Origin: Dipodascopsis uninucleata var. uninucleata
Taxonomy: Eukaryota > Ascomycota > Lipomycetes > Lipomycetales > Lipomycetaceae
Assembly (NCBI GenBank): GCA_030568195.1
Contig: JAJLTO010000012.1
Coordinates: 62,001-126,000, forward strand
Direction: 5' to 3'
DNA: 64,000 bases
Shown in pieces: positions 1-64,000 of the stretch. The translations under genes and the position numbers were made by a program. The number at the start of each line of letters is the position of its first letter. Positions within the stretch are counted from its first letter, which is position 1. The notes beneath the pieces were generated by a model that ran no database searches, was not told where the DNA came from, and saw only the letters and a list, made by a program, of their open reading frames with translations.

Positions 1-1342
1 GTTAATGGGCTGTAACAACAAAAGTTTATGGTTTTTGTGTAATAATTTCGTAATTTTCATATACTGCCCGTATTTTTAGGCTATTTTATATATATTTATA
101 TAACATAGACGGTATGTACTATTGTCACTTTGTGGGAGGTTCCTTCATTGCTCTCTATTCTGTTGATTCTAATATGATGCATTTCATGTTTTAATGTACT
201 ATTTAAGATAAATTTTATTTTTAGTCCTTTGTTCTTGTTTAAGCTGTCATATTAATGCATGTGATCTGCCATCACACCTAATAATAGTATTTGTATGATA
301 TCTGGATCAACGGCGTAGAGCATGGGTTTTCAGCCTGCTGAACGATGGTTGACTTGTATTTGTTCGAGGAAATTTCAAACAATAATTTGATTGGTGTACG
401 AATTTTAGTATAGAAGGTGGTTATCAGTGCAATGACTCAAATGAATGTACATAAACAAACTGTTATAGATGCATTTTTTCTCCAGCAAGGAGAATCAGCA
501 AATGAACACAATATATATCCAGAATTTAGAAAAAGTAGTTATTTAAAGCAATGCAAGGCAATGACTCGTTACATATACAGTTGCAATATAGCAAGACTAG
601 GAAAAGATACTTAAAATAGCCAGATGTTTCATTTAACTAGTATCTATGCTACTAATGATATATGATACACTAACTATATATTGTTAAATCTGAAATGAGA
701 TGGAATTTATAGGCATGCTCAGTATATCACTATGGATCACTAGCAGAACTATTAGTACGGAACGAAACTTCATGGCTCAATTCTTGAATACCATTTCTCT
801 ATGATAAAAAACAATTCTTTCTATGCCCTTCATACAGCGTCTACTCCCCTATTGAATCTCTACTGAATAGCAGAATACAAGACATGAAATGACGAAGAAA
901 TTAACAATAAAAGATAACGAACACCAAGTCAAAAACACTCTTATCAACAATCAACATGAAAGGAGAATCTAAGTAATCCGAAATCCATTTCGACGATTCA
1001 GACTTCATATTAAATCAAGTCCAGCTCCTCTTCCATATACTTCCTTATTAAGTTTACCAGAGACCTATTAAATAAAAACCATAAAGCGCATACAAGAATG
1101 AGTATAACAGTATTCGATGACTACAATAATTAAAAAGAAACTATAATATTATGAATAAGCGTGAAAACACTTCCATGCGAAATGAAATGAAAGCCAGATG
1201 ATGAAGAAATTGAAGCCAAAGTCAAAATCTTTCACAAAGGCCGTAACAATAAAAATGGCAGTATAAACGGGAAGACGAAAACAGCAAAACTTTAAAATCA
1301 CTTAGATCTATAAAATCTGACATTTTATCCCTTAGCAAGTAG
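1..1342. other. Intergenic, no gene recognised
   Basis: AT-rich stretch downstream of the GRR1 stop codon. The open frames here are short and of skewed composition, and none resembles a known protein. I found no tRNA-like A/B boxes. It probably holds the 3' untranslated region of GRR1 and spacer towards a gene beyond the window edge. Confidence 0.5.
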
Positions 1343-3853
1343 CTACTCAGAAATACCACCAGCATCTTCCATGTCGGACGCATTTGTATTTTGATCCTGC
1401 TCCTGTCCATGTTCAGTATCCACCATCATCTGCTGCTGCGCTTGTAGATGATGCAATTGTTGCTGTTGCTGTTGGAATAGAAATTGCTGTTGCTGGATTT
1501 GATGATGCTGTTGTTGAAGCTGTGCAAATGCGGCAGCGAGCTCAGGTGAAATGTGACCTGCGACACCAAGTCCGCCTTGATTTCCCAGAGTAGCATTAAC
1601 AGCAACTGTAGCTGCCGCTGCCGCTTCTGCTTCTGCAACAAGCTCCTCCACCATCTGGGAATTTGCGCCCATTAGTTCAGGTAGAAAGTTTAATATGCCA
1701 ACATCATTGTTGAGAGTTTGTTGATTTTGATGCTGATGATATTGCTGTCGTGCAAAATTCTGGTGTTCGAGAGCCAGCTTTGTAAGATGTTGTCGTAGTC
1801 TATTAACTCCCTGACCACTAAATACACAGAAGACAGACTGCTGGTGCTGGTTAAATTCTGGTGGTGGTGCACGACAGAATTGTGTTATGTCAGCTCGAAT
1901 AAATGCAGGAACACCTGTCAAACTCAAATGCGTGAGGCGAGGACAGCTATTAAGCAAGTCATGAATAGCTGATATTGTAAGGTTTGCACAATAGGAAAGA
2001 TGAACACGTTCCAAAGAATTTTCAATACCAGAAGTCCTACGCTGCACAAGTGCATGTATAGCTACATCAGTTATATTCTGACACTTAACAAGCCCAATAC
2101 GACGAAGTTTTGGCAATGCTGCAAGCTCAGTAACTGCGCTGTTTGTCAACTGAACACAACATGCCAGATCTATATATCGAATGCGAGTACAGTGGCGGAC
2201 AAGCTGTGCAACTCCGACATCAGTTATTAATGAGCAGTGACCAAGATGCAAATAATGAAGCGAACGACCAAGTTTAGTAATATACATAAGACTGTGATCC
2301 GTAATGTTAATACATTTCGCAAGAACAAGATTTCGCAACCGAGGTGCAAAAGACACTATACGTAGGACGGCAGCATCCGTTATTTCTGCACAACCGGTAA
2401 GATCAAGAATACGGAGAGCATCAAATTGTACCGATCCATCAGTGGGGAATGGCAAAAAAGCTTCCTCTGCGATGTGGGTGTTCAAGCCAACTCGAAATTC
2501 ACGTAGCAGTGGAAGTCTATTAAGGGCTGTTGTTACTGATTTATCGCGAATCTGAGTGCATCCTTGCAAGTCAAGCTCCATGAGATTCTGGCAGTTAGTA
2601 GAGATAGCCTCAACAGCATCATCGCTTATTAAACTGCATTCTAATAAGTTGACACGTCTCAAATAGTTACACTTCTGAGCAACAAGAATGATAGACTCAT
2701 CCGTGATAAGTCGACATCCAGTCAAGTTAAGACCTTGAAGCTTATGACAAGACTCTGCAAGAGCTTTAATAGTGCCATCAGTTAAGAGATCAACATGCGA
2801 TAAGTCAATAGCAACAAGATTATGGTTTGCATTAATAAGGGGAACAAGACCTTGATCCGTCAAGCGACGACAGGATGACAAAGTAAGTCTCTCAAGCTCT
2901 GAGCAGGCGTCACCCAATGTAGCAAGAATTTGATCCGTCATACTGTCTGCGACACCCGCCAAATTCAGCCTTCTAACAAACTTTCCATACGGGAATGTCA
3001 AGGAAGCTTCTGGCCGTCGAAGAGTCTTCATAAACCGTAGCAAAACGAATGGTGACTGAATCGTTAAACGATACCATAGCAACTCGACAGCACAACGCGC
3101 CCAGTCTTTACAAACAAGGAGAGACGACCTGATGTCTTCTGTAGTATCAAGATGATTGAAGATAGCTAAAATAAGCTCAGCTGGAAGAACAGAGGCTCGT
3201 GCTTTAGGACGACGCCGCCTTCTTCCTCGTAAGAGCATCAACTCCTGTGCCTTGGCAGGATCGACGGCAGTATCTGAATAAAGCTTGCTGCACAACTCTA
3301 GATCGTCTTCGTCCATGTGCTCGTATTCTTCGTCATCAATGTCGGCAGCGGTATCATCATCTTCATCTATAATATCGTCATCGTCATCGTCATCATCGTC
3401 ATCGTCATATTCTGGTGAATCAGACAGGTGATGCGGTGTGTTATATTCTGACGAAGGCGGTGATGGAGAGGTCACCTGTCCGCGAACTACAGACGACCTA
3501 GCACCGGCTCCGATAGCACTACCTGCTGTCATATTTGTATTTGAACTTCTAGTAACTGTGGGAGAATGAGTTGTTTGGCTAGTTCCAATACTGGTGCTGG
3601 CAGTTGTGGTTGTTTGCTGTGTGGAAGTACTGATGCTAGTTATAGCTCTTTCCGCAGCTCCTGCACCACTTCGTGATCCCAAGGTTGACATATCTGCTGA
3701 GTTTACAACAGCACCTCTACCGCCGTCTTGACTATTAATTTGTCCCTGTGATGTCTGTAGTGGAGAGAGGAAGTGATTAATCAGATTAGCCAAAGGGTTA
3801 GCTGCTGACGCACGCGATCCCCGGCCACTTGTGTCTGGCGAAGATATCGACAT
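1343..3853 (-). CDS. GRR1: Grr1-like F-box/leucine-rich-repeat protein, SCF substrate receptor
   Basis: An intronless frame of 836 residues. It encodes an F-box protein of the Grr1 type, the substrate-binding subunit of an SCF ubiquitin ligase that in yeasts targets G1 cyclins and glucose-signalling regulators. Residues 1-210 are low-complexity (Ser/Thr-rich) with a run of eleven aspartates near 150-160 and a basic patch near 210-216. The F-box follows at about 222-263 (LPAELILAIFNHL, then CKDWARCAVELLW). Roughly a dozen leucine-rich repeats with the Amn1/Grr1 signature (LxLxxCxxITDxxL) occupy about 290-660. The C-terminus is Gln/His/Ala-rich, coded by CAG/CAA runs near 1430-1520. S. cerevisiae Grr1 is longer (1151 residues), but the core order is the same. 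The first ATG at 3853 is used because nothing upstream is open. Confidence 0.93.
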   Translation of the reverse strand: MSISSPDTSGRGSRASAANPLANLINHFLSPLQTSQGQINSQDGGRGAVVNSADMSTLGSRSGAGAAERAITSISTSTQQTTTTASTSIGTSQTTHSPTVTRSSNTNMTAGSAIGAGARSSVVRGQVTSPSPPSSEYNTPHHLSDSPEYDDDDDDDDDDDIIDEDDDTAADIDDEEYEHMDEDDLELCSKLYSDTAVDPAKAQELMLLRGRRRRRPKARASVLPAELILAIFNHLDTTEDIRSSLLVCKDWARCAVELLWYRLTIQSPFVLLRFMKTLRRPEASLTFPYGKFVRRLNLAGVADSMTDQILATLGDACSELERLTLSSCRRLTDQGLVPLINANHNLVAIDLSHVDLLTDGTIKALAESCHKLQGLNLTGCRLITDESIILVAQKCNYLRRVNLLECSLISDDAVEAISTNCQNLMELDLQGCTQIRDKSVTTALNRLPLLREFRVGLNTHIAEEAFLPFPTDGSVQFDALRILDLTGCAEITDAAVLRIVSFAPRLRNLVLAKCINITDHSLMYITKLGRSLHYLHLGHCSLITDVGVAQLVRHCTRIRYIDLACCVQLTNSAVTELAALPKLRRIGLVKCQNITDVAIHALVQRRTSGIENSLERVHLSYCANLTISAIHDLLNSCPRLTHLSLTGVPAFIRADITQFCRAPPPEFNQHQQSVFCVFSGQGVNRLRQHLTKLALEHQNFARQQYHQHQNQQTLNNDVGILNFLPELMGANSQMVEELVAEAEAAAAATVAVNATLGNQGGLGVAGHISPELAAAFAQLQQQHHQIQQQQFLFQQQQQQLHHLQAQQQMMVDTEHGQEQDQNTNASDMEDAGGISE

Positions 3854-4254
3854 CGCCCAAACCGAACGAAACTAGCAAGAACTATCTGACTATCTGGCTA
3901 CGACGCCAGCTCACTTTAACTGCCGAGACGATTTTCAACTGTTCTAATACTCCTTAAAAATCTTTCGCACGTTTCTAATGCCTTATGGTTCTCAAATTAA
4001 TCTAATACCTCCTTGTTTCGCCTCTTCTGCCTCTACTATCCAGCAATGTCCTTAATTGGTGATACTCAGGAGGATTCATGATGAAGAAGACTGGGTTTGG
4101 TTTCTTCAAGCCGCAAATAAAATTTTGTTAGGGTTTGGGCCAGGCCACATCGAGGAGGAGATAAACGAAATGTCGGCGAGGAATACAGGTAAAAAAGGGC
4201 TTAGAGGGTCAAGTAGGCACGCAAAAACTAAATAGACTGATCATTGCAAAGAGA
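3854..4254. promoter_or_regulatory. Divergent promoter region between GRR1 and an SDR gene
   Basis: A 401-bp spacer between two divergent start codons, so it must hold both promoters. A short upstream ATG frame starts at 4170 (ATGTCGGCG) and closes before the SDR start. I see no strong known motif. Confidence 0.4.
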
Positions 4255-5720
4255 ATGCCTCTTGATATTGTAGGAGCGGCACTTACAAATGGCGTACAAG
4301 CGATACCGTACTGGCCGTATTTAGTGCGGTACGGGCCAGTGGCAGGCGTCGCGTACCTGGCGAAGAGATACTTTTCAGGGACACAGAATACATGGGAAAG
4401 AGACATGCACGGCAGGGTGATAATCATCACGGTACGTACTTTGTTATAATCAGTGCTTAGAGGGCAGGAAAGTCACTTCTTTGATGATCGAAAGGTTCGA
4501 TGGTTCATATGCAGGCTAGTAGATCAAGCCAAAGATTGAACCGAATAAAGGGAAGAAGAAGGAAGGAAGGAAGAAAGGAGATCTACGAATTTTCCTAATC
4601 ACTTTAAATACAGTAAAAAATCTGATCTATGACAGCGAGTTAACGAAATTTGATGAATTGCGATTTATAGGGAGGAACATCTGGAATCGGAGCTGTCGTA
4701 GCAGAAGATCTGGCTAGGAAAGGTGCCCAGCTGGTTTTACTAGTGAAGTCGCTTTCTGATTCGTGGCTTGTCGACTACATTGCAGATCTCAGAGAACGCA
4801 CTGAGAATTATATGATTTATGCGGAGGAGGCTGATTTGACATCATTGTATTCAATCCGACGATTTGCGACTAAATGGCTTGATAACAGTCCGCCACGAAG
4901 AATCGACATGGTCATATGCTGTGCTGGCAAGATGGAACCTGCGTTCAAAGAGCGACAAACAACTATTGAGGGATACGAGAAACAATGGATGATCAACTAT
5001 TTAGGTCATTACCATTTACTGACCTTATTATCGCCTGCTCTTCGAGTTCAGCCACCAGATAGAGATGTTAGAGTTATTTTAACTAGTTGTGCTACTAATA
5101 CTCTAGCAGAACTTGATGAGAAAGATCCTGGTTTCACAAATAAAGTGTATCCCGTTCAAGCACCTTGGCGAGTCTTCGGTAGCGCAAAACTTGCATTGCT
5201 TTTATTTGTTAAGGAATTTCAGAAGACCTTGGACGAATATAAGCGGCCCGACAACCATGAAAACAAAGTTCGCGTGTTTGCAGTAGATCCAGGCTTTGTT
5301 AGAACAGCCACTATGCGAAATTTTCTTACGTGTGGCAGTCTATGGGGTCTATTCATCTATATTTTACTCTATCCATTGGTATGGATCATTTTGAAGAGTC
5401 CAGTAGATGGTGCTCAAAGTATTTTGCACGTAGCGTACAGTGCTGATTGTGCAAGAAGCAAGGGAGGATGTTTATATCGTGAGTGCCAAGAAGCACCGCG
5501 ACTGTCATTACGAGGGGAGGTTGAGGATGGTGGTCTTATAAAAAGGATGTGGGAATATAGCGCAAAGGAGATAATCGATGCTGAGCGTAAAGATGTAATT
5601 AGAAGAAAAAAGGAAGAGAATCTTCAGAAGAGTCGAGAAAAGAGTTCTATACATAATTCTTCAAATTCAAACTCGAAGAGCAAGGATCAATCGAATAAAA
5701 AGGCGACAGCAAAGTTATAA
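4255..5720 (+). CDS. Membrane-associated short-chain dehydrogenase/reductase (fungal TIC32/retinol-dehydrogenase-like)
   Basis: Two exons, 4255-4431 and 4671-5720, joined in phase 0 across a 239-nt intron (donor GTACGT, acceptor ATAG), giving 408 residues. The junction reconstructs the Rossmann cofactor loop TGGTSGIG at about 59-66. It is followed by the CCAGKM stretch (in place of NNAG) and an active-site serine at S198 (LTSCATN). Residues about 15-40 and 270-290 are hydrophobic and may anchor it to a membrane. The tail is Lys/Ser-rich. The usual YxxxK catalytic motif reads FGSAK here, with Phe at residue 228 and Lys at 232, so the catalytic tyrosine is absent. This could make the protein a poor oxidoreductase or a non-catalytic member. 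Family membership is clear; the substrate is unknown. Confidence 0.85.
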
Positions 5721-5889
5721 TGTGATTCTCACGAAATACATACGATATAATATATCAAGATTACGTAGACGTGTATATGTACATAAATTTGGATTAATAC
5801 GAGGACACGAACTTTCAAACGGATGTCTTGTATATAGAATTTTACGAAACTCTTATATTTAGGATAAGGATGATATTTTTAATTAAGAA

Positions 5890-7782
5890 TTAAGATACGG
5901 CACAGTCGCCGTCCTCTGAGGGATTTCCTCCTGCCCGCAACCGAATCGCTAGATCGGCTAAAAAGTGTCGCGTGAAACCAGTGTCAACCAGTCCTTGTCT
6001 TGTTCTTTCTTCATTCATAGCGGCAATGCGATACTCATCAGAGATTTTACGGCAGGAGGGGCCCAAAAACTTCCGCCTTGAGCTAGGATTCTTGTCATTC
6101 TCACAGAGAACCGACGCAGGCTCTTCATATTCAATATGAGTATCGAAAGCATCAATCATTCTTGGCGGCCGGGTTGACTTTTTTGGTGTATAATCCATTG
6201 AATAAGGGCTAAATATTTTTACCGTTGTATCAATTCCAGATACAGCTAACTGTGGAAGTTCAGGATGAGGCTGCATTACATTCACTGTCTCCGTATCAGC
6301 CCATAATATCTGGACAGTACTGCATGTCTTGCGGTCCCAGATGAACAGATGGCCACAGTCAGAGCCGGACATCACGTACTCATCATTCAGGCCATAAAAA
6401 TTGACATCCTTGATGGTGTGAACATTCGAATGACCACGGTATGCTGCAATTGGCCCAACAGATGGTACGTCCCGTTCTGCTGATAGAGGGTCGCGTCGTC
6501 GACTCACGTTGACATAGGGTAGCCAAGGCTCACCATCCTCGTCACCAAATATGTCAGTCAAAGACCTAACTTCACCTGCATCTAGTAGAGCGTCTTCGTC
6601 CTCATTTTCGTCCTCGTCTTCATCTCCGTCTTCATCTCCGTCTTCGTTATAATCGTCATCATCATCGATTTCATCATGTTCACGTTCCGTCAGATCTCTG
6701 CTCTGTGTAACGCGATTATCTTCAACTTCAGTTGCACTATCTTCAGCATCCATAATACTATCATGGTCTATGTCATCTGCATTTCTACTATTACCTTCAT
6801 ATATGGCATCCAAAGAGCTATATTCTCCGCTAGTTGGTTGTGTCCTGGAGAGCTCAGAGCTATCGTCAGAGATATTCTGAGAATGTTCGATTCTATATAG
6901 CTGTGCCGAAGTCCCAATGCTTGCCTGGCTGTCACCGGAGCTGCTTCGGCGACGCTTCTGCCCGGCCGCCATCGGGTCAGCTACGTGTTGACTCCTTGCT
7001 GAGAGTTTGGGATCCTCAGAGGGCGAGGCATGAATATCAAACAAATACACTGCTTCTGCGGACCAGCTTCCCAGTAACTCATTTGGTCGACTCGATGAAA
7101 ACTTAGCCGATGTAACATGATGACCTTTTCTGCCTCTGGGACTAAAGCGGCGAACGCATTGTGTGGTTTTTTGAGGATCAGGTGTGAATCCCCAAGAAGA
7201 ATGGCCGTTTCCTAAGAAGCGCCTATCATGGAGGAAGAGTGACGGATGTGAACCTCCAATTACAATATATTGCGGTTGACTAGGAGCCATTGTAAGTGCA
7301 TTAAGTGAAATCTGGTACGGATGATATGATATCAATGGAGCTGGTGCTTCCTCATATGATCCATAAAGTGGCAATCGCATATCTATCTGTCTCACATCTC
7401 CGTCTTCACTACAAGCTAAAAACACATGAGGACTATTGCCATCAGGAACTATTCGCTTGACTTGGTCCCGAAAGCATCTGTAAATCTCTCTGCGCTTTGC
7501 CGAACCATTTTGCAGGTCAAAAACGCGTACTTCACCATCACCAGCTGCCGTAACTACTACGCTATTATTAGTCTGTGGCATAAATTTTACCGAAAAGATG
7601 TTGTGTGTATGTCCAGTTGGAAACCGAAGCTTCAATGGATATGAGCTTTCTGCCGTTGTGTATATATTCACATGCGTATCGTCACTGCCAGATAACAGAT
7701 AAATCCCATCATTGGACCAACAGAGCGTATTTATACATCCAGAGTGACTATATAATATTCCGGAAAGGTTTCCGTTGTTCAT
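5890..7782 (-). CDS. WD40 protein of the Iqw1/DCAF6-DCAF8 family
   Basis: An intronless frame of 630 residues. N-terminal WD40 repeats (about 8-240) open with SGCINTLCWSNDG, a typical DCAF6/8 beginning, followed by repeats with HTHNIFSVKF and related blades. A long acidic linker (about 340-400, Asp/Glu runs) separates them from two or more C-terminal repeats (about 440-540; VMSGSDCGHLFIWD). The split propeller with an acidic insert is characteristic of human IQWD1/DCAF6 and S. pombe Iqw1. Human DCAF6/8 are substrate receptors of CUL4-DDB1 ubiquitin ligases. Whether this fungus has such a ligase cannot be seen here. The family is absent from S. cerevisiae as far as I know, which argues for an early-branching lineage. 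Confidence 0.82.
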   Translation of the reverse strand: MNNGNLSGILYSHSGCINTLCWSNDGIYLLSGSDDTHVNIYTTAESSYPLKLRFPTGHTHNIFSVKFMPQTNNSVVVTAAGDGEVRVFDLQNGSAKRREIYRCFRDQVKRIVPDGNSPHVFLACSEDGDVRQIDMRLPLYGSYEEAPAPLISYHPYQISLNALTMAPSQPQYIVIGGSHPSLFLHDRRFLGNGHSSWGFTPDPQKTTQCVRRFSPRGRKGHHVTSAKFSSSRPNELLGSWSAEAVYLFDIHASPSEDPKLSARSQHVADPMAAGQKRRRSSSGDSQASIGTSAQLYRIEHSQNISDDSSELSRTQPTSGEYSSLDAIYEGNSRNADDIDHDSIMDAEDSATEVEDNRVTQSRDLTEREHDEIDDDDDYNEDGDEDGDEDEDENEDEDALLDAGEVRSLTDIFGDEDGEPWLPYVNVSRRRDPLSAERDVPSVGPIAAYRGHSNVHTIKDVNFYGLNDEYVMSGSDCGHLFIWDRKTCSTVQILWADTETVNVMQPHPELPQLAVSGIDTTVKIFSPYSMDYTPKKSTRPPRMIDAFDTHIEYEEPASVLCENDKNPSSRRKFLGPSCRKISDEYRIAAMNEERTRQGLVDTGFTRHFLADLAIRLRAGGNPSEDGDCAVS

Positions 7783-8771
7783 TTGTTAGCAACATCTGCT
7801 CGTTATAATCCAACAAGACAGTAGATCTATCACCGCAAGTCATCTGTCTATTAAACAAGCATGAACTGCATAAAAACCAATAGTCACAGGCAGATGATCT
7901 GATATTGATCCGTACACATACCCATAAAGTTGGTGTGTTAAGTCCATTCTTTTTATAAACGACCGATTTGAATAAAGCATTCCATTACTAGATCCTACTT
8001 TCAACTCTCGCGTCAGGAGGATTTCTGGGATCTTTGGGTCCGCCTGTTCACTCCATCTTCGCACCACCTGCATTGTTCTTTTAGACTCTACCGGGAGCAG
8101 AGCATAAGCCAGTATCCTGTCCCAGATGCCTACTTATGTAATTTTCCAATCTTATCAGCTGCGCCTATATATTTGACTTGTTATTTCGTTCTTCTGTCGT
8201 GCCAACTTCAGTTCTCTCTTGCGAAGCAACAAGTGCGGCATACTATTATGACGTGGGACGTAGTGCGTATCTAGTCCTTACCCTGTTCACACAACATTAA
8301 TACACTTACTCCTTAAAACGCTAAATAGTTAGATGCAGCGCCGCCCCCGGACGATCGTGAATTCTGTTGCTTGTTATGCAAAGCATAAAGAATAAATAGA
8401 ACTTATAACGTATGCAAGAAAGGTTCGCAGTATAATCAGCCTACTTGGAGACACTATTAAGAAATCAATTATTATAAGAATACACGAAGTAGATTGACGC
8501 AGCGTTTGATAAAATAAGAATATTTACACTCATCTTGCGAGAAAAAGTGTATCGTGGTACAGTAATATAGCCTGGTAGGATTATATTGGATAGACTGCGT
8601 ACAGACATCTACATACATTTATATTCATTTACATCTAAAAATATAAGCAAGTATTTTATCATTATATACAGTTGTGTATATAGAGATAATTCGATTTTTA
8701 TTTAGGTACTAGACTCTGATAGACGAACTTAGCAAAGAGTTTAGACTCTCGTCAACAGAAAAGGAACAATC
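7783..8771. promoter_or_regulatory. Divergent intergenic region, Iqw1-like and 6-phosphogluconolactonase
   Basis: 989 bp between two divergent start codons. A 77-codon frame on the minus strand (7840-8073) has no recognisable domain and is probably chance. No RNA gene is evident. The last 200 bp before 8772 are very AT-rich, as expected for a core promoter and leader. Confidence 0.4.
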
Positions 8772-10244
8772 ATGTCATCGCTACCTTCTATCTATGTTTT
8801 CAAGGATGCCACTGCGCTGGCTCCAGCATTTGCAGAGTATATTCTCGAAGCACAGGCAGCTGCACTTCAGCGACATGATGCTTTTAAGATTGGCGTTTCT
8901 GGAGGTTCTCTGGTTCCAACGCTTCGAAAGGCACTTGTAGGTGTGGATGGCGTTGAATGGGGAAAGTGGTAAGTAATTTATGAAGGCGTCGTAGCCTACA
9001 GATTTTTAAGGAGTTGATATACAAATCGAGCCATATGGTGTAAATTCTGGGGTATTTTTATTTGCTCGATGGAAATGGTCGTGAAATTGTTTTTTGTTTA
9101 CCTTAATTGTATTGGATGACATGGATGAGTATTTGCCAACAAGGACAGGACCAGAGAGATGAGGGGAAGGAAAATGTATAGTCATGTAGGAGAATGGATT
9201 ATTCATTTTCCCGTATATTTATAATCTCCGTTATTGACGGTATATGAGAGAACAATTTAGCGGATGTTCTAGATGATGCTGGTATTGGAAATGAAGTTAT
9301 ATGAGTGGATTAATACTAAATTGAAGTTTGCGTGGGATAATGATTGTAGATTCGGACATTAGTTGCTTGTTTTGCTCGTTTTTTATTGTGTCGCTCTCTA
9401 CTAATTATGTTACCAATTTGACATGTTTGAAGGAACACCATAGTTTAATTGTATACTGATATATTCTTATTGATAGGCAAATCTTTTTCGCAGACGAACG
9501 CCTTGTTCCAAGTGACGACGAAGACAGCAACTACGGCCTCCTTAAACGAGAACTTTTGGACCTCCTTCCAGAAGGTACTCAACAGCCCCAGGTTTTCCAC
9601 ATTGATTTTGATTTAATCAATGACTCTCTCGAGACGGCAGATGCATATGAAAAGGTCTTGATCAAAAGCTTTGCTGCCAAGGGTATGTATAATACATCTT
9701 GTAGATCTCTTCGATACTTCTCTGTTTATGATGTACTTTATAATCTAGGTTTATTTCATGTACTAACTATAATCCACTATAGATTCCGTAAGATTACCTT
9801 CTTTCGATCTTCTTCTGCTTGGCTGTGGTCCAGATGGTCATACTTGCTCGCTCTTTCCCGGACACGAGCTTCTACGTGAAGATGTTGCATGGGTTGCACC
9901 TATTGAAGATTCTCCAAAGCCTCCACCAAGAAGAATAACACTAACCCTTCCTGTCGTCACTCACTCTCTGAGGTAAGTTTCCTGCTTGGTTCATTTGTCT
10001 TTTGTTAAGTTAGTCTCACTCCTAACTCATTCCTATTTCTCGGTCATTTAGAATCGCTTTTATGGCTACTGGTGCATCTAAGGCAGAAGTTCTTAAGGTT
10101 ATATTCGAAAATCCGGATGCGGGACTTCCATGCAGCCTCGTAAATGACGGAGCTAAAGGAAAAGTCGTCTGGTTTGTTGATGCTCCTGCAGTCGAGGGAG
10201 TCGCAGTTCAGAAAAAGGAATGGAAATCACCATCGTCTTTATGA
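8772..10244 (+). CDS. 6-phosphogluconolactonase (Sol family)
   Basis: Four exons: 8772-8968, 9477-9682, 9783-9972 and 10052-10244. All junctions keep frame and give 261 residues. The enzyme hydrolyses 6-phosphogluconolactone to 6-phosphogluconate in the oxidative pentose phosphate pathway. Evidence includes [13 protein letters not shown] near the N-terminus, [18 protein letters not shown] just after intron 1, and the family signature [16 protein letters not shown] in exon 3. The end (VVWFVDAPA) also matches the family. Introns are 508, 100 and 79 nt. Donors are GTAAGT, GTATGT and GTAAGT, and intron 2 has a perfect TACTAAC branch site near 9761. The first intron is long for this window. S. cerevisiae has four paralogues (SOL1-4), so no single symbol is given. 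Confidence 0.93.
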
Positions 10245-11810
10245 TTTTTTTCTCTTTTTTTCCCAGTTGATGTTTTGTTTTTTCTAGTATATGCTTCATT
10301 TAATTATTTTCTATGATTTTCCAATTGAAATTTTGTGGTGAGATATTATTCTACATATTTTTTTCTTCGAATGTGCTTGCCATTTAGAACTGACTGCACT
10401 TTTCAGTTTTTGCTCTATTCTTCGAGTAATGGCATGATACTTCTGCTCTCTACTACATGCTGGCTGAGCTAGTCTTCTGTCTTTGATACGATATAGTTCT
10501 GAGATTGTTCTTATTCTTCGTATTTCACTGGTCTAGTATATCGATATTCGGTATAGTATACCTTCTTTTTTATATCGATTTGTAGCAAAGATAATGTAAG
10601 CAGCGTCATTCTTTACGTTATCGTCATTATTTTCGTTATTACTACTCTTTTTATAATTGTGATTACTATTATTACTATAATGATTGTACTGGAGAAGAAT
10701 CTAGGTCCAGTTGTTTCTTATACATATTAGATCGCCTGCCATTGTCTTTTGTTCAGTGCAACGTGTATTTTCTTCCGGTATACTCTTATGTCTAGTGTTC
10801 TTTTTTACTTTATTACCGAAACTTCTACTTAGATGATTCACGTCGTTTGTTTTGATCGATTATATTTCCTTTTACTTCCAGCGCTCGGCTGTATTCTGTT
10901 ATTTAATAAACGAGTGATCGGTACTTAATTGGATCTACTTAGTTCAGTTTTCCAATTTGCAAGCTAAATAAATATATGCAACTGGCTGCAAAAATATTAG
11001 CCTTCCACTGCATACATGTCCAAATATCTATGGATATATAAGCAGTGCAGATAGTCGCCTGTCCTCGTAGAAGCATATTTTATTTTATATTGTCTGCAAG
11101 AGCTTATTATATATATCTTCCAGTTTTTATATATTAGTTTTGCAAATATCGATCACGTGATTTGTCAGATGACACAGTAAATCACAATATCAAATTAATA
11201 AAACTGTCTTACACGGCTTCGTTTTATTCTGTCCGATTCGTGGTTTTCGGGTTTCTGCAGTCTCTCGCGAACTAAGTGATAAAGTGAAGTGATATTAAAA
11301 AATAATTTTGGTTTGCATAAGTTTTGTAAGTATTGTTGGATCGATACTGAGTACGTGATCATAGAGCCAAGCTCTTCATGCTCAACAGAACAGTTATTGT
11401 AGTGGATATTGGAATGAGACGTCAGGTGTATCATACATCAATATATCTTTTTAGAAACACATACTAATCGGTTGATATTCCAGCTTTATATATTTAGGAT
11501 ATCGAGTTCTCTACGGTTATTCGTGTATGTGCGTGCTTAATTCGATATATTTTATCAGCAACTGAAAGAATACGTAAGAAAGTGCTAAGAGCAGCCATCG
11601 CACTGGATTTCAATATCCTATAAACATCTTGATAATAAGTCATCATTAGACTTTTTATCTAGTTGAAAAGATTACAAAACGGCGCAATCTCAAGGAACCA
11701 AGAGTGAATACTCACAGATCTCTACATTTTTATACGCTCAGTCTAACAGTGGCGTAAACCGTAGCGAGGAGACATCAAGGGCACCGCCTCCTTTTCCAAG
11801 TGCCCACAGA
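10245..11810. other. Intergenic, no gene recognised (promoter and leader of PHO85)
   Basis: 1.57 kb of AT-rich, T-rich sequence between two plus-strand genes. Open frames are short (at most 79 codons, at 11195-11434 minus) and of no known family. The terminal 150 bp before 11811 are less AT-rich and probably transcribed as the PHO85 leader. I see no tRNA or snoRNA signature. Confidence 0.45.
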
Positions 11811-12881
11811 ATGTCGGGCAGTGCTTCGCAGTATCAACAGCTTGAAAAGCTAGGCGAAGGAACATATGCTACCGTGTATAAGGGACGGAACCGAATGACA
11901 GGAGAGCTCGTTGCTCTCAAGGAAATCAGTTTGGATAGTGAGGAAGGTACTCCATCGACAGCCATTCGTGAGATTTCTTTGATGAAAGAGTTAAAACATG
12001 AAAATGTCATGGCTCTTTATGATGTTATTCATACGGAAAACAAGCTTAATTTGGTTTTTGAATATATGGACAAAGACTTGAAGAAGTTTATGGATAGTCG
12101 AGGAGACCACGGTATACTTGATCATGCTCTCATCAAGTCATTTATGCATCAGCTTCTAGAGGGAATTGCGTTCTGTCACGACAATAGAGTTCTTCATCGA
12201 GATCTAAAACCTCAGAATTTACTTATTAACAGCAAAGGTGTCCTTAAGATTGGCGATTTTGGTCTCGCTCGTGCGTTTGGTATCCCTGTCAATACATTTT
12301 CAAATGAAGTTGTTACCTTGTGGTATCGCGCTCCGGATGTTTTACTTGGTTCTAGAACATACTCAACATCTATTGACATGTGGTCTGCTGGCTGTATACT
12401 TGCTGAATTGTATACTGGAAGACCTCTCTTCCCTGGAACTACTAATGAAGATCAATTACAAAAAATTTTCAGATTATTAGGTACACCCACAGAACGTACT
12501 TGGCCGAATATTTCTCAACTTCCAAATTACAGAAGCAACCTAACTATATATCCACCTCAAGACTTGCGGGCAATTTTACCGCAAATAGATCCCCTAGGTA
12601 TGGATTTGTTGTGTGCTATGATTCAGATGCGACCGGAGAATCGTATTTCTGCTCGTGACGCCCTCAAACATCCATGGTTTGCAGACTACTGCCCCACAAG
12701 ACGGCCATCTACTGTTTCAACTCCGCCGACTGCCGTTACGTCAGTTCCTTCCGGACCAACGATAGTTCCTCCGGGAAATACAGGATCGGAAGGTATTGAT
12801 TTACTTCATGCTGTCGCCAACCAGCAAGGTATGATGGGACCGCCCCAATTACCTGGAAACTATGGTATGGGAGGAGTTTAA
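11811..12881 (+). CDS. PHO85: Cyclin-dependent kinase Pho85
   Basis: Single-exon frame of 356 residues. Kinase landmarks are all present: glycine loop [11 protein letters not shown] (15-25), ATP lysine K37, the cyclin-binding PSTAIRE helix (48-54), HRDLKPQN with catalytic D131, DFG with D149, and an activation segment ending in APD rather than APE (174-176) followed by [15 protein letters not shown]. The APD variant and the text around it are typical of Pho85 rather than Cdc28. Pho85 pairs with several Pcl cyclins to regulate phosphate, glycogen and stress responses. After residue 300 comes a Pro/Ser/Thr-rich tail longer than in S. cerevisiae (305 residues). The S. cerevisiae gene has an intron; none is needed here. 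Confidence 0.95.
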
Positions 12882-12890
12882 AGTCATTTA

Positions 12891-12911
12891 ATATATATAT
12901 ATATATATATA
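12891..12911. repeat. AT dinucleotide microsatellite
   Basis: About ten AT units directly after the PHO85 stop codon, in its presumed 3' untranslated region. Confidence 0.9.
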
Positions 12912-13167
12912 TTAATAATGCGTTTATTTATTAATGTTAGAATTATATGAAGATCATATCTTGCTCTTCAGAATTTTTTTTTTGTGGAGGGTGGGATAAA
13001 GCCATGATGCTTATTTATAGTAAATTGGAAAATCTGACTCGAATATGCCGCCTTTACATTCTAGCTGAAAAAGATACGAACTATTCCATTGCTATAATAT
13101 CTAAAGATCTAACAAGCCGTTATAAAATAGACGTCTTAAGTAACAACCAAACTCGTAATACACACAA

Positions 13168-14070
13168 TTAATAAGAGGCAGGAAGCATAGCAACACGACC
13201 TCCGTCAATGACAAATACTGTACCATTACAGTATGCTCCGGTAGGAGCTGCAAGATACAACGCCAATCCTGCGATTTCATTTTCAGCTCCAGCACGTCCT
13301 AGAGGAATAATAGATCTTGGAAAGTCACCAAGAGTGTTCTTGTTTGAGGTCTGGTCGGCTGCACCACCTGTCATTTCCGACGGGAACATTCCAGGACAGA
13401 TAGTGTTTACTCTGATGTCGAAAGGGAGTAAGTAGGTAGACAACATCTTACCCAAGTGAATTGTTGCGGCCTTGGTAACATTGTAAGTAAATGACATAGG
13501 CACCACTCTCAAAACACCAGCAATCGAAGCTGTAATCACAACCTGAGACGATGACTTGTGCGTAGGCTTATTCTCGCCGAAAGGATCAATACCATTCTTC
13601 TTGTTGGCCAGATCTAATAGCTCCAGGAATGCCATGACGGTGAAAAACACAGACGTAACGTTGACTTCGAAAGTATCCTGCCAGTTTTCCTGTGAACATT
13701 GCATGAAATACTCAGACAATGCCTTGGCATCCTTCTTAATGCTTTCAGTCGCCTTGATTTGATTTTCAGACATAACACCTGAGTTTGCAAAGAGAATATC
13801 AACATGACCAGATTGTTCCTTAATCTCGGCCACCGCCTTGAGCAAGTCGTCTTTCTTAGTGACATCGCAGACAATAGAATAAATCTTGCCATTCTTTGCA
13901 TATTTCTCAGCTGCGTTATCCAAAATATTCTTTCGTCGACCGAGAATATAAACTATGGCACCATTATTTTCAAGCACCGTAGCGATTTCTAGTCCAAGGC
14001 CGGTACCACCACCTGTAACCACGCAGACCTTTCCCTTAACATCAAACAAAGCACTAGCTGAGAAATCCAT
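13168..14070 (-). CDS. Soluble short-chain dehydrogenase/reductase
   Basis: Single-exon, 300 residues, classical SDR. Cofactor loop TGGGTGLG (19-26), active-site S182 (VITASIAG), Y196 and K200 in YNVTK, and the downstream NTICPGMFPSEMT turn are intact. An Arg-Arg pair after the second strand (LGRRK, 44-48) suggests NADP preference. There are insertions around 100-125 and 152-175 relative to minimal SDRs. No membrane segment or presequence is seen. The family includes mannitol and other polyol or carbonyl reductases; the substrate cannot be read from sequence. Two AGGGG elements lie upstream of its ATG (14154-14162 and 14286-14290), which would fit a stress-responsive promoter. Confidence 0.88.
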   Translation of the reverse strand: MDFSASALFDVKGKVCVVTGGGTGLGLEIATVLENNGAIVYILGRRKNILDNAAEKYAKNGKIYSIVCDVTKKDDLLKAVAEIKEQSGHVDILFANSGVMSENQIKATESIKKDAKALSEYFMQCSQENWQDTFEVNVTSVFFTVMAFLELLDLANKKNGIDPFGENKPTHKSSSQVVITASIAGVLRVVPMSFTYNVTKAATIHLGKMLSTYLLPFDIRVNTICPGMFPSEMTGGAADQTSNKNTLGDFPRSIIPLGRAGAENEIAGLALYLAAPTGAYCNGTVFVIDGGRVAMLPASY

Positions 14071-14913
14071 TGTTATTGTCTATATATTTTGAAAGCAAGT
14101 TATACGTAATAAAAGTTTGTGTGATAAACAGAGTAAGTATCTTACTCTTCATCAGGGGGGGGTCAAAGTTCTTTATATAATAGAGCGGGACCGGGCTTAT
14201 GTCCTTAGGTGAATAATAGTATATTTTTTTGTGCATCCTTTATCAATACTACTCTATATTAAGTCAAAGCTTATCTCAAAATTTCAGGGGTCGTACAAAT
14301 GCATCATTAATCACGTGACTAAGTTTCGGCGAAAAATTAAGCGTGCTGACATGGATTAAGCATAAAAATAGGGCCCGTTCGGTATATGTACCATTTAGAT
14401 GCAGAAATGTTTACTTGTACTAGTATGAATTACGAACTCCTTATGTATGGGGTCGAATAAGTAGTAGGGCCTTGACTTTTGTATTACTTTTGATCTAGTA
14501 GACATACAACTGCAAACTCGAAAGATAGTAAAACAGCGGCTGAGAAGGAGAAAACCGAGAGCAGTAGTAAGAAGCGGTTATGGTAACAACTTGATAAGAA
14601 AATAACGAACAATGAACGATTGAATGAACGGATGGGTGGAGAAACAGGACAAGCTCCACAAGTTGGAAGCATGCGCTAAATAAAGCTGTAGTTGTCTTAA
14701 TCAAAGAAAGAGGAAACACAGTAAACTAATCAAGCCATAACAGATAACCAAATATGAGTCTTCTAGTACTCTGTCTTCTAATTGACAGTCGATCAGAAGT
14801 GAGAGTTAAACTAAAATACACAGACAACAAGAGTAATACATCGGAATAAACAATAGAGATTATCAGTAAGGACATCTAAGCATCAACCGGTAAGCATAAC
14901 AGTCAATAACAGA
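14071..14913. promoter_or_regulatory. Promoter of the 13.2-14.1 kb SDR and 3' region of the RRM gene; two AGGGG stress-element-like sites
   Basis: 843 bp between two minus-strand genes. A run of eight G at 14155-14162, preceded by A, and AGGGG at 14286-14290 match the STRE core bound by Msn2/Msn4-type factors in yeasts, 85-220 bp upstream of the SDR start at 14070. Short open frames near 14484-14719 have no recognisable content. Confidence 0.4.
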
Positions 14914-17115
14914 TTATTGGCCTTCATGCGGACGCATTGGAATCACTACAGGAGCTATAGGCGTCGATGTAGTTGTTACTGCAGGAGGCATGTTTGACGG
15001 AGACGAAGACATTGAGTTTGCAGGATGAACATGTGAAACTACTGGATACTGTTGTAACAATGGTCTCTGGCCTGGAATACTCATGTATGATGTTTGTAGT
15101 TGCACTAGCTGAGCTGCCTGTGCTGCCTGCAGATGCGCAGGATGAATAGGCGCAACTATTGTCGGAGTAGATACTTGTGACTGATTAAACCTGTAAGGCA
15201 CTGATCCATTTGCTCCGAATAGCTGCATTCCATGCAACGATGACAATGACTGCATTTGAAGTGCGGCAGCTGACGACCAGAAAGCTGCATCCTGTGAGTA
15301 TGGATACTGAGCGGACGGGAATGGCATGTGTGGACGCAGAGTAGGCTGTCGAAGATGGTGATGCACAACGTGTCGTTGTTGCTGTTGCTGTTGTTGCTGT
15401 TTCTTGTTAGACACTTTTTTAAATTGAGGTCTAGATCCGGTTGGCTGCATATAATTAAGTGAATTTCTCACAGCTAGTGGAGGAGGTTTAGAATCTGGAT
15501 ATTTGTCCAGTCGAACAGTTAGAACACGGCTCTCAAATTCGACGCCATCTAATTTTTGAATTGCACGGTCCGCGTCTTCCTCAGTTGCGAAAACAGCGAT
15601 TGCAAATCCTTTTGATTCGCCGTCAACATTAGTGATGATATCAATTCGCGAAACTTCACCACCAGTTTTGACAAACTCCTTGAGATTCTGCCATTGTGTA
15701 TCAAATCGAATGTTTCCAATGAAAACTTTCCGTTTGTCAATCTGCTGTCTCTGAGGACTAGACTGCCGTTGTGGTGGAGTATTAGTGGTATTAGATATTT
15801 GCTGCGCGCTACTGTTGTCTGTGGTATTACTATTGCTATCAGCTGCAGCTGAAATTTTTTGGTAATGTAACTGACTATTAGTGAGGCCTGCGCCTATTGA
15901 TTGTGATTCCGACATCAGATAATAGTCCGGAGTTTGCACATTGTATGGAAAAGGTATCGTAGATGGTGATTGAATTGATGATTGAATTGATGATGAAATT
16001 TGGTGGTGCGAAAATCGTCTCTGTGTTGGTTGTCCAGGATGAGGAAGTTGCAGCTGCTGTTGTTGAATAGCATTCATAGAAGACAGAGGAGTAACCTGAG
16101 CTGATGGAGAATTGAAAGGTAATGTTTGAGAGAAGTTAGGGACAGGTAGAACCATTTGAGTTTGAGGGATAAGTGATGCAGATAGCGAGCGAGAGTGCCA
16201 TTCATAGCCATCAAGAAACTCTGAAATGATTTTATAAGCATTAGCAAGACATTCGAGCATTCGAACCAGAAGCTAGCAACAGTGATACTTACCGACACAT
16301 TTAAAGGCAGCATCACGTCCGCGAACTTTGACGCTACCAACTCCTTGGGATTTATTATTCTCTAAGGTGTATACCTCTGTTCTGACAATGTTCTGAACAG
16401 GTATTATCTCTTTAACGAGATCCTTTAGCTCTTGCCAGCGAACAATATAGGGCAAGTTAGCAATTGAAATGATGTATTGAGAGGATGAAGATGAAGATGG
16501 CACAGAAGATGTAGCTGATGTAGTTGATACTGCGGTAGTAGCCTGCACGGTACTATTAACGCTGACAGCTGTCGAACTCGCCGAAGTATCTGCGACGGCG
16601 AGTGACTCCAAACTATCTATGAAATTCCCATGAGTCAATATAGAATCAGTCTGAGCGCTTTTCATAGATGTATTGACGTTGGAATTTGCTGTGAAAACAG
16701 AATTTTCGGTATCCCCAGGTGAGAACGAAACAGAAATAGAGGAATTATCGGAGAACGAGTTGAGTGAATTACTATTTACAATCGTAGGCATTTGAGAGAG
16801 CTTCGAGAGCTGCTGTTCATCGTTCTCACTGAGATAATCAGACTGTCCTGCGTATAGACTAGACGCCTCCTTATCAGGTGCCTGCAGCCGATACGTATTT
16901 TGCTGCCGCTGCTTCTGCATGTCACTATGATCAGTTATCGCCATTGGCGATGAGAAGACTTCAGTGTCTAGCGAAGTCGACGACTTTGATCTTCTCAATT
17001 GTCTCTTCATGACATTACCGTTATCAGCTTTCTGATAATCAAGTAGAGACGAAGCAGATGAGCCTGTAAAAGGAGTTGAAGAAACAATCGTCAACGAAGG
17101 TGGGATCTGACTCAT
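14914..17115 (-). CDS. Two-RRM RNA-binding protein with low-complexity, glutamine-rich tail
   Basis: Two exons on the minus strand, 16293-17115 and 14914-16220. A 72-nt intron (GTAAGT...TTTCAG) splits the first RRM, and the joined protein is 709 residues. RRM1 (about 210-290) has ISIANLPYIVRWQELKDL and, across the junction, EFLDGYEWHSRSL. RRM2 (about 425-500) has KVFIGNIRFDTQW and ESKGFAIAVFATEEDADRAI. The DGYEWHSR end of RRM1 resembles the DGYEW-type RRMs of Gbp2/Hrb1-like fungal proteins, but RS/RGG repeats are lacking, so I do not name it. The rest is Ser/Thr-rich before RRM1 and Gln/Pro/Met-rich after RRM2. A strong splice donor at 17483-17488 on the same strand suggests a further intron in the 5' leader. 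Confidence 0.85.
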
Positions 17116-17482
17116 GATTCTTCAGAGACGGGGCTACCTCAACTCAGTCTCTATTCTATATGTGCTAAGTAAATGCAGTGCGTAACTAAAAAGAAACAAG
17201 GTCCAGACTACTCGCTAGATGTATGTGCAGGAACCTAGAGAGCATATATACATGTGATCACAAGCAGATTGACGATTAGTGCTAATGCAGCGAAACTAAT
17301 TCAGCATCTGTCAGCGCTTTCTTTAGGCGAGTACTAAGAGAGCTGCGAGCTGAACAGCACGGAAGCTACAAATATTCAAGCGGTCGGCAAAACGAGAGCA
17401 GGGCTGCGTGTCGAGTACTATGGTCCAATTACCTAATGCTAAATTAGCACTGGCAGCGTAGCAGCGCAGACGTGAGGCAGAT

Positions 17483-17488
17483 ACTTAC
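17483..17488 (-). other. Strong 5' splice site, probable leader intron of the RRM gene
   Basis: On the minus strand the sequence reads CCGCCAG|GTAAGTATC, a near-perfect complement to U1 snRNA. It lies 370 bp upstream of the RRM-gene ATG at 17115. Possible acceptors (CTTAG, ATAG, TTTTTAG) lie between 17140 and 17200. An intron in the 5' untranslated region is the simplest explanation. Confidence 0.5.
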
Positions 17489-18203
17489 CTGGCGGACACG
17501 AGAGCGCGGCGAAGATGTATCAACAGCGCAGGGCAGGACGTGAGCCAATTCGTTCAGGGACGCAGTGTCGGCGCGCGCAGCAAAAGTACCGGACAGCGAG
17601 AAGCGGCGAGGTGCAGCAAGCGAAACGAGCGAGAGGAATATGACCTAGACGAGGACGGCAGCGGAAATGGCAGACGACACTATCCAGAAGTCTCTAAACT
17701 ACAGCAGCGATGTGAGCGCACAATAGTCCAAGAGCAAGCAGCAGTCAAGAGCAAGCGCAAGCAGCTATTTTTATTATAGGTTTGTCTATTGTGTGTTATT
17801 ATTATTGGTTTAGTGTTATTACTACTGCCGCTGGAGGTACTATTAATTAATATGACAGAGCAGGTGAATTGAATGAAGTAACCGAGATCCGCCAGCGATA
17901 CGCGCAGAGCAGCAGCAGACGAGGCGATATGGCTTAACTGGACGTACTGAGATAAAAGCAGCGCTGAAAGATGACTGGAGGAGTAGGAGGAAAGACACTA
18001 GAGATTGATTAGAAAAGGGACAAAAGGGAACTGGTCAGCTATTTTCCTTTTGCTGTTTGGTGACGGCGGAGGCAATCCGACGTACGTACCAACCACACAA
18101 AGAGCAGGTAGTTTGGAGTAGGTTTCGTTACTTTTTTGGCTGCAGAAGTCAGCGCGAAGGAAAAAACAATAAAAGTACTGTGGTCGCACTAATATGTGGT
18201 AAC

Positions 18204-18254
18204 AATAATAATAATAATAATAATAATGATAATAATAATGATAATAATAATAAT
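18204..18254. repeat. AAT/ATT trinucleotide microsatellite
   Basis: About 51 bp of AAT units interrupted by GAT, inside the gene-poor block. Confidence 0.9.
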
Positions 18255-18799
18255 CAGCCAGTGCTCCCACCAGAACGAAAACCCAAATCATTTGAACAAA
18301 AGAAACGAGCAGGCACAAGTGGGCATCGACAAGAGAAACGCAGCACGATAGGAAAACGCAGTAGCATCATACAAACGGAATGCTAGAGGGTACATGGAAC
18401 GACACGGATATGTGGTACATTTAGAGCACGTAGACCAACAAAAATAAACGAACGTCTGGCGAGAGGGCAACGTGCAGAGGAAAGCAGATTGAAACAAGCG
18501 AAGTGAAACAGCGAAATACGGTTAAGTCTATTTTAAACTTACTGTAATTAATTTATTTCTCTTTAATTAGCAAACCAAAACAGCTATAGTTTAATTAATT
18601 ATAATTCTAATCTCAACTTCTACGTTAAATCTTAATTTCCGTTTTCCGTCTCCATTTCTCTCACGCGCTCTCACAGCACACCGCTTTGCTGCTGCTGCAC
18701 CGTGTATCGCTTGTGTTGCGCCTTCCAGCTGAAAATGCTTTGGCTGTGCGCAAAGAGCGCGACGACTCTGCAGCATGTGGATTGTGCTATATCCAGGCA

Positions 18800-18831
18800 T
18801 CTAGACGCGTGTATATGCGCGCACGTCTAGA
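18800..18831. repeat. Short inverted repeat with 8-bp arms
   Basis: TCTAGACG at 18800-18807 is matched by CGTCTAGA at 18824-18831 across a 16-nt alternating purine-pyrimidine loop. Confidence 0.7.
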
Positions 18832-19457
18832 CAGACGCGCTGCGTGGCACTGAGCGCTCCGTGATGTCGCTGCGCATAAGTGCCATCGTCTCTTTTCTAG
18901 TGTCTGCCGCGTGCAGACCAGCACGGCAGGCAGAACCATGCATGCAACAGAGAACACAGAACAAGAAAAAAAGGCAAAATACGCGGGCTCGAATAAAACG
19001 AAACCAGAAACGCAAGTGTTAATATACGCACAAACAGGAAAGCAAAATACGCAGCTATACACCACTGTGTACAGAACTGTACACGTTACAGCGTGGCACA
19101 CTAACAGACGTATACATACACACATCAGCGCAGGGTAAACTAAGCAGCCAAAAAGCAATCTCTGTACAGCTTGCAATACAAGATATGGACATGGTCCAGC
19201 GCTATCCACTGAGAGATGCCCTAATGGAACGCCATGACGAAAGTGGGCTGCCATGGCTTGCTCCTTGCACAGAAGGCGTTTAGCAATGACGACAGTGTCG
19301 CTGACGTCCGTTGGGCGCTCTGAGCTTTCCACCGACTCTATCGCAGTGCCTGCGTAGCCCTGCGCGACAGCGCAGGCGATGTGCGACAAGCTGTAGCTCG
19401 GTACCCGCAGACACGGCACGTTAACATCGTGTGTCGTCGTCTAGTGGGCTTTCTTCA

Positions 19458-19488
19458 AGTCAGCAAGCTGCCGGGCAGCTTGCTGACT
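19458..19488. repeat. 31-bp near-perfect palindrome (15-bp arms, 1-nt centre)
   Basis: The left arm AGTCAGCAAGCTGCC (19458-19472) is the exact reverse complement of the right arm GGCAGCTTGCTGACT (19474-19488), with a single G between them. It could form a cruciform in DNA or a stable RNA hairpin. No poly-T follows, so it is not an obvious Pol III terminator. Confidence 0.9.
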
Positions 19489-19961
19489 GTGCAAGTGCTC
19501 GATTCTGTTCGTAGCGCGCCCGCTTGCCGGCGCAAATGTGGCCCATCCCTGGCTGTGCATGTCAATTCCCGTTCACAGAGCCTGCTGAATGGCGGTCCCA
19601 CAAAAGGGCCGCTCGCTTTTGCGACTCTTGTAGCAACTCTATAGCAGCGCTATACACTGCGGTTGGACAACAAGGAGAGAGTACTCGCTACTTCGACCGC
19701 CTCAGCTACCGCTACCGCACATTGTGGGTGCCATGCAACAAGCCCTAGTATACGTGAACTAATTAGGCATCTCTTAAAAACTCAGCGTCAAAGTCTATTT
19801 ACTAGCGCCTTGACTATAAAGCCGCACTTGCTCAAAATGACATCATCGTCTTCCGCGGCAGCGCATACTTCCCGGAATGCACGTCGACCGCGGCGTCTAC
19901 GCGACGCTAGGGAGATCGGAACATCAATCTTAAATAGCTTGGCTTTTTGAGGTCTTGGGTG

Positions 19962-21659
19962 CTACAGAATTCTCTGCCTTAGCTGCAAAACAAAAGTATA
20001 TAAGTGAGGGCAAAATAAACAAAATGAAATGAAAATAATAAAATAACAAAACAAAACATAAAAATAAAAAAAATAAAAAGTAAAAGGACTCTAGAGCGTA
20101 AAACCAAACCTTCGTAAGCTCTAGCAGCGCTGACCCGAATCCGGTTAACACAGCTTTTTTGGACCCTGTTCCTGCGTCATACTCTCTTGTCGGCCGCTCT
20201 ACGTTCCTGCATAGGCTCTATCCCTCCCCCTTTTTCTGCGTTCTCTCTTTCCTTCGCACTCAAACTTTGTTCCATCCCGATTCCTCTAGTTGCGGACAGC
20301 TTGAGCAGCCCTTCGGCTAACTTAGCCTCTTCTGGCTACCTTACTCGCTCCCTGACATCATCGCGCAGTCGCTCACATTGCTCGAATATCTCCCTCGTGC
20401 TGTCTCCCATGGCGTCAGGTGACTTTCTGTCACGTGATTCGTCTCTGTTCTTCGCGGGCTCTGCGCCGAAGTGGTATCGAGCGAAGCTGCCGTCTACGTA
20501 GAGCCGGGCGCTGGTGCGGCCCTCGTTGACAGCCACGCGAACCATGCGTCTGCGTATGGTTGCGAGGATTCGCAGACAGTAGCGGTAGCGTGCAAGGTGC
20601 TCCAGCGGAAGTTCTGGCAGCCGGTAGCGCTCTATGCTGGTTTTAGTCCTATTCTTGGCCGACGCGGACTGCGTCTGCGGTCTTCGACGGCCTGACGGTG
20701 GTTCGTGCTTGTGGATCTCCACGTATACTTCACTCTCTGATTTATAAATGTAGAATGCTTCGTTATCTGCAAAGAATTCTACTGTCATTCTCCCAGCGTC
20801 TATGGTTACCCCGCATTGGCTCGTCTTAGTTCTTATGCTAGGAATGTCTTCCAGTTTAGGAAGGTACCTTAGTTCCACGCCATCTACTGCCATTTGATGG
20901 CCATTGCTGTTGCGATTATGCGGGCGCTGCTGCAGCGATGTAGTTTGTAGCCGTTGCTGATGCTTGTCGCGTTGCTGCTGAGTAGCGAGCAATGTTGTTT
21001 GGAAAGTCGTTCTAGCTTCCTGCAGAGTGCTGTTGCTTGTCTTTGTTCTCGTCAAATTATCCGGATCTACCACGCAGACGATCTGCTTATTAATTCGGCC
21101 AAATTCGACATCTTTGAACGACACTACGAAGCCGCATTTTTTGGATGCATCTTGCACGTCTTTGGCTATGCTTAGGTCTGCATCGACTTCCTCGTAGAAT
21201 TCGTACAAGAAGTACACACAGTCCGCGTCTTCAAATATTTTTAATGGCTGTAATATTTTCTTGCCCATCTTCTCGAAATAGTCCATTGTTGTACTTAGCA
21301 TTGACAACAGCCCTGTGCGGTTGTCGTTTTTATCCATCTGCATTGTTTGATATTCTGTCAGCACTCTATCCTGTTGGCAGTTCAGGAATAAAATAATAAT
21401 TATGCGTTTAGTTTATCAACAACCTACAATTTTCAAAACATATTTATTGCCATCTGACATGCGAGAGACTTCGGCTGTATCCACGATATATGAGAATTTT
21501 CTCATGCGTTCCACGACGTAGTTCTTGAACAATAAAAAAGTCATTAGTATTCCTGAGAAATCTTTTCGAGTTGCTAATGAACAGAATAGAACATACATTG
21601 ATTTGATCACTTTGCTCTCTTTTGCTCGTACGTTTGGTCTCCTTGACAGCAATCATCAT
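19962..21659 (-). CDS. PLK4-like polo-box protein with a vestigial kinase domain
   Basis: Proposed exons on the minus strand: 21597-21659, 21428-21523, 20345-21370, 20110-20217 and 19962-19982 (437 residues). The first three are well supported (donors GTATGT and GTAGGT, branch sites TACTAAT and ACTAAAC). The last two are tentative (donor GTTTGG is weak); otherwise the frame ends at TAG 20336. Residues 22-112 read as a kinase N-lobe: YIVDTAEVSRM, KYVLKI with the lysine, a TEYQTMQ helix, and KIFEDADCVYFLYEF at the hinge. No HRD, DFG or C-lobe follows. Residues about 220-355 match the PLK4 cryptic polo boxes: PSIRTKTSQCGVTI, then YRLPELPLEHLARYRYCLR, where animal PLK4 has [20 protein letters not shown]. 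Polo boxes bind scaffold proteins. Catalysis is not expected. The gene is GC-richer than its neighbours. Confidence 0.68.
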
Positions 21660-21985
21660 ATCAATATCACAGCCCTTACACCATCACTCTAGTTCACAGG
21701 TTAGCTACGACTCGTCCCTCTATTTGTTTGTCGTGCACTGTATACACTCGTGAGTTGTGCGTAAGGATCCATCGATTTGTTTTTCTAAATCCTTCATGCA
21801 TATCATAATCACGTGACTAACGCGTTTTGTATGCTGTCAGCTTTGTGATCAGAATGTCTTTATTCACTTGTAATGTATAGATGTATAAATATATGTAGTA
21901 TACGAAGATATATATAGTTTATTAGTGATTCACGACAAAGAAAGAACCAAAAAAAGAAATACGTTTATTATATCATGACAGGTAT
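21660..21985. promoter_or_regulatory. Promoter of the PLK4-like gene and 3' region of the arrestin-like gene
   Basis: 326 bp between two minus-strand genes. No additional frame or RNA is evident. Confidence 0.4.
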
Positions 21986-24294
21986 TCAGATGAAGCATCT
22001 GTCGTCAGGCAATCTGATATCATCCTCAGTTGCTCTAGTGGTACACGAAGGAAGACGCTGATAACCAGGATGATAGTCAGCCAGCATATTTTTAAGTAGC
22101 TTTCTTAATTTTCTACTGTTAGCAGCTGTTTTTTCGTCATAGCTTCTGATGGTTCTCATACTGCGAAATCCATCACCATTATTTAGTGTGTGATTTTCTG
22201 GTTTCTTCTGAAACCGCAATTTTTGACGTGGATGCCGCTGTCTGTAAGTATCCAAGGTTGTCTTGGTGTTTTGGATTATATAGGATGGAGATCCATGGTT
22301 TTCTCTTGTATCCAAAGCTTCTGGTGTCAGTGGCAAGTGTGGGGCAAGTAATGGAGTGATAAGTCTTACTGAGGACGATAGCATTCCTGTCGTGGAAGAC
22401 AATGTGTCGGAGATCAGTAATCGCTGAGGTTTATAGAAGATGAGGATAGGGAATCTAGCTCGTACGTACTGCCCGATATATGAACCAGCAAAGACATCTA
22501 TGAAATAGCTTACTTTGAAGGCGTTACAGTTTATTGTGACTGCACATGCGGGAAGCTGGATTGCTGCCGTATAAGCCGCTTCCTGACCAGTCATCACCTG
22601 AGGCCAACCGTCTCTTGATGCCTTAAAAGTTGATTTTGCGATAACGTGCTCCTCCGTATGAGATGTGTCATGCTTACTGGACTCTGCTCCTAAAAGGTAC
22701 TTTATACTGCAAACTACTTTCAACTTGATCTTGTTTATCGTTCTCTTGGATTCGTTGAGTAGTGAAGTTCGTAAGTAACAGTATTTGCCTGCTTCAAAGT
22801 AATCCTGACCTGTGGAGACACCTAACTTGACCAAGCCAGAACCTCCGAATAGAATTTTGTCCTCGACATAGGCATTGCGCGTCGTTTCTAGTGCAAGGCT
22901 GCGTGGAATTACCATTGCATTGAAGAACTTGATTTCCTCAGCTGTTCTGTGATGATATTCAATTCCATTTTCCTCGCGTGTACAGAGTATTGCTGCAAAC
23001 AACAGATATCGGACCTTTGCATGCGGCGTATTGCAATATCCTGGTCCGAACGTTTTAGGGAGACATACATTAAAAGAAATTTCTGTCTTTGGCTCCACCA
23101 AACCAATGATATCTGTTTTGACTAAGAGTTTTCTAGAATCGACTATTATTGGAAGATGATTGCTGATTTGTTCTGTACATATCATTGAAACCTCTATTCT
23201 TGTGATTTTCAGATCTTCGATAAATTTCTTACTAGATAGCCTTGAAATCAAATTATTAGAAGGTCCTTTGCCTCTAACAGCTATCTCGCCACTTAGCGTG
23301 GATTCACCGAGATAGTTGCAGTCAGCGTTCACCAGAAGTTTGAGGTTTATGTCGTTGCTTCCGGCTTCTTTCCGTTTGATGTATTCACTGGCCAAGAAAG
23401 TGTCTAATTTGCTGGTCTCTGGAAGGTTATCTGAATTCGCAAGTAAAGTTGCGATAGTGTTCATTGGCTGCATGGGAAGTATTTGTTCTTGGTTAACTGG
23501 CAAGTCTAGTATATGCGAAACTTGACTGCGATTACCTCGACGGATTTTGTGGGTATTTAGTAGCTGACCGGCTACAGTTGGAGCAGGCGACTCATTGAGT
23601 ACGATTTCTGAGACCGACTGACTCATCTCAAACGGCACTGCAATTGTGGCATTAATTGTATTGGCCTTTATATCGAATCCATTAGTTGATAAAAGAGCTT
23701 GTGCTTCTTCAGGATGGAGTTGATTGGCCATCAAAAGGGGAATATAGCAATCAGGATCTCTGTTCTCTTTGTCGGATTCGCTGTCTAGCAAATCACTATC
23801 ACTATTAATGATCTTTTCATTTATTTCTTCGTCTTCTGGTATGGCACTAGATGATTTCAGGTACTATAGAAGAATGTTAAGTTAATGAGCATACAGATTT
23901 CAGCTTCATTTTCATATCATTGACTTACATCTGACATTGCAGCTAAAGTCTCTGGTGATTCACCAGGCTTTTGAACGTTGGCTATATCTGCCTTGGACCT
24001 CATGTATTTGCCAGTATTCTCTGTTTTGCCTGAGGCGTTGATATTGAGCTTAGACAAGTTGATCAAGTTGCCAAATGTTCGTTCGTTATTTTCTGCTTTA
24101 AAGTTATATTCGCTTTCCAGCGATGGGAGCAGTGGAGCACTTTCTAAATCTACCAATTCACTCTCAATGGAACTGCTCACAAATCCTCGGTAGTCATAAT
24201 CTCTCCTATATGCTGGATAGTTATATGATTTACCAGGACGTGAATTAGATGCTGCCATCTTGGCAAGTAGTGTGGCCCTGTCGATAGCTCTCAA
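21986..24294 (-). CDS. Arrestin-fold protein (alpha-arrestin-like trafficking adaptor)
   Basis: Two exons on the minus strand, 23929-24294 and 21986-23863, joined in phase 0 across a 66-nt intron (GTAAGT...CTATAG), giving 747 residues. The N-terminal 250 residues are polar and Ser/Glu-rich. An arrestin N-like sandwich starts near 300 (LLVNADCNYLGESTLSGEI) and an arrestin C-like domain follows (GLVKLGVSTGQDYFEAGKY, then RTINKIKLKVVCSIKYLL), ending with ARFPILIFY. Fungal alpha-arrestins recruit Rsp5/Nedd4 ubiquitin ligase to plasma-membrane transporters. I see no clear PPxY motif in the parts I read. It could equally be a Spo23/Bul-like or uncharacterised arrestin relative, so no symbol is given. 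Confidence 0.75.
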
Positions 24295-25060
24295 ATGATT
24301 CGTTCGCGCAGTATACTAAATGTTGAGATAAAGTGCAACAGTACTTCCACGTATCGTTCGATTTGTCTGTTGGTTATAGAGGACTTGCTTGTCAAATTCG
24401 CTAATCTACAAGCTCACACTACACCAGACTCTTAATGTAGACTTAAATGGTCAATCCGTGCTCAATAATGTACTAAAACCTAGTAGACTGGATGTTGAAC
24501 AATATCTACAATCGATTATACGACGCAACTAGCAGCATTGTAATAATTAAATGAATTGAAATAACTATCTTCAACATAGCAGATTTCAGGCACATATCAC
24601 TTTTATGTGATTATCGGTGTTTTATATGCATCCATATACTATCTATTATTCCATGGTATTACCGCTTGATTTGAAATCTGCCCTCGCGAACACTTGTATC
24701 GCTTCTCCCAGCCGCAATCTGTGCGGCATCACCTGACATCATGTAGTAACTGCATCGAAGTCATGGTACGAAGATGACTAACTTTAATATATCAGATGAC
24801 TCAGTGAATCTCTAAGGCTCGCTCACAATACTTCAATTCTCATACTGGGTAATCGGAAAATTATTATAGACGTGCGCTAAAGCTTCAGTGACGACTGTAA
24901 TGGATTCTGCTAGTTCCCGCTAAGCGTGTGAATTTTTTTTTTTACTGAATATTTTGTGCGAACTCCCAAATGTACGGTTACCCGGATATGTTGGTTATAA
25001 AAAAAAAATTTTTACTTCCTCTGGTTAACTCCATATGTTCACTGGTTATTCACATGAGGA
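24295..25060. promoter_or_regulatory. Divergent promoter region of the arrestin-like gene and MRD1
   Basis: 766 bp. The MRD1-proximal side contains AAAAATTTTT at 25004-25013, 48 bp before the ATG, and a T tract near 24937. This resembles the RRPE element (TGAAAAATTTT) of yeast ribosome-biogenesis promoters. No gene or RNA is seen. Confidence 0.45.
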
Positions 25061-27710
25061 ATGTCGAGAATCATTGTAAAAAACCTTCCGGAAGGATTAA
25101 CTGATGAGAAACTGAAGGGTCACTTTTCCCAACATGGGGGTATTATCACAGATTGTAAACTGATGAAGACGCGAAGTGGGAAGTCTCGCAGATTCGCCTT
25201 CATTGGCTATCGCAGTGTAGATGATGCTAAGGAGGCAGTCAAGTATTTCAATAAAACTTTTATTGGAATGGCTAGATTAGATGTTGATATTGCAAAGACA
25301 TTTATTGATGCTTCAATAGCAGTTCCTTCGCGTCTAGAGAAGCGAATATTCATAGAATCTGGTGGTCAATCAAAGAGACAGCGAATAGAAGATAGCAGTG
25401 ATAAGCCGGTAGAAAATACTCGGCTAGCAGAATACTTGGATGCTATGAAGTCTAGGACTAATGAAAGATCATGGGAGAACGAATCTTTCTCTTTAGCTGG
25501 CCCAGACTCTATCTCGTTGTCCGAGAAGCCTGAAATGGATACTAGTACTTCTGTAGATGATACGCATTTTGACAGCCGACCTATAAAAAGAGCTGCTACA
25601 GAGTCTGGTGCTCTGAACGAGAATTCTTCGAGTGAAATTTCTGAAGCTAATAGCAATAACGAGGCTAGTTTGGCTCCCGTCTTACGTGACACATCTTCTA
25701 TGACAGATGAAGAATGGATGTTGGCGAGAAGGAAACGAATTGTGGATGAAAATACTGAGGAACAAGAAATATCTGTAGTTGATTCTTCTCTGGATGCCGA
25801 TGTTCTGGCTGCATCTCAAGAGTCAAATCACAGTCTAGAAGAGGTAGAGCAAGTCGTCAATGATATTTCAGAGACTGAAAAAAATTGTGCTATTATACGA
25901 TCTACAAAACGTTTGTTTCTTCGAAACCTTTCGTTTATATGTTCAGAAGATGATCTTAGAGAATTGTTCTCTCCTTTCGGTACACTTGAAGAAGTAAGTT
26001 TAAATATAGTATTCTACCGTATAGAAATTGTTTCCGTTTAAATGATGAATATTTTAGATAGGGACAACTGAATGCTTTGCATCTGTTGATTACATATAAC
26101 CAAGATAGTAGAAATATCTGACCTATTGGAAACAGTTTCTGAGATATGGAATTCTCTATAGTTTAAAGTTGTATAACTAACTTCAGTCATAGGTTCATAT
26201 CCCTCTAGACTCGGTCACTCATAATTCTAAAGGTATAGCGTATGTTCTATTTGAAAATGGCTCTGGGGCCGAAAGATCATATCTAGAACTTGACAAGCAA
26301 TCTTTTCAAGGTCGGTTGCTCCATATTCTTCCCGGACAACCTAAGAGAAAGTATGAAATTGATGAACTCGAACTTGCTAAGCTTCCTCTGAAGAAGCAAA
26401 ATGAGATTCGTCGTAAGATTGCTGCTGCTAGGAGTCAGTTCTCATGGAATAGTTTGTATATGAACGCTGATACTGTTGTTGAATCATTGGCGCAGAAGAT
26501 GGGTGTCAGTAAATCGGCCCTTTTAGATCCCGAGTCAACTGATGCTGCTGTCAGGCAAGCTTTGGCTGAGGCCCATGCTATTGATGATGCAAAGACATAC
26601 TTTGAATCAGTTGGCGTTAATCTCAAAGCTTTTTCGGATCCTAAGTCAGCTCGCAGTGATACTATTATTCTTGCCAAAAATTTTCCATTTGAGACGAAAG
26701 TGGACGAACTGAGATCTATGTTTGAACAATATGGAGAAGTCAGTAGAGTCTTTATTCCTCCTAGTAATACGATTGCTGTGATTGAGATGGCACATGCTCC
26801 TGACGCCAGAACTGCATTTGCCAAGCTAGCTTACAGGCGCATGAAGAACTCGGTCTTGTACTTGGAGAAGGCACCGAAGGATTTGATTACGTCGACTAAT
26901 ATTGAAGCTGCAAGTGCGAAGTCCTTAGCGACAGGAGTCAGAGATCCAAAGGCATCAGCACAGGATATCATTGATATTGGTAAAGATGATGATAGCGATG
27001 TTGAATCAGCGCTGCCTACAACCAGCTTATTCGTGAAGAATCTTAATTTCAAGACTCAAAACTCGGATCTTGCGTCTGCTTTCCAACCTTTACAGGATTT
27101 TGTTCGCGCTGAAGTTAAGATGAAAAAGGATCCTAAGCATCCAGGTCAGCTGCTGAGTATGGGCTTTGGATTCGTAGAATTCAGATCTAGAGTAGCGGCC
27201 GAAATAGCAATGAAGACAATGAACGAGTTCATTCTTGATGGCCATAAATTACAAATCAAATTGTCGACGAGAGGATCAGATCAAACGCCTAGTGTCGCAA
27301 CTGCCAAAACATCAAGATCCGTACCTAAGACTAAGATTATTGTTAAAAACCTGCCTTTCGAAGCGACTAAGCGAGATATTCGACAATTACTTGGTGCGTT
27401 TGGTCAGTTGCGCACTGTACGATTACCAAAGAAGTTTGACAACACGATTCGAGGTTTCGCATTTGCGGAATTTATTTCTGCGAAGGAAGCTGAGAACGCG
27501 ATGGCCTCATTGGAGGGTGTTCATTTACTGGGCAGGCGACTCGTTCTACAATATGCTAGCTCTGATGCTATATCGGCTGAAGAGGAAATCGAAAAAATGC
27601 GTGGTAAAGTCCAGAGGCAGGTGGCAACCGAAAGTGCCTCACAACATAGAATATCTGGAAAGCGCAAGTTTGACTTGGAAGGAAATAATTTGGATGAGGA
27701 AGAAGAGTAG
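25061..27710 (+). CDS. MRD1: Mrd1, multiple-RRM protein for 18S rRNA processing
   Basis: Two exons, 25061-25993 and 26193-27710, joined in phase 0 (donor GTAAGT, branch ACTAAC, acceptor CATAG), giving 816 residues; S. cerevisiae Mrd1 has 887. Mrd1 binds pre-rRNA in the small-subunit processome and is needed for early 35S cleavages. The five RRMs expected for the family can be placed: 2-78 (SRIIVKNLPEGL), about 300-380 (RLFLRNLSFICSEDDL, spanning the intron), about 466-540 (TIILAKNFPFET), about 588-670 (SLFVKNLNFKT) and about 692-770 (KIIVKNLPFEAT). Linkers are acidic and Ser-rich. The RRM2-RRM3 linker has the conserved KLPLKKQNEIRRK segment. The 199-nt intron interrupts RRM2 after FGTLEE. Confidence 0.95.
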
Positions 27711-28050
27711 ACAAAACTGAATAATATCAGAGGTAGTTTATGCATATGGCGTTTTTATTACATTTTGTGGTACTTTAAAAGTTATATTGGATGGTTCTGA
27801 AATCTTTAATCGTGATCTATATCTAATAGATTTTACAATAATGATACACTAATTGTTATATACAATGGCCCACATTCGTAATAGTCACACGCGCCTATAT
27901 CTCGTCTGTTAAAATATGATCTACAATAATAGTTGTAGATATGACTGATGCTGTTTAATATTATCATGCCCCCGATTTTGTCATGTGCTCTTTCGAACTA
28001 AATTTAATTAGCGTAAGTGTTGTTTTCGATATATGCTCGAGAGAAATATT

Positions 28051-29100
28051 TTAGTATCGACGTCGACCTCGACTTCGTGACCATCGTTCACTATCTCGGT
28101 CACGATCTGTTCCTGGTCTTCGGTCTTGAGATCGTGATCGTCGCGGGCGGTTGGAAGAGACTCTCTCCTGGAGATCTTTATAAATTGAGCGCATTTGAGC
28201 GTAACCTAGGTGCATCTAAACAACGAAATACTATGTTAGATATTAATAGTACTGAAAACGATAGAAACAATAGTAAAATAATATATAAGCTACACATGCC
28301 TTTCCACCAAAATGGTCTGCGAGTCGACGGTCGTTATCTAATCTTGAAAGATATGCACCACAAACATCGCATACTTGTAGTTTCTGATGACCAGATGGTC
28401 CAACATTGTCAGACATATTTTTAAGCTCTCGCTCTTTTGCTTCTCGATCATGTAAAAGGATTTTGACATCGTGATATTCTTGCAGTGCGCGGCTTATAGC
28501 ACCATATTCACCCAAGACTGTTATTTCGTCCATATATATATCTATCTTATCATTTAATTCGTCTATGTCTTTGATCTATAATTTGGAAACAGTTAATGCC
28601 GTGAAATAAAATCGTCTCAAAATTTTACACCTACCAGAGCATTCGTCTGGGCTATCTCTTCTGGGGTTCGTTCAAGGCGCCTCTGTGCAGCATCAATTCT
28701 TCGATTGCAATCAAGAACATATTTCTCGACGTCCCGCAAGTAATCCAACTCAAAATTACTGAAGTCTCTGCCTTTTTCCTTTTCGCGTAAATATTCAGCC
28801 TTCTGACTTTCGGAATGAATCTTTGGACAAGGACCCAGATCTTGTTTGGTATTTGTAAATAGGTCATGGGGACAAGTACCGACAAGATAACTTTTGCAAA
28901 CACGAGCATCTGACAGAGGTATTTCTTGCCGTTTCGCGCCTTTACCGGCAAGTGCTTCGGCACCCATAAGTTGCTATTCAATAAAATCAACCATGTCAGT
29001 CATTCATATACACAAAGTATAACTAGCGCAGTAAATCTATTAGAGAAAGGTTGATTCAGCGATTGCTTACCTCTAGGAGCTTTCTCTGCTCAGCTGCCAT
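28051..29100 (-). CDS. LUC7: Luc7, U1 snRNP component
   Basis: Four exons on the minus strand: 29071-29100, 28635-28973, 28300-28575 and 28051-28215. All junctions are phase 0, giving 269 residues (S. cerevisiae 261). Luc7 stabilises U1 snRNP on the 5' splice site. Visible are the N-terminal MAAEQRKLLEQLMG, a CCCH zinc finger (VCKSYLVGTCPHDLF, then GPCPKIH), a long coiled coil (about 75-175), and a second C2H2 finger (VCDVCGAYLSRLDNDRRLADHFGGK, joined to MHLGYAQMR). The tail has RS/RD-type repeats as in metazoan LUC7L. Intron 3 (28216-28299) has the donor AAG|GCATGT, a GC-AG intron, and it splits the second finger just before its last histidine. No GT alternative keeps the MHLGY motif in frame. 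Confidence 0.93.
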
Positions 29101-29800
29101 CTTTTCAAATGTTATAATCTGATAATAAACTATCAAAAAGATGAAAGTGGTGCTCGTGGGTTTTAAACCTAAGGACTCTGAAGCTTTCTCTCAGCAGCAC
29201 AGGAGTATAGACAAAAGAGAGAGATATAATCGATTTTTTATTATAAACAGCGAAAGAGCTGATTGGTTTGATATTTAGATAATAAAAATACAATTAGTTT
29301 ATCGATACAGCTACTGAGGTTCCTTGTTTATGAAATATTTATGTCAACTGCGTTGATAAAAAATTCCATAGAAATAAGTAGACGAAGAAAATCTTCAATA
29401 TTAATTTTGGGAGTTGACTGCTCTGTGAAATACTTTTCAAGTGCTTGAATGATATTCCTCGAGAAACAACACTTTCTACAAAATAACATCAAAAAAAAAA
29501 AGGACTACAGATGATAATCACTATAAAAGTCATTAAATATATAAATTGGATATAAGAATACTAGAAGTTTTCTATGTTTAACGGTAAGATTAGTCAAAGA
29601 TGTTCTTCAATATGTTGATATAATCTTGCCTTAGATTATTAGTACTACTATAGATTAATAAATGGAAAAAAATATCATTATATTATGATTTATAAAATGT
29701 ATTATATGATATATAACATATAAGCGAACGATAGACATCTAAACCTGCACTATGATAAAATAAGAAATACTGATATTAAAAACCTAGAAAAAAGATCCAC
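29101..29800. other. Intergenic, AT-rich, no gene recognised
   Basis: 700 bp of very AT-rich sequence between the LUC7 start and the 3' end of the complex I gene. A 62-codon frame at 29105-29293 has no recognisable content. It contains the LUC7 promoter. Confidence 0.45.
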
Positions 29801-30605
29801 TTATCGGCTGCGATACCATAATCTTGTCATCTTCTGAAGTCTCATTTTCTTTTGTAACTGAAGGATACCGTACATGAGTGCCTCACTAGTTGGAGGGCAT
29901 CCCGGAACATAAACATCGACAGGAACGATTCTGTCACATCCACGAACGACCGAGTAAGAGTAGTGATAATATCCACCGCCATTTGCACATGAGCCCATAG
30001 AGATGACCCTAAAAAAATTTCAGTTAATTAAACATTCTACTTCTTTCGAAGATTCATTAAAAACAAAGCGGTAGTGATTTTAAAAGAGGTCACAGATAGC
30101 ACATAATATGTACTCCAGCTACAGGATTAACTCACCATCGAGGTTCTGGCATCTGATCGTAAACTTGACGTAAAGCTGGTGCCATCTTGTTTGTCAATGT
30201 ACCAGCGACAATCATAATATCAGACTGTCGTGGAGACGCTCGGAAAATGATACCAACACGATCTTGATCATATCGTGGACCAGATAAATGCATCATCTCG
30301 ACAGCACAACATGCCAATCCGAAAGTCATTGGCCAGAAAGAGCCCTGACGAGCCCAATTTGCGAATGCATCTAGTCCAGTCAAAACATAATCAGCAACAT
30401 TTTGCGGCTTTCTCTCAGAAGGAAGAGGATAGTCAGTAGGCAATTTCGATTTAACTACTGCAGGCGCCTGGGACTGATTCGACGTTGAAATCATGCGTAC
30501 ACATGTTGTTGCTGCTGGCTTTCCTGCTGTTACCGACGCCAATAAGAGACGTGACGCCGATGGAGCAACACCAGCTACTGATGACAAAACTGCTGGACTA
30601 ATCAT
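29801..30605 (-). CDS. Respiratory complex I PSST/NDUFS7 subunit (NUKM)
   Basis: Two exons on the minus strand, 30136-30605 and 29801-30008, with a 127-nt intron (GTGAGT...TTTTAG) after the second base of a Trp codon; 225 residues. The subunit carries iron-sulfur cluster N2, which passes electrons to ubiquinone. The tandem cysteines appear in [13 protein letters not shown], with the remaining ligands in [14 protein letters not shown] and [34 protein letters not shown] is the family signature. The first 40-45 residues (Ala, Ser, Arg, no acidic residues) look like a mitochondrial presequence. Its presence shows a proton-pumping complex I, which Saccharomycetaceae and Schizosaccharomyces lack. 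Confidence 0.97.
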
Positions 30606-30769
30606 GATTAATTAGCACTTTAATGCGTCCAATGCAAGTCAATAATTTTCGTTTCCAATGCGACCTTTTTAACGTCGCTAGCTTTCCTCGTCGTTACTAA
30701 CAGGAGAAAGGAAAATTTAGTCCTCAATACCAATTTTATTGGGTGTCTGTGGAGGACGTAAAGCTACTT

Positions 30770-31003
30770 TCATGGTATTTGATTGGCCAAATAACGCATT
30801 ACCCGAACCCTATATAAATGCTTCTGATGAATGTTACAGCTGCTGATAGAGAAAGGAAGCACTTACGGATAGGGGAGGACGACATAAATTACGAAATAAA
30901 CGGCGAAGGTATTCAATAAATATAGACACGATTTATATGCATAGTATGTGGTGAGTACGAAGTGAACGGAAAGCATACACAAACCGGAGAGCCGAGGAGC
31001 CAT
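30770..31003 (-). CDS. Candidate tiny membrane protein (hypothetical)
   Basis: Exons 30867-31003 and 30770-30809 on the minus strand, separated by a 57-nt intron with a perfect donor (CC|GTAAGT), a GTAAC branch-like site and a TATATAG acceptor. The predicted product has 58 residues and starts MAPRLSGLCMLSV, with two hydrophobic stretches. The frame is open further upstream as well, so more exons may precede it (possible acceptor at 31073, TCTACAG). The LPYP end of exon 1 recalls the LPxYP turn of the signal peptidase subunit Spc1, but similarity is too weak to name it. It sits between two complex I genes on the same strand. It may be a chance frame; the splice signals are the main support. 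Confidence 0.3.
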
Positions 31004-31312
31004 AACACTTGATAGAGTTATTGACGTCGGTTTGATATACTTAGCATTTCTACTCAATTCCTGTAGATCAAGCGCAAGATGAGGACTAATAAATAATATC
31101 TGCGATATCTTAATAAAATAGAGTCGGCTAATAAGTTCATGACAATTAGAAGGCAGTTTTAGCGGTCACCAAGCCGACAGAGCATCAGCCATAACGAATA
31201 CTACGAAGTATCAATGTACAAGAGTATAAGCCATTTATTGCAGTAGACGTCTAGAATACAAACACCTTTCAGAACATATGCGTCGATGTGTGATTAGTTG
31301 AATCATAGGAAC

Positions 31313-31996
31313 TTATTCAAAAATGGAGTCGCCTCGCTTCTTGCCCTCAAAATTGATCTTGCCCTGAAAGAAGGAACCGAAGTTAGTCAATCACACATCA
31401 AACTATCCAAGTTTTGCATGTTTGAAGTACATGTATAGTAACAACATACCTCAAATCTGTAGGCTGCCCATGTCAGAGCACCTGGAACGATAATCAAGAG
31501 ACCGACCGCGTGACGAATAGTCTTAGGGGTCCAGCGGAAGAACTTTTCGTATGACTCGCGCATAGCTGTAAAAAAATTCAATTAGTAACCACCGTTGCAT
31601 GCCCATATACTTATACTATGGACATATGGGTAATTACTCGATCAAACAATATACTTACTAAAATGGCGGTCAATCGCTGGGTCCCGTATAAGGGCTATAA
31701 GAAATGATGTCAGTTAATCAAGCCTATTCAAACATCTTTATGGTTCAAGCAATCAAAAGCCGAGTATAATTAGATTCTATCTTAGCGTTTAACAGATCGT
31801 GTCTTCAACAATAATCTAAGCTCTCGAACAGACAGGAACTAGAGACTATTTTGCTCATACTCCTTGATCATCGGACTCCGCCATAAACCGAGTACTTTCG
31901 AGACCATTGACAGAGAGTATTGACACAGGTAAACACAATAACAAGACACGAAAATAAGATATACGTACTAGTAGGTCCATGGTGTCCGCCAGCCAT
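31313..31996 (-). CDS. Complex I B15/NDUFB4-like accessory subunit
   Basis: Four exons on the minus strand: 31969-31996, 31659-31694, 31450-31565 and 31313-31363. All junctions keep frame and give 76 residues. The protein begins MAGGHHGPTTLIRDPAIDRH, continues with MRESYEKFFRWTPKTIRHA, a single membrane helix (GLLIIVPGALTWAAYRF), and ends GKKRGDSIFE. This is the layout of the fungal B15 subunit (Neurospora and Yarrowia NDUFB4 relatives), with the conserved FFRWTPxT and the GKRRGD tail. It belongs to the membrane arm of complex I. Donors are GTACGT, GTAAGT and GTATGT. The gene is highly fragmented by introns (275, 93 and 86 nt) for its size, so it is easily missed by frame-based prediction. 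Confidence 0.88.
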
Positions 31997-33323
31997 TGTA
32001 ATTGTAAGATAATGCAGTTGTATCTGTATATAATCCAAGTCGGTGTAGTATTCGACGTTCTTGTTCTCCGATGAGAGGTTTGGTAACAATTTTTACGACA
32101 ACGCTGGATGGACGAGAAGGACAGTGACAGAGATTATATACGTTACTGCATTTATGCCATGAAGTACAACGTTACATATATGTCATATATGCGGCTGCGT
32201 TGCGAACGTGATATGTGCTAGGGTTGCTGTTGTGTGGCAAACAATTCAGGGTGGTTTAAGAGTACCCACTTTGTCAGTTTAACTCCAGCTAAACCCTATT
32301 CACTTCCTTATCATTAACTACAGGCAATAGAAGCACATACCAGTAATATAGATCTACAATTGTCATGAACAAATCAAAAAATGAGATAATATATGACTAA
32401 TTTATAGATAGCAATCTCCTTATTAATTAGTCATCTTCTGACTTATCTTCAATCTCGGCTACAGAGCAGCGAAATACGGCAGCCGTTTAACAGCACTACA
32501 TGAAAATGGTGTTTTTGAATTTAAAAGCTATCTCCACTGATTACTTGCATTCAAAATATACAATACATCTCGGCAGCGTCTAGATATTGCAAATGACGAG
32601 GCTAATACTCGTGGTTTAAATAAGACTATTGTTGGACGAAGCTAAATGCCGTTTGTGAGGCCGTAATAGCGTAGTCCAGTTTGAATCAACGGATATCGCA
32701 TAAAGACGATGCCAGGCACGATATGAAATAGCTTTCGAATTAATAACGATACAGCTATCATTTATGGCACTAGTAGTGCTAATGACTCCTTGGGCAGGTA
32801 CAAAAAGGTTTAGAAGCATATGTACTATGGAAGCTTTATAAGGGATCTGAGGCGTCCAATACTTACGGAAGACTGCCCTTCTATCGTAGATAACTTGACA
32901 GCAATTGGCTGAAACATTTCATAATACAATGAGCTCAAAAACTATCCTGTCTAGCAACCGTATCCAATTGAGATTGCTAATAGTAGCGTGTGTATCTGTG
33001 TGTTTCGTATGTTAAGCGCTGTTGGGAGCTGATTATGGTAATTTCAATTTTGCTGACGAAAAATTAAGATTTTATCTAATCAGCACCGTACTGCTTGTTA
33101 TTGAGTTCGGATTGTCATATGCTGCTCAAACTTTCAAGAACATACGTGCAGTCGAGTAAAATATCTACACATATATATATATTTAGGCACTGACATATTA
33201 ATACATTTACATCCAGCCATCTTCTTCAATTTATCTATACATCACTATCCTCGATTAAATATTAATTTGGTCTTTTTATCGCAGAGGAGGCATTTTAGCA
33301 GGTAATCAGTTGTTTAACGAAAG
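31997..33323. other. Intergenic, possible unrecognised small spliced gene on the minus strand
   Basis: 1.3 kb between divergent genes. On the minus strand there is a clean donor (CTTCC|GTAAGTATT, 32861-32866) preceded by an open stretch behind a TTTCAG acceptor (about 32867-32908). About 400 bp downstream an acidic in-frame end (AEIEDKSEDD then stop) lies at 32427-32459. A 67-codon frame lies at 32616-32819. I could not join these into a protein I recognise. The rest is AT-rich promoter sequence. Confidence 0.3.
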
Positions 33324-34307
33324 ATGACGACGCCGAAGCGAACAGTTGACTCACCAAAAGTATGGACCACTCTGTTGACAAATACTAAATATTTGCCTGG
33401 ATTACTGGCATTAGAGTACTCTCTCCGAAAAAATGGAACGAAATATCCATTCCTTGTCCTCTACACGGAGACTCTTGAACCTGAGGGCCATGCTGCACTT
33501 GATCGCCGTGGTATTGCTAAGCAGAAGATTGATTATCTCTTGCCTGCAGCCCACAAAGATTACACGAATGATACCAGGTTCTACGACTGCTGGTCCAAGC
33601 TTCAGCCTTTCAATTTGACTGAGTATGAGCGGGTTGTTCAGCTTGATTCTGACATGCTTGTGATGAAAAATATGGATGAATTGATGGAAATGGAGCTGAA
33701 CGGTAGTGACCGTGTGTTTGCTGCATCTCATGCTTGCACCTGTAATCCTCTGAAGAAGGCACATTACCCAAAGGACTGGTAAGTATACAATTTAATTTGT
33801 AAAATAATATTAAGAGTAGGATTCATTTATCTGATGTGGTCATGTCTCATTTAATCTAGGATTCCAGAGAATTGTTCATATACTCTACAGCATGACGATT
33901 CAGAGAATGCTCAGAGCGAAGGTGGACCTATCGACAAGGGTCTTGGTATTTGCAATGGTGGTCTTCAAGTTGTCAATCCCTCCAAGGACTCTTATAATAA
34001 GATTATTGATGCCATTAAGGAACCTTCGAAGACTGACAACTATGAGTTTGCTGATCAGTCGCTTTTGTCAGATGTTTTTGCAAACTCATGGGTTCCCCTT
34101 TCATATAAGTATAATGCTCTGAAAACTCTCCGAGATATTCATTCGCCTATCTGGCGAGATGATGAGGTTAAAAATGTACATTATATCCTCACTCCTAAGC
34201 CGTGGGATGAGCGTATCGCTGGAAACACCTTGTTCGAATGGTGGTGGGCCGTAAACGATGAGCGACATGAGCAGGAAAAGTTAAACGGTGTTTATGATGG
34301 CTTCTAG
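33324..34307 (+). CDS. Family GT8 glycosyltransferase (glycogenin/galactinol-synthase-like)
   Basis: Two exons, 33324-33778 and 33860-34307. The 81-nt intron (GTAAGT...TCTAG) sits within a Trp codon, and the product has 300 residues. GT8 hallmarks: WTTLLTNTKYLPGLLALEYSL at the start, the metal-binding DxD in VQLDSDMLVMKNMDEL, GICNGGLQVVNP, FADQSLLSDVF and the late HYILTPKPWD. These place it with the soluble fungal glycogenin/galactinol-synthase-like enzymes that transfer a sugar from a nucleotide donor. It has neither a signal peptide nor a membrane segment, and lacks the long glycogenin C-terminal region that binds glycogen synthase. It is therefore probably not glycogenin itself. Acceptor unknown. 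Confidence 0.88.
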
Positions 34308-34880
34308 ATTCTGTCTATTTATTTTTATGTAAAATAATTTATATACCAGAGGTGAAATATCAAATGTAGTCTGTATGCCTCTATTAGATGAAACGTGGAT
34401 ATTTCTATCTGACTTTTGGTAGCTCAGTCCTTTGTGCTTGAGTTTTCTTTGCAATATGGAAGTTTGTAGTCTATTATGCATTGTTCGCATCTTTTTAATC
34501 GAAACATTTATAAGCATCCTGTGCTTATATAATGTTATTGGTTGAAAAGATGAATTTTTATGTCTGCTACTTTTTCTTGGTTCTTATATGAGATTTTGGT
34601 TGTAATTCAACGTGTTCATATTATAGCTATTCACATAGCTAATTTTGTTTTTATATATCCCTATATTAGAAGATACAATTTATTATTGTTTATAGATTCC
34701 CTGGTTGCTTAAGACAATCATTTCGCGATTGCATGCTGCTTGCTTTTAAAGAATCAGTCACCTTTGTCATCTCAAAATATATGCATGATTTGCATGCGAG
34801 AAAGCTCATATTATATTTTTTCTAATAGGTATTTTTACGATACCGCTGTTATATTTGATTTGAGTTATTCCAGAATATTA

Positions 34881-34912
<32 letters not shown>

Positions 34913-35175
34913 GGTGTAGTATACAGCTGCCAGAGGCAATTAATACAACTATGGTCCAGTATCTCACTGGAAACGTAGACAAACCAAGTTAAAGTACAGG
35001 TCTTTGCAATGAAGACAAAATAAGACAGATAAGATCTCTAAAACATAAACTCCACCAAAACCGTCGAAAAATACATCATAGAAAAAGAACAGTGTAACCA
35101 ACTGTCATGTCGTAATACATATAGATAAAGATGGGGAAATTAAGGAAATGAGTAAGAATGGCCGTAATATATACA
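34308..35175. other. Convergent intergenic region
   Basis: 868 bp of AT-rich sequence between the 3' ends of the GT8 gene and MIS12. It contains an AT microsatellite (34886-34912) and no recognisable gene. Confidence 0.5.
34886..34912. repeat. AT dinucleotide microsatellite
   Basis: About 27 bp of uninterrupted alternating A and T. Confidence 0.9.
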
Positions 35176-36167
35176 CTAAGATGAGCTTGTCACTGCACAA
35201 GCATTTGGCGACCAACGTTTGATTAAATCCACCATAGCTCTTGAAGCCTCTACATTTGGATCAGTTTTGAATTCACGGTCAAGGTCAACTGAATCTGTCT
35301 CGTCGTGTTTGCCGACTATTAACGCTGTCATCTTTTCAATATATAGTTGTCGTTCAGATAGCTTCATACTCTCGTTTATTGTTATCGGATTGTCAGCAGA
35401 CAATAAACTTAATGAATCAATTTCTAGGTTTCTAATAGCATTGACCTTGTGTTGAATTTCTGCAGTCTGGGATACCAAAAACCTCACAGTTTCGTCTATT
35501 GGTGATACTCCATGGGTGTGCTGTAAGAATTCAAGCGCAGCATTATATGTTTTTAGTATCGTCAGTATCTCCTGATTTCTTCGACGATGTAGACAAAGTT
35601 TTTCATTGACATGGCTCGCCGCCTGTAAAGTTTTCCGGAGATTCAAAATTCGAGAGTCTAAGTGATCATCTGAAGCGGAGAAATCGATATTCTGTGATAT
35701 GAGAAAAAATATTAGGACATCTATCTACGGTCCATTCAAGTGCAATACAAATCATTTACCTTATGGTGTTCGAGGCGCATCCATCCATCGGCCACGTCAT
35801 CGGGCACAGCAAGAACATTTCTTAGAACATACAGTTCAAATCTATTTGACAAAATATAGTATATAAATATGATTAGTGCTTCTGACAACTACATATTCTC
35901 CATTCGCGTCTCTCACCTATCAAAGTTTTTATCAACTGCGCCCTCTAGCAATGTTTCTAATTTCGCCGTACCCACTTCAATTTCATCAATAGGAATATCT
36001 GGGCATGGTGCTTGAGTCTGTAAGAACGTTTCGATAGCTGCTGTACATTTGTATAAGATATTATTGACTGCATTTATGATATCATCAATTAGTGCTATTG
36101 GTGGATATTCAAAATGCTCTGTTAGCAGAGCCGTCGAGGACGATGTCTGCTGTGATACTGGAGGCAT
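35176..36167 (-). CDS. MTW1: Mis12/Mtw1 kinetochore protein
   Basis: Three exons on the minus strand: 35917-36167, 35760-35841 and 35176-35691. Junctions keep frame; 282 residues. Mis12/Mtw1 is a core subunit of the MIND/MIS12 complex that links inner kinetochore (Mif2, Ame1) to Ndc80 and Spc105. The conserved N-terminus reads LTEHFEYPPIALIDDIINAV and NNILYKCTAAIETF, followed by EVGTAKLETLLEGAVDKNFD and, after splicing, FELYVLRNVLAVPDD. The remainder is predicted helical coiled coil, as in the family (S. cerevisiae 289 residues). Introns are 75 and 68 nt, donors GTGAGA and GTAAAT. It shares a 471-bp divergent upstream region with RPS12. Confidence 0.94.
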
Positions 36168-36638
36168 ATTGTAAGTTATTGGCTTATTGTGTTATAAGAT
36201 CGTCCAAGATGCCCTTTGATTGATATGACCGATATTTAATGATCCATATATGCGGGCTTGAAAATAACGCCTAATGGCTACCGATATCAGAACGGACGCT
36301 GTTACCACTACTTTCTCCTCTTACATAGTCATGAGCTTTCCCTGCGGCGTGTTTATTGGGAGGCTTTGTTGACGCGTCTAGCTAGTGGACGTTGGCACAA
36401 CAACATAATTAGGGTTGCATCTAATAGGGCAAATGATTTCACAGTCACATTTTTACCTAAGATTGTATGGTTATCAATTAAAGTAAAGCATCGTACACTC
36501 AATTAAATAATATTGAAGCAGCTTCTTATACTTAATTGCACAAATCACTATAGATCCATAGGGACTGAGCAGGACATATTTCTGTCGACGAAGTCCAAAA
36601 AATTGTTAATCGTATAATCCAAATTAGAACATATTAAA
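36168..36638. promoter_or_regulatory. Divergent promoter region of MTW1 and RPS12
   Basis: 471 bp between two divergent start codons. An 82-codon plus-strand frame at 36258-36506 shows no family resemblance. It must contain the ribosomal-protein promoter; no clear Rap1 or Tbf1 site was recognised. Confidence 0.4.
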
Positions 36639-37179
36639 ATGGTATGTTGATTTAATGAATATGTGTCATTCCGTCGTGAAGTGCGAATTGCTATTATTAT
36701 TTGTCTTGATAAATAACCGAGATTACTGATATCAATTCTTATAGTCTGACACCGAGTCTGTTGTTGCTGTGGAGGAGATCGAAGTTGAAGCCGTTGCACC
36801 AGCTGGAGGATTGTCCGTTGAAGAGGCTCTTAAGGGTGTTTTGAAGAAGGCTCTTATTCATGACGGTCTTGCTCGTGGTCTTCGGGAGGCTTCCAAAGCT
36901 CTTGGTCGCCGTGAAGCCCATTTGGCTGTTCTTTGCGACTCCTGCGACGAGGAGTCTTATGTTAAGCTCATTGAGGCACTCTGTGCTGAGCCAGAGCAGA
37001 AAATTCCTTTGATTAAGGTCTCTGACTCCAAGAAGTTGGGTGAATGGGCCGGTCTTTGTGTCTTGGACCGCGAGGGAAATGCCCGCAAGGTTGTTGGCTG
37101 CTCTTGCGTTGTTGTTAAGGACTGGGGTGAGCAGAGTGCAGAACGTGACTTTTTGCTTCAGTACTTTGAAAGCAACTAG
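36639..37179 (+). CDS. RPS12: 40S ribosomal protein eS12
   Basis: Exon 1 contributes only the start codon (36639-36641), immediately followed by GTATGT. Exon 2 runs 36745-37179; 145 residues (S. cerevisiae 143). The protein starts [17 protein letters not shown], followed by [40 protein letters not shown] and [18 protein letters not shown], the classic eS12 (L7Ae-fold) sequence, and ends in FLLQYFESN. It binds 18S rRNA at the beak of the small subunit. An intron directly after ATG is common in yeast ribosomal-protein genes. The exon shows strong codon preference (GGT, GCT, GTT, AAG), as expected for very high expression. Confidence 0.97.
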
Positions 37180-37479
37180 GTTTGTGATCTAATACTTAGT
37201 ATCATAGTCTCCTAATATATTACGCAGGCATTGTATTTTATCTGTTAATAGTACAATTCAAAAAGTCTTTTGTTTTATAAAGAGAAACTTTTTTCATGTT
37301 CGTTGAATCTAGTGCTTTCACTTCCTAAAATATTACCAACTTATATTTGCCTCAATTAAATCTCAGGGAAGAAAGGATATGAAAATATTAATAAATGCTA
37401 TACTTAAAGTTTTTATTTATATAATACATCTTATGACCAATGAAAGTTGTATGATGCAGAATCACGAGAGTAATGATGC

Positions 37480-38373
37480 TTACTTGCTTGGAGCTGTTAG
37501 ATCTTCCTTCACCTCACCCAGCTTCAACAAGCTTCCTTCTATAGAAAATACTTTGGTTGTTCTATGTAAATTTTCAATGACAAATGTAAGTTTTCCTTCA
37601 ACCTTCTTGCCTTTTTCGTCTACCCAATAGCCAAGACTACGAGTACTGTCGAGATCAGCCTCCTCCATATTTCCATCTTCCTCTTCCCCAAGGGAAACTT
37701 CCTCCTCATCTTCACCTTCAGTTTCTCCTGTAGCACCAATATCTGAGTCAGCATCAGCATGTATATCTATGAATTTCCAATTTGCAGGTATTCTATCTCT
37801 GACTATACTAGCATTGAAAACATCATGAACTAACAAGCCGATATGGCCGGAAGACTGGACATTGATACGGCCTTGTAATATATCCCCTATATTTGATCTC
37901 CAAACCAAGAATTTTGCCGTTATCCATACATAAGCAAATGGTGAATCGTCAGCAATCTTTGCTGCATCATTTTCATCGATTTGAACATCGAGGCAGCCGA
38001 GAATTATACCACCAACTTCAGGATAGTATGTCATTGTCAATGGATCGATATGTTGTACACGAATGCCTCTGAGAGGACAAAGTGCGTACATTGGTGCTAC
38101 AGACACATGCATTGCTGTCTCAATTAAGCAGAAGCAACTTGACGTAGGAGGACAGCCTACTGGTGAGGCGAGAATCAGCTCTCGTAGTGGCAACTTCGAA
38201 AGAACTTCCTTCGATACCGTCGATGAATGTCTTCGTTTGTGGGACGATGCAGACAACTCTACCTTCTCATCTATGACGGGCACCTCGGTGCCATTTCCTA
38301 GAGGAGCTTCATCGACTTGTGATATTTTCCTTTTCTTCTGATGTTTTCTATCCTTTTTTATCGACTCTGTCAT
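37480..38373 (-). CDS. RPA43: RNA polymerase I subunit A43
   Basis: Single-exon, 297 residues. A43, with A14, forms the Pol I stalk that contacts initiation factor Rrn3. The N-terminal 50 residues are Lys-rich. The Rpb7-N/SHS2-type part (about 60-130) carries VSVAPMYALCPLRGIRVQHI, MTYYPEVGGIILGC. The OB part (about 150-215) has QGRINVQSSGHIGLLVHDVFNASI and IPANWKF, well conserved in the family. An acidic insert follows (about 225-245) and the end is short. The gene is divergent from MAK16, with 239 bp between start codons, and both act in ribosome production. Confidence 0.93.
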   Translation of the reverse strand: MTESIKKDRKHQKKRKISQVDEAPLGNGTEVPVIDEKVELSASSHKRRHSSTVSKEVLSKLPLRELILASPVGCPPTSSCFCLIETAMHVSVAPMYALCPLRGIRVQHIDPLTMTYYPEVGGIILGCLDVQIDENDAAKIADDSPFAYVWITAKFLVWRSNIGDILQGRINVQSSGHIGLLVHDVFNASIVRDRIPANWKFIDIHADADSDIGATGETEGEDEEEVSLGEEEDGNMEEADLDSTRSLGYWVDEKGKKVEGKLTFVIENLHRTTKVFSIEGSLLKLGEVKEDLTAPSK

Positions 38374-38612
38374 TATGGTATTTAATTTTTTTTGTACTTT
38401 TCTATATCTATAATCTTGAATTTCTGCAAGGCAAGCTTTTCTCTAATTTTTAAGAGCTCGTTCAAATTTTTTTTGGGAGTAAAGAATTCAGTCAGGGTAA
38501 ATTTGGAATATTTTTTCTCAAAAAATGAAAAGCTGAGAGAAAAAAATCGCTACCAAAAATTTTCTAGCGTATGCGTTTTCGAATTACGCAGACCATAGAA
38601 TAAACAATAAAC
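38374..38612. promoter_or_regulatory. Shared bidirectional promoter of RPA43 and MAK16 with RRPE-like element
   Basis: 239 bp with many A and T tracts. AAAAATTTTC at 38555-38564 resembles the RRPE element (TGAAAAATTTT) found before ribosome-biogenesis genes in yeasts. A PAC box (GCGATGAG) was not found. Confidence 0.5.
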
Positions 38613-39909
38613 ATGTCGGATGAAGTATGAATTTTGATATGGTAATTTGTGTTTGAGTTAAGATATTGTGTGTGCTAATAAAATCCGTTATAGATAGTCT
38701 GGCAGATCATTAATCAAGAGTTCTGCTCATTCAAGCTCAAGTAAGAAGACCGGATTTAATACTCTTAAATTGATCGTGGTGTGCTCTCGATATTAACAAA
38801 TATTGCAGGACCTTGAAGGAACAAACATTCTGTAGAAATGAATATAATGTAAGTGCTATAATGCTCTATTAGTTGGTTATATTGTGAATGATTTAGACTT
38901 AAAAGTGGTTGGCTAGAAGATTATAGCATACTGACAATGTAACTTTAGGTAACTGGATTTTGCAATCGCCAGTCCTGTCCCTTGGCAAATTCAAGATATG
39001 CCACTGTCAGATCTGTAAATGGAAGACTTTATCTATATATGAAAACTATCGAGCGAGCTCACACGCCTTTGAAGCAATGGGAACGTATAAAGCTTTCTCA
39101 ACAGTACTCAAAGGCATTAGAACAGATCGAGGAGCGACTTATTTATTGGCCAGAGTTTTTACGTCATAAATGTAAGCAAAGACTTACCAGATTGACCCAG
39201 GTTGCTATTACTGCTCGAAGGCTTGCTTTGAAGAGCCGAGATGAGGAGAGACGCCTGGTTAGCGAGAAACCAAAGGTGAAGAGACGAGAGAGTACAAGGG
39301 AGAGAAAGGCTCTCGCAGCTGCCAAGGTTGAGAAGGCGATTGAGAAGGAACTTTTGGACAGGTTGAAGAGTGGTGCATATGGAGACAAACCCATAAATGT
39401 CGATGAAACCGTTTGGAAAACGATCATGAATAATATGCGAAAGGCAAATGAGGCTTCAGCAGATCAAGATGAAGATGAAGAGGCTGAAGGTCAAATGGAG
39501 TCTGAGTCTGAAGCTGAAGTAGAGTTTGTAGAAGACGAAGATGATGAAGATGATTTGGTTGAGCTAGAGGACATCGAAAGCTGGTTAGGGGGACATGATG
39601 ATGATGAGGACATTTACAGCAGTGGCGACTCCAGTAGTGAAGAATATAACAGTGATGATGAAGATAACATACTGGAGCAAGAAGTTGAAGAGGACGTAGA
39701 ACAGGAGGAGAATGCAGAAAGTAAACCCAAGCGAAAAAGAGCTACAGGACAGTCTAAATCTCGAAAACGTATGTATATGCTCTCCGATCTTGCTAAACAA
39801 ATTTATCTCTATTATGTTACTAACATATGACATAGGCGCTCCTCGGGTTGAAGTTGAGTATGAGAACGAGTATGAGACCGTTTCTAATGCAAGACTTCCA
39901 GCTGCATGA
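38613..39909 (+). CDS. MAK16: Mak16, 60S ribosome-assembly factor
   Basis: Five exons: 38613-38624, 38694-38740, 38809-38848, 38949-39768 and 39836-39909. All junctions keep frame; 330 residues. The first 33 residues come from three tiny exons and read [33 protein letters not shown], then [20 protein letters not shown]. This matches S. cerevisiae Mak16 closely and includes its cysteine cluster. [20 protein letters not shown] and [13 protein letters not shown] follow. The C-terminal third is strongly acidic, then basic (KPKRKRA). Mak16 joins Rpf1, Nsa1 and Rrp1 on early pre-60S particles. Donors are GTATGA, GTAAGA, GTAAGT and GTATGT, and intron 4 has a TTACTAAC branch. Confidence 0.95.
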
Positions 39910-40801
39910 AGTCTTAGTTTTAGATGGATGAACATGTAAGCTTGATATTCCGGTTATAAAGCAACAGATTATCCTAGCAACTTTCATATCTACTTGATTC
40001 ATTAGTTATTGAAAATTCAAGTATGCATAATATTATGAGAAGCGAAATTTCTATGCTTGCGGCATTTACCATGTATACGATATATCTCCCATAGATAGAG
40101 AAGAATAAAAAAGTTATAGTAGTTTATTTAGGTTATATTTATTTAAATGTTTGTGTTTTTATCTTGTAAATTTGCTTCTATCGCTGGCTACTGGCGGTTT
40201 CTCTGGCATCCGATTACTGTGATGTTTGCCGTTTTTCAACTTTAGACTGAATATCTGGATTCAATAATGATTTCAGATCTCCAAAAAGAGAATTTCTTCT
40301 GAGTTGAGTCTTTGTTCTCCAGATAATCTATTATGTTACCTTTCTCTGTGTTGATACTGTGATACTGTATTATTTGCAGCTTGAACATATATTCAAATAG
40401 ACCCTTTCCCGTGTAACATGTGCGCAATAATATTAGGAGCAAAACTATTATTACATTAGTATCCGGGCAGTTTTGCAAACGTCGCTTTCATGACCAGGGC
40501 TACACTCACTCAGCCGAGCACAACAATTAGATATACCAAGAGGATTAAAAGCAAGAGACGGCAAAGTTTTGGGAACTGGAGTTGAGATTGCTCACTCACT
40601 TCTTTTCTCTTTTGTGCTCTTGCTAATTTCTCTGCCTGACATCTTCAGCACCTAGATCAGGGCTAAGTCTATTGACTGAGGATCTGAGAACAAATCACGA
40701 CCTCTGTCGCACGATAACAAACGAATTTAATTTCATTCGAAATCGTTATATTTTCATGTCGTTGTATTTAACCTCTGCAGTGACCAGCAATCCCAAGCAA
40801 A
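39910..40801. other. Intergenic, no gene recognised
   Basis: 892 bp between MAK16 and SEC59, both on the plus strand. Short frames (78 codons at 40242-40478 minus, 75 at 40672-40899 plus) have no family resemblance. It holds the SEC59 promoter. Confidence 0.45.
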
Positions 40802-42646
40802 ATGGAGTTTGTAGATGCAACCAAACGGGCATTTACAGAGTCGAAGTTAGATCCCGGCAGCGGTTCTACTACGCCAATTCCTTACAGCTCCGAGTCTAAT
40901 CCTTTAAGCCCAATGAGCTACTACTCGTCTTCTGCCGATATATCTGCTGCTGCATCAGTTAACGTGTCTGATGTTTCGTCGGACGAGGAAGGAATTGACG
41001 GACCTGACACGTATGTCAGACAGGACAGTCGCACCAGTAACCGAAATGGTATTTCGTCAGAGCAGAATGGTATGACACACAAGCGCCGAGTGAAGCATCA
41101 TCATCATCGTAGGCGGCATAGCAGAGATGTAAAGATATTAGATGGGTTCAAAGATGGCTATCATCTCGGATTTAAGAAGAAATGCGTTGAGTCTTTCTTG
41201 ATCCTTGGAGCTCTTGCTCTTGCAATGAGACGAAACTGGCGACATGTAACTGAACTTAGTCATTTCAGCCTGTTGAGTACGGCATTGATTATTGGAACTT
41301 TGGTAGTCAGACGACAACATTGGAGTATGCCCACTGTCCTGTACCTTTACCTATTTCCTATAATTCTCACTCTTGTGGACTATCCGCAATATTTAAAGCT
41401 AAACATCTTATTAGCTATTAGTTCACTACCTTTATCCGCTAGTGTTCTCTCGAATATTGTTATTACTTTCTCTCCTGAGACTCCATATATATACTATCTA
41501 TATGCTAGTCTTACAGAAATTGTTAACGATCTCACTACAACTTCATTGTCGCCTACGGAGACTTCGCTTTCTGGTGTTTTATTGGTGAACCTGCTTCTGA
41601 ATGCGAAATCCTTTGACACGGTGTATTTACGATCAATGATATTCGGTACCTTCTTCAGTCTTTGGCCAACAACTCCTCTAGTTAAGAAGATCATGCGCAT
41701 CAGTAGCTTGCCTAGACATCGTCGCCCAAAGCATGCCGCAAAGTTGAAGTTGTTATATGCTAATTGTATATACTCAATATTTGCTTTTCTTGTGGTTACG
41801 ATTGTCAGATTCCAGCTTCATAAGAATCTGGGAGAGGAGCCCTTTATGTGGTTGATTAAGTAGGTGTTAATTTTGAGTCGAATTATTTGTTAAAGTATAT
41901 TTTTTCTAACAACTTGATATAGATATATGTTCATGTCTGAGGGATCTTTTAGGAGATTGACGATACTTGGTTATTGGACTACTTGGCTAGGAGTTGGAAT
42001 TCCTATCATTGAGCGTTCAGTTCAGAATTGGACTATTGATCACAGACGCAAGGTTTGGCATGGAATGGTTGTTGGAATGTTCTTACTATATGGAGTGGGC
42101 CGTGATGCTCAATTCGCATCATTAGCAATATCAGTTGCATTGACACTCTTCTTCTTTGGGGAGTTTTTGAGAGCGACTACAATTCCACCACTTGGTGGTA
42201 TTCTACATTTAATGATGACTAAGTATACTGACGAACGTGACACTTGTGGACCTATTATTGTGTCCCACATTTTTTTGCTACTTGGGATTGGTTTACCTAT
42301 TTTCTGGTCAAGATCGCCAGCTGGAATTATTTGCTTGGGATTTGGCGATGCTTGTGCGTCGATTATTGGCAAGAAGTATGGAAAACATCGGTGGTTCGAC
42401 TCCAAAAAGACATGGGAAGGCACTTTTGGATTCGTTGTCGCGGCTTTCGTCGGCCTCTTACTCACTCGAAATCTGACTGGATATCCTGCTATCCTGGGTC
42501 ACGATCTTACTTTATCTTGGTGTTTCTTGACTTCAGTTGCTACTGCCATCTTAGAAGCCACCAGTGGAATGAATGACAACGTTATTGTTCCGGTATACAT
42601 GTATGTTGTCCTCCGACTAGGAACGATGGCTGGAGTGCCTGCCTAG
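40802..42646 (+). CDS. SEC59: Dolichol kinase Sec59
   Basis: Two exons, 40802-41859 and 41923-42646, with a 63-nt intron (GTAGGT, branch TTCTAAC, acceptor ATATAG); 593 residues. Dolichol kinase makes dolichyl phosphate from dolichol and CTP in the ER membrane, for N-glycosylation and GPI anchors. After a Ser-rich, His/Arg-rich cytosolic region (1-110) come many hydrophobic segments. The catalytic CTP-binding region is clear in exon 2: LGFGDACASIIGKKYGKHRW, followed by KKTWEGTFGF. The end IEA-type motif reads ILEATSGMNDNVIVPVYMY, again as in the family. S. cerevisiae Sec59 is 519 residues; the extra length is the N-terminal region. Confidence 0.94.
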
Positions 42647-44253
42647 TGAATGAAAGAACATGCGCTAAAATTATGACAACGGTGATAAATAATACTTACA
42701 ATAGCTAATTACATCGATTTTAATGATATATGTTCTATTGTTATATCATCATTACAAAACTACGATGTAAATCAGTCGCATACAGCAGCCTTGTTAATAG
42801 AATTCAATGCGATACGGAGCTTTTGGATATACACTTTTTTATTATACTCTTTGATATGCTAGTTTTGTTTTTTTGCGAGAAAAAATGGGATAATATGTTA
42901 CTTTCGATGCTTTCTTTAATTATTATGTGTACTAACTGAGGTTCAGGCTCTGAGATCGACGTTGAGATAAATAACGTGGTAGAGGAGAAGATGAGATTAA
43001 AGCTGACACCGTGGCTTGACGCTCAGACACCTCATGCTCTGGAAAATTAGGCTTAGATTTAGGTGAGGAGCGCAGACTTTCCTCCAAGAGCAGAGAGAGA
43101 AAGAAGCGGCCTAAAATTATATTACTAAAAAATTCGCTTAACTCTCAGATCTGTCTTTTGACGTCATGCTCACATGCAGAATTTGTCTCTATCTTTTCTG
43201 CTTTAGATTAGCACTGGTATTAACAATGCCGGAAAATAGACGTTTTCAAGATTATTCTTTTCTTAGGAACTTTATCTAGATTGAGCTTCTTTTCAGTGTA
43301 TTTAATGGTTTCCTATAGCCTATAAAGATGTAAACTGGCTGAGTTCCCGATATTTCCAGCATTATATGTAGCTTGATGAGCAATTTGACACCGGGTCCTT
43401 TTTTGCCTAGACCCTGTCCTAATATCATGTGCTTAGTGCAAGCCATGGTAAGATGACAACGCTGTTCAAGCAAACGATTCCCAATTATTAAAGGTGCTCT
43501 AAAGCAATCGTAGACAGGTTAATGGATTAAGGTACTGACTTAACGTCCATCACTACATGCTCATTGTGTTTGTAATTCTCACTGATAGACTTGTTCGTGT
43601 TTCTACAAATAGCTGTAAAAGTATCTTGTATCTAAAAAGACACTAGAGAATGAATCTACATAAGGCTTGGAGACGCTATGAGTTCGGAGATGGCCATTTC
43701 AAGCTGTCCTTCCTCAGTTAATGTCATCTATACTTCCTACTACAACCATAACAACCATAACGTGTCTTCTCGCTAGTGTCCAAAAAAAAAAATTATTGTC
43801 GGCCAAAAAAACAAATACGAAACCCTAATATCTGATGATCAGCTGCTACTCTACATTAAGCCGTTTTTGATGAGGAGCACAACTGTTCGTTTTTAACGAA
43901 TAAATAACCTGAGATAGCGCGCATATTTGCCAGTTGAATGCAACTATGCTACAGACAGTAGATTTAAAAATATTATAGAATAGAAAAGATCATCTTATCT
44001 GATAAACTAATTGTATATCTCAAAAATTATAGTACTTATTTGCGAGGAGAAATTACCTCAAGTTAGTATTTATTAAAGATCCACTGCAAGCATCTCTTCA
44101 TCTTGATTCTAACAACGAATGCAGTATTTGTATCCAGTTATTGTATATTTTTAGAGTATATACAAGATAAAACATATAGGTGATATAGCTGCGTAAATCT
44201 CAAAGTCAACAAAGTGCTAATAATATAAGGAGAAGCCGTATATTGTCTGCAAT
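42647..44253. other. Intergenic, no gene recognised
   Basis: 1.6 kb between SEC59 and APP1. Open frames are short (at most 69 codons). There are a poly-A tract near 43783 and several A/T runs, and no tRNA or known RNA motif. It contains the APP1 promoter. Confidence 0.45.
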
Positions 44254-47200
44254 ATGTCGTGTCTCTCCACGGCACCGAAAGGTTTGCAAGCGGTTATTCC
44301 GCTCGATCCTCCGCCATCAAAGCGAGAGAAAATGGCAAGATATCTACTACAAAAAAAAGAGCAGTTCGACCAATATCATCGCTTGCTCAATCAACAGAAA
44401 GTTCAATTGATGAAGCATCGAGCCAAGAATGGTTCGCAGAAGCCGCGTATAATGTCTTCAACATCATTCACGACTTTTGCTAAGACATCCAATTTTCCGC
44501 AACAACATCTTTCGATGAGCGCAGCGAATGATTCTAATGACAGCTTTTCTGATAAAGGTGGTCCTCGAAAGCTGGAAGATAAAGATGCTGAAAAGCTTGT
44601 TATGTTTCCGTCTTACGCTAGACGTTTAGAAACTGGCATGATTGAGGTGGATATTAGAGGTTGGGTCTACGAACCTGGATTACCAAATCGCAAGAATAAG
44701 CTCTTTACAAGTGTTATTCGTCAGCTTGTAGGGGTGCCAGCACCCGAAGAAAATGGGATAGGTGTGACTTCTACTGATGCGGATAGTAATATGAGTGGTA
44801 ATATGAGTGATAGCGAATCGATTTATTCTCAGTATGATTCTGGATCCACTACCAATCTTATTAAAAATCAGTCAGCTATTAGTGTGGCTTCTTTGGCTGG
44901 TTCTCCAAGCCAAAGAACTCTCTCTAGACGCAGTTCCATGGTAGGCACTTATTATAAGCCTACTCCATATCGTCCTTCCTCGCCTGTTCCCTCTTCGGCT
45001 GGGACTGCTGCTGTGAATATCCCTGTGCGTCCTTCAAGTAGACTACAAAGCCAACCTTCTAGCTACAAAGGTCAAGCGTCGCGTTCTTTTTCACCGAGTT
45101 CTCCCTCCTATGGAATAGGGGGGTCGCCACGGCGTGATATTTATGCGCCTCAGGGTAGACGTGCTGGTGTTTTGCAAGACGATGTCTCTGGCGCTGTCAT
45201 CAACAATAAGAATTTTGTGCAGCCTACTCTTGGTGGAGAGCGACAGCCTCTCTTAGCATCTGCACAACCTGATAGTAAATACCTAATTGAATTTTCTGAT
45301 TCTGATTCTGACTATTCGAGCGAGGACGAAGAAGTTATCGATAATCACCACGAAATCCAGGTCGTAGAGCGACGTCCAAGTCAAGTCAGATCTAATACAA
45401 TTTCAGCCAAGGCTAGTAGTCCTACTATGGGAAATCGTCGATCTGGTTCCATGAAACGAACTAGATCTGTGTATTCGGTTTCGCAAGTTGGCTCGAGTTT
45501 ATCTATTGCAGGTCATAATAGCGAAGTAGTTGCTGCAAATGCAGACAATGCTCCTTTGTCTTCTTCTCCTGCTAGTGCAAGTAATCTACAATCCTATTTC
45601 TCCAGTTACGGGTCAGTTCGAAACAGTTCTGGCCTCAACCTTCAGCGTGCCTTCTCAGGTTCACTCTCACCTGCTCCTCTTGCTCGACAACAAACATATT
45701 CGGTCTCTCAACAGAAACAGAAGCCGTTACAACAACCACCTCCACTACCTCCAAGACCAAAGTTGATTTCCTTTGCTTCTAAGTATAGCGCCGAAAAGTC
45801 TCTACAAGAGCGTATCGCGCCTTTCATATCACGACCTGTCTCGGAAGAAGATGTCATTATTAACGTTGGCTCCACCGAGACTGAAGAATATAGTACATAT
45901 AGTGTTATTACTGGTCAGTCAGGACATTTCGGAGTTCGTCTTCGCTTGAATTATGAGCCTTCAATCGCTTGTATAGAATGCGGAGATGACCTAATTACCG
46001 TTGAAGAAGTGAAAGTTATAGAACCTGAAGGTGTCAGTTTGATAAGTGATATTGACGATACTGTTAAGCACACAGGAATTACTGGAGCCAAAAAGGGTAT
46101 ATTCCGAAATGTCTTTGTTAAGGATTACGGTGAGCTGGAGATCAAGGGAGTAGCAGACTGGTATCAGTGCCTTGATAAAATGGGTGTGCCAATCCATTAT
46201 GTGTCTAACTCACCTTGGCAGCTGTATCCTTCTATTGCAAAATTTATCCGGAGAGCAGGACTACCTCAGGGATCAATGCATCTCAAACACTATAATGGCT
46301 TTTTTTATGGCCTCCTCGAACCTGCTGTTGAACGTAAACGATTTAATCTGGAATCAATTTTAATCGATTTCCCTTACAGAAAGTTTATTTTAGTTGGCGA
46401 TTCCGGAGAAATGGATTTAGAAGCATATGTCAATCTGGCATGCAAATTCCCTGATCAGGTTCTGGCAATTTATATCAGAGATGTTACCACTATATGCTCA
46501 GATGATGACGACTTCTGTAATGTATCAGAGCTGAATGGATTTTTCTCTACTTCAGTTCCTCGTCCGGATGAAATAGATGATCTATTAGATAACTCTAGTT
46601 GGTGTTGTAGTGGATCCAAGGATGAGCATAAGTATTATCATCGTCCACATTCTCCTCCACCGATAATGCCTAAGCCTGCAAGTTTGCGTAGCAAGAAAAT
46701 TATGACGGAAGCGCCGACTGCCACTCAAATGCAGTGGACATCGTCAAAGATTGGTAGCTCTGCAGCTGGCATTGAGACGCAACAACGGGCATATGAATCC
46801 AATGAAGTTCCAAAGGTGCCTAAAAAACCTGACATCCTGAAGGCACCTACTTTGAATCACTATCAAGCAAGTCCAAATGACGCGGATTTCCTTTCTTCTT
46901 CTGCAGGCTCTACTGCATCACCTCTTGCTCAGCGCCTAGCTGCGTTTTCTTCTACATTTAATGAGAGTAGCTCACCTGAAAATCAGGGATACATGTCTGT
47001 TAAGTTTCAGCAACAACAATCACAACGGCAACAAGAACAGATCCATACTTCTAGAATCAATGACTCTAATAAGCCTACATCTGTTTCTTCCGAGAACAAG
47101 ACAACAACTTCTGAGACTTCAGAGCAAGTCAAGCAAGCAGGGTCCTCTTCTGCAGCTCCTCCATTACCACCTCGACCCACTCCTGTTCCAGTAAAGAATA

Positions 47201-47484
47201 CTGAAGCTGGCGGGGTTCAAGGATTCAAGGACAAGACGCATACAACAGATGTGGCATCTTTTGCTTATCGTGCCTGTATAGGAATGAGCAATTGTGGGGG
47301 TGGTAACAGAGATGAGTATCCCTTGGATAAAAAGGTTGAGCTGTGGAAGAGAAGAGTCGCCAGAGCTAGAATGGTTCTACCAACAGGAGTCCGACTCCGA
47401 ATGTGGCGTATCGGAGATGATATTAGTGATGAATGTGAAGGTATTGTTCAGCAATATCTCGATACGCTGAAGGCATCTGAATAA
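44254..47484 (+). CDS. APP1: App1-type phosphatidate phosphatase, actin-patch protein
   Basis: Single-exon, 1076 residues. App1 is a Mg-dependent phosphatidate phosphatase of the HAD superfamily at cortical actin patches, where it dephosphorylates phosphatidate or diacylglycerol pyrophosphate. The catalytic DxDxT is in SDIDDTVKHTG (D599, D601, T603). It is followed by GIFRNVFVKDY, YVSNSPWQLYPSI, LKHYNG, and FILVGDSGEMDLEAY, all typical of the family. An N-terminal conserved block (MIEVDIRGWVYEPG) and long Ser/Pro/Gln-rich linkers surround it. Two polyproline SH3-binding motifs are present (PPPLPPRPK and PPLPPRP), fitting interaction with endocytic SH3 proteins. The C-terminal KVELWKRRVARA helix is also family-like. 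S. cerevisiae App1 is 587 residues; the extra length is low-complexity sequence. Confidence 0.93.
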   Translation: MSCLSTAPKGLQAVIPLDPPPSKREKMARYLLQKKEQFDQYHRLLNQQKVQLMKHRAKNGSQKPRIMSSTSFTTFAKTSNFPQQHLSMSAANDSNDSFSDKGGPRKLEDKDAEKLVMFPSYARRLETGMIEVDIRGWVYEPGLPNRKNKLFTSVIRQLVGVPAPEENGIGVTSTDADSNMSGNMSDSESIYSQYDSGSTTNLIKNQSAISVASLAGSPSQRTLSRRSSMVGTYYKPTPYRPSSPVPSSAGTAAVNIPVRPSSRLQSQPSSYKGQASRSFSPSSPSYGIGGSPRRDIYAPQGRRAGVLQDDVSGAVINNKNFVQPTLGGERQPLLASAQPDSKYLIEFSDSDSDYSSEDEEVIDNHHEIQVVERRPSQVRSNTISAKASSPTMGNRRSGSMKRTRSVYSVSQVGSSLSIAGHNSEVVAANADNAPLSSSPASASNLQSYFSSYGSVRNSSGLNLQRAFSGSLSPAPLARQQTYSVSQQKQKPLQQPPPLPPRPKLISFASKYSAEKSLQERIAPFISRPVSEEDVIINVGSTETEEYSTYSVITGQSGHFGVRLRLNYEPSIACIECGDDLITVEEVKVIEPEGVSLISDIDDTVKHTGITGAKKGIFRNVFVKDYGELEIKGVADWYQCLDKMGVPIHYVSNSPWQLYPSIAKFIRRAGLPQGSMHLKHYNGFFYGLLEPAVERKRFNLESILIDFPYRKFILVGDSGEMDLEAYVNLACKFPDQVLAIYIRDVTTICSDDDDFCNVSELNGFFSTSVPRPDEIDDLLDNSSWCCSGSKDEHKYYHRPHSPPPIMPKPASLRSKKIMTEAPTATQMQWTSSKIGSSAAGIETQQRAYESNEVPKVPKKPDILKAPTLNHYQASPNDADFLSSSAGSTASPLAQRLAAFSSTFNESSSPENQGYMSVKFQQQQSQRQQEQIHTSRINDSNKPTSVSSENKTTTSETSEQVKQAGSSSAAPPLPPRPTPVPVKNTEAGGVQGFKDKTHTTDVASFAYRACIGMSNCGGGNRDEYPLDKKVELWKRRVARARMVLPTGVRLRMWRIGDDISDECEGIVQQYLDTLKASE

Positions 47485-48316
47485 ATGTTTATGGTATATT
47501 AGTGACTGCTGAAGAGCAACAACAGGACACTTCTCCTAATTTTTCATTATAGTCATGATCATGTTTGTGTCTAATTAGACTTTTTTTATAGTGTGCATCT
47601 TTTTATATTTGCTGCATATATTCGTATTATTTGGTTTCTTGGTTTTCTATTGTGATGGTGGATGATGGTTTTAGCGGTGTATGTTAGATGCTGCAAACAT
47701 GAATGACATTTTTTTAATATTGTCATAGAATTTAATATTTAGTATATGGTTCTTATCCTATCTATTCCTTCAAATTACCTCAATTATTGGTCAATACATG
47801 ATCTTGTTAATCCCAGTAGCCTACATACACTATTAAACCAACTGAATCTATAAAGACCAACAATATGGAACCGTGGATTAAACTGAAGCAAACAAGAAAC
47901 GAAATCACTTTATTATTCAGGTTTGTTATGCAATAAAAGAAATTGACAATAAATGCGATCTAAAATTGATACTACTAAAACAAGATAGGGATTAAGCATA
48001 AGCTGTTCAAAGACATTACTGCAATTATATCAAAAGAAATTTGCAGACGAATGATTAGCAAACATCGTAGTTTCAGTTTCATTGATATATGTATTCTGTA
48101 TCAAACGGTTAATGAATATTCAATTGTTGCGCGCTGACAAAAATTATTAAAATAGAGGGTTATATTGAAATACAGAGACCGGTTTGAAATAATCGACAAT
48201 ATAACATTGGAGTGTTAATAAGTTAGACATACACAATTTATACATATTCATATTAAAGTTATTAAATAGTTGACAGTTTCCGTGATTGATTGTCAAAGGC
48301 CCAGACAAGTTGTTCA
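47485..48316. other. Convergent intergenic region
   Basis: 832 bp of AT-rich sequence between the 3' ends of APP1 and YRA1. No coding frame or RNA gene is recognised. Confidence 0.5.
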
Positions 48317-50277
48317 CTATAGTAATTCATTAGTATCAACCTGTTACAAATGAGAACAGATAACAGTCTATTATTACTGAGAATACATACCATAGGAATG
48401 TCATTGGATTCTGTAGGAGCAGCAGAAACAGGAGCCTGCACGTTGTTTCCAGCCTGCACGTTATTTCCATTCTGATCGAAATAATCAGCCATTTCAGCAT
48501 CAAGCTGTTCCACGGACTTCTTTGGCCTACGCTGACGACCTGGCCTCTTCTTCTCAGGAGCACCTGATTTGTTACCTTGAGCACCCTTTTTTGACTTGTT
48601 ACCTACAGTACCAGAGGCGGCTGATGTTGCTGCTGAGCCAGCCTTTGGCTTTATACGATCCGCAAAGTTCTTTCTGTTAGGATCCACAACCAATTCGACC
48701 TAATAAAAATTGTTAGAAAAGCTTCTAATTCCAAAATCGTCATACACATACATGCATAATCTTCTTGCCACCATCAATTGGCGTTCCATTGAATCGCTTC
48801 CAGGCCTTAGCTGCGTCACCTGGTCGTTGAAAGATCATAGTAACAACACCAGTGGATTGACCCTTTGAGTTGTAACTGAGCATGCATCTTCGAACAGGAC
48901 CAATCTCGAGATTGAAGTAATCCTAATACTCAAACGTAAACATTACTGCAGGTTAAAATAACAAAACTTTGATACGCGCGCACTGGCGTTTTCAAACCGA
49001 GTTCCAAGATATATCTTGAGCACAAGAAGAAAGATCATCATAATCGAAATGAAAGGTAAGTTAGCTGTATAATAAAATATAATAAAATGAGTGTCAAATG
49101 CCTGTTAAGACAATGTAAAATGGGTAAGAAAATGCCTATTAACAAATATATAGGACAAAATATTACGAGTAAATTGTTGATCCTTGCCGAAGTCTAGAAT
49201 AAACTAAGCTGGGAAGACACGTAACTGTGCCAGTCATAGTCATCCCCTTAGATAATAAAGACAAACACTGCCAATACTTCTTTTCAGAAAAATACGACAA
49301 AAAGAAATGGAAGGACGAGAGCCCCAAAATAATTAAAGAAATTAGAGAGAATAAAATATAAAGAGAAAAATTAGATTACAGCATCAATGACCATAATCGT
49401 TCAAAAATACGAAAATACTTTTCCGTTTAGAATAAATTCAATGATAAGCTGTTCGACGTAGCACTCAACGTTTGCTAAATGTATCATTCAGTGCTATGAA
49501 TAAATCATGCCTATATTATGCAAGAAAGCAAGAGCAACCTTCATAAGTCCCACGAAAACGGAACTGCACAATAAGGCGAAAGAAAGGATCATGCAAATAA
49601 GCGACCATCTGAAATCTCCTAAAATATTCTTCGCTGAATCGCTACTAGCAAAACAAAGAGACCTGAACGAAACACATCCAATCACCCATTCAGCGTATTT
49701 GAATATGCTATCATCCAAACTACTTGTCTTGAAGTAGTACTCATCATACTTTAACGTAGCAGCTAAAATTGATAATGTACGATTTCGCCATGTAAACTAG
49801 CCAGGAATCAAGTCCTGGATTCAAACTACATATGCCATTAAGCTTGTAGTTGCTTCTAACAAAGCAGCCAATATTTTTGAATCGACCATTTCATTTCGAT
49901 TATGATTCAGATCCAATTTCTTCGTATTGCCCTCACTCTATACTGGTTCGGGGCGGACGAAACACAACATACCTTAATAGCTGATTCTTCGACATCATGT
50001 GGCTATAGAGAACGACGTTAATAATACATTCAGCTTAACCATCATATTCTGTATTATTCAAACGTACCAAATTAGAGATAATAATCTTATCATTGTTCTC
50101 AATGTTAACTTGAGAAGACGAAGTAGCAGGCTTAGTAGTAGTCTTCGCTGCTTTTGCGCCACCTGCCTTTCGAATGCCTCCAGTCGGTCCTTTTCTTCGT
50201 GGTCCACCACGGCGGCGACCCTTAGAAGGAGCCTGGGCAATAATCTCGTCTAAAGATTTATCCAAATTTGCCGACAT
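48317..50277 (-). CDS. YRA1: Yra1/Aly mRNA export adaptor
   Basis: Five exons on the minus strand: 50068-50277, 49973-50002, 48752-48922, 48391-48699 and 48317-48340. All junctions keep frame; 247 residues. Yra1 is the TREX component that hands mRNA to Mex67. The Sub2-binding N-terminus MSANLDKSLDEII equals that of S. cerevisiae. An RGG-type basic region follows. The RRM runs from KIIISNL through PHDVEESAIK, DYFNLEIGPVRRCMLSYN and GTPIDGGKK. The tail has VDPNRKNFADRIK and KKSVEQLDAEMADYF. Introns are 65, 1050, 52 and 50 nt. The 1,050-nt intron lies after ESAIK, the same place as the long regulatory intron of the S. cerevisiae gene (after DAVR). The last exon is only seven codons, from a TAACAG acceptor, and is the least certain part. 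Confidence 0.92.
48923..49972 (-). other. Long YRA1 intron (1,050 nt)
   Basis: Donor GTATGT and acceptor GTATTAG. The branch candidate nearest the acceptor (TTTTAAC) departs from the TACTAAC-like sites of other introns here. Frames inside it (for example 49507-49737 plus) look like chance. No snoRNA C/D or H/ACA boxes were recognised with confidence. Confidence 0.85.
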
Positions 50278-50279
50278 GA

Positions 50280-50651
50280 TTATGTTGTTGCTGATCGATA
50301 AAATTTCCGAGACTGTCCTTGTCTTCTAATATGAAACTTCTGCTGAGAAGTGATTTCAGAATCTGATTTCGCACCAGATTCAACCAATAGACGCTGAATA
50401 TCAGAAAATATCAAAAATCCGTCTGCTCTTGATGGATTGATATTTACTAAGAGTTCTCCTGAAATAGCGTCAATAAAAATTGATGACTGTTTCCGTAATC
50501 TCGCAGGAATAGATCTCAAAAAAACATGAAAAATTTCCGAACGAGAAGGCTGGGCGATAGACTGTGAGGAGTAGTCAAGAACATATTTTTGCGGCGTGTG
50601 TAGAATTCCATTATATATGCATATACGCCATAAAGATAAAGCAGCATGCAA
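50280..50651 (-). other. 123-codon frame in the YRA1 leader, uncertain
   Basis: An ATG frame of 123 codons whose TAA ends two bases before the YRA1 ATG. Its translated text (for example FIDAISGELLVNI) is not low-complexity, but I recognise no family. It could be an upstream frame in the YRA1 mRNA, a remnant of a small gene, or chance. Confidence 0.2.
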
Positions 50652-50818
50652 AAAAAGTCACGTGATAGAAGTAGAACGCGTCTGTTGTCTCGTCGCAATA
50701 TCTTATATTTCATTGTCTAGCTAACATCAGTTCTTTTAACTAGTTTACTCTACTGCAGAACTTGTTTGAGAGCTCGTTATTTACAGGAAGGGATATCAAA
50801 TTGCTTGAATAATACAGG

Positions 50819-51294
50819 ATGTCCAGTGCGGATAGTGAAATCACCCCGAGGACTAATGCTGAACTGCTACACCTCTTTGTTGGTCGACCCGTGCGATTGA
50901 TTGGTAGAGTGACTTCGTTTCATGGCGATACCGTGACTCTGGATGCAGGAGGATCAGTGACTGCACGAACCAATGTGGTATGATAAACTGCAGGTTTGCA
51001 AAAAGTGGCCTACATAGTTAATGAATATCTCTAGGGCGTTCAAATGACTGAAGGTCATGCGTATGAAATTATCGGTAGGGTGAATCAGGATCTCAGTCTG
51101 AAAATCTTGGATAGCGTCGATTTTGGAACAAACATCAGTAAGTAATGTATTCCTGAAATTGCTTGCTTTTCAGAGAAGAATCAATATAAGCAACTGTGTT
51201 AACGAATGTGGCTTACTGTTTAGATATGGATAATGCTAACACGCTTGCTGCACTATCAAATCAATATAACGAGATTTTTTTTGACACTAGCTAG
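50819..51294 (+). CDS. RFA3: Replication protein A subunit 3 (RPA14)
   Basis: Three exons, 50819-50977, 51035-51137 and 51224-51294. All junctions keep frame and give 110 residues (S. cerevisiae Rfa3 122). Rfa3 is the smallest subunit of the single-stranded-DNA-binding RPA heterotrimer, a single OB fold. The sequence reads TPRTNAELLHLFVGRPVRLI, GRVTSFHGDTVTLDAGGSVT, then YEIIGRVNQDLSLKILDSVD and FGTNIN, which is the RPA14 pattern (GRPVRLIGRV...YEIIGRV...FG). A final helix (about 92-107) would join the trimer core. Introns are 57 and 86 nt with donors GTATGA and GTAAGT. The 541 bp separating it from the YRA1 start serve both genes. Confidence 0.9.
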
Positions 51295-51783
51295 GCATTA
51301 TGTTGACTGAAATTTAGTGATACAATGATAGTCAAAGAACAACAAACTGTAAAGTACATTTCAAAAATAGACGCAAAAGAGCTTTGTAGTCTTACATGCT
51401 ACTCTTGAAAAGCATATGCCATCCGAGAATATGCTCTGTATACCAGTATGTATATAGAGCGCTTTTTCAACAACATCTAAATTTCTCTATCTGCTAGTTC
51501 TGTAGTTCTATGTGATAAATCTATAGTTTTTGAAACGAGTTCCTTGCTGTCAATTCTCAAGGTAGAAAGTTTGCGTGTTCATATGTAAGAATTGCAAATC
51601 ATAAACCCTAAGCCATAAACGCGTGCAATACAATGCAGATTAGAAAGCGCGAGAGAACGCGTCTTCGTTTTCCCTCATTAGTAAATTACTTGCTACTTCT
51701 ACAATCTTATGAGTAGTCCTTACTAGTATTTTGTATTCAAAGAACAGAAAACGATAGGCTAGTAAGCTTTTGAAGCATCAATA
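51295..51783. other. Intergenic, POL12 promoter
   Basis: 489 bp without a recognisable frame. ACGCGT-type MCB boxes, expected for replication genes, were looked for. AAACGCGTGC at 51616-51625 contains only the ACGCGT core, and the match is suggestive. Confidence 0.4.
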
Positions 51784-53731
51784 ATGCCGTCAACAGAGTA
51801 TAGCTCATCAATTAGCTCTTTCTTTGATGGCAAACTGCCTGAAGATTTAGAGGCTCAATGTCTCTCAATGCAGAAGTCATTCGCGTTGACACCAGACGAC
51901 TTATTCTTTAAAATCGAAGCATACCAAATAGATCGCGGTTTGGAAACCACACTAACAAAAGAGATCCTGGATGAATTGCGTATGGATTTACAGCGTCAAT
52001 TAGAGCGAAAACAGAAACAAAAAGCTGCAGTTAATGGTAACTATGGTAATAGCTCCTCACCAGTTCAAGGAATAACGCCTGTCAAACGAAAATTCCCAGG
52101 ATCAGTTACTACTCCATCTAACTTAAGGAGCTCACCATTAACAGAAAGGTAGCATACCTATAAGAGAGGCGGCTTACAAGAAGACATAATATATTTAACA
52201 AGGCATGATACTAACTATGAATCATAGGAATTCGTCCTTTGCAACTCGAACGGATGCAGGCAAAGTACTAGAGATGCTCAATTCAACAATTGAAATAGAT
52301 ACATCCGAGCTTGGTATCGAAAAAGCAAAAATTACAGCATTCATGGATGTCAAGAAATACCATTACCGTACAATGCGACAAGGTTTATTAGAAGTCTCGG
52401 AATACCTTGATGACAGAATAGAACAATTTGCTGAGGCATTCCAGAAATACCTTGAGGAAGACAAGGAAGCTAGACATGATGAGGTTCTACTTTCAGCATC
52501 AGAGAGAACAGGTAATCCAGCTGCTATTTCTCATTCCGAGATAATTGTTGTTGGCAGAATAGTATCAGACTCAGTTCATGCAGCTGACTCTTCGAAATTG
52601 AATGAACAGTCAATTTTGTTAGAGTCGTGTCGCAGAATCGGATCGGGATCGCGCGTTCCCCTCCAATTCACACTTAGGCCCAATCCTTCTAAATGGGCCA
52701 TGAAGTCGTTCAGTTTATTTCCCGGACAGATTGTGGCTCTCAGAGGAACGAATCCTACTGGAGAGCGATTTATTGTCGGCGAGTTCTTGAAGCTACCTGA
52801 GCTCCCATTTCCTGTCTCTCCCACGCGAGTTTTGAGCCAAACAGCAAACCGTCCGACTCGATTAATAGTGGCCAAAGGGCCATTTTCTCCTCAAGACGAT
52901 CTTTCTTTTGATCCTTTGAAAGAGCTGATCACTCAATGCATTAAAGCTAAGGCGGATGTTGTTATGTTATTGGGCCCCTTTGTCGATTCTACTCACCAAT
53001 CTCTCCTGAACCCATCATATCTGCCGTATTCTGGACTGAACACTCTTGAAGACCTCTTCCGCGCGTGCATATCAACAGAACTGAATCGATTAGAAAATGC
53101 TCTACCTAACTGTCAAGCATTTCTCATCACGGAGTGTGGCAAGAGAGAAGCTATACAGAAACATTTATCATTCCCCAGCCCACCGTTAACAGATACCAGA
53201 AAGTCTCTTGGTATGCCAAAACGATCTCGGTGGTTATGCAATCCTGCTTTCATAGCAGCGAATTCTACGGTGTTTGCAGTTGCTAACATCGATACATTGA
53301 TGCAGCTAGTCAAAGTGGAATGTATGTACAGAGATGTCAGTGATAAAACAGCGGAAAATAGTGCTTTCGTCAGAGCAATTAGATGCATTTTGCAGCAGCG
53401 GTCTTTGTATCCAGTGTTCCCAAGTCAGGCAGGCGTTCCGCAGGAAATTTCTTACATGGGACTGGCAGAAATGAACATCGCTCGTCCAGACGTTTTAATA
53501 GTGCCGTCAGAGCAGAAATACTTCGCAAAGGTTGTGGATAATGTGGTTGCAATTAATCCTGGTGTTTTAACTAAGGCACGAGCAGCAGGAACTTATGCTC
53601 TATTAGACATCGCACCTATAAAAGATTTCGAGAGCAGACTGGGTTCAGCTCCAAATCCAGAAAGTGATCCAGAAAAGCTTATGATGCATCGAGTATGGGA
53701 AAGGTGTAGAGTTGACATTAAGAAGATCTAA
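51784..53731 (+). CDS. POL12: DNA polymerase alpha-primase B subunit
   Basis: Two exons, 51784-52148 and 52228-53731. The 79-nt intron (donor GTAGCA, perfect TACTAAC branch close to the TCATAG acceptor) yields 622 residues (S. cerevisiae 705). The B subunit is the non-catalytic scaffold of the polymerase alpha-primase complex. An N-terminal helical domain (1-80; LDEL, TLTKEILDELRMDL) is linked to an OB fold (about 240-300; VVGRIVSDS, PGQIVALRGTNPTGERFI). The inactivated phosphoesterase domain follows (about 330-600; RLIVAKGPFSPQDDLSFDPL, DVVMLLGPFVDSTH, DVLIVPSEQKYFAK, VVAINPGVLTKARAAGTYA). The GPFVDSxH and NPG...AGTYA blocks are signature features. Confidence 0.94.
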
Positions 53732-54972
53732 GGTCTACGAAGCGTGATTGGGGCATAAAACGCCGATAGAAAGGCGAGTGGCAAAAAAGAGTTTATATAC
53801 GCGTAGGAATGATTATGTTTGTTTTGTTCGGATGAAGTGTATATATTCCTTTAATAAGATAGAAAGTATCCATGATGAGTAGAAATGAAGGCGTCAACTG
53901 CTGGAGAGTTAGAACGGCACGTCTCTATGAGCACGCTAATATTACCGATAGACCTCCGTAAATTTAATGGGTTAGATGTGTAGTTATGCAGAGCAAAGTA
54001 AGTTTTTAAGGTCAACCAATGCATTCTCCTCTCTACCAACCCTATGTTCTGCTCATCTATGTAATTGAGATATGAGGAATATATCATGATGAAGTAATAG
54101 TGCTTCGAAGCATATAAGCTTCAGTTTTAGTTTCTGTATTGGTCTAGGTGATCAACTCAAGACTCAATTGGAATTGTGATCATGTACACTTTCGAGCCGC
54201 AGCACCGTCGTAGTATGAATTTTCCGGTCGTTCGGATAAAATCACCGAATATGAAATACAACGACGTACATACAACTTTGACATGAGACTAAAAGTCCAG
54301 TATATTCACTAAAAATACAAGCAATAAGATGTGGAACGTGAATAGCACCTGGTGGGCTAATAAATAAGCTCAATTCTCCTGGCTGGGTGGTGCAGCTTCT
54401 GTGATGGTTAGTAGAGCGCCCCCAGACTTAACTGGACTAACTCAACAGCCAAGCATAAGAATGGGTGACGTCATAATAAAGTCTATGTATGGTCTGATAC
54501 CTCTAGATCACATCCACATGCCCTATAATCCAAAGGAACACTTGACTATAGGGAGCGAAGTGCGCATAATAGCACTAAAATCGTTCATATCGGGGAGTAT
54601 AGCCCAGAGTCGCTCCTCAGAAGTTTGAATCTTGTAGATGCGGTAGGTTGCGAAGTTGTTTATACCGCATACAGCAATATCACATTGGGAAATCCATACT
54701 ATAAAATGGTTACATAAATAGATTCCCACGTCACAGATGGATAATATATAAGCATCTGAAGTATTTATTTCTTTCCGATCTTTATCATTCAACCAGAACA
54801 CATCTTCTACTTTTATTCATTATAGCTTATAAGTAATCGGATTGCTTTCCGCAGGACGAAGATTAGATATATTCTCTACTCTGCATTCTTAATTTGAATC
54901 TCCCCTTGTTATATACACAATTCATACAAAGAGCCGAAGTCAAAAAATTTGAATCCAAAAATCAGTTTCATA
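53732..54972. promoter_or_regulatory. Intergenic, promoter of pyruvate decarboxylase
   Basis: 1.24 kb between two plus-strand genes. Frames at 53851-54087 and 54523-54801 (minus) and 54401-54628 (plus) have no recognisable family. A long upstream region is common for highly expressed glycolytic and fermentative genes. Confidence 0.4.
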
Positions 54973-56784
54973 ATGACTAGTAACGAATCAATTCCACTTG
55001 GAAAGTACCTATTCTCACGAATTCGACAGCTCGGCATCACTAAGATCTTTGGGTGTCCTGGTGACTATAACATGCCCCTTTTGGACCATATCTACACTGT
55101 AGATGGACTTGATTGGATCGGTAATTGCAATGAACTCAATGCTGCCTACGCTGCTGATGGATATGCGCGAGTGCGGGGCCTACCAGGTGTTCTTGTCACC
55201 ACATTTGGTGTTGGTGAGCTATCAGCAATAAATGGTATTTCCGGTGCTTTCTCCGAGCATGTTCCTGTGCTTCATATTGTTGGTACGCCGGTCCGACCTG
55301 AAATGGAAAACAGTTTGTGGATGCACCATACTATCCCTGCGGGATCGAATGACGAGGCGCCAGATCACTATATTTATGAACGTATGAGTGAGCCTGTTCG
55401 CTGTGCATCTGCACATCTCGACAATGTTAATACGGCTGCGGATGAGATCGACCGTGTTATCTTCACCTCATGGCGAAAGTCGTTACCTGCATACATTTTT
55501 GTTCCTCTTGATATGACCATGGCGTCCGTGCCAGTTTCAAGACTGGAAACACCGCTGCAATTGGTTATCAAAAACAGTGACTCGAAATTGGATGAAGAAC
55601 TTGCCGATAAGATTCTTGATGCCATCTATTCAGCTAAGAAGCCAGCAATTTTGGCGGATATCCTTGCCCGTCGACACCGTTCCCGCGAATTGGTTATGAG
55701 TCTGGTTGACAAGACTCGTATTCCCTCATTTGCTACCGATATGGCAAAAGGTTTTGTCGATGAAGATCATCCTGCATTTGTTGGCCAATACAATGGAAGA
55801 CTTTCTCGACCTGGCGTCGCGGAAGCAATGGAGGAGTCTGATCTTGTCATTAACATCGGACCACTGCTTACAGATTCTAACACCGGTGGTTTTACCAGGA
55901 ATATATCAGAAGAAAATACCATCATGTTTCATCCATGGTATGTTAATATTCAAGGCAAAAAATATGAGAATCTTCACTTCTTACCTGTCCTTGAGCATAT
56001 TGTAAAGAAGATAGATGCGAGCAAGCTGGCCTGCACTAGATGGGCCGACTCTATCAAGGTTGGAAATGCACCACCAGCAGTGTCTTCTGAAAGTGATATT
56101 ACTACCAGCGATTTCTATACTAATACTGTTACTAAGTTCCTCAAGCCAAATGATATTGTTTTAGCAGAGTCAGGTACTGCGCAATATGGAATTAATGATA
56201 CTGTTTTCCCTACGAATGTCAACTTCACTACACAGCTCTATTATTCTTCCATCGGCTTCACTCTTCCAGCTGCTCTTGGTGCCTGTGCCGCAGTCAGAGA
56301 AATGGAAGAGCAGAACATTGGTCCAAAGATGAGAGTTGTTTTGTTCGAGGGGGATGGAAGTTCTATGATGACCATTCAAGAGCTGTCGACTATTGTTCGA
56401 TACAAGTTCAATCCTGTAATCTTCTTGATCAACAATTCTGGTTATACTATTGAGCGTGCACTTCACGGTCCACACGCCTTGTACAACGATATCGCTCCAA
56501 ATTGGAAATACACTGAGTTATTCAGGATTTTTGGTGGATCTGAAGATAGCTATATTACTAGCAAGGCTAGCTCTAAGAAGGAGCTGGCAGGTATTTTGAA
56601 TAGTGAGGAATTCGAGGCTCAGGAGAACAAAGCACGATTCATTGAAATTGTCATGGGCAAGTATGACATTCCATGGAGGTTGCGCGAGCAGGCTGAACAG
56701 ATGAACAAGCATGTTCAGAAATGGACTACAGAATATTATGCTAAAAAAGGTGAAAAGCCTAGACCACTCATGCTTCATGGCTAA
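54973..56784 (+). CDS. PDC1: Pyruvate decarboxylase
   Basis: Single-exon; 603 residues from the ATG at 54973 (MTSNESIPLGKYLFSRIRQL). An in-frame ATG at 54949 adds eight residues but lacks family similarity. The enzyme converts pyruvate to acetaldehyde and CO2 in the cytosol, using thiamine diphosphate. Catalytic features are intact: the aspartate in FGCPGDYNMPLLD, the cofactor glutamate in NCNELNAAYAADGYAR, tandem His in WMHHTIPAG, the ThDP fold EGDGSSMMTIQELST to FLINNSGYTIE, and the glutamate of GYTIER before HGPHALYNDI. The C-terminus extends beyond the usual end (S. cerevisiae 563). The symbol is by family; a close decarboxylase paralogue is possible, but the active-site set fits true PDC. 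The sequence implies fermentative ability. Confidence 0.92.
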   Translation: MTSNESIPLGKYLFSRIRQLGITKIFGCPGDYNMPLLDHIYTVDGLDWIGNCNELNAAYAADGYARVRGLPGVLVTTFGVGELSAINGISGAFSEHVPVLHIVGTPVRPEMENSLWMHHTIPAGSNDEAPDHYIYERMSEPVRCASAHLDNVNTAADEIDRVIFTSWRKSLPAYIFVPLDMTMASVPVSRLETPLQLVIKNSDSKLDEELADKILDAIYSAKKPAILADILARRHRSRELVMSLVDKTRIPSFATDMAKGFVDEDHPAFVGQYNGRLSRPGVAEAMEESDLVINIGPLLTDSNTGGFTRNISEENTIMFHPWYVNIQGKKYENLHFLPVLEHIVKKIDASKLACTRWADSIKVGNAPPAVSSESDITTSDFYTNTVTKFLKPNDIVLAESGTAQYGINDTVFPTNVNFTTQLYYSSIGFTLPAALGACAAVREMEEQNIGPKMRVVLFEGDGSSMMTIQELSTIVRYKFNPVIFLINNSGYTIERALHGPHALYNDIAPNWKYTELFRIFGGSEDSYITSKASSKKELAGILNSEEFEAQENKARFIEIVMGKYDIPWRLREQAEQMNKHVQKWTTEYYAKKGEKPRPLMLHG

Positions 56785-57156
56785 TTACGTTCTATCTACA
56801 GCAATTTTGAATAAGAGTTATTGACATACCACGTTGTTTTTTAAGTGTTACTTTTTGTTAAACTATGGTTTGTAACCAAGCTAGCCTTGAACATCATTAT
56901 TTTTTTACATCCTTGAACGTATAAATAGTCTTCGATATGATTCATTTCCATATAAGAGAGTAACATCATATATACAGCAGTAGCGTCAAGAGCCATCTAT
57001 ACCAAAAAATACCCAAGCTCGGACAGATGTTACAATGATATCAATAAGAATATTAAGCATCTCCAAACTCCTTCAGATACAGATAATCAAAAACCAAAAC
57101 ACTCAATAACAAGAGAATATATCTAACGTTCGTAAAAAAAGTCAAATTTTCTTGTT
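56785..57156. other. Convergent intergenic region
   Basis: 372 bp between the 3' ends of the pyruvate decarboxylase and ABC transporter genes. Nothing recognisable is seen. Confidence 0.5.
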
Positions 57157-60100
57157 CTAATTTTCTTCTAGAGCTTGAAGCTTCACCAGATCATAATATC
57201 TGCCCTTCTGGGCAAGCAACTGCTGATGAGTTCCGCTCTCAAGCACTCTTCCTTCATCTAACACATAAATTACGTCGGCGCCCTGAACAGTACTTAGCCT
57301 ATGAGCAATCGCGATCGTTGTCCTTCCCTTTGCAGCCTTGTCTAGTGCAGCCTGTACAACTTTCTCTGATTCACTATCTAAGGCTGATGTAGCTTCGTCG
57401 AGTAATAAGATCTTTGGCTTTCGGATTAAAGCTCTAGCGATTGCAATTCTCTGCTTTTGGCCCCCAGACAACAAAGCTCCTTTACTGCCACAAAGAGTAT
57501 CATAACCCTCTGGTAAAGACATAATAAAGTCATGAATGTTAGCTTGTCGACAAACTTCATAAATCTCCTCATCTGTTACATCACTAGATGTTCCAAGAGA
57601 AATATTATACTTGATTGAACCTGCATACAGCATAGGCTCTTGCTGTACTAGTGCAATTGCGCTTCTATAAGATGCGATGTTCAAGTGTGAAATATCAACT
57701 CCGTCAAGGCAAATAGTACCTTTCTGGGGCCTATAAAAAGATTCAATCAATCCAATCGTGGTACTTTTTCCACATCCAGATGAGCCAACAAGCGCAACAA
57801 ACTGTCCTTGTTTAATTGATAAATTAAGACCTCTGAGTACAGCAACTTCTGGTCTAGTTGGATATCTGAAATGAATATTCTTAAATTCAATCTCGCCTTT
57901 AATATCATTCGTTATATGAGCACCCTCTGTACTCCAAGCATCAATGACTGGCCGAGATTCAAGTAGCTTCTCGATATTTCTTCCTGCAGTTACAGCCTTA
58001 CTCATTTCAGGTGCAAAAGTGAAAACAGTAGTCGAAGATTCAGAGCCAAATACGATAATTATAAAAATAACGAAGAATTGAAATAAACTATATTCACCAG
58101 AGCTTACAAGAATTCCACCGTAGTAAAATCCAAGGGCCATGATAAAAAACTGTAGTCCTCTAGAAAGAGAATCGAAAATTGCCGAATATATACTAGCAAC
58201 TCGATCTGTGACGATTTTTTCATTCAAACTATGTCTGTAGTGCTCTAAAATCTCTTCTTCTCGGGTTAAAGTAAGGACAGTTCGAATCGCAGAAGCTGCT
58301 TCACAAGCATAATTAGAAGACTTGGAAGATTCCTTACTGCTAATCTCAGTAAATCTGTTCAAATATTTGAAACGGAAATATCCAACCACCATAACACTAG
58401 GGACAGCGACAGACATGACGAGTCCAAGCTTCCATCCAATAGCAATACACAAAATCAATCCCCCATAAACGATGACTATAGATTCAACCAGTTTGTTAAG
58501 AGTTTCTCCACCAATTGTTTCGACACTTTGCGCATCACTAGCCAGGGAAGACGTAATTGAACCAATCGTATGTTCATCAGAGTCAAAATATGCAATGTCC
58601 TGTCGCAGAAGAGAACGAAAAGACATTGCACGAATACGGCGAGAAAGCTTACTAGATGTATATCCAAACAGAGACCCACCAATTGATCCAGAGATAAAAA
58701 GGGATACGCCACATAAAAATAAAAAGCCAGCAATAGGATAAACAGCTCTTCGAAGCTCGTCTCCATAATAGTAAGGATCTGAATACTTTTGAAAGTCTTG
58801 AAGTGCAAGACCATATAGAATTCCCAAAGCATAATAAGCCATAGCAGTCAAAATACCACTGAGCATAGCAATAGCGTTATAGGTGAATTCCTTCCTGCCA
58901 AGAGACAAAATATAAGATGCAACGCTGAAAGGTGAGAGAAATTTCTCGTCCTTCTCCTCAACATCAGTAGCTAATGCTGTTTCGGTAGTTTTAGTCCTAG
59001 TGATATAATTTGATAGCGGTATGCCACCTGCATTCTTTTCATCAATAGCATTGCCATTAACTTCAATATCATCGTCTGCAGCTTGAGTCTTTTCCAGCTG
59101 CTCGATAGACTGTGCTTGTACTAGACTATAATAATCACCTTTATTTTCCAATAATTCATTGTGTGTACCCTGTTCCAAGATTTCACCGCGTCTCATAACG
59201 ACTATTAAATCGGCATCCTTTATAGTAGAGAGTCTATGCGCAATAACAATAGTAGTTCTATTCTTAGAGGCACGATCAAGTGCCTCCTGTACTACACCTT
59301 CACTTTTAGTGTCTAACGCTGACGTTGCTTCATCTAAAAGTAAGATCTTAGGATTCGAAACGATTGCTCGTGCGATCGCAATTCTTTGCTTCTGACCTCC
59401 AGACATCAAGAAGCCACGCTCGCCAACACTAGTCTCAAGACCTCCAGGTAAATCTTTGATGAAATCCCAAGCATTTGCTTGCTTACAAGCATCAATAACC
59501 AATTCCTTCTTCTCAACATCAGAAGCATGCTCGTACTTGGTACCAATTAAACCATAGCAAATATTTTCATAAATAGAACAGGCAAATAAAGTTGGTTCCT
59601 GAGAAACTAGAGCAATTTGCTGTCTCAACCATCTTATATTAAAGTTCATGATATCATGTCCATCAAGTAAAATCTGGCCAGAAAGAGGATTATAAAACCG
59701 CTCTAGAAGACCAATAATAGTACTTTTTCCAGAACCAGAAGAGCCAACCAAGGCAACTGTTTTGCCTACAGGAACTTTGAGATTGAATTTTCGAAGAACA
59801 GTGACATTTGGTCTAGAAGGATAAATGAAACGTACATCTCTGAGTTCGATCTCACCCTTCACAGACTCTAGAGTCTCTCCTTCACTAGACAATGAATCTA
59901 TAGCAGACTTTCTGTCAATAGTATTGAAGATCTTTGCGGATGCAGCTACACCGGTTGCAATATTAGAGAGATAAGGTGAGATAATTGTAAAAGCGAATGC
60001 TCCTTGGAATAAACACATAATCGCAGTCATCAGTTCAGAAACAGTAAGATTTCCTTCCGTATACAGCCTAGTTCCTTGCCAGTAACAGAGAGTGTCGATT

Positions 60101-61251
60101 GTGAATGTAAAAAGAAAGGTAAATCCCGCTTGAAGACCGCTAGCAATACCGGTACGAATACCCCATTTCTCGGAAGTGTCCAAGTACTTGTCATACGCCT
60201 TAGCCATACGCTCTTGAATTCCAAAAGCCTGAACATTGCGGATAGAAGAGAAAGTCTCTTCAGCTAGAGTACCACCAACTGCAAAGCCTTCCTGGCTCTT
60301 TTCGCTGAACTTAGTAGTAAAATACGATCCGAGATATGACGTAAAAATGATCATAAACACGTCTCCAATAACAATAGAACTAAGAATATACGACTGTGAA
60401 TAAGAAACAGCGACAGAACCCAAAAAGGTACTTGAATGCGAAATAACATAAGAAACTTTCTCAGAAATTGCTTCTTGGATCAAATTAGTGTCAGAGGAAA
60501 TTCTGCTAGTTATTTCGCCTGCACCGAGCTTGTCGAAGTAGCCGATATTCTGACGAAGGGTAGCGGCAAGATAATTCACCTTAATACGAGCGCTAAGGAC
60601 TTCAGCACGATCAATAAAAATATACGACTTGATGAACGTGAGAACAGAGGTAGCGACACCTATAAGTGTTAGATATAAGGCCTGCCGAGAAATAGTACGC
60701 AAAAAATCTTCCATGTAATTATCATAATAGACAGGATCGGTGTACCATTCCCCAGACGTCTCATTGTACATTGAGCCATTATAACTGGTAAAGCTGAGCC
60801 CAAGTGTACTATTCAGAAACTTATAAGGAGCAGATTCATTATAGTATTTGTTCATTCCCATAACAGAAAGATCGGTGAAGTTCTGCGTAGCAGCGCCAAA
60901 GACAACAGCCATCAACGGTCTAGTCAGTCCTTCCAAAATAGATGCAATAATGCCAACGGTCAGAATGAGCTTATCAGTTGCGTCGGCATATCTATATAAT
61001 CGGAAGAAAGATGAACCAATCTTAGGGACATCAATCTGCTTACGTAAAATATCAGCATCACCTTCTGATAGACCTGCAAACTCGTCAGTGAGGCCTTCAA
61101 CGGAGGAATATCCCTTCGTACGCTCGACTACGGAAGACTTGGAAACGAACGAGTCAGAATCCTCCAATTTTTCATGTGAACTTATCAGCGGCGCCTTGTC
61201 GTCACTGTCGTAACCAGCTTTCTCACTGGCATTACCTTTCGCCATGGACAC
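57157..61251 (-). CDS. Full-size ABCB-type (MDR/Ste6-like) ABC transporter
   Basis: Single-exon, 1364 residues in the order membrane domain, nucleotide-binding domain (NBD), membrane domain, NBD. Walker A motifs are GSSGSGKST (about 503) and GSSGCGKST (about 1152). The signatures LMSGGQKQR and LLSGGQKQRIAIARAL are both intact, as are the Walker B motifs ILLLDEATSALD and the H-loops (IAHRLST). Six membrane helices precede each NBD, and the N-terminal 90 residues are acidic and cytosolic. An extracellular loop near 140-180 has several NxS/T sites. Both ATP sites look competent. Relatives include mammalian P-glycoprotein, Schizosaccharomyces Pmd1 and yeast Ste6, so it could export drugs or lipids or a lipidated pheromone. 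The sequence alone does not decide. Its 5' side faces a 2.7-kb gene-free stretch. Confidence 0.95.
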   Translation of the reverse strand: MSMAKGNASEKAGYDSDDKAPLISSHEKLEDSDSFVSKSSVVERTKGYSSVEGLTDEFAGLSEGDADILRKQIDVPKIGSSFFRLYRYADATDKLILTVGIIASILEGLTRPLMAVVFGAATQNFTDLSVMGMNKYYNESAPYKFLNSTLGLSFTSYNGSMYNETSGEWYTDPVYYDNYMEDFLRTISRQALYLTLIGVATSVLTFIKSYIFIDRAEVLSARIKVNYLAATLRQNIGYFDKLGAGEITSRISSDTNLIQEAISEKVSYVISHSSTFLGSVAVSYSQSYILSSIVIGDVFMIIFTSYLGSYFTTKFSEKSQEGFAVGGTLAEETFSSIRNVQAFGIQERMAKAYDKYLDTSEKWGIRTGIASGLQAGFTFLFTFTIDTLCYWQGTRLYTEGNLTVSELMTAIMCLFQGAFAFTIISPYLSNIATGVAASAKIFNTIDRKSAIDSLSSEGETLESVKGEIELRDVRFIYPSRPNVTVLRKFNLKVPVGKTVALVGSSGSGKSTIIGLLERFYNPLSGQILLDGHDIMNFNIRWLRQQIALVSQEPTLFACSIYENICYGLIGTKYEHASDVEKKELVIDACKQANAWDFIKDLPGGLETSVGERGFLMSGGQKQRIAIARAIVSNPKILLLDEATSALDTKSEGVVQEALDRASKNRTTIVIAHRLSTIKDADLIVVMRRGEILEQGTHNELLENKGDYYSLVQAQSIEQLEKTQAADDDIEVNGNAIDEKNAGGIPLSNYITRTKTTETALATDVEEKDEKFLSPFSVASYILSLGRKEFTYNAIAMLSGILTAMAYYALGILYGLALQDFQKYSDPYYYGDELRRAVYPIAGFLFLCGVSLFISGSIGGSLFGYTSSKLSRRIRAMSFRSLLRQDIAYFDSDEHTIGSITSSLASDAQSVETIGGETLNKLVESIVIVYGGLILCIAIGWKLGLVMSVAVPSVMVVGYFRFKYLNRFTEISSKESSKSSNYACEAASAIRTVLTLTREEEILEHYRHSLNEKIVTDRVASIYSAIFDSLSRGLQFFIMALGFYYGGILVSSGEYSLFQFFVIFIIIVFGSESSTTVFTFAPEMSKAVTAGRNIEKLLESRPVIDAWSTEGAHITNDIKGEIEFKNIHFRYPTRPEVAVLRGLNLSIKQGQFVALVGSSGCGKSTTIGLIESFYRPQKGTICLDGVDISHLNIASYRSAIALVQQEPMLYAGSIKYNISLGTSSDVTDEEIYEVCRQANIHDFIMSLPEGYDTLCGSKGALLSGGQKQRIAIARALIRKPKILLLDEATSALDSESEKVVQAALDKAAKGRTTIAIAHRLSTVQGADVIYVLDEGRVLESGTHQQLLAQKGRYYDLVKLQALEEN

Positions 61252-64000
61252 TAACTCGCAACTAATATCAGCGGTAGCTTTATGCTAAAGAAGATATTTA
61301 TTTCCTGCTTACACAACAGTTAATTGTTGCGTTGCGGCTAGAAACGATCAAACAAATGAAATAAAGGGCACAGAAGCGCGTCAAATATTGACTCAGGAGA
61401 GAGAGCGTAAGATGCCGAGAAACAATCTCCAGAGTATGCTGTTAGTATGCGTATAATGACAGGAAAATCGATGTCAGAATAGCTGATCCATATATATACA
61501 GAGGCAGAGCAGCGAGTAGCTTATCTTCGAAATAACTGCTCAGATCATCAGCGATTTAACTTTTCAATACCACCTACGGATCCCTCGAAGCCCTATTAGG
61601 AGAAGGCTCTCACAAACCGAAAATTCCTAGTCGAACTGCAAGATACTCAGGAAAGTAAGTGCCTTAAAGTCTCGTATTTTAACGTTTTGCACAAGCACTC
61701 ATTAAAGTTAGTGAATGATTTTTAAACTGGTGCAAGTGCCACACGCAAGTACCAACACTATACTTGCTATATTAAGCAGAATGTGGCATAGTTATTTGCT
61801 ACATCTGGTCGGCTCTCTGCAGCGAAGTGAACTCTGCAGGCGCCTGTCAAACTGTGATAAGCTCTTACGTATAGTAGCGTGTTTTGGCCACTGCTTATCT
61901 CGATAATGCTCGGATATTAAAAATAACGCGTAGAAAAAGCGAGAACTAGTGGACATAGAGCCCTTAGTCCAGTCAAAGCCGCCCAAACATTAGGCCGTTT
62001 AGTTCAAAGATCACCTGCAATACTGCTTCGAGCACAGACGACTGACCGGCGCGTCTATTGGGCTGCTGCCAGTATCTATTTTGTGGTCGACATAGCATAC
62101 GACTTCGCAGTACGCACAGAGCTGTGTGTCCTGTGCAAGACGACGCAGGAATCGCTATCCAGCACATGGCCCTTAACAGTACTGGTCCTGTGACTGGCTA
62201 CTGTTGCTGGAATGTGTAAGCTTAGTGATTTCTAGACGATGCGCAAAGCACGGGGGCCCGAAAAAAGAAATGCATTAAAAGAAACATAATTGAATACACG
62301 AAATCGAAATACAGCGTGTTCGCTGATGCAGTCATGAATTACTCATGTACATACAGAAGACTCATAATTGCTGAAAGGGGAATAAAATACCATTAATGAG
62401 CGTATTAAGGACGAATAGTTTCGTTTCTACTAGGCGGTAAACGTACCTGGGCGGCACACTGTGTCATCTCATACCCACTAGTAGCCACGATAAGAAGGAC
62501 GAACCCTCAGAACCTGCAGCCATTTTTGAGCCCGCCTCTTCGCTAGCTCCTGTCTTTCGCCCTATCGCTCAGCTTAGTCCTCCACCAACTCCACAGTCCA
62601 TCCCTAACCCCATTCCATACCTGTTGGCTCACTCTGCCGCTGAGCACTCGTATTACGCCATGCGGCGAACGACACTGCCCTATTCCATGGGCAGTCGCTG
62701 GTGTCACGTGAACTGCAGTGGGAGCAGTACGAGACCCACAGGACACAGCGCGCACAAAACCCTCGAGAGCAGACGTGCGCAGCACGTGCAAGCTGTCACT
62801 GGGGGCTGTGTGTGCGTGGGGGGCGCTTAAATGCAGGTTGGACGGAATACGGGCCTAACTGTTTGTCCTTCGGCACGTTTTACGTGCGCCCTTTTAGGGC
62901 GTATTTAGGTGTAATGCGCGAGAGTCTGTTCATCTTCTCGGCAACAACCCTACCTAATGTCCGCCAGATCGTTTATCGCCGAGTCCTGTTTCAGGCCTAT
63001 TGGCAGTATGCGACATTAACGACCTAGTTTGGGCTATGCCACGAATCTATTACAGCTCATATTATGGTGACCAGAAAAGCACTGATCCTGGATAATAACA
63101 CGTCGCTGCAGCCAAGGTTCTCCCTCGTTATGCCTAGGAATCTACAGTTCTGTAAGCTTCGTCAGCTATTCTGTGTTGCTTGAATTCGCAAAGCTGAACA
63201 GCACCTGCAAAACTAATAATGCAGCACCAATTGATATGTGCTGCGCGGGATCGCGACTAATACAGTAATTAATAAGCGTTAACACAGCTAGATACTAATA
63301 TCTTAATAATGTAGTTAAGGGAACGCGGAATCTTTTCATTAAAATATTCGTCAGTCTGAACCTTCCGAGAACCAGCAGTGGCTTACAAAGCTTTAACCTA
63401 TACCAATGAGGAGTTTTTCGCTACTGCTATATATATTATCCTAGCCGCCAGGTGAGGCTATACGCATTTTCTGCTATCAGTTGGGAAACACGATTTTGGG
63501 CTATTACAACTCAAGGCTCCATTTCGTATTTTTCGCCGTCACCGTTTCGGAATTCATACATTTAAGGCACACGTATTTGAGATCGCCGCGTATTCAGTGT
63601 CTGTGAAGTCTGGAGCTGCCACTGCCCTATAGAACAGCCATACTCTAAAATAGCAAGGCGACAACTACGTATATACGTCAGTCGTTCCCCAAGCCAAAAT
63701 TATATATAGCTAGTTAAATATACTTTAAGCCATTTTAGCGCTCGTATCTATTCAGGCAGCTGCACTGAATCGGGGAGCACTGGGCATTGTTATTAAGGAC
63801 TTCTCACACATCGCCAGGGATTATATATAGCTTCGCACTCTAAAAGATTTGGTTCTTATAGAAAAGTAGGGTCACCCTGCTTCCGACATCTTAACCGTCT
63901 CAATAGAAGTATATTATTTACTAGATTCCCGTCGAATCCTTTGTGCTATAATTTACATTTTGCAAGGTGCATGTAGTTTTGCTATCAGCTACTCTTCGTT
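61252..64000. promoter_or_regulatory. Long gene-free region upstream of the ABC transporter
   Basis: 2.75 kb to the window edge. Part of it (about 62.4-62.9 kb) is GC-richer than usual spacers. Open frames are short (at most 108 codons at 62701-63027) and of unknown content; overlapping frames on both strands suggest they are compositional. No tRNA or known RNA motif was found. It may hold a large regulatory region for the transporter and for a gene beyond the edge. Confidence 0.4.

Follow-up and report, generated by a model that had tools for sequence, protein, structure and literature searches.

The window analysed here, a stretch of 64,000 nt of DNA, carries on its minus strand a three-exon gene for a protein that may be a divergent, kinase-less bearer of a polo box of the PLK4 type and perhaps, at a site that we infer, a scaffold of the spindle pole. 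We give this reading a probability of about 0.5. Several lines of evidence, from profile searches, pairwise alignments and structure prediction, bear on the polo box, while the region in front of it bears on whether a kinase domain was ever part of this protein.

The gene runs from 21659 to 20336 and would encode 397 residues. Judged by its sequence, the three-exon gene is real, with its introns and splicing predicted from sequence alone. Putative exon 1 (21597..21659; 21 residues) opens with a double start codon, ATG ATG, the in-frame ATG lying at 21659, and is followed by intron 1 (21524..21596; 73 nt; GTATGT ... TACTAAT ... AAG), which has a yeast-type donor, GTATGT at 21596, and a consensus branch point. 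Exon 2 (21428..21523; NYVVERMRKF...NKYVLKI) holds the strand that an earlier sequence-only reading of this DNA took for the one with the kinase lysine. Intron 2 (21371..21427; 57 nt; GTAGGT ... AAACTAAAC ... CAG) has a weaker donor, imperfect as is its branch point. Exon 3 (20336..21370; 344 residues and the stop) lies within an open frame of 358 codons on the minus strand (20336-21412), which exceeds the longest stop-free run, 243 codons, in 500 base shuffles of 18000-22000, and its frame is therefore not a product of chance. All five peptides quoted in the sequence-only reading were found on the minus strand, but the gene as modelled is shorter than the extent that it gave, 19962-21659, no sign of coding having been seen in 19962-20335 (unscored). 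Beyond its stop, exon 3 is followed in frame by another 52 open codons (20180-20335) of coil-like composition. An extra 3' exon, spliced from the donor-like GTAAGG that immediately precedes the stop, is less likely, as inspection by eye showed no good branch point for it. The upstream neighbour on the same strand (21986-23863) codes for a protein with an arrestin domain (Arrestin_C in Pfam, E = 3.6e-10) and ends at 21986, about 330 bp from the gene, which leaves scant space for missing 5' exons.

The candidate polo box 1 occupies 20540..20854 on the minus strand, approximately residues 226-330 of the protein. Here the Pfam family Plk4_PB1 (PF18190) matches over profile positions 12-106 of 107, with E = 0.017 for an isolated piece of 154 residues, for which no other Pfam family is reported, 0.051 when the spliced protein is the query and 0.069 with the exon-3 frame; the scores, 13.7-15.7 bits, are all below the Pfam cutoff of 26.4, and the human PLK4 region, run as a control, reaches 146 bits for PB1 and 115 bits for PB2. 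When the whole protein is searched, the coiled-coil family CC_CEP250 (E = 0.009) outranks Plk4_PB1 and Spem1 (E = 0.098) follows close behind; both of these matches fall on the Q-rich linker, and that of CC_CEP250 is probably compositional. An HMM built from two sequences, the human and fly PLK4 cryptic polo boxes (CPB), scores the region at 10.3 bits, which 1 of 2000 shuffles attains, and a PLK1 polo-box HMM gives it -0.2 bits, a value reached by 177 of 2000 shuffles. Run over the whole window in six frames, as 1991 segments, the PLK4 CPB HMM places the exon-3 frame first, at 10.2 bits, with the runner-up at 4.2. Profile searching, which the sequence-only reading had proposed as a check, thus returns Plk4_PB1, albeit below the Pfam cutoff, and does not return Plk4_PB2.

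Global alignment, a series of 18 comparisons in which six boxes were tried and those of Cdc5 left out, is in line with this. The region aligns to human PLK4 PB1 with Z = 6.6 (0 of 1000 shuffles as high) and to fly PLK4 PB1 with Z = 4.1 (2 of 1000), and only with Z = 0.3-2.0 to PLK4 PB2 and the two human PLK1 boxes; nor does Pfam report its PLK1-type polo-box family. In a single BLASTP comparison with the human CPB, 9 of 35 residues are identical (E = 0.002). By eye, three landmarks common to human and fly PB1 can be followed, an R.KT start, a P..GR..P loop and a Y....LP......Y.Y..R helix, and the box is basic, with a pI of 9.6 against 9.4 for human PB1. Other tests are less favourable: in a three-way alignment the candidate shares 17 of 66 columns invariant between human and fly (shuffle mean 12.2; 13 of 200 shuffles as high), hhalign gives a probability of 4%, and phmmer with the exon-3 frame finds no match at E <= 10 in the PDB, which includes PLK4 polo boxes. 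None of the polo-box tests singly passes conventional thresholds.

How does this region fold? AlphaFold was run on the single sequence of a 142-residue polo-box fragment and returned a model of mean pLDDT 57.7, in which 38 of the 142 residues lie at 70-90 and four ten-residue blocks at 70-81. The chain is predicted to form five strands, then a helix of 27 residues and then a further two strands. Compared by Foldseek with 350,542 PDB chains, the fragment model finds the human PLK4 cryptic polo box at rank 1 (E = 0.37) and the ZYG-1 CPB at ranks 4 and 6, and for these PLK4 and ZYG-1 matches E lies between 0.37 and 0.95, TM between 0.25 and 0.32, rmsd between 8.1 and 11.5 and identity between 14 and 16%. 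No match among these chains reached E <= 0.001. The structure comparison that the sequence-only reading had called for puts the human CPB first, without a significant match and from a low-confidence, single-sequence model of a fragment. For the whole of exon 3 the model has a mean pLDDT of 41; among the best 50 of its 796 Foldseek matches the Cdc5 polo-box domain stands at rank 4 and ZYG-1 at rank 45, and matches to YbjN, FtsK and XcpY were distrusted at this pLDDT. Taken together, the profile, pairwise and predicted-fold evidence agrees in direction, each line being marginal alone, and supports a PLK4-type PB1; that the region is a genuine PLK4-type polo box we consider probable.

The flanks of the box are less like PLK4. 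On its N-terminal side, a predicted long helix (exon-3 residues 113-143, by DSSP of the low-confidence model) and the Q-rich linker span 20855..21028. On its C-terminal side, where polo box 2 would sit, there is a short segment (20339..20539), in which the fragment model places two strands, at its residues 125-130 and 133-138, and the exon-3 model a terminal helix. This segment gives no alignment signal against PLK4 PB2 (Z = -0.05 and 0.26), and Pfam, which detects Plk4_PB2 in the human control, does not report it in the candidate protein, so that the segment is at most a shortened PB2. With 67 residues remaining after PB1, the gene model has no room for a PB3. Of the PLK4 cryptic polo boxes that had been proposed, PB1 has in its favour converging tests that are each sub-threshold, and PB2 is without signal.

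Is the protein also the remnant of a kinase? The sequence-only reading described a PLK4 pseudokinase whose catalytic domain had collapsed to part of the N-lobe, and this account overlaps with our preferred reading, which leaves the N-terminal identity aside and shares its polo-box evidence. Kinase-like words do occur by eye in the right order (FSYIVDTAEV, YVLKI, FEDADCVYFLYEF, then EFG where DFG might stand, in VSFKDVEFGRI), and in global alignment to five kinase N-lobes (Z 0.75 to 2.77) the best is that of PLK4, with 5 of 1000 shuffles as high; two real pairs of kinase N-lobes, however, reach Z = 9.8 and 7.6 by this procedure, and against whole kinase domains the Z values of the candidate run from -0.9 to 0.1. 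The domain itself is unrecognisable: a kinase HMM scores 2.7 bits, equalled by 80 of 2000 shuffles, no kinase is matched at E <= 10 in Pfam or by phmmer in the PDB, and none is found among the best 50 of the 796 Foldseek matches of the exon-3 model. The alpha/beta region at the start of exon 3 (21029..21370), which had been read as the alphaC helix and hinge, has a pLDDT of about 40. The single PDB match of this kinase search is a GTP-binding protein (E = 0.17); the single Pfam match of the N-terminal part, DUF7405 (E = 0.053), and a single NCBIfam match (E = 0.14) were taken as chance. By eye, the protein has no Gly-rich loop, HRD or DFG, in agreement with the absence of HRD, DFG and C-lobe remarked on earlier, and hidden exons that might supply a C-lobe were sought in the six frames of the window: an HMM search over the 1991 stop-free segments of at least 20 residues gives 330 bits to the Pho85-like gene and 5.3 to the next segment. 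The six-frame translation of 17122-21985 contains one DFG and two DLG tripeptides, all outside the frame of the gene, and no [HY]RD[LIVM]. A kinase N-lobe remnant is in our judgement improbable, and a PLK4 orthologue that kept one together with its polo box, the proposed pseudokinase, is similarly doubtful.

A different objection is that the likeness to PLK4 arose by chance or convergence, and that the region has some other fold, that of a nucleic-acid-binding domain (PC4/Whirly or PUR-like), for instance, or of some unrelated domain of fungi. The first seven Foldseek rows of the fragment model also include DcpS (2), the PC4-type MoSub1 (3 and 7) and PUR-alpha (5), at E 0.49-1.0; all the polo-box scores are weak, and the phmmer search of the PDB and the invariant-column count count in the same direction. 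Pfam includes PC4 and PUR families, and at E <= 10 the region matches none of them. Moreover, the landmarks of PLK4 are missing from the DcpS, PC4 and PUR matches, and of the six boxes that were aligned PLK4 PB1 is the one to which the high Z (6.6) is confined, so that we regard another fold as unlikely, if a little less so than the collapsed kinase. The composition of exon 3 raises instead the thought that the locus is a pseudogene in decay, its parent gene derived from PLK4 or a polo box. Exon 3 has a codon preference of -0.008 bits per codon, lower than in each of the 17 other frames scored (range 0.10-0.30) and lower than in one shifted frame of its own DNA (0.058). Its GC3, 0.56, exceeds that of every other frame among the 19 compared, which lie at 0.31-0.42; in blocks of 43 codons along the exon (20339-21370), GC3 is 0.40-0.56 over the first five blocks and 0.61-0.72 over the three at the end. 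With such features the gene might be an atypical or a young one, or one in decay, and the missing or unrecognisable second and third polo boxes and the frame left open past the stop would fit decay. Against it, the open frame is much longer than shuffles yield, the start and introns are plausible, and the GC-rich composition extends into the flank at 19.2-19.6 kb, so that the outlying GC3 may be regional; decay of this kind seems to us very unlikely. As these readings overlap, the probabilities that we attach to them do not sum to one.

The surroundings of the gene likely are those of a yeast. Neighbouring yeast-like genes have long open frames, among them genes that we take, by eye, to be Grr1-, Pho85-, Mrd1-, Sec59- and App1-like. 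At five other places in the window there are candidate introns with the pattern of donor and TACTAA-type branch point, and the best PDB matches of the pyruvate decarboxylase in the window are pyruvate decarboxylases; neighbours, candidate introns and this enzyme fit a budding yeast. Downstream of the gene, some 3.2 kb (17122-20335) hold no convincing gene, with a GC content of 0.58-0.59 in the best 200-base blocks and AT-rich tracts between them, an odd open frame of 217 codons on the minus strand (18787-19440) and a TAA repeat of 18 copies (18200-18254). No tRNA (ARAGORN) and no Rfam family at gathering scores was found in the window.

With the CPBs of PLK4/SAK and ZYG-1 the candidate has in common the PB1 landmarks, the order of strands and helix and the basic character, and it differs from them in its lack of a demonstrable kinase, its short, unrecognisable PB2, the lack of room for PB3 and its low identity. 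The budding-yeast Polo kinase, Cdc5, possesses a kinase; its likeness lies in the polo-box fold, given its place for the low-confidence exon-3 model, whereas the Pfam family of PLK1-type boxes is unreported in the candidate and human PLK1 boxes, the ones of this type that were aligned, show no signal. Mammalian PLK5, which has PLK1-type polo boxes, sets a precedent for the loss of the kinase domain from a relative of Polo, but it is an animal paralogue and the box of the candidate looks PLK4-type. The absence of a kinase domain from human PLK5 is stated in the literature (PMC9102930). We found no description of a PLK4 relative in Saccharomycotina in the open-licence literature searched. In collections not meant for yeasts, 4 stretches of viral contigs and 47 of bacterial and archaeal genomes fit the pattern, and none was confirmed as a relative.

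What might such a protein do? It would descend from PLK4 with the kinase lost, a loss of catalysis that we infer. Published work reports that Cep192 and Cep152 bind the basic patch of the CPB independently of phosphorylation (PMC7479937) and that PB1 and PB2 form a dimerisation platform (PMC4530586). By analogy, the basic polo box might dock on an acidic partner, a helix might mediate a dimer, and the protein might sit at the spindle pole as a scaffold. Published loss of PLK4 in yeasts counts against our preferred reading: Plk4 is described as missing from yeast genomes and retained in chytrids, which have centrioles (PMC6070874), and centriole-assembly proteins as absent from fungi other than chytrids (PMC6559791). 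A role at the spindle pole is made less likely by the finding, in the same paper, that fly Plk4, when produced in fission yeast, was not targeted to the spindle pole body (PMC6559791). The ichthyosporean Sphaeroforma arctica is reported to have an acentriolar organising centre and no Plk4 (PMC11153136).

In conclusion, we tentatively propose, at somewhat less than even odds, that a yeast lineage without centrioles kept a descendant of PLK4 consisting of the polo box only, repurposed as a scaffold of the spindle pole or the kinetochore. If this is true, PLK4 was not simply lost along with centrioles, and its docking module would have survived both kinase and centriole in a yeast. Such a protein would offer an inroad to how the spindle pole body took over from the centriolar centrosome.
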